The notes under the pieces are model-generated. The model had not been told where the DNA came from. It saw nothing but the letters and a program-made list of their open reading frames with translations, and did not search any database. Position numbers and translations under genes: made by a program. From Candidatus Sulfopaludibacter sp. SbA3 (GTDB lineage Bacteria; Pseudomonadota; Alphaproteobacteria; Caulobacterales; Hyphomonadaceae), in assembly GCA_945888325.1 (NCBI GenBank), contig CAMDAC010000024.1, forward strand, positions 1 to 46,709: a stretch of 46,709 nucleotides of DNA, given 5' to 3'. Shown here one piece after another: positions 1 to 46,709 of this stretch; position 1 is the stretch's first letter, and the number at the start of each line of letters is the position of its first letter.

Positions 1-615
1 CTGCTGGAACTCGCCGTGGCTGCGGCGCGCGCCAAGGCGACGGTGGGGGAGATTTCAGAAGCGGTCGAGCGCAGCCAGGGCCGCCACAGCGCTGTGATCC
101 GCTCGATCAAGGGCGTGTATGGCGGCGGCGTGAAGGGGAATGACAAGGCGGAATATGCCAAGGACCTCGCTGCAAAATACGTCAAAGCGCACGGACGCAA
201 GCCGAAGATCTACATCGCCAAGATGGGCCAGGACGGGCATGACCGGGGGCAGAAAGTTGTCGCCTCGGCGCTGATGGACCTCGGCTGGGATGTCGAGATC
301 GGCCCGCTGTTCCAGACGCCGGAAGAAGCCGCAGCCGATGCGCGCAAGGCGGGCGTGGATATCGTCGCAGCGTCGTCGCTCGCGGCCGGCCACCTGACGC
401 TGGTGCCGGAACTGAAACGCGCGCTCGGCAACGAAGGCGCGGCGAATGCCCGGATCATCGTGGGCGGGGTTATCCCGCCGCAGGATTTCGACGCCTTGCG
501 CACCGCCGGCGCCGCCGCCATCTTCCCCCCGGGCACCGTGATTGCCGACAGCGCCATTCGCATGCTCGAATTGCTGGACGGCAAGACGGATCCGGCCCTG
601 ACGGCAGCGGAATAG
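1..615 (+). CDS. scpA: Methylmalonyl-CoA mutase, C-terminal part (partial)
   Basis: Only the last 204 codons are in the window; the frame is open from base 1, so the GTG at 16 is not a real start. The visible part is the cobalamin-binding (Rossmann-like) domain. It carries the DGHDRGQKV motif, whose His is the lower axial cobalt ligand in this family, followed by the SSLAAGHLTLVPEL and GGVIPPQDF segments that line the corrin pocket. The enzyme interconverts (R)-methylmalonyl-CoA and succinyl-CoA in propionate and branched-chain catabolism, using adenosylcobalamin. The preceding residues (LLELAVAAARAKATVGEIS) match the linker between the TIM barrel and B12 domain of single-chain or alpha-type mutases. 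The next gene begins 9 bp downstream but has no obvious functional link. Confidence 0.93.
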   Translation: MLELAVAAARAKATVGEISEAVERSQGRHSAVIRSIKGVYGGGVKGNDKAEYAKDLAAKYVKAHGRKPKIYIAKMGQDGHDRGQKVVASALMDLGWDVEIGPLFQTPEEAAADARKAGVDIVAASSLAAGHLTLVPELKRALGNEGAANARIIVGGVIPPQDFDALRTAGAAAIFPPGTVIADSAIRMLELLDGKTDPALTAAE

Positions 616-624
616 GAACACGCG

Positions 625-945
625 ATGATCATCACCACCACCTCCAGCATCGAAGGTCGCAAGATCTTGGCGTACATGGGCATCGCCTGCGGTGAGGTTG
701 TTTTCGGCGCGCATCTCGGGAAGGACATCCTCGCGAGCTTCACCAATCTCGTGGGCGGGCGGTCGGAATCCTATGAGAGCTCACTGCGCGAGACGCGGGA
801 CGGGGCGATCAACGAGATGATGGAAGAGGCGCGGCGGCTCGGCGCGAACGCCATTGTCGGCGTAAAGTTCGATTACGGTGTGGTCGGCCAGCAAGGCTCG
901 ATGATGATGGTTGCCGTGTCCGGCACGGCGGTCGTGCTCGAGTGA
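625..945 (+). CDS. YbjQ/UPF0145 family protein
   Basis: A 106-residue protein of the YbjQ (UPF0145, formerly DUF74) family. It begins [14 protein letters not shown] and has the family's [15 protein letters not shown] loop, a [31 protein letters not shown] helix-turn and a C-terminal Met-rich strand ([13 protein letters not shown]). Members form small oligomeric beta-alpha folds; a metal-binding role has been proposed from family naming but no catalytic function is established. An AGGA-type ribosome site lies just upstream (about 614-618). The stop overlaps the GTG start of the next gene (942-945), so the two are likely co-translated. Confidence 0.85.
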
Positions 946-1352
946 GCGCGTTTGCGCTGACGGCGCCGGGCGCCGGGGAATTCCTCGCCTGCGCGGAAAA
1001 GTGTTTTGCCGAGCTGCCGGAGTTCATGCGCAAGGCTGCCGGTGATGTACGCATCCTGGTGATGGACTATGCCGAGGACGAGACCCTTGATGACATGGAA
1101 ATCGATGATGCCTTGGACCTTACCGGCCTCTATTCCGGCGTGCCGCTGACGATCGAGAGCATTACCCAGCCGGCGATGGACCGGCCGCTGATCTATCTCT
1201 ACCGCATGCCGATCCTGTTCGAATGGGCACAGCGCGGCGATACGACCATCGAAGAGCTCGTCACCCACGTTTTCATCCACGAACTGGGCCACCATTTCGG
1301 CTGGTCGGACGAGGAAATCGACGCCAAGCTGGAAGAAGACGACGAAGGCTGA
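942..1352 (+). CDS. Small zincin-like metallopeptidase family protein
   Basis: A 136-residue protein with the zincin helix [13 protein letters not shown] at residues 113-125: His113 and His117 are zinc ligands, Glu114 the catalytic base, and Asp123 a plausible third ligand. This matches the short bacterial metallopeptidase family PF06262 (DUF1025), cytosolic proteins with no signal peptide. The YLYRMPILF stretch before the motif is also typical. Substrates are unknown for the family. The start is a GTG in a GTGA overlap with the YbjQ stop. The acidic tail (EEDDEG) ends the protein. Confidence 0.85.
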
Positions 1353-1418
1353 TCGGCTGTTTTCAGGCCCGCCGAATTGTGCCACCCCTGCTTCGCCAGA
1401 TGCCAGTGGGGACGCTTG

Positions 1419-2003
1419 ATGAGACCGCATCTATTGATCGCCGCCGCGATGCTGCTTGGCGCATGCTCGCAGGAGACTGCTGCGCCGGCGGAGCCTGTCG
1501 TTCCAGCGGTGGTGGACACGCCCGCACCATCGGAACCTGCAAGCCCTGTCGCGGAGCCTGTGCCTGCATCACCGCCGGCGCCGGCCGAAATCACGCCCGC
1601 ACCCGCTCAGCAGGCGCCAGCGAGCCCCGCCCCGGCCCAGCCGGTTCAGCAGCCCGCAGCGGCGCAGCGCGATGCGCGCATGGTCGGCATCTGGGTGAAC
1701 GAGAACATCATCAACAGCGGCGGCGGCAATTTTGCCTCCTACACGACCGTGATGACAATGGAGCTGCACCCGGATGGCCGGGTTATTCAGTATACGGAGT
1801 CCATCGGCGGCGGCGGTGACTGGTCTTATGATGGCGCACGCACGATTGATTTCGATGGCCAGTGGCGCGCCGATGGCCAGACGCTGTTCGTCTATGCAGC
1901 CCCGCTTCCGGATTTCACGCCGGCCGCGACCTACAGTTTTTCCGGCGAGTACCTCGTGACCCAATCCGATATGGGCCGCCTGATCTGGCAGCGCCGGGGA
2001 TAA
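1419..2003 (+). CDS. Putative lipoprotein with Pro/Ala-rich linker
   Basis: 194 residues. The frame is open from a GTG at 1377, but the ATG at 1419 is preferred because it gives a standard lipoprotein signal (MRPHLLIAAAMLLGAC, lipobox LGAC, acylated Cys16) preceded by a GGGG ribosome-like site. Residues about 20-85 are a Pro/Ala/Glu-rich, probably unstructured tether. The C-terminal 105 residues look like a small beta domain with repeated strands (MVGIWVNENI, MTMELHPDGRV, TIDFDGQWRADGQTLFVY), as in lipocalin-like lipoproteins. I do not recognise a named family. It probably sits at the outer-membrane periplasmic face. Confidence 0.75.
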   Translation: MRPHLLIAAAMLLGACSQETAAPAEPVVPAVVDTPAPSEPASPVAEPVPASPPAPAEITPAPAQQAPASPAPAQPVQQPAAAQRDARMVGIWVNENIINSGGGNFASYTTVMTMELHPDGRVIQYTESIGGGGDWSYDGARTIDFDGQWRADGQTLFVYAAPLPDFTPAATYSFSGEYLVTQSDMGRLIWQRRG

Positions 2004-2033
2004 AACACAAGAAACGAACCGGGAGAAAGTGCG

Positions 2034-3473
2034 ATGACGGAATTGGATGGCCTCGGCCAGGCACAGCTGGTTCGGGACAAGCAGGTATCTGCTTCCGAAC
2101 TGCTCGAAGCGGCGGTTAGTCGCGCGGAAAAAGCGCAGAAGAGCATCAACTGCTTTGCGGCTTTGTTTCCGGACCTTGCGCGCGAACAGATTGCCAGGGG
2201 CTTGCCGCAAGGACCGTACGCGGGCGTGCCTTTTGTCACCAAGGATCTCGCCGTTGGCGTGAAGGGCGCGCCTTTGACCGGTGGCAGCCGCGCCTACAGG
2301 GATGTGGTGAGCACGGACGATACCACTTTGGTGAAACGCTACCGCGAGGCGGGACTTGTCTTCTTCGGATCGACCACGACTCCGGAGTTCGGGCTGACAC
2401 TGACGACCGAATCGACGCTCTACGGCCAGACACGCAATCCCTGGGACAGGACACGCATCGCGGGCGGCTCTTCCGGCGGCGCGGCAGCGGCCGTCGCTTC
2501 GGGCGTGTTGCCGGTCGCGCAGGCGAGCGATGGCGGTGGATCGATCCGTATTCCGGCTGCTTGCTGCGGCGTGTTCGGGCTGAAGCCGTCGCGCGGACGC
2601 ATTCCGATGGGCCCCTCGCGCACCGAAGGCTGGAATGGTCTGTCCACGGTGCATGTGGTCAGCCGTACGGTGCGCGACAGCGCGGCGTTGCTGGACCTGA
2701 CGCACGGCGCAGAGACCGGCAGCCGATATATCGCGACGCCGCCGGCGAGGCCTTATCTCTCCGAACTGGACCGCGACCCGAAGCGCCTTCGCATTGCCCT
2801 CTGGCGCACCGCACCGAACGGCACGAAACCGGACGCGGACGCCACTGCCGGACTGGAAGCGACGGCAAAGCTGCTCGAAAACCTCGGCCATGTTGTCGTA
2901 GAAGCCGGGCCTATGCTGAATGGCGAGGCCCTCGGCAAGGCCGGGCTTTTCACGATTTCTGCGAACATTGCCGCGCAGCTGGACGAGCATGGCGCCGCGC
3001 GGGGCCGTCCGGTCACGGATGATGAGATCGAACCGGTAACGGCGGGCATGGTGCGCCTCGGCCGGACGGTGCCGATGGTGGAACTCGCGAAGGCCAACAA
3101 CGTGTTCATCACCGCCGCGATCCAGTACGAGCACTTCCTCGATGCAGGCGGCTTTGACCTGACCCTGTCACCCACCCTTCACCGCGCGCCGGACCTTCTG
3201 GGCACGATGGCGCTGACCGCGGACACGCAGAAGATGGGTGAAGCGATCGCCGGATTTGCGCCGCATTGCGCCGTGTTCAACCATATGGGCGCGCCCGCGA
3301 TGTCCGTTCCGCTGCACTGGACAGCGCCGACGGCGACGGCTCCCGCCGGGCTGCCGATCGGCATGATGTTCGGGGCACGCTATGGACAGGAAGGGCTGCT
3401 CGTGGCCCTGGCGGGACAGCTGGAGCGCGCGGCGCCCTGGACACACCGCAAGCCGCCGGAGTGGGCGGGATGA
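2034..3473 (+). CDS. Amidase signature enzyme
   Basis: A 479-residue hydrolase of the amidase signature family, with the Ser-cisSer-Lys triad readable as Lys70 (FVTKDL), Ser146 (GGSSGGA) and the nucleophile Ser170 ([10 protein letters not shown]). The [10 protein letters not shown] segment after the nucleophile is diagnostic. Such enzymes hydrolyse amide bonds in small aliphatic or aromatic amides, acylated amines, or Glu-tRNA(Gln) in GatA; this one lacks a gatB/gatC context, so a catabolic amidase is more likely. There is no signal peptide. An SD-like GGGAG lies about 10 bases before the ATG. Its stop overlaps the next start as ATGA, so it is coupled to the GFA-family gene. Confidence 0.92.
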
Positions 3474-3871
3474 ATAAGCCCGCGCGCAGATGGCATGACG
3501 GCGGCTGCCATTGCGGCGCCGTGCGCTTCTCGGCCGAGCTTCCGGAGGCGTTCGAGGTTGAGGACTGCAACTGCTCGATGTGCGCGATGAGCGGCAACAT
3601 CCACGTCATCGTGCCGTCCAGCCGGTTCCGGCTTGTTCAGGGGGCGGACAATCTGGGCGAGTACACGTTCAATACCGGCCGCGCCAGGCACCTGTTCTGC
3701 AAGACCTGCGGGATCAAGAGCTTCTACATTCCGCGGTCAAATCCGGACGGATTTGCCGTCACCTGGCGCTGCCTCGATGACTGGGACCAGCTGGACGTGA
3801 CCGTCACGCCGTTTGACGGCCAGAACTGGGAAGCGAATGCCAGCCGTCTTGCTCACAAGTCGAAGGACTAG
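3470..3871 (+). CDS. GFA/CENP-V family zinc protein
   Basis: 133 residues starting at the ATG that overlaps the amidase stop (ATGA, 3470-3473). The zinc-binding cysteines of the GFA fold are clear: GGCHCGAVRF near the N terminus, the central CNCSMC motif, and LFCKTCGIKSFY in the second half. Family members include a protein originally called glutathione-dependent formaldehyde-activating enzyme and several glutathione-adduct-processing proteins; for most, including this one, the reaction is unknown. Coupling to the amidase suggests a shared catabolic or detoxifying role. Its TAG stop shares the palindrome CTAG (3868-3871) with the stop of the convergent minus-strand gene. Confidence 0.9.
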   Translation: MNKPARRWHDGGCHCGAVRFSAELPEAFEVEDCNCSMCAMSGNIHVIVPSSRFRLVQGADNLGEYTFNTGRARHLFCKTCGIKSFYIPRSNPDGFAVTWRCLDDWDQLDVTVTPFDGQNWEANASRLAHKSKD

Positions 3872-4395
3872 GGCGCGCCGTCGTCCGGACTGCCCTCAAG
3901 GCGCTCCTTGCGCCGCTCGCGCCACTTCTCCAGCCGCTCTCCGGCCTTGCCGCGCTTCTGCATGTTGCCGGCGATGATCTTGGCAACGAGGGCCCGCTGG
4001 TTCGGATTGAGTTCGTCCAGTCCGTCGAACATGCGGTCCGCCACGGCGTCGCGCGCAAGACGGTCCGCCTCTCGCAGGGACAAAAGCGCAGCACGGGCGG
4101 CAGCTTCATCATAGGGCTCAGCCCGCAAGGCGTCGGCCAGACGCCGCTCGGCAGCGCGGCGCGCCTCAAGGGCTTCCCGCCCGGCTTCGAAGCTCGCCCG
4201 CATCAGCTGGCGCACGCCGTCGCGCTCTTCGGTGCTGAGTTCAAATCCGGGTGGCGCTCCCGGGTCGCCCCTGCCCCAATCAGGCCGCTTTGGCGCATTG
4301 AGGAAAATCCCGGCAAGCAGTCCGACCAGCACGAGATTGCCGAGTACGGACAATGTCAGCCAGAACGGAAAGCGGCGGACCTGTGGATCGCTCAT
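3868..4395 (-). CDS. CnrX/ZraP-like periplasmic sensor-domain protein
   Basis: 175 residues with one N-terminal membrane segment (about 11-31, WLTLSVLGNLVLVGLLAGIF) and a periplasmic, Arg/Glu/Ala-rich helical hairpin domain like the metal-resistance sensor family (PF13801; CnrX, ZraP, CpxP-like). It is the third gene of an overlapping sigma/anti-sigma/sensor operon, matching the order of roles in CnrYXH-type systems, where the sensor controls anti-sigma release. Unlike CnrX and ZraP it contains no histidine and no cysteine at all, so classical Ni/Co/Zn sensing is unlikely; it may instead respond to misfolded protein or use carboxylate/Met ligands. The start overlaps the preceding stop by 4 bases. 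Confidence 0.75.
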   Translation of the reverse strand: MSDPQVRRFPFWLTLSVLGNLVLVGLLAGIFLNAPKRPDWGRGDPGAPPGFELSTEERDGVRQLMRASFEAGREALEARRAAERRLADALRAEPYDEAAARAALLSLREADRLARDAVADRMFDGLDELNPNQRALVAKIIAGNMQKRGKAGERLEKWRERRKERLEGSPDDGAP

Positions 4396-4826
4396 TCGCC
4401 CAGTTCCTCGGTGAAGGCCGCCGGATCATAGCCGAGCGCGTGTTCGATCACGGATTCAACTTCGGACGTGTCGCTCGACGCGCTGGCGGCCGGCGCGACC
4501 ATGACACCCATGAACAGCCCGGCGGCAAGCGCCGCAAAGCCGCTGGCCGGAGCCCAGGGCGCAAACTTCGGCAGGCGCAAGCCGCCCGCGGCGGGCCGGG
4601 CTTTCGGCGCAGACGCAATCAGCGCTTCTGTCAGCGCCGCAGAAGGAAGGATTTCGGGCATGCGCGCCAGCGCCGCGTCGAGCGCGCGCGCTTCGGCAAT
4701 GGCCGCGGCGAACCGCGCCGGTTGCGCCGCAAGCATCGCCCTGGCGGCGGCGCGTTCAGCCTCCGGGAAGGCTGACGGGTCAGCACCCCAGGCTTCGATG
4801 AGTTCAATCAGCCGGTCTTCAGTCAT
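4392..4826 (-). CDS. Putative membrane anti-sigma factor
   Basis: 144 residues. The N-terminal 90 or so are cytoplasmic and helical (MTEDRLIELIEAWGADPSAFPEAERAAARAML), one hydrophobic segment spans about 93-113 (ASGFAALAAGLFMGVMVA), and a short acidic tail lies outside. There is no HxxxCxxC zinc anti-sigma motif. The assignment rests on position: it overlaps the ECF sigma gene upstream (4823-4826) and the sensor gene downstream (4392-4395), each by an ATGA-type 4-base overlap, so stoichiometric co-translation is likely. The inferred role is to hold the sigma factor at the membrane until the periplasmic partner signals. Sequence alone would not identify it. Confidence 0.65.
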   Translation of the reverse strand: MTEDRLIELIEAWGADPSAFPEAERAAARAMLAAQPARFAAAIAEARALDAALARMPEILPSAALTEALIASAPKARPAAGGLRLPKFAPWAPASGFAALAAGLFMGVMVAPAASASSDTSEVESVIEHALGYDPAAFTEELGE

Positions 4827-5368
4827 GAGCTGGTTCTCCCTTCCAGCAATTGTGCGCGCAAGGTCCGCCGCGCGCGGGCAAGAAGGCTTTCAACGGCTTC
4901 GACACTGATCTCCAGAATCTCGGCCGCCTCGGCCTGTGAGTGTCCCTGCAAAGCACAAAGCGTCAAGGCGGCGCTCTGGCGCTCCGGCAGGGCACCAATG
5001 GCGCCTTCGATGGCGCTCACACGCTGTGACTGGTCCAGCGCCTCGTGAGGGGCAAGCCGCGTGTCGGCCAAGTCAGGCAGTTCGCCGGGCAGCGATTCCT
5101 TGCGCTTGCGCAGCCGGTCGTAACAAAGGTTCAGCGCGACCCGGTGCAGCCAGGTCGAGAATTTCGCCCGCGGCTCCCAGCCGGGCAGCGCTTTCCAGGC
5201 GCGGAGGAAGGTTTCCTGTGTCACGTCTTCTGCCTCTGCGCGGTCGGCCAGCATCCGGGTCGCGAGACTGAGAATGCCGGGGCTGTAGCGGTTGACAAGG
5301 GCACGTACCGCAGCCGGATCGCCCGCTGCGGCACGTGTGATCTGGTCAAGGTCAGACGTGAAAGCCAC
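4823..5368 (-). CDS. ECF-type RNA polymerase sigma factor
   Basis: 181 residues with the two ECF domains. Sigma region 2 (about 12-80) includes ADRAEAEDVTQETFLRAWKAL and the promoter-melting segment FSTWLHRVALNLCYDRLRKRK. Region 4 (about 125-175) has LPERQSAALTLCALQGHSQAEAAEIL and a recognition helix near VEAVESLLARARRTL. The start is a GTG (complement of 5366-5368). It is first in a sigma/anti-sigma/sensor operon and probably autoregulated, but I could not define a convincing ECF-type promoter in the 97-bp gap before it. Group 4 sigma factors of this kind direct RNA polymerase to small stress regulons. Confidence 0.92.
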   Translation of the reverse strand: MAFTSDLDQITRAAAGDPAAVRALVNRYSPGILSLATRMLADRAEAEDVTQETFLRAWKALPGWEPRAKFSTWLHRVALNLCYDRLRKRKESLPGELPDLADTRLAPHEALDQSQRVSAIEGAIGALPERQSAALTLCALQGHSQAEAAEILEISVEAVESLLARARRTLRAQLLEGRTSS

Positions 5369-5465
5369 GCAGTAGCGTCTAGCCGATTCCGGACCGGAAA
5401 CCCGAGAAACAAATGCAGGGGGAGGACAATTGTCTCGTCTGGGCTCCGGCCCGGTCCGGTTGTGC

Positions 5466-6047
5466 TTATTGCTCGGCCGGCTTGTCTCGCCATTTGCCGC
5501 GGCGCTCCTTCATCTTGGCCTTGGCCGCTTCCTGCTCGGCGGCGGAGATATTGCCGTCCGAATTGGTGTCGAGCTTGGTGAACATCTCGAGGCGGTGCGC
5601 GGTATACTCCACGGTGCTCCAGCGGCCGTCGCTGTTGGTATCAACGGCAGCGAAGCGTTCAGCTGCTTTGCTTTCCATGTTCGCCTTGCGCTCTTCCCTC
5701 TTGGCCTTCCAGGCTTCGGCCCTGGCCGGATCAGCGTCGGCCTTCGGCTCGCGCGCTGGTTTGCCTTCGCGCTTCTCGGCCCATTCTGCTTTCATTTCGG
5801 CGCGGTGGGCTTCGTGGCCGGCTTTCAGTTCGGCCTGTGTCAGGAAACCGTCTGCATTGGTGTCCATCTTGCTGAAGGATTCGGCGGCAGATGCTTCCAC
5901 TTCGGCGCGGGCAATCGTGCCGTCGCCGTTGGTATCCAGCATCTCAAGATGCTTTCCGCCGCCTTTGTGGCCGCCGGCTTGCGCAATCATCGGGACAGCC
6001 AGCGCGAGTGTCAGCGCCGAGGCCGCAGCGAGGGTAAATTTCTTCAT
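5466..6047 (-). CDS. Periplasmic EF-hand calcium-binding protein
   Basis: 193 residues with a cleavable signal peptide (MKKFTLAAASALTLALAVPMIAQA) and four canonical EF-hand loops: 38-49 (DTNGDGTIARAE), 62-73 (DTNADGFLTQAE), 136-147 (DTNSDGRWSTVE) and 160-171 (DTNSDGNISAAE). All keep Asp at positions 1, 3 and 5 and Glu at 12. A charged, Lys/Glu/Ala-rich helical stretch (75-130) separates the two EF pairs. Loop sequences are near-identical, suggesting internal duplication. It should bind calcium in the periplasm; partners are unknown. It lies 44 bp downstream of glnE and 97 bp upstream of the ECF sigma operon, all on the same strand, so read-through is possible. Confidence 0.88.
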   Translation of the reverse strand: MKKFTLAAASALTLALAVPMIAQAGGHKGGGKHLEMLDTNGDGTIARAEVEASAAESFSKMDTNADGFLTQAELKAGHEAHRAEMKAEWAEKREGKPAREPKADADPARAEAWKAKREERKANMESKAAERFAAVDTNSDGRWSTVEYTAHRLEMFTKLDTNSDGNISAAEQEAAKAKMKERRGKWRDKPAEQ

Positions 6048-6091
6048 GGGTAGCTCCTTGTTGATCCCAGCGTTGATGAAACGAGGGGCCT

Positions 6092-8785
6092 TCAGGATTC
6101 CGTCGCCGGCAGGTGCAGTTTTTCTCTCGCAAGCTGGTGAACGCGGGCCTTAACCCCGGAAAGACGCTCTTCCAGGCCTTCAAAGTCCCCTTCGCCCGCT
6201 GCCCGGCACAGGCGGGCTTTCAGACCTTCCGGCATCGCCTCTTCGACCGGATCGCTGCCGATAGCGAGCCGTTGCAGCTGCTGCATCGCCGACAGGAGGT
6301 TCAGCGCGGCGCGCAGGAAGCACCAGTCCTCGCTGTCCTCGCCGTCCGCATCGGCAAGACCGGACAGCGCCATGCCGGTATTAGGCCGCACAAGGTCCGG
6401 CCGGGCGTGCAGCAGCATTTCCTGCTGCGCCATGAACTCGATATCGATCAGCCCGCCTTCTGCTGTCTTGAAATCCCATAGTCCGTGCCCGGCCTTTTCG
6501 CGGTAGAGCGTCTGGCGCATGTCGGACACATCCACCGGAATCTGCTTGCGGCGCGCACTTCGCGCGCGGGCGCAGATGGCATCGGCTGCGATCTGGTGCA
6601 CCGCCTGCCCCAGAGAGTCGTCGCCGCAGATGAACCGCAGACGGGTCAGCGCCATATGCTCCCAGGTCCAGGCCTCTTCGTTCTGGTAGTGGCGAAAGGC
6701 ATCGAGACGCACGGCAACCGGTCCCGCGCGGCCGGAAGGACGCAGTCGCATGTCGACTTCGTAAAGTCCTCCTTCTGCCGTCGGCGCCGTGAGGCCGGTT
6801 ATCAAGCGCTGCGTCAGCCGCGTGAACCAGTTCTGCGCATTGTCTGAACCGGAATCGTAGATCACGATCAGGTCCAGATCCGATCCCGCCGTCATCTCCT
6901 CGCCGCCGAGCTTGCCCATGCCAAACACCGCCCAGCGCCCCGGCACGTCGCCATACCGGCGGGTTGTCTCCTGCTCGCCTACGGCGGCCATGTACCGGAC
7001 GGTGTCATCGGCGAGACGCGTCCAGACCTGCGCCGCTTCGTCCGAAGCAATCAGCCCGTGCAGCAGGCGGTGTCCCGTCAGGAAACTTTGCTCTCGGTGA
7101 TACCGGCGCCAGTTGTCGAGCGCCGCATCGAAGGTGACTGCCGCCGAGACATCGGGCGCCTGGGGGATGGCATTCGAGACAAGCGCCTCCAGCAGGTCCG
7201 GGCGCCGGGCGAGGATGCGCGCGAGGCGCGGCGCCAGCGCGAGCGTCGCGACGAGATCGGACAAGAGGTCCGGCCGCGCGAGCAACATCGATAGCGTTTG
7301 TACACCCGACGAGAGGCCTTCGAAGAAGCGTGAGTACCAGAGGAAGGCCTGGTCCGGCTCACCCGTCTCGCCCATCGCCTGCAGCATCCCGGGGAGGATA
7401 GCCGTGAGCAGTTCGCGCCCCCGCGGCGTGCGCGTCGCGGGCACCCGCCCCCGGTGCCAGTTGCGGATCGTGTCGATCGCCGAGGACGGATTGGAGAAAC
7501 CGAGGCCGGACAGGGTTTTGACCGTACCCGGATCATCGTCCACGCCGGTGAACACAAGGTTGCCGAGGCTGTGCGTCTCGGCGGCGCGGTCTTCCTTCGC
7601 GAACAGGGCGTCATACGCTGCCTGAACCTGGCGGCGCGTGTCCAAAAGGTCGCGGTCAAACTCGGTCAGGGCGCCATAGCCGCAAAGGTAAGCAAGGCTT
7701 TCGCGCTCCGCGTCATCGGCGGGAACCGTATGCGTCTGCTCGTCCTGACGCATCTGGATGCGGTGTTCGACATTGCGCAGCGCCTTGTACGCCGCCGTGA
7801 GCGTCGTCGCGGTCGGCGCGGAGACGACGCCGGCATCCTTCAGCGCGGCGAGCGCGCCGAGCGTGGTGTTGTTCCGCAGCGCGATATCTCGCCCGCCGAG
7901 GATGAGCTGCTGAGTCTGGACGAAGAATTCGATCTCGCGGATGCCGCCCGGCGCGAGTTTCACATCCGGCGAGCGGGCATCGAAATCGTTGGCGCCGACC
8001 TTCGTATTGATCATCCGCTTGATCGCCTGGATGTCGCCGATGGCCCAATAGTCGAGATTTCGGCGCCAGATGTAGGGCTCCATCCGTGCAAGGAACTTTG
8101 TGGCCGCGGCGCGATCACCGGCAGCGGGCCTGCCCTTGATCCACACCATCCTTTCCCAGTTCTGGCCGACGCTCTCGTAGTAGAGTTCCGCCATTTCGGT
8201 CGAGACGGCGATCGGCGTTGAGCTCGGGTCGGGGCGCAGGCGCAGATCGGTGCGAAACACGTATCCGCCCGCCGTGATCTCATCCATGATCTTCACGACA
8301 TCGCGGACGACGCGCTGCGCCGCTTCGCCGGGGTCGCGGTCGCCGCCGTCAAACCGGTCCCGTTCGTAGAAGGCCGCAATGTCGATATCGCTCGAATAGT
8401 TGAGTTCGAACGCGCCCATCTTTCCAAGGGCGATGGCAAACAGGCCGTCGCCTTTGAGTCCCCGGCTGGCGAGGGCCACCCGGAAGGCTGCCTCCAGGCA
8501 ATCGATAGCAAACCCGGTGAGGCCGTGCGTGACGTCCATGACGCCTCGCCGTCCCGACAAGTCATCGCCCGCGAGAGCAAGGTGCACAGAGAGTTTGGCC
8601 GCGCGAAGCGCCGCCATAGCCTCGGCAATCGGGGCCTCTGCCGGGAGAATTCGGACAGCGGACAGCGCCGCCGGAAAGTCGGCCGGAATGCCCCGTTCGC
8701 GCAAGCGGCGGAGATACGGCGCGTGCGGCTCGGCGGCCGCGAGGGCTGCGTCGGGATCAGAGGCGATGGGGCGGATGTCGAGCAT
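6092..8785 (-). CDS. glnE: Bifunctional glutamine synthetase adenylyltransferase/deadenylase
   Basis: 897 residues, close to the usual alphaproteobacterial GlnE length but slightly short at the N terminus. Two nucleotidyltransferase halves are visible. The N-terminal deadenylylase half has the NYSSDIDIAAFYE motif and the downstream DLRLRPDPSSTPIAVS and RNLDYWAIGDIQAIKR segments. The C-terminal adenylylase half has GMGKLGGEEMTAGSDLDLIVIYD and DMRLRPSGRAGPVAVRLDAF. The enzyme modifies and demodifies glutamine synthetase in response to PII signal proteins, controlling nitrogen assimilation. In rhizobia glnE neighbours the ccm-degP-feuPQ locus; here it is adjacent to ccmH-degP but divergent. Confidence 0.96.
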   Translation of the reverse strand: MLDIRPIASDPDAALAAAEPHAPYLRRLRERGIPADFPAALSAVRILPAEAPIAEAMAALRAAKLSVHLALAGDDLSGRRGVMDVTHGLTGFAIDCLEAAFRVALASRGLKGDGLFAIALGKMGAFELNYSSDIDIAAFYERDRFDGGDRDPGEAAQRVVRDVVKIMDEITAGGYVFRTDLRLRPDPSSTPIAVSTEMAELYYESVGQNWERMVWIKGRPAAGDRAAATKFLARMEPYIWRRNLDYWAIGDIQAIKRMINTKVGANDFDARSPDVKLAPGGIREIEFFVQTQQLILGGRDIALRNNTTLGALAALKDAGVVSAPTATTLTAAYKALRNVEHRIQMRQDEQTHTVPADDAERESLAYLCGYGALTEFDRDLLDTRRQVQAAYDALFAKEDRAAETHSLGNLVFTGVDDDPGTVKTLSGLGFSNPSSAIDTIRNWHRGRVPATRTPRGRELLTAILPGMLQAMGETGEPDQAFLWYSRFFEGLSSGVQTLSMLLARPDLLSDLVATLALAPRLARILARRPDLLEALVSNAIPQAPDVSAAVTFDAALDNWRRYHREQSFLTGHRLLHGLIASDEAAQVWTRLADDTVRYMAAVGEQETTRRYGDVPGRWAVFGMGKLGGEEMTAGSDLDLIVIYDSGSDNAQNWFTRLTQRLITGLTAPTAEGGLYEVDMRLRPSGRAGPVAVRLDAFRHYQNEEAWTWEHMALTRLRFICGDDSLGQAVHQIAADAICARARSARRKQIPVDVSDMRQTLYREKAGHGLWDFKTAEGGLIDIEFMAQQEMLLHARPDLVRPNTGMALSGLADADGEDSEDWCFLRAALNLLSAMQQLQRLAIGSDPVEEAMPEGLKARLCRAAGEGDFEGLEERLSGVKARVHQLAREKLHLPATES

Positions 8786-8893
8786 TTCTAAGGCTTAGCC
8801 GACACCGCCGCGCGGAACAAATCCCGCGCCGCGCGCCCGCCTGAGGCACCAAGGCCGGTTTCGGCGAGACGCCGGATTTGCTATCGGGAAGAC

Positions 8894-9292
8894 ATGAAAA
8901 CCCTCTTTGCCGCCGCCGTCATCGCCCTGCTCGCCGAAACGCCGCTGGCGGACCCGGCCGCCGAGGCCCGCGCCCAGAACCTGATGCGCGAGATTCGCTG
9001 CGTCGCCTGCGAGAACGAACCGGTCTCCCAATCCTCCGCCGCGATTGCCGAAGACATGCGGGTGCGAATCCGAGAGATGGTAAACGAGGGGGCCACGGAC
9101 ACCGAGGTGCGCGACTGGTTCGTTAGCCGGTATGGCGACTTCGTGCTTTTCCGCCCGCCCGCCCGGGATGCGTCGGGCTGGCTGCTCTGGGGCCTGCCCT
9201 TCGCGCTGCTCGCCGCCGGGGTCACCACCGGCCTTCTGATGGCCCGGAAAGCGCGGGCCAAGGCGCCCGATATCGAGGCAGAAGACGTCTGA
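8894..9292 (+). CDS. ccmH: Cytochrome c maturation protein CcmH
   Basis: 132 residues: a short signal segment, a periplasmic three-helix thioredoxin-like domain with the redox pair in RCVACENEP (Cys36, Cys39), and a C-terminal membrane anchor (about 98-117, WLLWGLPFALLAAGVTTGLL). CcmH (CycL) reduces the apocytochrome CXXCH motif before haem ligation by CcmF. The usual motif is LRCLVCQNQ; Val-Ala-Cys-Glu-Asn-Glu here is a mild variant. It starts divergently from glnE and is followed by degP after 144 bp. In related bacteria it directly follows ccmF, but here ccmE and ccmF are on the opposite strand 4 kb away. Confidence 0.93.
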   Translation: MKTLFAAAVIALLAETPLADPAAEARAQNLMREIRCVACENEPVSQSSAAIAEDMRVRIREMVNEGATDTEVRDWFVSRYGDFVLFRPPARDASGWLLWGLPFALLAAGVTTGLLMARKARAKAPDIEAEDV

Positions 9293-9436
9293 ACGCGGAC
9301 ATCACGCTCTGCTGAGACCCGTTCACATCCTGCGGAAATCACCTAACTGTCTTTTAATGACCACATTACCTGTGGCATGTTTATGTTCTGTATCGTCGCC
9401 GGAAATGGCGGCATTTTCAATTCTCTGGAGAGATTG

Positions 9437-10978
9437 ATGAATAAATTTGGCGTTTCGGCCCAGACGCTCGTAGCGGCTGCCTTCGGTGCCGCGATCATGG
9501 GATCCGCGTTCGCCGTTCCAAAGCTGCTTGCTCCCGAAGCCGGGGCCCAGCCGATTGCCATCCAGGCACCGCCCGGGGCACCGCTCAGCTTTGCTGACCT
9601 GATTGAAAAGGTCGAACCGGCCGTTGTCTCGGTCAACGTCGTCTCGACGCAGGACATCAGCGAGCTCGGCGACATGGACCAGTTCTTCGAACAGTTCCGC
9701 GGCATGCCGGGTCTCGAAGACTTCTTCGAGCAGCGCCGCGAGCAGCAGGAACAGGAAACGCCGCGCACCCGCGAGGCGCGCTCCCTCGGTTCCGGCTTCT
9801 TCATCTCGCAGGACGGCCTGGTCGTCACCAACAACCACGTCGTCGAACGCGCGACGCAGATCCAGATCGTGATGAGCGACGGCCGCGAGATCGATGCCGA
9901 GCTCGTCGGCGCCGATCCGCTGACGGACCTCGCTGTTGTCCGCGTCAAGGAGCCGGGTCCGTATCCCTATGTGAAGTTCGGCACCTCCAAAGATATCCGC
10001 AAGGGTGACTGGGTTGTCGCCCTTGGCAACCCGTTCGGCCTTGGCGGCTCCGCCAGCGCCGGCATCCTGTCGGCTGACGGCCGCGAACTTGGCGCCGGAA
10101 GCCCCTACACCGACTTCCTGCAGATCGACGCACCGATCAACCGGGGCAACTCGGGCGGCCCGACCTTTGACCTCAAAGGCAACGTGATCGGCGTGAACTC
10201 GCAGATCCTGTCGCCCACCGGCGGATCGGTCGGCATCGGCTTCGCCATTCCGGCTGAGCTCGCAAAAGAAGTGACCGATACCCTGATCCAGAACGGCCGC
10301 GTCTCGCGCGGCTGGCTTGGTGTTCAGATCGGCGACCTGACACCGGAGTTTGCCGAAGCCCTTGGCATTGAAGACGTCAAAGGCGCCCTGATCGCCGACG
10401 TGACGACCGGCAGCCCCGCCGAACGCGCCGGCCTGAAACGCAACGACATCATCCTGTCGGTCAACGGCCAGAAGGTCACCGACTCGACGTCCACCACGCG
10501 CCTCGTCGCCAAGCTGATCGCGAACACGCAGAACAAGTTCGACATCCTCCGGGACGGCAAGCCGCAGTCGATCAGCGTCACGGTTGGCGAGCGTCCGGCG
10601 GATCCGAACGCTATCAGCCCGGTTCCGGGCGGCGCCAATCCGGCCGAACCTGGCACCCCGTCTGCAGTCCCTGGCAAAATGCTGCCGGACTTCGGCGTGC
10701 GTCTGTCCCCGATGGATGACGCGACCCGCATCGCCCTCGGGCTTCGCACCGGCGACACCGGCCTCGCGATCACCGAAGTCACAAAAGGCGGCGCGTTCGA
10801 GGAAGCCGGCTTTGAACCCGGCATCATCATCCTTGACGTCAACAGCCGGCCTGTTGCGTCGGTGGACGCCTTCGAGCGCGCCATCCAGGAGGCCAGGGCT
10901 GCCAATCGCTCGAAGGTCCTGCTCGGCCTGCGCGTCGGACAGGTCACCAGCTACCGCACGATCGATATTCCCAAGTAA
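9437..10978 (+). CDS. degP: Do-family periplasmic serine protease/chaperone
   Basis: 513 residues from the ATG at 9437, which has GGAGA six bases upstream; an upstream in-frame ATG at 9377 lacks one. The N terminus is a signal or anchor segment (about 7-28). The trypsin-like domain carries His134 (TNNHVV), Asp164 (LTDLAVV) and Ser239 (GNSGGP). Two PDZ domains follow, the first beginning near SRGWLGVQIGDLTPEF and the second near FGVRLSPMDD, separated by a Pro-rich linker. The LA-loop region (80-110) is Glu/Gln-rich as in DegP/DegQ. It degrades or refolds damaged envelope proteins. The response regulator gene follows 24 bp downstream, so a shared operon is likely. Confidence 0.95.
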   Translation: MNKFGVSAQTLVAAAFGAAIMGSAFAVPKLLAPEAGAQPIAIQAPPGAPLSFADLIEKVEPAVVSVNVVSTQDISELGDMDQFFEQFRGMPGLEDFFEQRREQQEQETPRTREARSLGSGFFISQDGLVVTNNHVVERATQIQIVMSDGREIDAELVGADPLTDLAVVRVKEPGPYPYVKFGTSKDIRKGDWVVALGNPFGLGGSASAGILSADGRELGAGSPYTDFLQIDAPINRGNSGGPTFDLKGNVIGVNSQILSPTGGSVGIGFAIPAELAKEVTDTLIQNGRVSRGWLGVQIGDLTPEFAEALGIEDVKGALIADVTTGSPAERAGLKRNDIILSVNGQKVTDSTSTTRLVAKLIANTQNKFDILRDGKPQSISVTVGERPADPNAISPVPGGANPAEPGTPSAVPGKMLPDFGVRLSPMDDATRIALGLRTGDTGLAITEVTKGGAFEEAGFEPGIIILDVNSRPVASVDAFERAIQEARAANRSKVLLGLRVGQVTSYRTIDIPK

Positions 10979-11002
10979 CCCCCAGCGTTTATGGAGCCCC
11001 GG

Positions 11003-11701
11003 ATGGCGGATACACTTCACCATCGTTCCCTCAAGGTCCTCGTGATCGAAGATGATAACGAGATGGCCACGTTCATCGAGAAGGTTCTCGGCGATGCGGG
11101 GCATGACGTTGAATGCGCCCGCGACGGCGCTGCGGGTCTCGCCCGGGCGCGCGCCGAAGACTTCGACGCGCTCGTGGTGGACCGGATGCTGCCGGAGAAG
11201 GACGGTTTGACGCTGATCAAGGAATTCCGGGATGCGGGTGGCACCACCCCGGCCCTGTTCCTTTCGGCACTCGGTGACGTCCAGAACAAGGTGCAGGGAC
11301 TCAAGGCCGGCGCCGAGGACTATCTTGGCAAGCCTTTCGTTCCCGCTGAACTCGCCGCCCGCGTAGAGGCTCTCGGCCGCCGGACGACGACCGAACCGCA
11401 GGTCACCACGCTCAAGGCGGGCGATCTCGAGATGAACCTGCTGACCCGCAAGGTCACGCGTTCGGGCAAAAAGATCGATCTCCAGCCGCGCGAATTTCGC
11501 CTGCTGGAATACCTGATGCGCCATGCCGGACAGGTCGTGACCCGCACGATGCTGCTCGAAAAGGTCTGGGACTATAACTTCGATCCCCAGACCAATGTCA
11601 TCGACGTGCACGTCTCGCGCCTGCGCGCAAAGATCGACAAGGACTTCCCGGAGCCTCTGCTGCAGACGGTTCGCGGTGCGGGATACCGCCTGCAGGGCTA
11701 G
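11003..11701 (+). CDS. OmpR-family response regulator (FeuP-like)
   Basis: 232 residues from the ATG at 11003, chosen because GGAG at 10993-10996 lies six bases before it; an ATG at 10991 has no ribosome site. The receiver domain has the acidic pair (IEDDNE), phospho-acceptor Asp60 (VVDRMLP) and the conserved Lys in LGKPF. The winged-helix DNA-binding domain covers about 135-230 (LQPREFRLLEYLMRHAGQVVTR to VRGAGYRLQG). It sits between degP and its cognate kinase gene. By position and type it resembles FeuP of the rhizobial ccm-degP-feuPQ cluster, a regulator of envelope and osmotic adaptation; orthology is inferred, not tested. Confidence 0.9.
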   Translation: MADTLHHRSLKVLVIEDDNEMATFIEKVLGDAGHDVECARDGAAGLARARAEDFDALVVDRMLPEKDGLTLIKEFRDAGGTTPALFLSALGDVQNKVQGLKAGAEDYLGKPFVPAELAARVEALGRRTTTEPQVTTLKAGDLEMNLLTRKVTRSGKKIDLQPREFRLLEYLMRHAGQVVTRTMLLEKVWDYNFDPQTNVIDVHVSRLRAKIDKDFPEPLLQTVRGAGYRLQG

Positions 11702-11734
11702 ACGGGGAACAGGGGGGCTGGCACCTAGGCGCCC

Positions 11735-13258
11735 ATGAAGCTGCCCACCCACTGGCCAGCCTGGCTCACGTATGAGCGTATGGCGAAACTGCCCGCGAAA
11801 ATCGCCGGGCGGTTTCCGCGTTTGCCCGAAGACATCCGCTTTCCAATCCCCGAACGGGTGCGCAAGGCGATGCCGGTCTTCGTGCGGACAACGACCTTCA
11901 AGCTGGCCCTGCTCTACTCCCTGATGATCGCCGCCTTCTCCGGCGCGCTGCTGGCTTATCTCTACTACTCCACGGTCTACTACATCCGCGTGGAATCGGA
12001 GCGGCGGATCACGGTGGAGTTCGAGCAGCTCGCCAACGCCTACTACACGGGCGGCATGGAACGCCTCAGCCAGTCCGTGTTCGAACGGATGACGCTCTCG
12101 GGCTCACCCTTCTACTACTATCTCGAAGATACCTCCGGCCGGAAAATCGCCGGGCACTTTCCGCGCCTGCCGGATGATCCGCCGGAATCCGGCATGAAGA
12201 CGGTGTATTTCGACTTTGAACTTCCGCAATCCGACGGATCCAAAACACTGCGGCCCGCAGCCGGCCGGATCGTCCGCCTGCGGGACAATGGCGGCGCGCT
12301 GATGGTCGCATTCGATACTGCGCAGCAAACCGTCATCGTTGACCGCATCCAGAGCGCGATCCTGGTGGCCGCACCCGTGGCACTCATCCTATCGCTGTTC
12401 GGCGGCGTCCTGATCACGCGAGGCGCAGCGCGGCGCGCCGAGGAACTGGCAAAAACAGCCGAAGCTGTGATCGGCGGCGAGCTCAGCCGGCGGGTTCCCG
12501 TGCGCGGCACAGGCGATGAGTTCGACCGCCTCGCCCAGCGCATCAACGCCATGCTCGATCAGATCGGCAAGCTCGTCGAAGCCTCGCAAAACACCGGCAA
12601 CGCGATTGCCCACGACCTGCGCTCCCCGCTGACGCGCCTGCGCAACCGGCTCGAGATCGCCCTCGCCAAACCGATGACTGAAGAGGCCGCAAGCACGACG
12701 CTCGGCGAAACAGTCGAAGAGGTGGACCGCGTGCTCGACACGTTCAACGCAATCCTTCGCCTGGCCCGGCTTGATGCGGGTACGGAAGGTCTGCGCGTCC
12801 GGATGGATCTCAGCGAAGTGGCGGAAGAACTCGCCGAACTGTTTGATCCGGCCTGCGAGGAAGGCGGCCTCAGCTTTCGTAGCCAGATCACGCGTAACCA
12901 GCTTGTGCTGGGCGACCGCGAACTGATCGGCCAGGCGATCTCGAACCTGATCGACAATGCCATCAAGTATACGCCGCAAGGCGGCTCGATCTCCCTCAGC
13001 GTGACGCGCGGTCCCGAAGCGATGATCGACCTGACGGTGCTGGATACCGGCCCGGGCATTCCGGAAATCGAGCGGCCCAAGGTAATCGAACGGTTTCACC
13101 GGCTCGATTCGGCGCGCACGCAGCCGGGTTCAGGCCTCGGGCTCTCCCTCGTACAATCCGTTGCGGAATTGCACGGCGGCGAACTGGTCCTGGCAGATGG
13201 CAACGGGCCGAAGAACTGCCCCGGCCTGAAGGCGACCCTCAGGCTTCCGCGGGCTTAG
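11735..13258 (+). CDS. Sensor histidine kinase (FeuQ-like)
   Basis: 507 residues. A cytoplasmic N-terminal tail of about 50 residues precedes TM1 (about 55-78), a periplasmic sensor of some 125 residues, TM2 (about 207-228) and a HAMP linker. The HisKA box GNAIAHDLRSPLTRLRN has phospho-acceptor His293. The ATPase domain has the N box (NLIDNAIKYTPQGG), G1 (LDTGPGIPE) and G2 (GSGLGLSLV). It follows the response regulator by 33 bp and is its probable partner. The 3' end overlaps the convergent ccmF gene by 20 bp, so the two stop regions are shared on opposite strands. The start could be the Met at residue 16; no clear ribosome site separates the options. Confidence 0.92.
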   Translation: MKLPTHWPAWLTYERMAKLPAKIAGRFPRLPEDIRFPIPERVRKAMPVFVRTTTFKLALLYSLMIAAFSGALLAYLYYSTVYYIRVESERRITVEFEQLANAYYTGGMERLSQSVFERMTLSGSPFYYYLEDTSGRKIAGHFPRLPDDPPESGMKTVYFDFELPQSDGSKTLRPAAGRIVRLRDNGGALMVAFDTAQQTVIVDRIQSAILVAAPVALILSLFGGVLITRGAARRAEELAKTAEAVIGGELSRRVPVRGTGDEFDRLAQRINAMLDQIGKLVEASQNTGNAIAHDLRSPLTRLRNRLEIALAKPMTEEAASTTLGETVEEVDRVLDTFNAILRLARLDAGTEGLRVRMDLSEVAEELAELFDPACEEGGLSFRSQITRNQLVLGDRELIGQAISNLIDNAIKYTPQGGSISLSVTRGPEAMIDLTVLDTGPGIPEIERPKVIERFHRLDSARTQPGSGLGLSLVQSVAELHGGELVLADGNGPKNCPGLKATLRLPRA

Positions 13259-15140
13259 CGGCGCGCCGCGAAGGCCAGAGGCCGATCAATCCGGCCAGTC
13301 CGATCAGCACGACGCCCGCATAGAGCAGGTCCACAAGCGGATTGAAGTAGACGCGGAAGACCCAGCGCGCTTCGCCGTCCACATCCCGTTGTTCGCCCAG
13401 CGCCGCATAGAGGTCGCCCGTGCCGGTCTTGTGGATCGCGGTCTCGGTCGTCGGCATGGCCGCTGCCGGATAGAAGCGTTTCATCGGCGTCAGCGTCGCC
13501 GTCTGGTTGGCATTGCGTGCCGTTAGCACCGCGCGGTCCGCGTACCAGTTCGGCCCCTCGATCGAGCGGATTTCATCCAGCGTGATGGTCCAGCCCGCCA
13601 CCTCGCCCGAGCCGCCTTCCGGCAGCGCCAGTGTCGCCTCGTAGCGGCCGGTCGTCTCGACCACTGCTCCGATCACGAACAATCCGAGGCCGACATGCGC
13701 CAGCGTCATCGACCAGACCCGAAGCGGCAGTTTGAACACGCGGCCCGGCGTGATTGCCCGTCGTTTTAACTCCCACAGCGCGCCGCCGACCAGCCAGACG
13801 CCGACCGCCAGCCCGAACGCGGCGCCTGCCGGAATGTCGAGCGGGCCCACGCCGAGCAGTACGAACAGCAGGACGAGCCCTGCCCCGCTGGCTGCCCAGC
13901 GCAGCCATCCCTTCAGGTCCGCCTTGCCCCAGGCCCAGGCCTGAACGATCGGCAGCAGGATCAGGATCAGCACAAGGATCGGCACGAAGGTCAGATTGAA
14001 ATACGGCTCGCCGACAGAAATCGTCCGGCCGAACGCTTCCGCGATCAGCGGGAACAGCGTGCCGAGCAGCACCGTCAGCGCGGCGACGATAAGCACCACA
14101 TTGTTGGCCATCAGCGCGCCTTCGCGGCTGAGCAATGTCCAGGCCTTCCCGCCCTCCAGCTTCGGTGCGCGCAACGCGAAGAGGCCGAGCGCAAAGCCGC
14201 CGTAGACAAGCAGGCCTATCAGCAGCAGCGTGCCGCGTTCCGGATCCACGGCAAAGGCATGCACGGAGGTCAGTACGCCCGACCGCACGAGGAAGGCCCC
14301 CAGGATCGAGAACAGGAAGGCCAGCACCGCGAGCAGCGCGGTCCAGGCCGCAAAGCCTTCGCGCTTTTCGGTGACGACGACGGAGTGCAGCAGGGCTGCG
14401 CCGATCAGCCACGGCATCAGCGACGCATTCTCGACCGGATCCCAGAACCACCAGCCGCCCCAGCCGAGTTCGTAATAGGCCCAGTAGGAGCCGAGTGCGA
14501 TTCCAAAGGTCAAAGGTCCAAATGCGGCGAGCGACCAGACCCGCGCTTCCTTTGCCCAGACGCGGTCGATCCGGCCCTCCATCAGGCCGGCGGCAGCGAG
14601 CGCAAACACGAACGAGTAGCCGACATAGCCGAGGTAAAGCATCGGCGGGTGGATTGCGAGCGCCGGATCCTGGAGCAGCGGGTTGAGGCCAGCGCCCTGG
14701 AACGGCGCTGGGTCCAGCCGCAGATAAGGCGACGAGGCGAGCAGCAGATAGGCGAGTGCGCCAGTGGCCAGAAGGCCCTGCACGCCGAGCGCGCGCGCTT
14801 CGAACAACTCGCGTCCCGTCCGCATCATCGCAGCGGCGGCGGCGCCGAAACCGAGCGTCACCAGGCACCACATCGCCATGGAGCCCTCATGGTTCCCCCA
14901 GGCGCCGGCGATCTTGTAGACCATCGGTTTCAGCGTGTGCGAGTTGTTGGCGACCAGCGTAACGGAGAAGTCGGACATCACGAAGGCGTTGACGATGGTC
15001 AGGAAGGACAGCCCCATCAGCCCGAACGCCGTCACGGCAAGCAGGCCCGCCGTCCGGCGTTCTCCCCTCAGCCCGAGCACACCCTGCGCGAGGGACAGAG
15101 CGAGCGCGAGGAAGGCCGCGAAATGGCCGGCTTCGATCAT
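13239..15140 (-). CDS. ccmF: Haem lyase subunit CcmF
   Basis: 633 residues, the usual CcmF/NrfE length, with about 14-15 membrane segments. The WWD haem-handling signature is intact: WGGWWFWDPVENASLMPW. Other hallmarks include GSMAMWCLVTLGF near the N terminus, HPPMLYLGYVGY, and the long C-terminal periplasmic loop before the last membrane helix. CcmF transfers haem from holo-CcmE to apocytochrome c together with CcmH and CcmI in the inner membrane. The start overlaps the ccmE stop by 4 bases (15137-15140), so they are co-translated. It converges on the histidine kinase gene. Confidence 0.96.
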   Translation of the reverse strand: MIEAGHFAAFLALALSLAQGVLGLRGERRTAGLLAVTAFGLMGLSFLTIVNAFVMSDFSVTLVANNSHTLKPMVYKIAGAWGNHEGSMAMWCLVTLGFGAAAAAMMRTGRELFEARALGVQGLLATGALAYLLLASSPYLRLDPAPFQGAGLNPLLQDPALAIHPPMLYLGYVGYSFVFALAAAGLMEGRIDRVWAKEARVWSLAAFGPLTFGIALGSYWAYYELGWGGWWFWDPVENASLMPWLIGAALLHSVVVTEKREGFAAWTALLAVLAFLFSILGAFLVRSGVLTSVHAFAVDPERGTLLLIGLLVYGGFALGLFALRAPKLEGGKAWTLLSREGALMANNVVLIVAALTVLLGTLFPLIAEAFGRTISVGEPYFNLTFVPILVLILILLPIVQAWAWGKADLKGWLRWAASGAGLVLLFVLLGVGPLDIPAGAAFGLAVGVWLVGGALWELKRRAITPGRVFKLPLRVWSMTLAHVGLGLFVIGAVVETTGRYEATLALPEGGSGEVAGWTITLDEIRSIEGPNWYADRAVLTARNANQTATLTPMKRFYPAAAMPTTETAIHKTGTGDLYAALGEQRDVDGEARWVFRVYFNPLVDLLYAGVVLIGLAGLIGLWPSRRAAKPAEA

Positions 15141-15562
15141 CCGCCCGCCTCGAGCGGTTTCAACTCGCGGGGCTGGTAGTTCTCGTCATGCTTGGCGAGC
15201 AGCTGCTTGGCCGTGAAGGTGCCGCTCTGGTCAAACGACCCGGTCGCGACGACGCCCTGCCCCTCGCGGAACAGGTCCGGCGCCACGCCTGTGAAACGCA
15301 CGGTGATCGTGCTGGGGCTGTTGTCGATCACAGTGAACTGCATGGTGGCGCCGCCATCGGCATAGGTCAGCGTGCCCGGCTCCACCCAGCCGCCGACCTT
15401 CACTTCCCGCCCCGGCTTGGGCAGGCCTTTTTCGGCCAGAACTTCGGGGGTGTAGAAGAGGTTGGCGTTCTCGCGCAGCGCGAAGAAAGCCAGCACCGCC
15501 GCGCCCAGCACGAGGAGGGCGGCTATTCCGAAGGTGTACAGGCGTCGGGTACGGGCTCGCAT
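15137..15562 (-). CDS. ccmE: Haem chaperone CcmE
   Basis: 141 residues from the ATG at 15562; the open frame extends upstream but only this start gives the normal CcmE N terminus (MRARTRRLYTFGIAALLVLG) with one membrane anchor at about 9-28. The periplasmic OB-fold domain ends in the haem-attachment motif LAKHDENY, with His125 as covalent haem ligand and Tyr129 as axial ligand. CcmE accepts haem exported through CcmABCD and hands it to CcmF. The translated overlap with ccmF confirms an EF pair, but ccmABCD are not in this window. Confidence 0.95.
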   Translation of the reverse strand: MRARTRRLYTFGIAALLVLGAAVLAFFALRENANLFYTPEVLAEKGLPKPGREVKVGGWVEPGTLTYADGGATMQFTVIDNSPSTITVRFTGVAPDLFREGQGVVATGSFDQSGTFTAKQLLAKHDENYQPRELKPLEAGG

Positions 15563-15650
15563 GTGGAATGGTATAGGGCGCACCGCCCGGTTTGGGGAGT
15601 GCGGCAATGCGGCGGGCAATGACCCGGCGCCCCGGCATCCCAAGCGAGGA

Positions 15651-17312
15651 TCAGGCCGCGATCGACATCTGCATATGATGGCGCAGGTAATCTCCCAGCC
15701 GTAGCCCCAGCGCGACGATGGAGAGCGTCGGGTTGGAATAGCCGCCCGTCGGAAATACCGAGGAGGAGGCGATGAACAGGTTGTCGAGTCCGTGCACGCG
15801 GCAATCTGGGTCCACGACGCCTTGTCTGGGGTCGCTCGACATCCTTGTCGAGCCCATGAAATGCCGCGCCGAGGCGGAATAGAGTACGGGTTTGCAGTCT
15901 ACACGCTGCACTTCGAAACGGCCGGCGCCGCCGGCAGCGAGCCCATCCGCAAGAGCGTCCTGCGCCCTGGCGACGGCATGGGCATCCTCGTCGCTCCACC
16001 GCCAGTCCAATTGGGCCTTGGGAACGCCGAACGCGTCGATGTCCCGGCTCAATGCAATCCGGTTGTTCCGGTTCGGGCGCTGTTCGACTGAATGCAGGAT
16101 CTCGAACCATTCGAACTTTCGCCGACGGTCGTGAGACCATCCGCCCCGCGTCAGGGACGACGCCGCATGTTGGTCATATCGTTCGAACAACCGGCGAACG
16201 ATGCCGTCTGCCCCGGTCACCGCGTCAACAACCGATGCAACCGGCGGCAGGTGGGCCTCGCGAAGGGCAGCCAAGATGCTCAGCGCGCCGCCGACACCTC
16301 GCTTCTGCCGGTCGCTCTCGGAATGCGGGCGCCACCCGGCTTCGCGGGCAAACATCATGCTGCCGATGGCGATCTGACCCGTCTGGGCCTGCACGGTATC
16401 CGGCATCGTCAGGTAGCCCATGTACGGTGCGCCTCGATTGAAGTGCATGTCGTAGATTGCTGCTGTTCGGAAAACCGCCGGATCAGCGGGATAGAATTTC
16501 CCACCAGAAACGAGCGGGTGATCCATCATCCAGCGCCCAACCGTGTCGTTTTGGTTGCCTATTCCCTCAGGTATGACACTGCGAGAGGCCAGCATCAGCT
16601 GAGGGATGGCGATGCCCCCGCCCGCGAGCACGAAAGTGCGCGCCTCGATCCGGTGGGTCTCGCCGGGCTGCGTCGCAAAGCGCAGCGCGCGGATGTCGTA
16701 ACCGTTCTCGCCGGGCAGCAGTTCCGTTGCGTAGGCCTGACTGATCAGCCTTATCTCTGCGCTCTGCTCGTAAAGCTCACGCATGTTGGACAGTAGCCGG
16801 TCGGCGTCGCCGAAACGATAGAGCCGGGTTTCCGCTCCCGGCACATTGAGGAGGGTCGGCGCGGCTTCGGGTGCGGGGGTGAACTCACAACCAGCGGGCA
16901 AGCCGAAGAGTTCGTCTGCACGATCAACCCAGCGCATGTAGTCTTCGTGCGCCAAAGGCCATCCGCCAGCGTCACCGGCGGTCACCCCGTCAAAGTCCGC
17001 CCGGGACAGAGCCGCAAGCCGGATCCAGCGATGGCCCCCACCGGACTGAATGTACCAGGCGCTGGCATTGCCGCCGATCTGGCGCCGGCTGGGTTGGAAA
17101 TCATTCACGAAATTCGAGGAGTCGGCACCGAGCATCGACAGGTTGTGAGCGCCTGTCACACTCTTCATCCCGCCGCTTTCGAGGATCGTGACCCGGAGAC
17201 CGGACCCCTGCAATGCCTTGGCTACCGAATACCCGGCCGGACCTGATCCCACGATGCAGACATCGCAAGTTTCGACGGAATCACGTGCCAGTGAACGCCC
17301 ATCAATGTGCAT
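15651..17312 (-). CDS. GMC-family FAD-dependent oxidoreductase
   Basis: 553 residues. The FAD-binding nucleotide fold opens with VGSGPAG at 21-27 followed by ILESGG. The C-terminal GMC substrate domain has GSTRMSSDP, the family's usual GSxRMG-like motif, and FIASSSVFPTGGYSNPTLSIVAL, where the FAD and catalytic His/Asn region lies. Family members oxidise alcohols or sugars; the substrate here is not predictable. There is no signal peptide. It sits between ccmE and the ccmI-like gene but is not part of any known haem pathway, so it is probably a later insertion. The start is an ATG preceded by an AT-richer 231-bp gap (17313-17543), in which I see no other feature. Confidence 0.88.
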   Translation of the reverse strand: MHIDGRSLARDSVETCDVCIVGSGPAGYSVAKALQGSGLRVTILESGGMKSVTGAHNLSMLGADSSNFVNDFQPSRRQIGGNASAWYIQSGGGHRWIRLAALSRADFDGVTAGDAGGWPLAHEDYMRWVDRADELFGLPAGCEFTPAPEAAPTLLNVPGAETRLYRFGDADRLLSNMRELYEQSAEIRLISQAYATELLPGENGYDIRALRFATQPGETHRIEARTFVLAGGGIAIPQLMLASRSVIPEGIGNQNDTVGRWMMDHPLVSGGKFYPADPAVFRTAAIYDMHFNRGAPYMGYLTMPDTVQAQTGQIAIGSMMFAREAGWRPHSESDRQKRGVGGALSILAALREAHLPPVASVVDAVTGADGIVRRLFERYDQHAASSLTRGGWSHDRRRKFEWFEILHSVEQRPNRNNRIALSRDIDAFGVPKAQLDWRWSDEDAHAVARAQDALADGLAAGGAGRFEVQRVDCKPVLYSASARHFMGSTRMSSDPRQGVVDPDCRVHGLDNLFIASSSVFPTGGYSNPTLSIVALGLRLGDYLRHHMQMSIAA

Positions 17313-17543
17313 GGTTGTGTGAAGTTCTGCAGCCGCCGTGAGTTCGACTGTCGCCAGATCGGCGGCCGTTTCCCTGCGCGAGCGGAAAGCAGCAAACGTC
17401 CCCTGTCAAGCCGCGGCAAAAATCGTCCCGGCACGATGATAAATCGCAGGATGAGTATTCTCAGGATTCCCGTGCGCAGCCATCGGTATTTTTACGCATA
17501 CGGACCGCCGAGGTACGAAATTCAACGGATGCAGGGCCCAAAA

Positions 17544-18161
17544 CTATTCCGTTGGCGGCGCGGTCGCCCCTTCTTCGCCAATCGCTTCGATCATCGCGCG
17601 GAACCGCTCCCGGCGGGGATCATCCTCCGGTAGGCGCGCGTAGATATAGCGCATCGCCTGCTCGGCTTTCTCCTGGTCGCCGTCCTGCGCCGCGCCCATC
17701 GCCGCAAACATGCCGGCGCGCACCTGGGTCTCGTCCAACTCATAGGCCCGCGCATAAAGCCGCGTGGCATCCGGACCGACTGCGCCGCCGCTGAGTTCCA
17801 CCAGCACATCCGACAGCGCCACCAGCGCCGGGACATAATCGGAATTGCGGCGGAGCGCCGACTGGTAGGCCCGCAGCGCATCCTCGGGCCGGCCTTGCGC
17901 GCGCAGCATCTCTCCGATGAAGAAGTGCGGCTCGGGCGCGTCCGGCTGATCCTTGACCGCCTGCTCGAGGCGCGAGAGCAGCTCGGCTGGTGACAGGGAC
18001 TCGGGGTCGGTCGCGACCTTTTCCGCCAGCGCGGCCTGTCGCAGGCTCATTGGCTGGTCGCCCGCGCCGGGCTTACCCACCAACACATACCCGGCCACGC
18101 CCACCGCGAGGCAGGCGCCGAGGATGACGAGGTTGGTGCGGGACATTGGCAAGGACGTCAT
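17544..18161 (-). CDS. CcmI-like TPR protein
   Basis: 205 residues: a membrane anchor near the N terminus (about 11-28, LVILGACLAVGVAGYVLVG) and a tetratricopeptide region typical of CcmI/CycH (DAPEPHFFIGEMLRAQGRPEDALRAYQSALRRNSDYVPALVALSDVLVEL). CcmI presents apocytochromes to the haem lyase. Canonical CcmI is about twice this length with two anchors and a larger periplasmic domain, so this may be a shortened CcmI or a related TPR protein. The ATG at 18161 overlaps the preceding histidine kinase stop by 4 bases, so it belongs to the PepSY/regulator/kinase operon rather than to ccmEF. Confidence 0.68.
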   Translation of the reverse strand: MTSLPMSRTNLVILGACLAVGVAGYVLVGKPGAGDQPMSLRQAALAEKVATDPESLSPAELLSRLEQAVKDQPDAPEPHFFIGEMLRAQGRPEDALRAYQSALRRNSDYVPALVALSDVLVELSGGAVGPDATRLYARAYELDETQVRAGMFAAMGAAQDGDQEKAEQAMRYIYARLPEDDPRRERFRAMIEAIGEEGATAPPTE

Positions 18162-19588
18162 GGGCGCGGGAACCTGAGAACCGCGCTGAGGCCGCCCAAT
18201 GCCGCCATGCCCAGTTCAAGCTGGCCCTTATGCAGTTCGGCGAGTTCCTTGACAATCGACAGGCCCAGACCGGTGCCGGGAGTGGTCTCGTCGAGACGCA
18301 CGCCGCGCTTCATGGCGGCTTCGCGCTCGTCCGCGCTGAGCCCCTTGCCATCGTCTTCCACAGTAATGGTGACGCATTGCCCGGTATCGCTCACCGTCAC
18401 CCGGACTTCGCTCGACGCCCATTTGCAGGCGTTTTCCATCAGGTTTCCGATCATCTCCTCGAAATCCTGTTTCTCGCCCCGGAAGATGGCGGAGGCGCTG
18501 CCTTCGACCGCGACTTCGATTCCCTTGGCATCAAACAATCGGTTCAGCAGCCGCGCGAGACCGTCGATGACCGGGCGAACGTCCGTCCGTGCACCGATCG
18601 TCTCGGCCCGCGCCGCCATCCGGGCCCGCTTCAGGTAGTGCTCCACATTGGTCTGCATGGCGTCAGCCTGCCGGCGCACGACGTCATCGAGCTGCGTTTG
18701 TCCGGCGGCCTCGTTCTTGAGTACAGCGAGCGGTGTCTTGAGCGCATGTGCCAGGTTGCCCACATGGGTGCGTGCGCGCTCCACAACTTCGCGGTTATGC
18801 TCGATCAGCTTGTTCAGCTCTTCCGTCAGCGGACGAACCTCGGCCGGATAGTCTCCGTCCAGCTTCTGGGTGTCGCCCTCGCGCACCTGAGCAATATCTG
18901 CCTGCAGCTTGGCCAGCGGATTGAGCGAATAGCGGATACCCAGCAACATGGCGGCAAACACGCCGCCGAACAGCGCGATCATCGTGCCAAGCAGCAGGTT
19001 CCGGAACGCGGTTGCCGACGCATCGTTGGGCGAGCGGTCGGCGGCCGCCAGCAGGATCAGCGGTGTCGGGCGATTCTCGATCACGATCGCCTGCGCCGCC
19101 ACGCGGGAGCGCTGATCCGCAGGGCCGGCATAGTTTCCGAACTGGGTGATACCAGGCGCGGCAACGGCGCGCGTGATGAGTTCCGGCGTGATCGGCACGT
19201 CCTCATCCCAAAGGCTTTTCGAGCGGAAATCGCCGGCAATCGTGCCATCCGGGTTGATCCCGACGACCGCCCAATACTGCCCGGAATACTGCGTCTGGAA
19301 ACGCACATCGCTGGGAAAGAAGTCCCGGTCGGTGTTGGTGATCCGCCCGTCCACCAGGAACGCATCCTCGCGGATCAGCTCCCGCGACAGCGTTACCAGC
19401 GTTTCTTGCAGGTCGCGCTCCACCAATGCGAGTGTCTGCGCGCGGTAGACCGCGGAGAGCGCCACGGCGCCGCCGATAAGCACGAGCAAGCCCCAGACGG
19501 CTGCCGCGATGGTGATGCGGCGCGCCAGTGACACATTCGACCAACGGTCGATCAGGCTTTTCTGGGGGGTCGCACCGGCCTCGCTCAT
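18158..19588 (-). CDS. PhoQ-like sensor histidine kinase
   Basis: 476 residues. TM1 (about 24-48), a periplasmic sensor domain with a PhoQ-like acidic, aromatic pattern (TDRDFFPSDV, SGQYWAVVGINPDG), TM2 (about 197-218) and HAMP. The phospho-acceptor is His281 in VGNLAHALKTPLAVL, the HALKTPL form characteristic of PhoQ-class kinases. The ATPase domain shows NLMENACKWA, EDDGKGLS and GTGLGLSIVKELAELH. It lies 25 bp after the response regulator gene and overlaps the CcmI-like gene. Such kinases sense divalent cations or envelope stress; the ligand here is unknown. Confidence 0.92.
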   Translation of the reverse strand: MSEAGATPQKSLIDRWSNVSLARRITIAAAVWGLLVLIGGAVALSAVYRAQTLALVERDLQETLVTLSRELIREDAFLVDGRITNTDRDFFPSDVRFQTQYSGQYWAVVGINPDGTIAGDFRSKSLWDEDVPITPELITRAVAAPGITQFGNYAGPADQRSRVAAQAIVIENRPTPLILLAAADRSPNDASATAFRNLLLGTMIALFGGVFAAMLLGIRYSLNPLAKLQADIAQVREGDTQKLDGDYPAEVRPLTEELNKLIEHNREVVERARTHVGNLAHALKTPLAVLKNEAAGQTQLDDVVRRQADAMQTNVEHYLKRARMAARAETIGARTDVRPVIDGLARLLNRLFDAKGIEVAVEGSASAIFRGEKQDFEEMIGNLMENACKWASSEVRVTVSDTGQCVTITVEDDGKGLSADEREAAMKRGVRLDETTPGTGLGLSIVKELAELHKGQLELGMAALGGLSAVLRFPRP

Positions 19589-19613
19589 GCAGGCGGTTTA
19601 GCCCTTATTAGCG

Positions 19614-20297
<684 letters not shown>

Positions 20298-20331
20298 CTA
20301 GTATCGCCTTTTTTTCATCTGTTCGCGTTTG

Positions 20332-20658
20332 TCAGCCGCCGCTTCGACTGATGATCGCGCCTGTTTGCGCGTCAACCGTCACATGGACCTTGCGGCCATC
20401 ATCGGTCAGCCAGTCGATTTCGTAAACCGCGCCGCCCGAGTCCTGCGAATAGAGATCGGCGCCGAGCTGGTAGCCGCCATACTCGCGCTTGAGCGACTGG
20501 AAGATCTTGCTGAGGGGAACGGTGCGCCCTTCCTTGACCGCTTCGCGGGCCTCGCCCGGCGAAAACTGGTTACCCCAGCCCTGATCCTGCCCCTGCGCGA
20601 GAGCGGCGGGAGCTTGCATCAGGCCGAGGACGGCAAGGAGAGCGAGGGTGCGTTTCAT
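20332..20658 (-). CDS. PepSY-domain periplasmic protein
   Basis: 108 residues with a signal peptide (MKRTLALLAVLGLMQAPAALA) and one PepSY domain whose end reads VYEIDWLTDDGRKVHVTVDAQTGAIIS, the family's hallmark strand-turn-strand. PepSY domains are thought to inhibit proteases or bind envelope ligands. First in the operon with the PhoP/PhoQ-like genes, it may feed back on the sensor, an arrangement common in alphaproteobacteria. The gap upstream (20659-20845) shows no other gene; a CCCCGCCCCGCC run there is not a terminator. Confidence 0.88.
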   Translation of the reverse strand: MKRTLALLAVLGLMQAPAALAQGQDQGWGNQFSPGEAREAVKEGRTVPLSKIFQSLKREYGGYQLGADLYSQDSGGAVYEIDWLTDDGRKVHVTVDAQTGAIISRSGG

Positions 20659-20845
20659 GAGGCTCCATATGCTGGTCAGGCTCTGAACGTTAAGTGAATG
20701 GCGCAGTTCAGCTGCAGTCAGCTTGCGGACGATCCTGGCTGGCCGCCCGCGACGCTACAGAAGTGCCAAGCCACCCCGCCCCGCCCCGCTAAGCCTTGAA
20801 TGTTATGGCTTTATACTTACCTAAGGCGGCACTGCAAGACCGGCG

Positions 20846-21703
20846 TCAGCGCCCTTCCGCCCACTTTTTCAGGCCTTCATCGCGGGGATCGCTCAGCACG
20901 ATCTCGATGCGGACATAGAGGTCGCCCGGCGGGATGATTTGAACGCCCTTGCCCTTGAGTCGCAGCTGCGCGCCGGTGTTGGTTGCGGCCGGCACCTTGA
21001 GCGACACGGGACCTGAGGGCGTGCGCACCTCGACCGTGCCACCGAGCACCGCCGTGCGCAGGTCGACGCTCAGGGTCATGCGCAGGTCCTTGCCATCGCG
21101 GGTCCAGACCGGGCTCGCCGCCACATCCACTTCCAGCAAGGCATCTCCCGGCGCGCCGCCGGATGGCGAGGGCTGGCCCTGGCTCTTGAGGCGCAGGGTC
21201 TGGCCGCTGGTGATGCCGGCCGGGATGTTCACGTCCAGCGCGCTGCCATCCGCCATCGCCATGCGCCGACGCGCGCCGGTGACCGCGTCCTCGAACGAAA
21301 TCTCGACCCGGTAGCGCACGTCCCGGCCCTTCTGCGGGCCCGGATTGCGCCGCCGTGCGCTGCTGCCAAACATTCCCGAAAGAATGTCCTCGAACGGATC
21401 GCCCTGGGCGCCGAACGGGCTGTTGCCGCCTTCCCAGCGCCCGCCGCCACCCGCAGGTCCGCCGGAAAAACCCCTGGAGTTTCCGTCGCCGTCAATTTCG
21501 CCGCGATCAAACTTCGACTTCTTTTCCGCATCCCCCAGGATCTCGAACGCGCCCGAGAGGCGTTTGAATTCCTCTTCCTTTGCCTTGTCGCCGGGATGCT
21601 GGTCCGGGTGCAGCGTCTTGGCCCTGGCCCGGAACGCCTTCTTGATCTCGGCCTCGGAGGCCGAGCGGGAAACGCCCAGAATGGAATATGGATCGAGCGC
21701 CAA
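20846..21703 (-). CDS. DnaJ/CbpA-type J-domain co-chaperone
   Basis: 285 residues if translation begins at the TTG at 21703. The open frame continues 63 codons further upstream, but those residues are low-complexity (Gly/Pro/Arg) and overlap a 10-bp repeat. The TTG has a perfect AAGGAG (complement of 21710-21715) six bases before it and yields LALDPYSILGV, the normal J-domain start. The HPD tripeptide is at 32-34, followed by a Gly-rich linker and two beta-sandwich C-terminal domains (YRVEISFEDAVTGARR, DVNIPAGITSGQTLRLKSQG, GDLYVRIEIVLSDP). There is no zinc-finger domain, so it is CbpA-type rather than DnaJ-type. It stimulates Hsp70 ATPase in the cytosol. Confidence 0.9.
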   Translation of the reverse strand: MALDPYSILGVSRSASEAEIKKAFRARAKTLHPDQHPGDKAKEEEFKRLSGAFEILGDAEKKSKFDRGEIDGDGNSRGFSGGPAGGGGRWEGGNSPFGAQGDPFEDILSGMFGSSARRRNPGPQKGRDVRYRVEISFEDAVTGARRRMAMADGSALDVNIPAGITSGQTLRLKSQGQPSPSGGAPGDALLEVDVAASPVWTRDGKDLRMTLSVDLRTAVLGGTVEVRTPSGPVSLKVPAATNTGAQLRLKGKGVQIIPPGDLYVRIEIVLSDPRDEGLKKWAEGR

Positions 21704-21786
21704 ACGGGGCTCCTTGCCGTCAAAAGGATTGCTTGCATACAGGTAAGGTGATCCGGGCCCGATTGAAAGCCATGGACACGCGCGCC

Positions 21787-21826
21787 GGTCCCGCCAGGTC
21801 CCGCCAGGTCCCGGCTGGTCCCGGCC
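21787..21826. repeat. Four tandem 10-bp repeats
   Basis: Four head-to-tail units at 21787, 21797, 21807 and 21817. The first two are identical (GGTCCCGCCA); the others are GGTCCCGGCT and GGTCCCGGCC. They lie upstream of the J-domain gene's TTG start, in a stretch whose translation is low-complexity. They are too short and too few for a CRISPR array. Confidence 0.8.
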
Positions 21827-21950
21827 GCGCGGAGGGCCAGCGACCGGGCCGTCTTGCCCCTGCGGGCGGTGTGTCCAAGAGGTCAGTTGCATTTCATCAG
21901 GGCCCTGCCCGCTCCGGCTGTCCCGGCGGCGCGAAGCTACCCAGGCCTGA

Positions 21951-21983
21951 AGCCGCCCCGGGGGAGCCCCCGGGGCGGCTTTT
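21951..21983 (+). terminator. Strong intrinsic terminator, plus-oriented
   Basis: A 12-13 bp GC-perfect stem (arms 21951-21963 and 21968-21980) with a four-base loop is followed by TTTT on the plus strand (21980-21983). On the minus strand the stem is followed by only two T residues. Both flanking genes are on the minus strand: the hairpin starts 26 bp past the AAA ATPase stop and could serve it, but its U-tract orientation fits a plus-strand transcript that has no annotated gene. Confidence 0.8.
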
Positions 21984-22008
21984 GGCGCCTTGAGCGATCT
22001 GAAAGACG

Positions 22009-23190
22009 CTACTGTTCGAGCGGAATTGTGCGTTTCAGGAACGCGTCAAACAGCGGGACCGTAAAGGCCGTGTCACCGTGGCTGGGGCTGTAGATCATGC
22101 CTTTGGCAATAAGGCTCGCGCGAACAGGCGCGACTGTCGCAACCTTTCGGCCAAGCATCGCTGCGATATTACCTGAACGATGCGGTCCGGGGCCCAGTTC
22201 AGCCATCGCGCGAAGGTAGCGTTTCTCGGCCGGGCTCAGACGGTCGAGCTGCACACGAAAGAAGCTGGCGTCGAGTTCGTCCAGCGCATCGAGGGTCGCT
22301 TGCTTTGCGTCTGCCAGGTCGATCGGCGAGGCATCTGCCGTTGCCCAGGCGTGCTTGCCCCATTCCTGCAGAAAATAGGGATAGCCCTTTGTGTGGTTGA
22401 AGATTTCGGCGAGCGCGTCCTCTGTATAGTCAACTTTCAAGGCGCGGGCCGGGGCGACCAGGGCATCTTTCGCTGCGTCCGGGCCCAGTGCTCCAATCGG
22501 GACAAACTCAAACAAACGTTCGGCGTAGCTCTTGGCCCGGCCAGACAGGCCAATCAACTGAGGCAGTCCCGCTCCGACGAGCGTCACCGGGAGCTGGCGC
22601 TGCGCGCAGCGGTGGAGCGCGGAAATCAAAGCCGCATACTGGGCTTGCGGCACGTACTGGAGTTCATCAAGAAAGAGAACCAGAGCGGTCTTGCGGTCAC
22701 GGGCGGCTTCACCCGCTGCTTCGAGGAGGTCGGCGAGGTCAGCATCAAGGTCGCCTGTATCGGCAAGGCCAGCTTCGCTATCGATGTCGAGCCCAACCTC
22801 GACATCACCATATTTGACCTTCATCGCGCCAATGAACCCGGCGAGCGCCCGCAGCGCCTTGCTTGCGCTGCTCGCCGCGCCCGTCATCCGGTCCAGTTTC
22901 AGCAGGCCAGCGCGCAAGGCGGGAGCAAGGACGCCGGGCAGCGACCTGTCTTCCGGCACTTCGATCCAAATGGTGAAATGCCCTGCCGTTGATGCGTCAT
23001 TGCGGATCCGGTTCAGCAGCACCGTTTTTCCGACGCCGCGCAAGCCGACAAGGATGAGGCTTTTGGCAGCGCGTCCTGCGCGGATGCGGTCAAGCGCAAT
23101 ACTCGCGTTCTCGATCAGAGTGTCACGTCCGGCCAGTTCGGGCGGCGGCGCGCCGGCGCCCGGGGCATAAGGGTTGAGTCGAAGATCCAT
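22009..23190 (-). CDS. AAA-type ATPase with C-terminal winged-helix-like tail
   Basis: 393 residues. Walker A GLRGVGKT at 49-56, Walker B ALVLFLDE at 169-176 and a sensor-1-like TLVGAGLPQLIGL strand place it in the Orc/Cdc6-STAND-like ATPase group. The C-terminal region (LSPAEKRYLRAMAELGPGPHRSGNIAAMLGRKVATVAPVRASLIAKGMIY) looks like a winged helix of the kind that binds DNA or partners. These ATPases are often encoded singly in mobile or defence-rich regions and their functions are mostly unknown. An IS remnant lies beyond its start and an AT-rich promoter-like stretch is at 23195-23255. No partner gene is adjacent on the same strand. Confidence 0.8.
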   Translation of the reverse strand: MDLRLNPYAPGAGAPPPELAGRDTLIENASIALDRIRAGRAAKSLILVGLRGVGKTVLLNRIRNDASTAGHFTIWIEVPEDRSLPGVLAPALRAGLLKLDRMTGAASSASKALRALAGFIGAMKVKYGDVEVGLDIDSEAGLADTGDLDADLADLLEAAGEAARDRKTALVLFLDELQYVPQAQYAALISALHRCAQRQLPVTLVGAGLPQLIGLSGRAKSYAERLFEFVPIGALGPDAAKDALVAPARALKVDYTEDALAEIFNHTKGYPYFLQEWGKHAWATADASPIDLADAKQATLDALDELDASFFRVQLDRLSPAEKRYLRAMAELGPGPHRSGNIAAMLGRKVATVAPVRASLIAKGMIYSPSHGDTAFTVPLFDAFLKRTIPLEQ

Positions 23191-23297
23191 ATCAAGAGAT
23201 GTTATGCCAGGTTATTGAAAATCGGTAAATTTGGATAAGATGTATCAATATTGACCACAGAGCCGGCGCGGACAAGAGCCGGAGAGCCTCCCGGCCC

Positions 23298-24146
23298 CTG
23301 AGAGTCTTAGTCATAAAAACCGTCAATAAATCAGCCACTTGCGATTCGCCGGGTGATGAACCGGATGTTGGCGGTGAAGAGCCATGCGACGGCGCTTTCG
23401 AGGGATTTCTCCCGGTCTTTTGCGAGGCTGCGTGAGCGCCCGAGCCAGGCGAGCGTGCGCAGGGCGCCCCGTCGCCGCGGCAGGACCTCGAAACCTCAGG
23501 CCTTGCGGAACCTCCGGATGATTTCTAAGTTCCATGCTTCCATCTTCCGGGGCGCGCCGCGTAGTTTGTCCCCGGCATATCCGCCACCGGCCACGATGTG
23601 GCGCAGCCAGAGGAAACGATCGCGCGCTTCGGCGAGGACAGCCGCGCGCCATAGCGGTCCCGGACGTCGGCTGCGTGGACGCATGCGGGGACCAGAAATC
23701 CTTCCGTATCAGTGGGAATATGCCGCTTGCGTCCGTTCACCTTCCTGCCGGCGCCTTACCCTGATATTGCGCCACTTTCTGTCGACTTCATGCTCTGGCT
23801 GTCGATCACGCCAGCTGTCGGCTGAGGCGAGCGGCCTGCTGCCTCGCGCGCCTCGAACAGAAAGTGGTGGCGGACCTGTTCCAGCAGCCCCGGATCGCGC
23901 CATCGGCAGAAGTATTTCCGGGCCGCCGGAAAGGGCGGGATATCCTCGGGTAACATCCGCCACTGGCAGCCCGCCGAGACCCTGCAGAGCAGCGCATTGA
24001 CCACTTCGCGGAGGTCGCTCCTGCAAGGACGCGCAGCATCTTTCGCCGCTGGCAAATGGGGCGCCGGATTGGAGAAGGCCGTTTTGAAGCAACTATTTCC
24101 CGCTGCTTTGAATCTTCAAGGCATTTTTTTATTGTCGCTCCCTCAG
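23298..24146 (-). mobile_element. Decayed IS5-family insertion sequence
   Basis: The interval holds the remains of an IS5-type transposase. Tentative, imperfect terminal inverted repeats are CTGAG-A-G..ATAAAAA at 23298-23319 and its inverse, ending in TTTTTTTATTGTC..CTCAG, at 24124-24146. The ends are approximate because the repeats match poorly; I could not identify a target duplication. The element lies between the AAA ATPase and ParA-like genes, marking the edge of the accessory region. Confidence 0.55.
23337..24100 (-). pseudogene. IS5-family transposase, frameshifted remnant
   Basis: Conserved blocks of an IS5 transposase are readable in order but in different frames. The N-terminal block has SDLREVVNALLCRVSAGCQWRML, PPFPAARKYFCRWRDPGLL and the first catalytic Asp in AGVIDSQSMKSTESG. 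A second block reads NGRKRHIPTDTEGFLV and HAADVRDRYGAR (second Asp). A third reads WLRHIVAGGGYAGDKLRG. The end block is GFEVLPRRRGALRTLAWLGRSRSL, where the usual WVVERT around the catalytic Glu is changed to GALRT. An in-frame stop precedes GFEV and there are at least two frameshifts, so it cannot encode an active enzyme. Confidence 0.8.
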
Positions 24147-24234
24147 GAAATGTAGGCACTAGTGGTTTTCTTGCGCCTGCAAATCTGCCATCACCCCCGG
24201 GCAAGAACGGACTAGACTGAAAGAGGGAAACTCC

Positions 24235-25119
24235 ATGTCGGCCCGCGTTATCTCGATTGCCAATTCCAAGGGCGGGGTCGGCAAGACCACCACCTGTGTC
24301 AGCCTTTCCGAAGCCTTCGCCGCCGCCGGCATGCGCACGCTGGTGATCGACCTCGATACCCAGGCCAACGCTTCGCTGCTGATCTTCGGCCATGCCGGCG
24401 ACGAACACCTGTTCCAGGCGATCAACGACTACGCGACGATCTCTGACTGGCTGCTGGAGAACTTCTTTGCCGGAGAGCAGCGCCGGCTCTCGGAATTCAT
24501 CGTCACCAATGCCAGCGACGTCACCTTCAAGGGCAAGCCCCTGCCGCTGGACCTGATCCCCTCCTCGCCTCGCCTGCGCAAGACGGAACGAGAACTGATC
24601 TTCGAACTCACCGCCAAGGGCTACGCGATGGAGGCCCTGCAGAACCAGGTCGGCAAGCGCCTGCGCGACGACCTGAACCTGCTCAAGGCCGAATACGACG
24701 TCATCATTTTCGACTGCCCGCCCGGCATCTCGGTGATGACCGAAACCGTCCTCGCCGCCAGCCACCTGATCATTGTGCCCACGATCCCGGATTTCATGTC
24801 GACGCTCGGCCTCGACCTGTTCACGGGTGATATCATGAAGAACCTGCGTAACCGGGATATCGCCGCGCTGCCCGTCGTGCTCGCTACGCGCTTCGACAAC
24901 ACGCCCCACCAGCAGGTTGTTCTCGGCGCCATGCGGGATGCGTCGAACGCCAAGGAAACCGAGTTCGCGATGTTCAAGACCATCATCCCGCTGAAATCGG
25001 GCTTCGCCTCCAACCCCATCGAGCTCGGCCCGGATCCGACGCTGCAGGCAAAATGGCCGGGTGACGCGCTGAATATCATCGAAAGCCTGCTCGTCGAAGT
25101 CCGGGAGAAGCTCGCATGA
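24235..25119 (+). CDS. ParA/MinD-family ATPase
   Basis: 294 residues. The deviant Walker A motif KGGVGKTT (12-19) with the signature Lys, the Walker A-prime VIDLDTQANA (Asp39, Asp41) and Walker B YDVIIFDCPPG identify a ParA-type ATPase; the N terminus is short, with no helix-turn-helix. Such proteins form ATP-dependent dimers on nucleoid DNA and position plasmids, chromosomes or protein cargos. No ParB or parS-like gene is adjacent. Instead it overlaps by ATGA (25116-25119) with a small unknown protein, a layout like cargo-positioning pairs such as McdAB. A GAGGG ribosome-like site precedes the ATG. Confidence 0.9.
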   Translation: MSARVISIANSKGGVGKTTTCVSLSEAFAAAGMRTLVIDLDTQANASLLIFGHAGDEHLFQAINDYATISDWLLENFFAGEQRRLSEFIVTNASDVTFKGKPLPLDLIPSSPRLRKTERELIFELTAKGYAMEALQNQVGKRLRDDLNLLKAEYDVIIFDCPPGISVMTETVLAASHLIIVPTIPDFMSTLGLDLFTGDIMKNLRNRDIAALPVVLATRFDNTPHQQVVLGAMRDASNAKETEFAMFKTIIPLKSGFASNPIELGPDPTLQAKWPGDALNIIESLLVEVREKLA

Positions 25120-25604
25120 GCTTTGGCGGCGGCCCCTCCGGATTCAACGCCATCAAAGCGCTGGTGGATTCCTCGGCGGATTTCCGCGCCGTTGCCGACA
25201 AGGACTGGGCCGCGGCCGCTGGCCTCATCGTCAAGAAACTGCTGATCGCCGCCGGCCAGACCGGCGAAAGCCTGATAGCCCTGCGCGCCGCGGTCGGCGA
25301 GGAGATTTTCGAAGCCCACCTGAAATCGCTGTCGCATCATCAGGCAAAACTGCTCGCCAAACGCCTCGACAAGTCCGTAGCAGACCTCGAAGTCTCCACT
25401 GCCCGCGCCGCCATCGGCCATATCCGCACGCTGCTGGTGCCTGCGCCCGCCGCGGAAGAGAAGGCCGTTGAGCCGGAGGCAGGCATCACCGCAACTGATC
25501 TTCCCACGGATGAAACCAAAACCGTCACGGAAGCCCCGACGGACGATACGCCCCCCGCAAGTCCGAACCCCTACTTCGGCCGCAAGTCTTTTCGCACGGG
25601 CTGA
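25116..25604 (+). CDS. Small helical protein coupled to ParA-like ATPase
   Basis: 162 residues, unrecognised. Residues 1-110 are Ala/Leu/Lys-rich and predicted helical (AAAAGLIVKKLLIAAGQTGESLIALRAA, HHQAKLLAKRLDKSVADLEVSTARAAIGHIRTLL); residues 110-150 form a Pro/Thr/Glu-rich, probably disordered tail, ending in a basic patch (NPYFGRKSFRTG). The start overlaps the ATPase stop, implying a stoichiometric partner. It may be the adaptor linking the ATPase to a cargo, but no fold or homologue supports this directly. A weak hairpin follows (CCGCTCA-TCCC-TGAGCGG, 25608-25625) without a T-run. The 25605-25855 gap shows no other gene. Confidence 0.7.
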   Translation: MSFGGGPSGFNAIKALVDSSADFRAVADKDWAAAAGLIVKKLLIAAGQTGESLIALRAAVGEEIFEAHLKSLSHHQAKLLAKRLDKSVADLEVSTARAAIGHIRTLLVPAPAAEEKAVEPEAGITATDLPTDETKTVTEAPTDDTPPASPNPYFGRKSFRTG

Positions 25605-25855
25605 TCGCCGCTCATCCCTGAGCGGGCGCCCGAATCTGCAGTCATTCGAGAACACGCTGATCTCTCAGCTTGCGGGCATTGCCTTCAGCGCCGGCGCCGC
25701 GTCGTCCGCCGCGCGGGGCCGATGCCAATGTCGCGCACCGGTTCGAAGATCCTCACGAGCAATCGCACCGGAGACGGATTTTCTTGTGGCAGCAACCCGA
25801 ACGAAAACCTTGACGCAGAGGAACAGCCTGTGAAGGCCGCGGACGCAGGCGATCC

Positions 25856-26644
25856 TCAGGCCTCGATCAGCTTCGCCCGCAAATCGGCTTGCAACGCGGC
25901 ATCGACGTTCAGCACATCCACCAGATACCCATCCAGCGACCCCGCCCTGGCATTGATCGCACCAAACGCCCGGTCGAGATACTTCAGGTGCACACCCATG
26001 AAAGGGCGATAGACTTCCGCCGGCAGGTCCTTGCCAATCATCTGGTTGAAATAGGCCGCCGCTTCGGGCAGCCGCTGGTTCACGCCGACGGCCTCGTTGG
26101 TCAGGTCGTAGTCCGACCGCATATCGGCTTCGGACACGCCCAGAATGTGGTGCGTCAGGGCACAGAGAATGCCCGTGCGGTCCTTGCCCGCAGCGCAGTT
26201 CACCAGCCCCGCCGCCTCGCCCGGCGCTTCGGACAACTTCACGAACCAGTCGCGGAACAGGGCCTGGTGGTGCGCCTTGAAGGGGGCCTTTTCGTAATAC
26301 TCGGCCATCCACTCGTCGGCAGCCTCGGCATCGACGGTGACCTGCGTCAGGAACCGCATGTGCGGCGCCTCGCTCTCGCGCCCGCCATCGTGGGTGATCA
26401 CCACCGGCGGATTGAACCGGCTCTTCTGCTTGTCGCGTTCATCGGGGCGCCGCAGGTCCGCCTGCACATGGATGCCGAGCGCGTCCATCCTGGCGAGCTC
26501 TTCCTCGCTCGCCTCGGCATGATGGCCTGACCGGTACAGCCGCCCCATCCTCACCCGCCCGCCAAACCGGCTGTCATATCCGCCAAAATCGCGGAAATTG
26601 CGGATCGTTTCAAAGGCGAGCAGGCGCGGGCGTTTGTTTGTCAT
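25856..26644 (-). CDS. Tyrosine/serine protein phosphatase (PF13350-type)
   Basis: 262 residues from the ATG at 26644; an earlier in-frame start adds 21 unlikely residues. The HCX5R catalytic loop reads NCAAGKDRTG with nucleophile Cys150 and Arg156. The upstream NFRDFGGY and GRLYRSGHHAEASEEE segments and the general-acid region place it in the bacterial tyrosine phosphatase family that includes MptpB-like and phosphoinositide-active members. It is cytosolic with no signal peptide. It diverges from the RyR-domain gene 113 bp away. Substrate is unknown; a link to the neighbouring TIR operon is possible only by position. Confidence 0.88.
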   Translation of the reverse strand: MTNKRPRLLAFETIRNFRDFGGYDSRFGGRVRMGRLYRSGHHAEASEEELARMDALGIHVQADLRRPDERDKQKSRFNPPVVITHDGGRESEAPHMRFLTQVTVDAEAADEWMAEYYEKAPFKAHHQALFRDWFVKLSEAPGEAAGLVNCAAGKDRTGILCALTHHILGVSEADMRSDYDLTNEAVGVNQRLPEAAAYFNQMIGKDLPAEVYRPFMGVHLKYLDRAFGAINARAGSLDGYLVDVLNVDAALQADLRAKLIEA

Positions 26645-26757
26645 GCCCCCGAGGTAAATCGCACCCGCCCGGCCGTCCAGTGACATTGCAGTGTCACGCA
26701 GGGGCAAGCAGCAACCGCCCCCTTGCCCCCCGCGCGCAATCCCCCGAAACTCCTCCC

Positions 26758-27111
26758 ATGCCTCTTCCGACCGACCATCTCGACGCCGTCGCCCGCACCG
26801 TCCACGAAGCCCTGCGCGGCTGGGCCGCTGCGCATGGCCAGCACGACATCCCCGCCTGGGACGAGGCGCCGGACTGGATGCACGCCTCCACCCGCGAGAG
26901 CGTCCGGCACGCCCTCGAACACGATGCCCCGGACGGGCGTACGCAGCATGACCAGTGGCTAGCCCAGAAGGTCCGCGATGGCTGGACCCACGGCCCGGTG
27001 AAGGACGCCGCCGCCAAGACCCACCCGCTGATGGTGCCCTACGATGACCTGCCCGAATGGGAACGCCGCAAGGACGCCCTGATCAACGCCCTCGCCCGCG
27101 CCCTCGCCTGA
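26758..27111 (+). CDS. Single RyR-domain protein
   Basis: 117 residues from the ATG at 26758; the frame extends upstream but without a start supported by a ribosome site. The domain is clear: a helical entry (AAHGQHDIPAWDEAPDWM), ARTRESVRHALEH-like helix, QHDQWLAQKVRDGWTHGPVKD, then the conserved HPLMVPYDDLPEWERRKDAL end block. RyR domains were first defined in ryanodine receptors; bacterial stand-alone copies occur in predicted nucleotide- or NAD-derived signalling contexts, but their ligand is not established. It converges on the DUF1353 gene of the TIR operon with only 9 bp between stops. Confidence 0.85.
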   Translation: MPLPTDHLDAVARTVHEALRGWAAAHGQHDIPAWDEAPDWMHASTRESVRHALEHDAPDGRTQHDQWLAQKVRDGWTHGPVKDAAAKTHPLMVPYDDLPEWERRKDALINALARALA

Positions 27112-27120
27112 AGCCGTGCC

Positions 27121-27717
27121 TCAGACGGCAGCTGTCTTCCCGCGCTTCGGCTTAGGCGGCGCCCAGCTGATATCCGTGTTGCCATAGGGTGGGTCGACCG
27201 GATCGCCGGACTCGGCATCCACGAACTTCCAGTCATCCTTCAGTCCGTACCCGCCGCCGCCGAAAAGTCGCACCATCCGGTACATCAGCGAGCGCCGGAA
27301 TCCCGGCACGCCGGCATCCTTCATCGCGTTGAGGAACAACCGGTCAGCCAGCCGCCGCGCCTTCTTCTGGCCGATGGCATAGAGATAGTCATGCAGCACC
27401 GCGGCCGGCGCATGCCGCCCGAACGGCTGCACAATGAAATGGAAGATCGACGGGATCGACGCAAAGTCCGTCACGAAGCCGAGCGGCACCTCTACCGTCA
27501 CGTCCACTCCATGGACCGGATGCACATAGGCATACGGCCGCGTCACCACCGCCAGCGTGCGCCCCTGCTTTTCCATGTCCGACAGGATCGCCACGGCAAT
27601 CAGGTGCCGGCGCACCTCGCCCCGCCCCACATGCGTCGCCTCGCGCTTCGCCTGCACACTCTCCAGGCCTGAAGACTCCAGGTCCATCACGCGCGGCGAC
27701 ATATCCACGAAAGGCAT
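27121..27717 (-). CDS. DUF1353 protein, last gene of TIR operon
   Basis: 198 residues. The DUF1353 core has VEVPLGFVTDFASIPSIF followed by AAVLHDYLYAIGQKKARRLADRLFLNAMKDAGVP: conserved Asp (TDFAS), His and Asp (HDYLY) and Asp (ADRLF). The pattern suggests a metal or hydrolytic site, but no function is known. The family is common in phage structural and lysis regions. Residues 1-45 precede the domain and 160-198 form a Pro/Lys-rich tail. A strong AAGGGGAG ribosome site lies upstream of the ATG; the gene is 23 bp after the protease gene, so it is co-transcribed. Confidence 0.85.
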   Translation of the reverse strand: MPFVDMSPRVMDLESSGLESVQAKREATHVGRGEVRRHLIAVAILSDMEKQGRTLAVVTRPYAYVHPVHGVDVTVEVPLGFVTDFASIPSIFHFIVQPFGRHAPAAVLHDYLYAIGQKKARRLADRLFLNAMKDAGVPGFRRSLMYRMVRLFGGGGYGLKDDWKFVDAESGDPVDPPYGNTDISWAPPKPKRGKTAAV

Positions 27718-27740
27718 CGGTCACTCCCCTTCAGCTGCGC

Positions 27741-29528
27741 CTAAGGCGTGCTCAATCCCTTGGCCAGCCGGAACGCATTCAGCAGCGGCCGCAGCCACAG
27801 GCCCTGGTTGGCGTGATACTGCCCCGGCTGGCCGTTCAGCCGCGGCCGCAACCCGCCGGCGTGGTGCAGCCCGATCAGCTCCATCGTCCGGCTGTTGAAC
27901 ACCGGGCTTCCGGAATTTCCGGGCTCTGTCGGCGCCAGGTAATGCAGCCGTCTCGGCTCGGGACCAGGCACCGTGCCGACACGGACATTTTCGTAGTCGA
28001 GCAACTGGTTGTCACTGAGGGAAATCGAAAGTTCCCGCCCGAGCGGATACCCGATGACATACACAGTGGTCGGCTTATCGACATACTGGCGCTGCCCGGT
28101 CTTGCTCTCCACCTCTTCGCGCTGCTTGAGCTTCGGCAAACCCTCTGCCAGCTTCAGCATGGCGCCAAGACTGCGCAGGTCCGCATATCGCGGCGTATTC
28201 TGCCCTATGCGGAAAATCGACACATCATGCTCGGTCTTTGGCGAGCTCCATAACAGTTCATCCAGCGGAAACTCGTCTGTGAAGCTTGCCGCATCGAACC
28301 GGATCCGGCCGTCTCCCGGCGCCATCGCCGCCCGGTCCGCCGGATCGGGGGAGACGACATGCGCATTCGTCAGGAACAGGACCTCATCTTGAAAGGAGGC
28401 ATGCACGCTTTCGCCGTTCAGCAGGAAGCCTGTGCCGAACGTCGCATCGCGCGATTGCACCGTATCCATCATAACCCGCCCGACCGTACGGGAGTATTCG
28501 ATGATCTGTTGCAGGCGCCGGATGCCGTAGGGGCCTTCCTTGCCGAACACTTTCTCATACTGGCCCTGCGCGCCGGTGGCCGCCTGCGTTCCCGCCACCT
28601 CTCTCGCCCCGCCACCTTCCGGCGGCGCCAGCAACTCGCGCGCCTGGACACTGCTCAGCCGGATCGCGCCCTGGTCCGACGCCATCAGCGCATAGCGCAG
28701 CAGGTTGGTGATCTCTGCCTTGTCCGCGTCGCCCGGCGTGATGCCCCACACCTGCTCGAACTGGCGCAACGTGCCGTTGATCGCAAACGCGTCTCCTTGC
28801 GCCAGTTCCAGATAGCGCCGGATCTTCTCCTTCGCCTCTTCCCAGCGCCCGAGATGGGCATACGCCTCTGCCGCCGAGGCGACATGCCAGTAGTCCGCGG
28901 TATTGTCCGGATCCAGACTATTGATGATCTCGTTGGCAATATCGTTGGCCGGCACCGCAAGTGGCAGGAAATACTGCTCGCGCTGCGCCATCGCCGAAAG
29001 CGCCAGCAGGTTCCCTCCCGGGAAATAGGCTCCCGCTGAGCCCCGCAGCCGCGCGAATGCAAACCCGTAGGCCGCTGCCGACTTCTTCAGGAACCCCTCG
29101 CACGCATCCCGCGCCGCCGGTGGCCGGCGCTGCGAGGCAATCACGAAGAGCTGCTTGTAGACACGTCCTTCAAGGCTCCAGCAGTCCGCCTCGGTTGCGG
29201 CGTCCGCCTCTTCCTGCGCCGCCTTGCGCGCTTCCAGCACCAGCGCGGCCGCCGGGATCAGTGCATTGCGTTCCACCAGTGCCTGCGCATGGAACTGCAA
29301 CAGCCAGCCCCGCCGCACACCGACCGCTTCGAGAAACTGCGCCGCCAGCTCCAGCGCCGTGTGTGCCCGCATCGTGCGCAGCGCCTTGAGCCCCGCACGC
29401 AGCTCTTTCGATCCGCTATCCTGCGACGTGATCACGGCGTCGGCGAGCGCCGCCGCCTTGGCTGCCAGTTCGGCCTCATTGCCAAGGGCCGCCGCCTGAA
29501 GATCACCAAGAGCCTGCGCCAGGGTCAT
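27741..29528 (-). CDS. TRAFs-binding (TPR-like) domain fused to trypsin-like protease
   Basis: 595 residues, two parts. Residues about 1-290 are helical; the block at 118-180 (LEGRVYKQLFVI, then FLKKSAAAYGFAF, AGAYFPGGNLLALSAMA) matches the TRAFs-binding/TPR-S region that recurs in predicted conflict and signalling proteins. Residues about 345-560 are a trypsin-fold protease with His390 (FLTNAHVVS), Asp435 (TEHDVSIFRI) and Ser539 (EPGNSGSPVF); the catalytic triad is intact. No signal peptide, so cytosolic action is expected. The TAGGAG ribosome site overlaps the upstream muramidase stop codon (29538-29540), indicating coupling. I infer that the helical part senses a signal or partner and gates proteolysis. 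Confidence 0.85.
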   Translation of the reverse strand: MTLAQALGDLQAAALGNEAELAAKAAALADAVITSQDSGSKELRAGLKALRTMRAHTALELAAQFLEAVGVRRGWLLQFHAQALVERNALIPAAALVLEARKAAQEEADAATEADCWSLEGRVYKQLFVIASQRRPPAARDACEGFLKKSAAAYGFAFARLRGSAGAYFPGGNLLALSAMAQREQYFLPLAVPANDIANEIINSLDPDNTADYWHVASAAEAYAHLGRWEEAKEKIRRYLELAQGDAFAINGTLRQFEQVWGITPGDADKAEITNLLRYALMASDQGAIRLSSVQARELLAPPEGGGAREVAGTQAATGAQGQYEKVFGKEGPYGIRRLQQIIEYSRTVGRVMMDTVQSRDATFGTGFLLNGESVHASFQDEVLFLTNAHVVSPDPADRAAMAPGDGRIRFDAASFTDEFPLDELLWSSPKTEHDVSIFRIGQNTPRYADLRSLGAMLKLAEGLPKLKQREEVESKTGQRQYVDKPTTVYVIGYPLGRELSISLSDNQLLDYENVRVGTVPGPEPRRLHYLAPTEPGNSGSPVFNSRTMELIGLHHAGGLRPRLNGQPGQYHANQGLWLRPLLNAFRLAKGLSTP

Positions 29529-29537
29529 GTCCCGCTC

Positions 29538-31418
29538 CTAATCCACATAAGCCGCAAAGGGCGTATTCTCGGGCGTTATCTCTACAGGCACCGTTTCGAA
29601 GTCACTGTGTGTCCCGCCCTCGCCGGTGGCGTTCTCCAGATCCGTCACCCGGTTCAGCCAACCCTTGAGGAACACGCCCTGGCTCGCATCCCTGGCGACG
29701 ATACGGTGAAACAGCGCCCGGCGTTCTTCGAGATACTGCGCCGCCAGCGCCTTCGTCTCGTACCGCGCGATCGCCGCAAACGTCTGTCCGCCAATCGCGC
29801 CGTCCACTTTCAGCGTCTCGCCCAGCGCATTCAGCGCGCGCTGCAGCAGCCTGGCGGCCCCGCCCGGCCCATGGTTCACGCTGGCATCGAACATCAAGAG
29901 GTCCAGCTGCCGCTTCAGCCGGTCACACCGCGCCGCCAGCCAGTAGTCGGACCAGTAGATCGCCCGCACCTCATCATGCGTGATCTCCTTTACCGGGCGC
30001 AGCGGCTCGCCCCGCGAGTCAAGCCATTCATGGAACACCTTCTCGGTGACGCCGTAGTTCGTCTTGCCGCCCCGGTCGCTCGCATGGTCGCTGTAGCCGC
30101 CCTCCCACTTGAAGCAGAACTTCAGCGCCGTCTCGAACCGGTCCGCTGGAGGTGGTGGAGGGGGAGGCGCCGCCGGTGCCAGGGGTGCCCGGTCCGCTTG
30201 CGATGCCGGTGCGGCCGGCACTGAAGGCTGGGCCGTCTTTGCCGTCTCTGTCCTGACGCTGATGGTCTTGCGGATGGCGCCCGGCAAACTGTCCAGCGCG
30301 CCGGAGTTCCAGGCATCCTTCAGTGTACGGAACGCCAACCTTGCCAGCGGGCTCTCCAGCAGGGATTCGTGATCGCCCGCGCCCTTGGCCACCAGGTATG
30401 GCCGCACCGTTTCCACCATCTCCGCCGCCTGCTGCTGCAGCCGTTGCCGGTCCGCGCGGATCAGATATGGCGACAGCGCGACCACCCGGCGAAACGCGTT
30501 CAGCGCCTCGTCCGGCTGCCCGCCGCTCTCCAGCACCCGCTGCAGCGACACCCAGGCATCACCCACCGCCGGCACGTCCTCGATATTCTGGTGGCGCTCG
30601 GTCGCCGTCACCCGGATCACCGCATAGTCCCGTCCGCGTACGGACTTGCCCTTGATCCGCAGCGCCGGCACCAGCCGTCCGCCGCTGAAGTCGAGCTCAA
30701 CCTCGCCATTGGCCTGCCCGTCCGGCAGCATCACATAGTAGCCGGGCTCCAGTTTCAGGCTCGCGGACACCGGCACCCGCAACCGCGTCGTGTAGGTGCC
30801 ATCCTGCGCCTTCAGGATCCGCGCGATTTCAACGGCAGCGGTATAGCCGATCTTTTTGACAAACGTGCTGGCCAGCTTGCCGGTGATAGCGCCCGCCGCC
30901 GTGGCGAGCAGGCTCTCGTGCCCCTCGCCGTTGTCATCCTCCGGCTCGCCCGGCGGCGGCTGGCCGCCCATCTTCGGCAGCGAAGCCGAGAGCCGTTCGT
31001 TGAGGTCCAGCAAGGTCGCCAGCAGCGCTTCCGAGCGCAGCGCCAGCACCACGAATTCGCCGTCGATCCCGCCCTGCCAGGGCATCTGCGCGCAGATCGA
31101 GGTGACCCCCAGGTCCTGGTTGCCGGCATTCTTGGTCTCGATGCCGTCGCGCACCTTGCGCGGGTCGATCAGGGCGCTCTGGCGCAGCTTGGTCTGGACC
31201 TGCGTCACCGCCGACAGGTCAGACAGGAACAGCGCATGATACTTGCTGGTCAGCAGGCCTGGCCGGGCAAGGCCAAGGTCGATCAAGTCGAGGCTGACAT
31301 ACGCCGCATCCGATTCGATCACTCCCACCGGCGCATCTGCGCCGATGATCGCCGCCTTCACCCAGCGCGTCGACCGCTTCGGCGCTCCGAACGAGCCCGC
31401 CGTCTTTTTATCCGCCAT
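29538..31418 (-). CDS. Unknown N-terminal domain fused to phage-type GH108 muramidase
   Basis: 626 residues from the ATG at 31418, which has GGGAG just before it; a GTG nine bases upstream is the alternative. Residues about 1-410 are not recognised: an alpha/beta start, a helical GITGKLASTFVKKIGY stretch and a beta-rich middle (RLRVPVSASLKLEPGYYVML). A Pro-run linker (417-424) leads to a GH108 muramidase with KWEGGYSDHASDRGGKTNYGV (catalytic Glu439), followed by a PG_binding_3-like domain (DASVNHGPGGAARLLQRAL, VDGAIGGQTF). GH108 enzymes cleave peptidoglycan, mostly in phage lysis. There is no signal peptide or transmembrane segment, so access to the wall would need release or a holin-like route. 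Confidence 0.85.
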   Translation of the reverse strand: MADKKTAGSFGAPKRSTRWVKAAIIGADAPVGVIESDAAYVSLDLIDLGLARPGLLTSKYHALFLSDLSAVTQVQTKLRQSALIDPRKVRDGIETKNAGNQDLGVTSICAQMPWQGGIDGEFVVLALRSEALLATLLDLNERLSASLPKMGGQPPPGEPEDDNGEGHESLLATAAGAITGKLASTFVKKIGYTAAVEIARILKAQDGTYTTRLRVPVSASLKLEPGYYVMLPDGQANGEVELDFSGGRLVPALRIKGKSVRGRDYAVIRVTATERHQNIEDVPAVGDAWVSLQRVLESGGQPDEALNAFRRVVALSPYLIRADRQRLQQQAAEMVETVRPYLVAKGAGDHESLLESPLARLAFRTLKDAWNSGALDSLPGAIRKTISVRTETAKTAQPSVPAAPASQADRAPLAPAAPPPPPPPADRFETALKFCFKWEGGYSDHASDRGGKTNYGVTEKVFHEWLDSRGEPLRPVKEITHDEVRAIYWSDYWLAARCDRLKRQLDLLMFDASVNHGPGGAARLLQRALNALGETLKVDGAIGGQTFAAIARYETKALAAQYLEERRALFHRIVARDASQGVFLKGWLNRVTDLENATGEGGTHSDFETVPVEITPENTPFAAYVD

Positions 31419-31524
31419 GGCTCCCACTCCGGCTCAATCTGCGGATTAACGTTATGTTAAACAGGAATTTATGGGAAGCGGGCGAAGTGTGTCGGCCCTG
31501 CGACAGCTCCCATCACTGGCCTTT

Positions 31525-34500
31525 TCACCGGAACGCCCAGCCAAACACGGCTCCCGCGGCCGTCTCCCACCAGGCCGCAGGCGGCGGCGTACACACATCC
31601 TCCCCCTCCCGCCCCCGTAGGATCGGCGCAGCGAAGATCGCCTTATCATCGAGCCGCCGCACGAAAGGTACGCCCTCGGCATCCGGCGTCCCCATCAGCT
31701 TCGCGGCACAGACCTGCGCAATATCCTCGGAGCTGGCCTGCCGCCGCCCGGACCATCCGATGTCCAGCTCGACCAGTCGCCCACCCAGTTCCGAAATCAC
31801 AAGCCGTCCGAGGTCCTGCTGCCAGGCCGCATCCTGATTGGCAAAATCGCCGGACCAACCCGGCAGTTCCGACAGCGTGAGAGTGTCAAACTGGCGGACA
31901 ATCCCGCCCTGAACCAGCACGATCAAGCGGCGGCCGTCATTCGAAAACCTGATCTCAGATTCACCCGACTCGAGGAAGATTGGCTCGCCCCTCGCCGCAC
32001 CGGTCCCCACATCCCAGAACCTCAGATTGGCATCATCGGCAATCGTCACCAACGTCCCGCCATCCGGCGAGAATTTTGCTGCCGTTACAAAGCTTGGGTG
32101 CGCCAGAACAGGCTGCTGCAGCTCACCTGTTTCGAGATCCACCAATGCCGCCGCACGCAACGGGTTGTCCAGCAGAACAGCTGCTCGCCTGCCGTCCGGC
32201 GCCAATGAAGCGCCGACGATCGGAGCGTCTGGCGTGATCACCGGCCAGAGCAGGGCGCCATCATCCGCAGACCAGAAACCGATCCGCGTCTCATTCGAGA
32301 TCGCGACGCGCGACTCATCTGCACTCACGTAAACGCTCGAGAAGGCAAGACTCTCCCCCAAGGCTTTCAGGTCCGCCGGGCTCCAGACCTCCATTGGCCC
32401 GCCGATGGTCGCGCCTGTCTCGAGATCGACAAGCTGCCCGTTGCCCTGTGTCAGGACAACCATCCGTCCACGGACCGGCATCACCCTGAGAACCATATCG
32501 TCGATCACGGCGGGCGCCACAACCGCTTCCATCGTGTCAGTGTTCCAGATCGTCAGCGTGCGATCATATTGCAGCGTCACCAGCCGGCGTCCACCGAGCG
32601 CAAACCGCATTTCACTGATCGCAGACTGATGCTCGAGAAGCGCCTCGCCATTGCTGCCCGTGTTGGTATCGAGCAGCTGAACGACCCCTTCAAAGGAAAT
32701 CGCGAGGCGCGGTGAACCTTCGTCAAAGACGGCCGTGAAAGTCTCCTGCGGGCCGAGCAGCAGCTCGCCGCCCACCTGTTCGCCTGTCGCCGTATCGCGC
32801 AACACGGCCCTGCCCGACGCGTTCCACACCAGCTGCCGCGTCCCGTCCGGTGAGAGCATCGCCCCGTCCGAAGCGCCGATGTCGGTCTTCCCCTTAAACG
32901 GAATCGTCCGCGCCGGCCCCGCTTTCCAAACTCGGGCCTCATTGCCTTCGATCGTTAGCACACGGCTGCCATCCCCGATGAACTGCGGCGGGAACAGGTA
33001 ATTGTCATGCTTCAGCGGACCCAGCAGAGGAATGCCGAAATAGGAGGCGTCCCAGAAGAAAACCTCGTCGTCCTGATCCAACGTCAGGGTGATCCGTCCA
33101 TCCGGTGACAGCGCCGCATGGCCGACGAAACCCACCGAGTCCTTGGCTACGGGGGTTTCTGTCACCTGCCCCTCACTGACGTTCAACCGCACGGTCCGGC
33201 GGCCATTCCAGGCGAGGTAATCCTGCGTGCCGGGAATGGGGCTGACCCCGTTCCACCTGTCCGGGCCCGCATCCAGCTGCGACCCGGACTCCAGCAAGGA
33301 CGTGCCGGTGCGGAGATCCCAGATTTCCACCCCGCTTAGATAGGACACCGAGGCAAACGACGCATCATCAGCGCCGATCTCCACTTCAGTTTCGCGCTCA
33401 TCCGTGGAGATAACATCGCCGACCGGCGCGCCGGTATCTGCATCCCAAATCTGGACACTTCCGACGGGAGAAATTGTGGCAATGCGCCGGAGCTTGTCTA
33501 GGAAAACGGTCCGCTCAACGATATCCGGAAAATCGGCACGCACGAGCCGCTCGCCCGTCTCTCCGTTCCATATCTCGACGCTCTCTGTCTCGGTTTGCAG
33601 CGGAGCGGTCAGATCATCCGCCTGCCGCGCAAGTTCCCAGTCAAACTCTCCACTGTTGCGCCGAAGCAGCACGCGGCTTGCGTCGGGTGAGAGGAAGCCT
33701 CCCCAATACTCCCCGCCTTCTGGGTCAAATGGTCCGGCGATGATCTCTTGGCTCGCCGCGTCCGCAACGAACGCCTCGCCTAGGCGTACGACGAGGACCT
33801 TCGCCCCATCCGCTGACAGCGCCACCTCGATCGAAGGCGCGGCCCGCCCTGGAAACTCCGCGAGCTTGTCTCCTGTCGCGAGGTCGTAGATGCGCACCGT
33901 ACCGTCTGACAGCCCTGCGGCCAGACGCCGGCCATCTTCGGACATGGCAACTTTCATTAGCCCCAGCTCGTCTTCCCCTGCCTCAAGGCCCAGCGGGGCC
34001 GGCAACCGGCTTCCATCGCGCAGCGATATCACATGCGCCCCCGCGCCGTTCCACGCCGCCACATGCGCGCCGCCCGGAGCGAGTTTTTCCTGCAGATTAC
34101 CCTGCTCGGGATCAAGCGTCAGCGTCTCCCCCAGCTGCACGCCGGTTTCTGCATCCCACACGAATAGAGAGTCATAAGGGTTCGCCGTCACCAGCCGGGT
34201 GCCGTCCATCGCAGGGTAAGCCCGCGCGATTACTGGATCGAGTTCGCTGCCCGTCGGAAAACTCTGCCGCACAGACGCCACATGCGCCAGCGCCTGCGCC
34301 GTCTTTGCAAACGCCGCCTTCGCTTCATCCGTAGACGGCCTGAAAAAAGACTCGCGCGACGCCAGGATCGCCATTTGAAGCGCGCGCCGGTATTCGCCCT
34401 GAATGATCAGCTGGTCAGACGTCCGCGCTAGCATAAGGCTCTCGCTGCGTCCGAGATTTCGCTGTCCATTGACCACAAACCACGCGCCAGCGAGCGTCGC

Positions 34501-35229
34501 CGCCAGGGTCGTCAGCACAAAGATCGCCGTCACCCGGCGCCAGAAGGTGCGCACCGAGGCGTCGCGCCGGATCTGCGCGCGCGACGCCGCAATCCAGGCC
34601 AGGAACAGCTCCCCCGGCTCCGGCTCGCCTCTTGGCCGCGTCACGGCCCAGCGCTCGGCCTCCTCGACGGCGCCCTCGCGCAGCAGCCGGCTCTTCGGCC
34701 GCCCGGCCGTGTCCCACTCCTGTACTCGCGCGAAATACTTGCGCCCGTCCCGGTGCCAACCGACTTTCGTTTCCAGCGCTGCCACCAGCCCCGCCAGCGC
34801 CGCGTCAAAACCCGGTCCGCCCTTCGAAAAATCGATCCGCACATTCAGCGCCGAAAGTCTTGGCGGTGCTTTGGCAAAATCCACCGGCCGCGCGAGGACC
34901 GCGATGATCCGCTTGCCCAGCGCGCGGGCATACGCGATCTCCTCGTCGCACACGGCGCTCTGGGCCGAATCCGGCGAGACCAGGAAGACCATCACGTCGG
35001 CCGACGCGATCATCTCCTGCAGCCGTTTCCACCACTCGTCCTCGGCTGAAATCCCGGCGCTGACATTGCCGGGGTCGTGCGCCGCCTGGTCAAAGTCGGC
35101 GAGGAACCCCGCCGTCATCAGCCCGTCCGCCACGCGCTGCACCAGCGCTGCATCCTTGCGCGAATAGCTCAGGAAAACGCGCGTACGCGCATCTTCCGCC
35201 ACCAGCTGACTATCCTCTTGTCCCACCAC
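31525..35229 (-). CDS. TIR-transmembrane-WD40 protein
   Basis: 1234 residues. The N-terminal TIR domain (about 16-155) has VFLSYSRKDAAL and the catalytic-type SAVCDEEIAYARALGKR; Glu97 aligns with the NADase Glu of enzymatic TIRs. One membrane segment follows at about 234-254 (AIFVLTTLAATLAGAWFVV), then a helical region (SESLMLARTSDQLIIQGEYRRALQMAILASRE). The remaining 920 residues hold roughly 18-19 WD40-like blades (for example AMSEDGRRLAAGLSDGTVRIYD), enough for two or more propellers. Known TIR enzymes cleave NAD when activated; the propellers may sense or scaffold. The GTG start follows GGGAGGAG. It heads the operon with the muramidase, 106 bp downstream. Confidence 0.88.
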   Translation of the reverse strand: MVGQEDSQLVAEDARTRVFLSYSRKDAALVQRVADGLMTAGFLADFDQAAHDPGNVSAGISAEDEWWKRLQEMIASADVMVFLVSPDSAQSAVCDEEIAYARALGKRIIAVLARPVDFAKAPPRLSALNVRIDFSKGGPGFDAALAGLVAALETKVGWHRDGRKYFARVQEWDTAGRPKSRLLREGAVEEAERWAVTRPRGEPEPGELFLAWIAASRAQIRRDASVRTFWRRVTAIFVLTTLAATLAGAWFVVNGQRNLGRSESLMLARTSDQLIIQGEYRRALQMAILASRESFFRPSTDEAKAAFAKTAQALAHVASVRQSFPTGSELDPVIARAYPAMDGTRLVTANPYDSLFVWDAETGVQLGETLTLDPEQGNLQEKLAPGGAHVAAWNGAGAHVISLRDGSRLPAPLGLEAGEDELGLMKVAMSEDGRRLAAGLSDGTVRIYDLATGDKLAEFPGRAAPSIEVALSADGAKVLVVRLGEAFVADAASQEIIAGPFDPEGGEYWGGFLSPDASRVLLRRNSGEFDWELARQADDLTAPLQTETESVEIWNGETGERLVRADFPDIVERTVFLDKLRRIATISPVGSVQIWDADTGAPVGDVISTDERETEVEIGADDASFASVSYLSGVEIWDLRTGTSLLESGSQLDAGPDRWNGVSPIPGTQDYLAWNGRRTVRLNVSEGQVTETPVAKDSVGFVGHAALSPDGRITLTLDQDDEVFFWDASYFGIPLLGPLKHDNYLFPPQFIGDGSRVLTIEGNEARVWKAGPARTIPFKGKTDIGASDGAMLSPDGTRQLVWNASGRAVLRDTATGEQVGGELLLGPQETFTAVFDEGSPRLAISFEGVVQLLDTNTGSNGEALLEHQSAISEMRFALGGRRLVTLQYDRTLTIWNTDTMEAVVAPAVIDDMVLRVMPVRGRMVVLTQGNGQLVDLETGATIGGPMEVWSPADLKALGESLAFSSVYVSADESRVAISNETRIGFWSADDGALLWPVITPDAPIVGASLAPDGRRAAVLLDNPLRAAALVDLETGELQQPVLAHPSFVTAAKFSPDGGTLVTIADDANLRFWDVGTGAARGEPIFLESGESEIRFSNDGRRLIVLVQGGIVRQFDTLTLSELPGWSGDFANQDAAWQQDLGRLVISELGGRLVELDIGWSGRRQASSEDIAQVCAAKLMGTPDAEGVPFVRRLDDKAIFAAPILRGREGEDVCTPPPAAWWETAAGAVFGWAFR

Positions 35230-35286
35230 CGGCTCCTCCCGCCGAAGCGCTCAGGTCACCTCAAAACGGCCGCGCTGGCAAGCCGC

Positions 35287-36063
35287 TCAATCCACCACCC
35301 GCAGGCCCTTGGTCTCGGCGCCGAAGGTCACCAGCACCAGCGAACAGGCATCTTCCGCCAGCACGAGCTCGAACGGGCGGGCCGTAGCGAAGAAGCGTGT
35401 TTCGCTTTCAGGCAGGAATTCCATGTCATCGAACTGGCCTTCGATCGCCGCCAGCAAGCGGCCTTGCTCTGCTTCGAGCACAAGCTTCAGGGGCGTCGTT
35501 GTCGCCAGTTCATATGTGCCAGCATAGAGGTCCAGCGCCTCCTTGGGAACCGCCACCTGCACCTTCACCGGATACTCGCGCTTGATCCGGTCAGTCGTCT
35601 GCGCCGCCACCATCCGCCATTGGCCGTCGGCCTCCTTCCGCCAGATCACGGAATAGCGAGTCGAGCCCGGCCGCGGCAATCCGCCATAGTAGGACGTGAC
35701 CGCATCCGTCCGCCCCCGGAACATCACCACATTCGGTGCCAGCACGATGGCCTCGTCTTCGCTTGGCGTTTCCGAAATGACCGCCCGCTTGTCCTCTTCC
35801 CGGCGCGCCAAGATCTGCGCTTTGCCGATCCGGTTTCCGGAAAGGTCGATATAGGCATAGTCTTCGGAGAGGTAGTTCGCGAACGTCTCTAGGTCGCCGG
35901 CGCTCTGCGCCTGGATTGCCGCTAGGTCCGCCGCTTCGGCCTCGGCGATCATGGCAACCAGATCGACTTCCGTACTTTGCACGCCCACAGTCGTGCAGGC
36001 GGCAACCAGGATCGCGGCCGCAATTATGCCTGCAACGTGCTTGAGGAGTACTTTCGTTTTCAT
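35287..36063 (-). CDS. Lipoprotein with SnoaL/DUF4440-like domain
   Basis: 258 residues. A lipoprotein signal (MKTKVLLKHVAGIIAAAILVAAC, acylated Cys23) precedes an NTF2/SnoaL-like domain of the DUF4440 type (DLETFANYLSEDYAYIDLSGNRIGKAQILA, TRYSVIWRKEADGQWRMVAAQ). The C-terminal 85 residues add a beta domain (YAGTYELATTTPLKLVLEAEQGRLLAAIEGQ). The fold binds small molecules in other proteins; no function is assigned here. It lies 57 bp upstream of the TIR-WD40 gene on the same strand, so it could be the first gene of that operon, although nothing in its domains links it to defence. Confidence 0.82.
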   Translation of the reverse strand: MKTKVLLKHVAGIIAAAILVAACTTVGVQSTEVDLVAMIAEAEAADLAAIQAQSAGDLETFANYLSEDYAYIDLSGNRIGKAQILARREEDKRAVISETPSEDEAIVLAPNVVMFRGRTDAVTSYYGGLPRPGSTRYSVIWRKEADGQWRMVAAQTTDRIKREYPVKVQVAVPKEALDLYAGTYELATTTPLKLVLEAEQGRLLAAIEGQFDDMEFLPESETRFFATARPFELVLAEDACSLVLVTFGAETKGLRVVD

Positions 36064-36215
36064 CCATCCACAGCAACCGATTTCACCCGTTTGCGCAAGT
36101 GCGAGTGCGCCGCAAAGGCAAGCGCGAATGGGAAACTACGTATCGACGCGGGCCCACGATCGCCTATGCCGCTCTGAGCATCCTCCCCGCTTGCGTCTTC
36201 AAAACCGAGATCACC

Positions 36216-36809
36216 ATGATGAATATCATGAACCGCGTGCGCCTGTATCACGCGCTGCTCGCCATCCTCGCCATCGCGGCCTACCTCACCGGTGAGATTG
36301 ATCCTGTACATGCCTGGCTTGGCTATGGCGTCTCAACCGTGATTGTGCTGCGGCTCCTCTGGGCTCTGGGCGGTGAGCGCCAGGTGGGTCTGATGCTGTT
36401 CTATCCCAATTTCGAAGGCCTGAAGCTGAAGGGCGCTGCCACCCATCCGGCGATCAGCCGTGTACTGATGCTCGGCATAGCGCTCTGCCTGCTGACGGTA
36501 ACCGGCACCGGCATCGCCATGGACCAGGGCCGCTCGATTGGCCTTGGCTCCGCCGCCGAAAGAACCTCTACACAATCCCCGGCCGAACCTCGCTATGCGG
36601 ACGAAGGCGAAGACGACGAACACGAAGGGGAAGAACACGGCGAGGAAGGCCCGCTGTCGGAAATCCACGAACTGGCCGGAAACCTCCTGCTCGCTTTTGT
36701 CGGCATGCACGTGACTTATCTGCTGCTGTTCAAACGCCCGCTGGCGAAGTTCATGCTGTTCCTGCCGCGTACCGGCAAGAAAAAACCGGTGCCGCCTACT
36801 TCAACTTGA
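36216..36809 (+). CDS. Cytochrome b561-like membrane protein
   Basis: About 197 residues from the ATG pair at 36216/36219; the frame is open from an earlier ATG at 36099 that would add an unlikely 39-residue Arg-rich leader. Four hydrophobic segments are visible, with His in RLYHALLAIL, HAWLGYG, the later HELAGNLLLAFVGMHVTYLLL and nearby positions that fit bis-His haem ligation in b561-type cytochromes. Between helices 3 and 4 lies an acidic, His-containing insert (ADEGEDDEHEGEEHGEEG), unusual for the family and perhaps metal-binding. It would mediate electron transfer in the inner membrane. The 3' end overlaps the convergent cdd gene by 14 bp. Confidence 0.82.
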   Translation: MMNIMNRVRLYHALLAILAIAAYLTGEIDPVHAWLGYGVSTVIVLRLLWALGGERQVGLMLFYPNFEGLKLKGAATHPAISRVLMLGIALCLLTVTGTGIAMDQGRSIGLGSAAERTSTQSPAEPRYADEGEDDEHEGEEHGEEGPLSEIHELAGNLLLAFVGMHVTYLLLFKRPLAKFMLFLPRTGKKKPVPPTST

Positions 36810-37188
36810 AGGCATGCGGCAGAAGCTCGCTCAGACGGTAATGGGCCTCCGCGCCTTCCGGGGTGAAGCACATGACGTCGAGGTCACTGCCGAATTCCGC
36901 CAGTACCTGCCGGCAGATGCCGCAGGGGGTGCCGGAGTCTTCTCCGTTCGTTGCCACGGCGACGGCCCGGAACTGACGGTAGCCCTGCGCGACTGCCGCG
37001 AACACGGCGCTCCGCTCGGCGCAGCAGGTCGCCCCGAAGGTGGCGTTCTCGACATTGCAACCGGTCACGATCTCGCCGCCCGCCGTCAGCAGCGCGGCGC
37101 CGACCCGGTAGTTCGAGTACGGTACATAGGCCCGGGCCTGCACTTCCAGAGCGGCAGCTTTGAGAGCGGGCCAGTCGACCACGCTCAC
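36796..37188 (-). CDS. cdd: Cytidine deaminase
   Basis: 130 residues, the homotetrameric type. The catalytic CAE (Cys56, Glu58) lies in GATCCAERSAVF and the second zinc pair in PCGICRQVL (Cys89, Cys92); GCNVENATFG is the substrate-binding block. It converts cytidine and deoxycytidine to uridine and deoxyuridine in pyrimidine salvage. The start overlaps the amn stop by 4 bases (37185-37188), so both are made from one transcript. Confidence 0.95.
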   Translation of the reverse strand: MSVVDWPALKAAALEVQARAYVPYSNYRVGAALLTAGGEIVTGCNVENATFGATCCAERSAVFAAVAQGYRQFRAVAVATNGEDSGTPCGICRQVLAEFGSDLDVMCFTPEGAEAHYRLSELLPHAFKLK

Positions 37189-38645
37189 CGGAAAGGCGGC
37201 TCATCGAACGCGCGCAGCTTGCGGCTGTGGAGGCTTGCGCCGCCATCGACGGAGAGGCGCTCGAGCGTTTCGATCCCGATACGGATGTGTTCGCTGATCG
37301 CGCGTTCGTAGAAGCGGTTTGCGGCGCCGGGCAGCTTGATTTCGCCGTGCAGCGGCTTGTCGGAGACGCACAGCAGCGTGCCGTAGGGCACGCGCAAGCG
37401 GAAGCCGTTGGCGGCGATGGTGGCGCTTTCCATGTCGATGGCGACCGCCCGGCTCTTGTTGAACCGGCGAGCCGAGGCGGTGAAGCGCAGCTCCCAGTTG
37501 CGGTCGTCGGTGGTGACCACCGTGCCGGTGCGCAGGCGTTTCTTCAGCGCGTCGCCCTGCTCGCCGGTCACGGCGGCTGCGGCGGCCGCGAGTGCGACCT
37601 GGACTTCGGCAATCGGCGGCACCGGAATTTCCGGCGGCAGCACGCTGTCGAGCACATGGTCTTCGCGCAGGTAGGCGTGGGCGAGCACATAATCGCCGAT
37701 CTGCTGCGAATGGCGCAGGCCGCCGCAATGGCCGACCATCAGCCAGACCTGCGGGCGCAGGACGGCGAGGTGGTCAGTGATCGTTTTCGCATTTGACGGG
37801 CCGACGCCGATGTTCACCAGAGTGATGCCGGCGCCGTCCTTGGCGCGCAGGTGGTAGGCGGGCATCTGGAACCGCCGCCAGGGTGAGGCCTCGATGGCGG
37901 CGCGGCTGTCGACTTCCGGCTTCGAAATCTCGAGCCCTCCGGGTACGGACAGGGATTCGTAGCGCGTGTGGCCGCCGAGCTGGGTCAGCGCCCAGTCACA
38001 GAACGCATCGACATAGCGGTGATAGTTCGTGAACAGGACATAGTGCTGGAAATGCTCGACCGGCGTGCCGGTATAGTGCTGCAGGCGCTTCAGCGAGAAG
38101 TCCACGCGCTGCGCATCGAACAGCGCCAGCGGGCGCTCGTCGAAGGGCTCGAACAGTTCGCCGTCGGCAATCTCGTCGCCGATCTGCGTCAGCTTCGGCG
38201 AGGGGAACCAGCGCACGAGTTCTGCTGGGGCGATCTCCTCGAGACCGGCCGCCTGGGAGGGATCCCAGACATAGGCATAGGGGATTTCGGACTTCGACCG
38301 CTCGACGTAGACGTCCACGTCATAGTCGCGCAGCAGCGGGGTCAGTTGCTCGATCAGGTAGGCCCGGAAGAATTCCGGCCGCGTGACGGTCGTCACGTAG
38401 ATGCCCGCCTCGCTCATCTTCCCGAAGGCCCGGGAAATCGGCGGCGGGGGGCCGTCCGGATCATAGACGAGGCGGATCTGCGGATAGCAGAACGCGCCCC
38501 CGGAACGGGCTTCACCATCTGGCGGGGTGCCGTCGTGGAGGAACCGGTTGAGAGCTTCGGAAAGGGCGGAAACGGCTTCGGCGTAGAGCGCTTCCAGCGC
38601 ATCCACGATAGCCTTCGCTGAGGTATGTTTCGACATGGCACCCAT
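37185..38645 (-). CDS. amn: AMP nucleosidase
   Basis: 486 residues, the normal length for Amn. The N-terminal regulatory domain (about 1-170) is followed by a nucleoside-phosphorylase-like catalytic domain with VNIGVGPSNAKTITDH, WLMVGHCGGLRHSQQIGDYVLAHAY, AIDMESATIAANG and VSDKPLHGEIKLPG. It hydrolyses AMP to adenine and ribose-5-phosphate, adjusting adenylate pools. The ATG at 38636 is an alternative start; neither has a clear ribosome site. It is co-transcribed with cdd, forming a two-gene nucleotide salvage unit. Confidence 0.94.
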   Translation of the reverse strand: MGAMSKHTSAKAIVDALEALYAEAVSALSEALNRFLHDGTPPDGEARSGGAFCYPQIRLVYDPDGPPPPISRAFGKMSEAGIYVTTVTRPEFFRAYLIEQLTPLLRDYDVDVYVERSKSEIPYAYVWDPSQAAGLEEIAPAELVRWFPSPKLTQIGDEIADGELFEPFDERPLALFDAQRVDFSLKRLQHYTGTPVEHFQHYVLFTNYHRYVDAFCDWALTQLGGHTRYESLSVPGGLEISKPEVDSRAAIEASPWRRFQMPAYHLRAKDGAGITLVNIGVGPSNAKTITDHLAVLRPQVWLMVGHCGGLRHSQQIGDYVLAHAYLREDHVLDSVLPPEIPVPPIAEVQVALAAAAAAVTGEQGDALKKRLRTGTVVTTDDRNWELRFTASARRFNKSRAVAIDMESATIAANGFRLRVPYGTLLCVSDKPLHGEIKLPGAANRFYERAISEHIRIGIETLERLSVDGGASLHSRKLRAFDEPPFR

Positions 38646-39017
38646 TGGCGCGGGTTTGGGGGGAAGTCAATTGGGGGGCGTTCTTCGTACCTTCCCTGCA
38701 GGCGCAAAAGGGGTGTTGGGTCACCCCAACAGCCGCGCAGCCAGACGAGGCGGAGTTGACGGAGGGCGCGTTCGCTGCCGGGGCGAAGGCGCGGCGGGGT
38801 TCGGGGGGTCATGTCAGGTGTTTTCATGGGCGGGAGCATACCCCCGGCGCGTAGCCAGCAGGATACGCGTGGTGATTTCCCCGGTGGCGGCTGGGAGCCC
38901 TGTAGGCACAAGGACGTTTCTACGCGCAGGGACGGCACGCGGCTGAACTGTCGTTAACTTGACAGAATTTGCCGGCACACCGTGTTCTCTGGAAAACGGA
39001 CCACACAGGGGAATGCC
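38646..39017. other. 372-bp intergenic region
   Basis: Between divergent amn and a lipoprotein gene. I see no coding region with good support, only a 7-bp hairpin (TGTTGGG-TCAC-CCCAACA, near 38713-38730) without a T-run, and the candidate promoter noted separately. A short plus-strand frame through it has low-complexity translation. Confidence 0.6.
38959..38988 (+). promoter_or_regulatory. Candidate promoter of the lipoprotein pair
   Basis: A perfect -35 hexamer TTGACA lies at 38959-38964. The best -10 candidate is weak (TGTTCT at 38983-38988, spacing 18). It sits 30 bp upstream of the start at 39018, a plausible leader length, and points at the two coupled lipoprotein genes. Confidence 0.4.
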
Positions 39018-39545
39018 ATGACCAGACCAAGTTTCGCGCTCGCAGCGGCGGCGTCCGTCATCGTTCTGGCGGGGTGCCAGAGCGCGCCGGCGGAAACCGC
39101 AAGCGCTGCGGCCCCGGCCGCGTCCGAGGCGCCCGTGCAGGTGACGGCGGGAGAGACCGTGCGTGTTGAAACCGTTGTTCAGGAGGCCCCGCCCGCGGCG
39201 AAACCGGAAGCTTGCGCCGTGCTGGACAGCCGCGACTGGGCGGCCTGGATCAACAAGATGCCGGGGCCGGCTGCGGTGGCGACGATCCATGTGACCGGCA
39301 AGGTCGATGTGCGCACGGGCGGCTATACGTTCAGCTGGGAAGAAGGGCCGATGGACCGCTCGGCGGTGCCGGCGCTGCGGCTGAAGCTGGCGCCGAAGGC
39401 GCCGGACGGGATGGCGACGATGGCGATCACGACCGAAGAGGTGAAGTATCAGGCGCCGGCGCTGTCGAGCGGGTATAGCCGGGTGGTGATCGGGTGCGGC
39501 GGCACAACGCTGGGCGAGATCACCGAGATGATGGACGTGTACTGA
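39018..39545 (+). CDS. Small lipoprotein of unknown function
   Basis: 175 residues from the ATG at 39018, preceded by AGGGGA; an earlier in-frame ATG at 38982 lacks a ribosome site. The lipobox is LAGC with acylated Cys20, followed by an Ala/Glu/Pro-rich tether (21-70). The C-terminal domain (CAVLDSRDWAAWINKMPGPA to GGTTLGEITEMMDVY) is compact, with repeated short strands; I do not recognise it. Its stop overlaps the next start as TGATG (39543-39547), so the two lipoproteins are probably produced together. Confidence 0.75.
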   Translation: MTRPSFALAAAASVIVLAGCQSAPAETASAAAPAASEAPVQVTAGETVRVETVVQEAPPAAKPEACAVLDSRDWAAWINKMPGPAAVATIHVTGKVDVRTGGYTFSWEEGPMDRSAVPALRLKLAPKAPDGMATMAITTEEVKYQAPALSSGYSRVVIGCGGTTLGEITEMMDVY

Positions 39546-40279
39546 TGCAGTTTGCGCGGATTGTGGCGGGCGTGGGCGTGATGGCGCTTGCGGCGTGTAC
39601 GCCGGAGGCCCCGGCGGCGGCGCCCGTGGCCGAGGAAGTGGAGACGCCGTTTGGTCCGGGGCCGGAGCAAACGGACGGCGAGGCGTTTGATGCGACCGTC
39701 AGCGGCGCGGCGACCTGGAGCGGGATCGACGTGCCGGAGACGGCGCGGCTGATCATCGAGGTGCGCGATGTGACGCGGACGGACGAGAGCGCGACGTTGG
39801 TGCTGAAGGAGGAATTTCCAGTGTCCGGCGGCGCGCCTGCCGCGTTCTCGGGTACGGTTTCGAAGTTTGACCTGATCCCCGGCGGCAATCTCGTGCTGCG
39901 GGCGCGGGTGCAGGATGGCTATGCGATTCTGCTCGCCTCGGACGGCGATATCGACATTGCCGACAGTGGCGAGACGGGGGGACTGGACGTGGCGTTGTTT
40001 AATCCGGAAGACCTGGCGCGCGGGACGCCTCGCAAGATGATCACGCCGGAAGGCACGGCGTATGCATGCGGCGGGGAGGCGCTGACCATCGCGCTAGAAG
40101 CCGGCGCGGCGTATGTGATCTTCGCAGATGGCACCGCCGTGGAGCTGGACAAGTTGAACGAAGTCGTGGGCGGGGCGGCGCAGTTCTCCAACGGGCGGTT
40201 CGTGGTGGAGCAGACCGGCAGCGGCCTGCGTTTCGGGCGCGGGCGTGCGATGCCGACGGCGTGTATTGAGGCGGGCTGA
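39545..40279 (+). CDS. Lipoprotein with YbaY-like and MliC-like domains
   Basis: 244 residues starting at the overlap ATG. Lipobox LAAC, acylated Cys18. Residues about 47-152 fit the YbaY (PF09619) fold: SGIDVPETARLIIEVRDVT, PAAFSGTVSKFDLIPGGNLVLRARVQ. Residues about 170-242 match MliC/PliC inhibitors of C-type lysozyme: YACGGEALTIALEAG, DGTAVELDKL, AAQFSNGRFVVEQTGSGLRFG, with Cys175 and Cys240 placed as the usual disulfide pair. It may protect the wall from host or competitor lysozyme at the outer membrane, while the YbaY part's role is unknown. The fusion was inferred by eye; each half alone is moderately convincing. Confidence 0.8.
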   Translation: MQFARIVAGVGVMALAACTPEAPAAAPVAEEVETPFGPGPEQTDGEAFDATVSGAATWSGIDVPETARLIIEVRDVTRTDESATLVLKEEFPVSGGAPAAFSGTVSKFDLIPGGNLVLRARVQDGYAILLASDGDIDIADSGETGGLDVALFNPEDLARGTPRKMITPEGTAYACGGEALTIALEAGAAYVIFADGTAVELDKLNEVVGGAAQFSNGRFVVEQTGSGLRFGRGRAMPTACIEAG

Positions 40280-40357
40280 CGGGCTTCTTTTTTCCGTGGA
40301 CTGATGGAAGGGAGCAGGCCCGCAATGGCCCCTCCCCTCCGCCAGGCGTCTCCGGCC

Positions 40358-42712
40358 TCAGAACCGCGCCCGGAGCGTGACGCCGTATGTGCGTGGGTCG
40401 CCCGGCTGGCCGACATACAGGCCGGAGTTGCCGGGCTGGGCGGCTAGGAGTTCGAAATACTCTTCGTCCAGAAGGTTTTTGCCCCAGAGGAACACATCCC
40501 AGCCATTGACGCTCCGGAAGCCGATGCGGCCGTTGAGGGTCGTGTAGCCGTCGACGGTCAGGAAGGCGGATTCGGTCGGGCTGGAGGAGAAGTCCGAGCG
40601 GTAGAAGGCGTCCACCGCCGTGAAGTATTCGCCGTCGCGGCCGAGGAAGCCGCCGTCCTGCGTGACTTCGCCGCCGACCGAGGCCGCCCATTCAGAGATA
40701 CCCGGCAGACGCGTGCCGGAGATGTCCACAGCTTGGGGGCCGCCGGTGTTTTCGAGGGCGGGCGGGGCATCCGGGAAGGAGATGTACGTGCCATCGGTCC
40801 AGGCGAGCGAGGCATAGGTGGAGAAATTGTCCGAGACCTGCGCGCGGCCATCGAACTCAAAACCCCGTACACGGACCTTTTCGGCATTGGCGAGGTAGCC
40901 GCGCAGCACGCCGATCTGGGCGTTGACGACGCCGACCTGGTAGTCCTCGATTTCGGTGTCATAGGCGGTGAGGTTCGCCGTGAAGCCGTCGAACGGGGTG
41001 GTCTTGAGGCCGAACTCGATATGGCGAACGTCTTCAGGCTTGACGGTGGCCAGCTCGATCGCCGGCGCTCCAGCTGTGTTGGTCGGAATGCCGCTGAGGT
41101 TCAGGCCGACGGGTTTGAAAGCGGTGGCGTAGGTAGCGTAGAGATTGACGCGCGGGGTGGCCTCATAAGCGGCCGTGATCTGGCCGGAGATGTTCGTATC
41201 ATCCGCGCTTGCAGTATAGGCGAGCGGGGCGAGGATCGAGCGTTGCAGGGCAATCAGGGCAGGATTGGTGGTCTGCAAGCCACCGAAGACCTGCGCGTCG
41301 TAGTCCACGCTCTTCTCGTCATAGTTCAGGCGCAGGCCCGGCAGCAGGCGGAGCTTGTCGGTGACCTGCCATTCGAGCTGGCCGAACAGCGCGGCACTGG
41401 TGTTGTCGGACTGGATGTCCGAGGTCTGACCATATCCGTCGAGCAGGCCGGGCGTCAGCGCCGCGGCGGTTGGCGCGAGCAGCCAGCGGGCGGCGGCGGA
41501 GCCCTGCACCTGGTTGCCGGTGGAATTGATCTCCTGCGAGAAGGCGAAGGCGCCGAGGACGAAGCTGAGATCCTCACTGACATCGCCGGCGTAGCGCAAC
41601 TCCTGCGTCCACTGGGTCTGCTCGGAGGGGTTGGCGGAGACGGTGGTGATCGGCAGGCCGAGGAAGTCCCGGTCGTTGGACGGGCCCCAGTTCCAGAGAC
41701 GCCAGGCAGTGATCGAGGTCAGCGTGCCGGGGCCGATCTCCCAGTTCGCGGTCAGCGAGGCGCCGCCGAAATCCTGGTGGGACTGGTGATTGGTGTCGGC
41801 ATCGGTGAGCCGGTCGAAGGCATTGAAGCTGGGCGGGGCGTAGCCGAAGAAGGCGGCGAGCGCGGGATACTCGCGGTTGTCGGCGCGCAGGGTGGGCGCG
41901 ACGCCGGCGGGGACTAGGGCGTAGCCGTTCGGGCGCTGGCGCGTCGAGTCGGCGGCGAGGATGACTTCCAGCGTGTCAGTGACATTGAACAGGAGCTGGC
42001 CGCGGACGCCGAGATTGTTCAGGTCGTTGATGTCGTTCTGTTCGGTGACGTTATAGAGCGTACCATCGCGCTGGGTGCCGGAGAAGGAGAGCTTGCCGGC
42101 AATCTTGTCCGTGATCGGACCAGTTATGGACGCCTTGGCCTGGATGTAGCCGAGATTGCCATAGGTCAGCTCAAACTCGGATTCCGGCGTGAAGGACGGC
42201 TTCTTCGTCGTGATGTTGATGGCGCCGGCGGTGGTGTTCTTGCCGAATAGGGTGCCTTGCGGGCCGCGCAGGACCTCGATCTGCGAGACGTCGATGAAGT
42301 CCAGCGTGGTGGCGGCGGGGCGGGCGAGGAAGACACCGTCGACATAGAGGCCGACACCGGCATCGAGGCCGTCATTGGTGAGGCCGTAGGGGGCGCCAAG
42401 ACCGCGGATATTGATCGAGGTGTTGCGGGGATTGGTGGAGTAGAATTGCAGGGTCGGCACGATCTCGCGCAGGCGCCCGACGTTGAAGGCGCCGGATTCG
42501 GCGATGAAATCCTCGGTAAGCACCGAGACCGGGATCGGCACGTCCTGCAGGTCCTCGGAGACCCGGCGGGCGGTGACGGTGATCGTCTCGCGGCGCAGTT
42601 CCGTCTCTTCCGGCGGGGAGGACGCGTCCGGCAAGGGAGCGGACTGCGCCGCGGCGACCGGCGCGAGCGCGCCGAGGGCAATAACAAGGAAAGCATGGTG
42701 AGGGGTAAGCAT
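40358..42712 (-). CDS. TonB-dependent outer-membrane receptor
   Basis: 784 residues. A signal peptide (cleavage near AAAQS) leads to a TonB box (ETITVTA) and a plug domain (VPIPVSVLTEDFIAESGAFNVGRLREIVPTL, INIRGLG, GLYVDGVFLARPA, FIDVSQIEVLRGPQGTLFGKNTTAGAINI). The 22-strand barrel follows, ending in the usual aromatic C terminus (TLRARF). It imports a siderophore, vitamin, sugar or similar compound using TonB energy; the plug gives no specific clue. It diverges from the Rrf2 regulator across 193 AT-rich bp containing palindromes, which suggests regulation of the receptor by that protein. Confidence 0.95.
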   Translation of the reverse strand: MLTPHHAFLVIALGALAPVAAAQSAPLPDASSPPEETELRRETITVTARRVSEDLQDVPIPVSVLTEDFIAESGAFNVGRLREIVPTLQFYSTNPRNTSINIRGLGAPYGLTNDGLDAGVGLYVDGVFLARPAATTLDFIDVSQIEVLRGPQGTLFGKNTTAGAINITTKKPSFTPESEFELTYGNLGYIQAKASITGPITDKIAGKLSFSGTQRDGTLYNVTEQNDINDLNNLGVRGQLLFNVTDTLEVILAADSTRQRPNGYALVPAGVAPTLRADNREYPALAAFFGYAPPSFNAFDRLTDADTNHQSHQDFGGASLTANWEIGPGTLTSITAWRLWNWGPSNDRDFLGLPITTVSANPSEQTQWTQELRYAGDVSEDLSFVLGAFAFSQEINSTGNQVQGSAAARWLLAPTAAALTPGLLDGYGQTSDIQSDNTSAALFGQLEWQVTDKLRLLPGLRLNYDEKSVDYDAQVFGGLQTTNPALIALQRSILAPLAYTASADDTNISGQITAAYEATPRVNLYATYATAFKPVGLNLSGIPTNTAGAPAIELATVKPEDVRHIEFGLKTTPFDGFTANLTAYDTEIEDYQVGVVNAQIGVLRGYLANAEKVRVRGFEFDGRAQVSDNFSTYASLAWTDGTYISFPDAPPALENTGGPQAVDISGTRLPGISEWAASVGGEVTQDGGFLGRDGEYFTAVDAFYRSDFSSSPTESAFLTVDGYTTLNGRIGFRSVNGWDVFLWGKNLLDEEYFELLAAQPGNSGLYVGQPGDPRTYGVTLRARF

Positions 42713-42788
42713 GGACGACTCCTGATCGGGCGCCCTTTATGTCTACCTATTTTGTCGTGTTTAAAAGTTAGAATTTTGAAACCGTGCG

Positions 42789-42802
42789 TTTAGGCGCCTA
42801 AA
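42789..42802. promoter_or_regulatory. 14-bp perfect palindrome (candidate operator)
   Basis: TTTAGGCGCCTAAA reads the same on both strands. It lies in the AT-rich gap between the divergent TonB-receptor and Rrf2 genes, 77 bp upstream of the receptor start, a position suited to a regulator-binding site. The binding protein is not known. Confidence 0.5.
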
Positions 42803-42876
42803 TGATGGAAGTATTGCAATTTAAATCAGGCTTTTAACCCGACTGAATTAGTATGCTTGTTAGAATATTTGAACTC

Positions 42877-42893
42877 TGGCACAGGGAGTGCCA
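42877..42893 (+). promoter_or_regulatory. Inverted repeat before Rrf2 start (candidate operator)
   Basis: TGGCAC and GTGCCA are perfect complements separated by AGGGA. The right arm ends one base before the AAGGAG ribosome site (42895-42900) of the Rrf2 gene, so binding or hairpin formation here would affect expression of that gene; it suits autoregulation. Confidence 0.45.
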
Positions 42894-42905
42894 CAAGGAG
42901 TCGGG

Positions 42906-43346
42906 ATGATTTCGCAAAAATCCAAATACGCCTTGCGCGCCCTTCTGGCCCTCGCCGCGCGGCCGGGCGGCGAGCCCATGCTGATCAGCGAGATTGCCGA
43001 GCAGGAAGTGATCCCGCGCAAGTTCCTGGAGCAGATCCTGCTGGACCTGAAGCGGGCAGGCCTGGTCGCCAGCCGGCGCGGCAAGGCGGGCGGATACCTG
43101 CTGCTGCGGCGCGCCGAGACGGTGACCTTCGGCGAAGTGCTCCGCCTGATCGACGGGCCGCTGGCTCCCCTGCCCTGCCTCTCCAAGATGGCCTACCGGC
43201 GGTGCGGCGACTGCGCCAACGAGAATGCCTGCAAGCTGCGCAAGGTGTTCGCGCGGGTGGCGGATGCGACGCGCGACATCCTGGATACGACGACGCTGGC
43301 GGACGTGCTGCAAGGCGGCGTGAAAAGCCTGCCGGTGGAGATCTGA
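42906..43346 (+). CDS. Rrf2-family transcriptional regulator
   Basis: 146 residues from the ATG at 42906, with AAGGAG five bases upstream. The winged helix (ISQKSKYALRALLALA, LISEIAEQEVIPRKFLEQIL, KRAGLVASRRGKAGGYLLLR) is followed by four cysteines in the effector region (Cys91, Cys100, Cys103, Cys109; PCLSKMAYRRCGDCANENACK), a pattern suited to an iron-sulfur cluster as in IscR/NsrR/RirA. It probably senses iron, redox or nitric oxide. It is divergent from the TonB receptor, making iron-linked control of that receptor plausible; IscR itself is usually beside isc/suf genes, which are absent. Confidence 0.9.
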   Translation: MISQKSKYALRALLALAARPGGEPMLISEIAEQEVIPRKFLEQILLDLKRAGLVASRRGKAGGYLLLRRAETVTFGEVLRLIDGPLAPLPCLSKMAYRRCGDCANENACKLRKVFARVADATRDILDTTTLADVLQGGVKSLPVEI

Positions 43347-43356
43347 CGGCGGACGG

Positions 43357-44097
43357 CTAGCCAGCCGGCGCGGTCTCGCTGACGGGTTCGGACAGGATGA
43401 AGCCGTCTTCGCCGTAGACGGCGAGCTGGGTTAGGCGTGGCAGGTCCAGCACGTCGATGCGGCTGCGGCCGCGGGAGATCAGGCCGGCTTTCTCGAGATG
43501 TTGCAGCAGGCGGTTGGTCCACTGGCGCGACGCCATGATGGAAAGCGCGATCTGGTCCTGCGTGATCGGCGAGATGGTGCGCGAGATGACGCGTTCGCCC
43601 TGCGCATTCGAGGCGAGGTCCACCAGCCGCCGGGCGAGGCGCTGCACCGGAGTGAAGGCGAGGTGTTCGATCATGTGCGAGTAGACCGCGCGCAGGGTTG
43701 CGATTTCCGGCGCGACCATGTGCGAGAGGGCGTCCACGTCGTTCATGAAGATGCGGCGCACGGCGGCAAGCGGCAGGTGGAGCACTTCGCAGGGCTGGCT
43801 GGCGACGACGTTGAACGTGTAGTTCTGGCCGTCGAGGCAGGCGAGGAAGCCGATCCAGTTCCCCGGGCGGTGGACGCCGACTAGGATGTCCAGCCCCGCC
43901 AGCGTGGTGCCGACGACCTGGGCCTCGCCGCTTACGATGCCGAAGATGCCGGTGGCGGGATCGCCCTGGCGGAACAGGTGTTTGCCGCGCTTCAGCTTGA
44001 GGCTGACGCAGCTCCGCAGAACTTCGTCCTGCAGATGCTCCGGCAGGCCGGCGAACCAGAGGCCGCGCTTGTGATCGAAGTGTTCCCTGGTCCGCAT
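43357..44097 (-). CDS. Crp/Fnr-family regulator
   Basis: 246 residues from the ATG at 44097; the frame can also start at a TTG 21 bases upstream. The cyclic-nucleotide-binding-like beta roll (LKRGKHLFRQGDPATGIFGIVSGEAQVV) is joined through a dimer helix to a winged helix with ITQDQIALSIMASRQWTNRLLQHLEKAGLISR. The four-cysteine cluster of Fnr is absent, so it is not an oxygen-sensing FNR of the classical type. It converges on the Rrf2 gene with a 10-bp gap. Its ligand and targets are unknown. Confidence 0.9.
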   Translation of the reverse strand: MRTREHFDHKRGLWFAGLPEHLQDEVLRSCVSLKLKRGKHLFRQGDPATGIFGIVSGEAQVVGTTLAGLDILVGVHRPGNWIGFLACLDGQNYTFNVVASQPCEVLHLPLAAVRRIFMNDVDALSHMVAPEIATLRAVYSHMIEHLAFTPVQRLARRLVDLASNAQGERVISRTISPITQDQIALSIMASRQWTNRLLQHLEKAGLISRGRSRIDVLDLPRLTQLAVYGEDGFILSEPVSETAPAG

Positions 44098-44133
44098 GGC
44101 CGGTGCCCTCCCCGGCAACGTTTCTTTCAGAGA

Positions 44134-44161
44134 AAACTAGCTGCTGGATAATCTCTGTCAA
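44134..44161 (-). promoter_or_regulatory. Candidate promoter of the Crp/Fnr gene
   Basis: On the minus strand TTGACA (complement of 44156-44161) is followed after 16 bases by TAGTTT (complement of 44134-44139), about 37 bp before the ATG. The -35 is perfect and the -10 approximate. Confidence 0.4.
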
Positions 44162-44362
44162 TCACACGACACACTGGTTTGCCGCTGAACGTAAGATTCG
44201 CTGCGAGGCGCGCGGTGGGCCCGGGGCGCCGGCATGGGTTTTTGAAAACCGGCCGCGCAGCCTCTAGACAGAGGGGAAGGCCGGGAAAATGAAGAACCAG
44301 AGAATGACCGCCTCCATCGTTCGCAGGAACTTCATTTTCCCGCTCTTTCGCTGGGCGCGCTG

Positions 44363-45499
44363 ATGGCGGCATCGGCGTGCACGTTACCAGGTGAGCACGC
44401 ACCGGCTGAGCCCGCGCCGCTGTCGGAAGGCGCGGCGGAACCGGGCCTCGACCGTATACGGATTTTATCACCCCTGGCCGGGGGCGACTGGATCATCGCG
44501 GCCATCGGCGGCCAGGCCTTGAACGACACAAGGCCGCCGACGATCAGGTTCGGCGAAGATGGCCGCGTCAGCGGGTATGGCGGGTGCAACCAGTTCAATG
44601 GCGGCTACACGCTGGACGGAGAGACGGTAACTTTCTCTCCGATCATGATGACGATGATGGCGTGCGCGGCGGCGAACCGGAACCAGATGGAAAACGCGCT
44701 CGGCGCAGCGCTGCAGGGCGATGCGACCTTTGAGGTGGACGGCGACGGGATGCTGACGCTGACCGGCGCGAACGGGACGGAGATCACGGCGACGCGGACG
44801 CCCGAGCTGAAACTGGCGGGCACACGCTGGCGCGTGGAAGGGATCGGCGGGGTCGCGGTCGTCTCCGGCAGCGAGCCGGAAATCACGTTCACGGACGATG
44901 GACAGATCAACGGGACCACGGGATGCAACCGCTTCTTTGGCGGCTATGCGCAGGACGGCGCGGCGGTGACCTTTAGCGGCACGGGGATGACCAAGATGGC
45001 ATGCCAGGGCGACGGCCTCATGGCGCAGGAACCGGCGTTCGCGGCGATCCTTTCTGGCGCGGCGAAGGCCAGCGTCGACGGCCTCGGCAGGCTGACAGTC
45101 ATGGGCGCCGACGGCGTCGGCTTTGTCGCGGTGCCGGCGCTGTCTGCGAAGGCGGCGCTGGACCCGGCCGTGCTGCTCGGCGCGGAATGGGTGGTGGAGG
45201 ACATCAACCGGGGCGGTGTGATCGACAATTCGCAGCTGACGCTGGTGTTCGGCGAAGACGGACGTGTGAGCGGCTCGACGAACTGCAACCGGCTGAACGG
45301 CCTGTATGCTGCAGACGGCGGCACGATCACCTTCACGCCGCTGGCGACGACGCGGCGCGCGTGCCTCGGCGAAGGGCTGATGATGCAGGAGCGCAGGTAC
45401 ATGAGCGCGCTCGGCGGCGAGATGGCCTGGTCGATCACCGCCGATGGCGCGCTGGAGCTGACGGGCGATGAAGGGCGGCGGGTGTTGCTCAGACGCTAG
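44363..45499 (+). CDS. Triple META/HslJ-domain lipoprotein (signal peptide frameshifted)
   Basis: 378 residues from the first in-frame ATG at 44363. Three META (HslJ-like) domains stand in tandem, near residues 38-145, 150-262 and 270-378. Each has a GCN or NCN motif (GGCNQFNGGY, TGCNRFFGGY, TNCNRLNGLY) and a downstream cysteine motif (MMTMMAC, MTKMAC, TTRRAC). The domains occur in heat-shock and motility-linked envelope proteins of unknown activity. The visible start is inside a lipoprotein signal: MAASAC is the end of a lipobox whose beginning (MKNQRMTASIVRRNFIFP) lies in another frame from the ATG at 44289. One inserted base near 44335-44341 would join them, so either a sequencing error or a true frameshift cut it. 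Export of the annotated form is doubtful. Confidence 0.8.
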   Translation: MAASACTLPGEHAPAEPAPLSEGAAEPGLDRIRILSPLAGGDWIIAAIGGQALNDTRPPTIRFGEDGRVSGYGGCNQFNGGYTLDGETVTFSPIMMTMMACAAANRNQMENALGAALQGDATFEVDGDGMLTLTGANGTEITATRTPELKLAGTRWRVEGIGGVAVVSGSEPEITFTDDGQINGTTGCNRFFGGYAQDGAAVTFSGTGMTKMACQGDGLMAQEPAFAAILSGAAKASVDGLGRLTVMGADGVGFVAVPALSAKAALDPAVLLGAEWVVEDINRGGVIDNSQLTLVFGEDGRVSGSTNCNRLNGLYAADGGTITFTPLATTRRACLGEGLMMQERRYMSALGGEMAWSITADGALELTGDEGRRVLLRR

Positions 45500-45521
45500 G
45501 GGTTGCTGTGGCGGTGAAAGC

Positions 45522-46709
45522 CTAGCCTCCGATGACGCCGCCATCCATCCGTGTAATGACCATGACGCTGGGCCGTGGGGGTGAGGCGTCCGAAAAGTCG
45601 GGCCAGCGGGTGGTGGGAGCTTCGAAATTGGCGCCTTCGCCGTCGCCGGGGTGCTGGACGGCGAGGAACAGCGTTTTACCGTCCGGCGTGAAGCGGGGGC
45701 CGCAGAGTTCGGCGCCGATGGGGACGCGGAAGAAATGCCGGCCCGTGCCGCGGCGTTTGCCATCGGTCTCGAGGGCCCAGAGGCCGTCAGCGGCGCCCGT
45801 ATCGTCGTTGCCATCGGTGGAGACCCAGAGGCGGCCCTGGGCGTCGACCGCGCAATTGTCGGGGCTGGCGAGCCAGCCGTTTTCCGTGGTGAAGGGATTC
45901 CAGGTGGCGCCGACTTCAGCGATGGCTGGGTCGCCGCAGCGCACGAGGATTTCCCAGGTCGAGTTTCCGGAGGCGAAGTCGCCGCCGGGTTCAGTAATCT
46001 CGATAATGTGGCCGAAGCGGTTGGAATGGCGCGGGTTGGCGGCGTTTTCCTCGCCGGGTTTGCGGCGATCATTGTTGGTGAGCATGACATAAACGCGGCC
46101 GGTCTTTGGATCGGGCTCGACGTCTTCCGGGCGGTCCATGGGCGTGGCACCGAGGAGGTCTCCGGCGCGGCGGGCTTCGATGACAACGTCCGCCTGCGAA
46201 CTGAATCCGTTGGCGGGGGTGAGCGGTCCCGTGCCGAAGACGAGGGGGAGCCAGGTGACAGTGCCGTCGTCGTTGAAGCGCGCGACGTAGAGCGTGCCGT
46301 CATCGAGCAGGTTGGAGTTGGCATTGGTTTCGCCGGGGACGTAGCGGCCCGCCGTGACGAACTTGTAGACATAGTCGAAGCGCTGGTCGTCGCCGCAATA
46401 GACGACGACGCGGCCATCCGGGGCGACGACGCTTTCGGCGCCCTCGTGCTTGAAGCGGCCGAGGGCGGTGCGTTTCTTCGGGGTCGAGGCGGGGTCCTTC
46501 GGGTCGACTTCGACGATCCAGCCGAAGCGGTTGGGCTCGTTGGGCTGTTTCGAGACATCGAACCGGTCGATGAACTTGCCCCAGCCATACCAGCCGCCGG
46601 GCACACCCATGCGCTTGTGATTGTCCGTCTCCGGATGACCTTCCGGGAGCGCGCCGAGGAAGTTTCCGTTGATGTTCTCTTCGGCCATCAGGTAGGTCCC
46701 CCAGGGCGT
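45522..46709 (-). CDS. PhoX-like (DUF839) phosphatase, C-terminal part (partial)
   Basis: 395 codons are visible and the gene runs off the right end; the frame is open through the last base, reading TPWGTYLMAEENINGNFLG at its N-terminal side. TPWGTYL-EEN, CGDDQRFDYVYKFV, RPEDVEPDPKTGRVYVMLTNN, WLASPDNCAVDAQGRLWVSTDG and FTPDGKTLFLAVQHPG are typical of PhoX-type (DUF839) calcium/iron-dependent beta-propeller phosphatases. The TAT signal peptide and the cofactor-binding Cys are upstream of the window. Substrates would be phosphate esters, made available during phosphate limitation. The Met at 46688 is internal, not the start. Confidence 0.9.
   Translation of the reverse strand, partial: TPWGTYLMAEENINGNFLGALPEGHPETDNHKRMGVPGGWYGWGKFIDRFDVSKQPNEPNRFGWIVEVDPKDPASTPKKRTALGRFKHEGAESVVAPDGRVVVYCGDDQRFDYVYKFVTAGRYVPGETNANSNLLDDGTLYVARFNDDGTVTWLPLVFGTGPLTPANGFSSQADVVIEARRAGDLLGATPMDRPEDVEPDPKTGRVYVMLTNNDRRKPGEENAANPRHSNRFGHIIEITEPGGDFASGNSTWEILVRCGDPAIAEVGATWNPFTTENGWLASPDNCAVDAQGRLWVSTDGNDDTGAADGLWALETDGKRRGTGRHFFRVPIGAELCGPRFTPDGKTLFLAVQHPGDGEGANFEAPTTRWPDFSDASPPRPSVMVITRMDGGVIGG

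Follow-up and report, generated by a model that had tools for sequence, protein, structure and literature searches.

What function could unite a TIR-WD40 protein, a muramidase fusion, a protease and a DUF1353 protein that are encoded side by side on one strand? This question is raised by the locus described here, which lies within a window of 46,709 nucleotides (the whole stretch of DNA analysed). The four minus-strand ORFs were confirmed (Table 1), and the gaps of 106, 9 and 23 bp reported in the initial annotation agree with their positions, the first being counted from the ATG at 31418, which gives a muramidase of 626 aa; from the GTG start (629 aa), on which all muramidase residue numbers are based, this gap is 97 bp. 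Because the intergenic gaps are small, a single transcript is likely; scans for promoters and terminators of the operon gave no signal above shuffles. As also noted before, an RyR gene converges on the operon, facing the DUF1353 gene across a 9-bp gap. Genome searches found TIR_2 matches at ten places and no second match to the protease elsewhere in the genome, and PADLOC matched no system beyond weak TIR or protease hits. A short minus-strand ORF at window positions 23756-24055 resembles, by eye, a fragment of an IS5-type transposase.

Table 1 Features of the operon and its convergent neighbour, in window coordinates
Feature	Position	Strand	Basis
TIR - transmembrane - WD40 receptor-like protein, 1234 aa	31525..35229	-	ORF, Pfam, hydropathy
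TIR domain	34786..35178	-	Pfam TIR_2
Transmembrane segment, residues 235-253	34471..34527	-	Hydropathy
WD40 sensor cassette, about residues 301-1200	31630..34329	-	Comparison with L097
Pro-muramidase: N-terminal chassis, GH108 and PG_binding_3	29538..31427	-	ORF, Pfam, AF2 model
E171, second candidate cleavage site, in disordered 150-200	30915..30917	-	7/7 where the column is occupied
E354, predicted protease cleavage site in the linker	30366..30368	-	Invariant 18/18; segment 351-354 with pLDDT <50
GH108 muramidase and PG_binding_3 domains, residues 436-594	29646..30122	-	Pfam
E611, third candidate site (weak), in disordered tail 610-618	29595..29597	-	9/18 in the muramidase alignment
TPR-S and V8-like serine protease, 595 aa	27741..29528	-	Pfam, profile matches, triad
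TPR-S region, residues 76-177, predicted signal sensor	28998..29303	-	Pfam
Trypsin-fold (V8-like) catalytic domain, residues 365-554	27867..28436	-	Pfam, V8 alignment
DUF1353, predicted phospholipase A2, 198 aa	27121..27717	-	Pfam, invariant residues, family activity from the available text of PMC11525133
RyR-domain protein, predicted cADPR-degrading or cADPR-binding regulator (H104, W107, H129, D146)	26638..27111	+	RyR E=1.5e-10; available text of PMC13232231

To place the operon in a wider context, the muramidase was searched against 105 genomes of the family, of which 28 matched, many via GH108 alone. From 30 distinct places 20 were fetched, making 21 loci with the window; the nine omitted were short GH108 genes whose 3-kb pieces contained no protease. 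In 14 of the 21 loci (core loci) the muramidase either neighbours the protease or is fused to it, and the GH108 protein is extended at its N terminus (only briefly in L046). L042 and L043 encode the pair as one polypeptide of ~1260 aa in the order GH108, TPR-S, Trypsin_2. The remaining seven loci are GH108-only (L044, L048, L054 and L056), weak hits (L057 and L058) and L041. Outside the close group the muramidase identity to the window drops to 19-38%, and the linkage of muramidase and protease is therefore old. An RyR gene occurs in 13 of the 14 core loci, the exception being L042 on a 10-kb contig. A TIR was found within the fetched stretch in seven core loci (window, L039, L040, L043, L045, L046 and L052) and was not found there in the other seven. 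One locus (L046:2821-18572) has six TIR profile hits surrounding a single muramidase-protease pair.

A profile of the protease retrieved 140 relatives in named genomes, from which 80 loci were kept. In six-frame profile scans, 19 loci have GH108 at most 4 kb from the protease and none has it farther out, the corresponding numbers being 6 and 0 for DUF1353, 7 and 0 for RyR, and 34 and 12 for TIR (iterated profile). An alpha/beta hydrolase is present within 4 kb in 46 of the 80 loci and farther out in one. Binomial tests against the near and far bases gave 6e-7 for GH108, 2e-4 for TIR and 2e-14 for the alpha/beta hydrolase, with loci that are not fully independent. TIR_2 is also the commonest Pfam domain among the 99 contiguous protease neighbours left after removal of the alpha/beta hydrolases (15/99). 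Rather than occurring independently with no repeated neighbourhood, the genes thus recur together in diverged genomes, and the operon represents a mosaic version of a conserved module rather than genes thrown together by chance. This recurrence makes a lysis or abortive-infection system, which the initial annotation had suggested, now the best reading, although that annotation had missed the probable activation of the muramidase by the protease, the phospholipase A2 family of DUF1353, the part of RyR and the other hydrolases.

The protease matches Trypsin_2 (3.6e-17) and, just below the cut-off of 27.6 bits, TPR-S (7.5e-6, 26.9 bits). It had been called a TRAFs-binding protease; the domain is better named TPR-S, since MAP3K_TRAF_bd is absent among the matches at E 0.1. 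Its profile matches SplA, SplB, V8 protease and glutamyl endopeptidases, and it aligns with V8, with the triad H390/D435/S539 and the S1 residues T534 and H555. Across 86 proteases, one from each of 13 core loci and of those 73 among the 80 named loci in which an ORF was called, the His-Asp-Ser triad is kept in all; the S1 Thr position of V8 holds Thr in 83 and Ser in three, and the S1 His is invariant (86/86). Thr and His at these positions presumably set the Glu preference of V8-like glutamyl endopeptidases, so the pair predicts cleavage after glutamate; it is not proof of Glu specificity, because SplA and SplB, which are among the matches, do not all cut after Glu. Two of the proteases (L045:10135-13011 and L050:10403-13318) bear a second trypsin-like domain, and a glutamate before the first trypsin domain (E325) is replaced by Gln in 10 of the 86.

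The likely substrate is encoded next door. The muramidase matches Glyco_hydro_108 (3.4e-25) and PG_binding_3 (2.3e-15), and has the GH108 fold and an E-G-G motif that we take to be the GH108 catalytic motif. It matched 242 phage records, none of which covers more than 80% of the protein, and the eight matches listed begin at residues 429-431; the earlier description as phage-derived is thus upheld for the GH108 domain only and not for the rest. An AF2 model built with 18 sequences (pLDDT 71, pTM 0.50) falls below a pLDDT of 50 at residues 150-200, 351-354, 377-427 and 610-618, among others, and E171, E354 and E611 each lie within such a segment. Of the 49 columns of linker 337-429 that are occupied in at least 12 of the 18 aligned sequences, E354 is the sole invariant one, followed by S355 (15/18). 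ES dipeptides number 26 in the linkers versus 6.7 in shuffles (maximum 15 in 1000), and are only mildly enriched over 24 whole proteins (100 vs 70 expected); they are absent from two of the 18 linkers, those of L046 and L053. Judged by alignment and model, E354 is a candidate P1 residue, conserved and on a disordered regulatory segment, and the protease probably activates the muramidase by cutting after linker glutamates. Elsewhere, L055:9638-11353 encodes a muramidase that lacks the catalytic stretch of GH108 and may be a decoy or have decayed, and L091:9335-10384 and L093:9138-9998 encode lone N-terminal chassis with no protease, TIR or GH108 found nearby.

The same pattern appears to be replicated independently in a non-homologous partner, the alpha/beta hydrolase. 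The 31 aligned hydrolases share a hypervariable insertion (69 columns at 60% occupancy) in which the single invariant residue is a Glu (31/31), followed by Ser in 20 of the 31; the next best insertion column is another Glu (26/31), and at the far edge a further Glu is likewise found in 31/31. HamM offers a counterpart, with two cleavage isoleucines on disordered insertions (available text of PMC12799240). The loci that combine this protease with an alpha/beta hydrolase form a cross-phylum family whose hydrolases are probably gated lipases. L104:8383-11644, for example, has a TPR-S V8-like protease near a hydrolase of ~312 aa with a Glu-bracketed hypervariable insertion, and such loci sometimes have a separate GH108 gene of ~200 aa.

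The TIR-WD40 protein carries, besides its WD40 repeats, a TIR_2 domain at residues 18-148 (E=1.2e-16) that also matches ThsB_TIR (4.3e-5) and the PADLOC ThsB profile (E=6.9e-6); E97 in its C-x-x-E-I motif is presumably the catalytic Glu. Across the six loci compared, identity of the TIR domain is 81-92%. Hydropathy gives exactly one transmembrane segment in each of the six TIR-WD40 proteins, and positive charges are more numerous on its TIR side (five positive residues before and two after the segment in the window), so that the WD40 part should sit outside and the TIR inside. In our reading this is the topology of a Toll-like receptor, with a variable WD40 sensor outside and the TIR inside. 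Compared with L097, the window protein shows 74-100% identity in residues 1-300 and 94% in the final 34 residues, and only 18-44% in 50-residue blocks of the WD40 region 301-1200; conserved ends around a divergent middle indicate that the sensor cassette was exchanged. Among the 14 core loci this TIR-WD40 protein is present only in the window and L039. L040:3486-6971 encodes, 26 bp downstream of the protease, a TIR-transmembrane protein of ~1160 aa without WD40 motifs, and the receptor part outside the membrane may thus be exchangeable for another fold. In L041:7318-10251 TIR, transmembrane segment, WD40 and GH108 form one protein, with no protease within the fetched 20 kb; its predicted topology would place the muramidase in the periplasm.

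Effectors as well as sensors are swapped. The muramidase N-terminal chassis was found in seven of the 80 protease loci, L097 (the same place as L039), L101, L109, L125, L128, L133 and L166 (the same protein as L092). TIR and DUF1353 accompany the core in six of these seven, and RyR does so in five of the six. These loci are called Hyphomonas-type on account of their shared flanks; the record titles read Hyphomonas and also Acidobacteria (L097) and Sulfopaludibacter (L125). L097 is close to the window in muramidase (93%), protease (95%), DUF1353 (94%) and RyR (93%). L133 likewise keeps TIR (92%), WD40 (83%), DUF1353 (88%) and RyR (92%), whereas its core is a single protein of 1427 aa that joins chassis and TPR-S protease to a different C-terminal domain, the protease being ~28% and the chassis ~24% identical to the window; the receptor was thus kept and the effector exchanged. 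No effector domain was found in L125, whose contig stops immediately behind DUF1353. L125, L128 and L133 additionally have a TIR encoded by a small gene of its own. In relatives, the chassis bears other cell-wall domains, either an L,D-transpeptidase-like fold with an H-x14-S-x-G-C motif or a lysozyme-like domain, the latter a weak match below cut-offs.

The remaining two genes point to membrane damage and signal control. DUF1353 (PF07087, 4.2e-27) has H109, D110 and D125 invariant in 7/7 sequences, its second Asp lying at +16 versus +15 in TtaP; a profile search of the PDB listed no match up to E 10. Since phospholipase A2 activity was shown experimentally for the family member TtaP (available text of PMC11525133), the window protein is a predicted phospholipase A2. 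For the small RyR gene beside the core, H-W-H-D recurs at the spacing of H75, W78, H100 and D117 in RyDEP, a comparison of spacing, not structure, in 17 of 17 genes; 44 of 20000 shuffles of the window RyR protein match by chance. The equivalent of RyDEP Q54 is not kept (A83 in the window, and Q at that spacing in one of 15 tested). Animal RyR domains bind adenine nucleotides, so the protein may bind its ligand without catalysis. RyDEP is a phage RyR-domain glycosidase that destroys 2'/3'cADPR (available text of PMC13232231), and the small RyR protein is likely an off-switch that degrades a cADPR-type signal. Long RyR proteins are found in eight of the 14 core loci; the H-W-H-D pattern is kept in three of nine, and an RyR frame in L137 lacks it. 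The three tested (L050:6641-8638, L047:11340-13193 and L154:7177-8982), all beside the core, have two transmembrane segments, and RCK/TrkA_N is found in L154, the RCK domain being absent from L050. They are possibly messenger-gated potassium channels.

Taken together, we propose that the operon encodes a receptor-triggered programmed-lysis system, most likely serving abortive-infection immunity, and give the full chain a probability of roughly 0.55. The membrane receptor would detect an envelope or phage cue through its external WD40 part, and the internal TIR would convert NAD+ into a cyclic-ADPR-type signal. This signal would be sensed by the TPR-S domain of the cytosolic protease, turning on its V8-like activity; the protease would then cut the pro-muramidase after the conserved glutamates in its disordered linkers and free GH108 from the N-terminal chassis. 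The DUF1353 phospholipase A2 might damage the inner membrane, which is a guess, allowing the muramidase to reach the wall and lyse the cell, while the convergent RyR protein would degrade or sequester the signal and set the threshold. The passage of GH108 across the membrane is the weakest step of this mechanism: the muramidase has neither a transmembrane segment by hydropathy nor an evident signal peptide, and a holin was not identified. The RyR neighbour appears to belong to the system, whose core protease pairs with other hydrolases across phyla. More tentatively, the whole may be viewed as a bacterial Toll-like-receptor pathway, with an outer beta-propeller exchanged as a unit, a cADPR-type messenger made by the cytosolic TIR, a TPR-S protease specific for Glu that receives it, wall- and membrane-degrading zymogens that carry out the killing, and an RyR brake that degrades the messenger. 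Such a pathway would form one branch of a cross-phylum family whose shared protease gates alpha/beta hydrolases via a Glu-bracketed insertion.

The same genes could instead form a device for controlled release or secretion, in which muramidase and phospholipase breach the envelope in a subset of cells and so free protein cargo, vesicles or phage-like particles. GH108 TtsA and DUF1353 TtaP are paired in the typhoid-toxin islet (available text of PMC11525133), TtsA is among the GH108 matches, and both families occur in phages. However, no cargo genes were seen in the operon, and the presence of TIR, TPR-S and RyR along with a hypervariable sensor speaks for a signalling conflict system, which makes a release function unlikely.

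TIR NADases can kill alone, and here, too, the TIR might kill by NAD+ depletion, with protease and muramidase as a parallel or secondary arm independent of any TIR signal; that the TIR-WD40 is a separate protein, encoded across the 97-106 bp gap, fits such an arrangement. A diffusible signal is suggested instead by the small separate TIR beside the core in three loci and by the neighbouring RyR gene of a cADPR-acting family, and killing by the TIR itself seems similarly improbable. More doubtful still is that the glutamates serve structure or binding, that the protease acts on phage or host proteins, and that the muramidase works by dose or oligomerisation rather than cleavage. The caspase-like protease of type IV Thoeris does degrade cellular proteins (available text of PMC12847820), but a Glu that stays invariant while the disordered linker around it is poorly conserved, and the repetition of this pattern in a non-homologous partner, argue for cleavage.

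If programmed lysis through protease-activated muramidase is correct, cell-wall zymogens would join the effectors of TIR immunity, bacteria would gain a receptor with the same arrangement as the Toll-like receptors of animals, and host RyR-domain genes would acquire a role as messenger brakes. It would also explain the pairs of TPR-S protease and hydrolase in records titled Proteobacteria, Bacteroidota, Acidobacteriota and Planctomycetota. Because the prediction names individual cleavage residues, it can be put directly to the test. To our knowledge, no earlier immune system kills by proteolytically unleashing a peptidoglycan hydrolase.

Several known systems share parts of this design. ASK-signalosome-like TPR-S systems were reportedly described by Burroughs and Aravind in 2020, with TPR-S proposed as a sensor of NAD-derived signals; we know of no GH108/DUF1353 pairing from that work. 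Our literature search found no system that combines TIR-protease signalling and proenzyme cleavage with wall hydrolases, a receptor in the membrane and an RyR brake. As to Thoeris, the operon has a TIR (ThsB) but neither ThsA (SIR2-SLOG or TM-macro) nor a caspase-like protease, the partners being TPR-S/trypsin, GH108 and DUF1353; for a cADPR-type signal connecting TIR and effector, the RyDEP-like RyR neighbour gives an indirect hint only. In type IV Thoeris, a TIR produces N7-cADPR that activates the caspase-like protease, and here likewise a TIR gene adjoins a protease presumably activated by a TIR signal; the differences from the system as given in the available text of PMC12847820 are a V8/trypsin rather than caspase fold, a dedicated pro-muramidase substrate and a TIR in a membrane receptor.

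Peptidoglycan attack has been predicted as an effector of protease-containing conflict systems in the form of EAD1-lysozyme effectors (Kaur 2020, PMC7159879); these use a different adaptor domain, and the available text does not contain the words muramidase, TPR-S or DUF1353. Like the operon, the typhoid-toxin islet encodes a GH108 protein (TtsA) together with a DUF1353 protein (the phospholipase A2 TtaP), but it serves toxin secretion, and the five genes named in the available text of PMC11525133 include no TIR, protease or RyR. The window RyR has H-W-H-D at a spacing identical to that of RyDEP (available text of PMC13232231); unlike the phage protein, it is host-encoded beside a TIR gene and is thus a probable self-regulator, not an evasion factor. 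There is also a parallel in logic with the nuclease-protease pairs of HamMAB / Avs, in which a trypsin-like protease likewise accompanies a pro-enzyme with conserved cleavage residues on disordered insertions, the two cleavage isoleucines of HamM lying on such insertions (available text of PMC12799240). That system has an MBL nuclease and cuts after Ile, and its protease forms a fusion with HamA or with another defence protein. No MBL-fold domain was found by Pfam in the four proteins of the operon (for TIR-WD40, among the 25 of 34 families listed), which in contrast combines a muramidase or other wall domain, predicted Glu cuts, a TPR-S sensor and a TIR partner.
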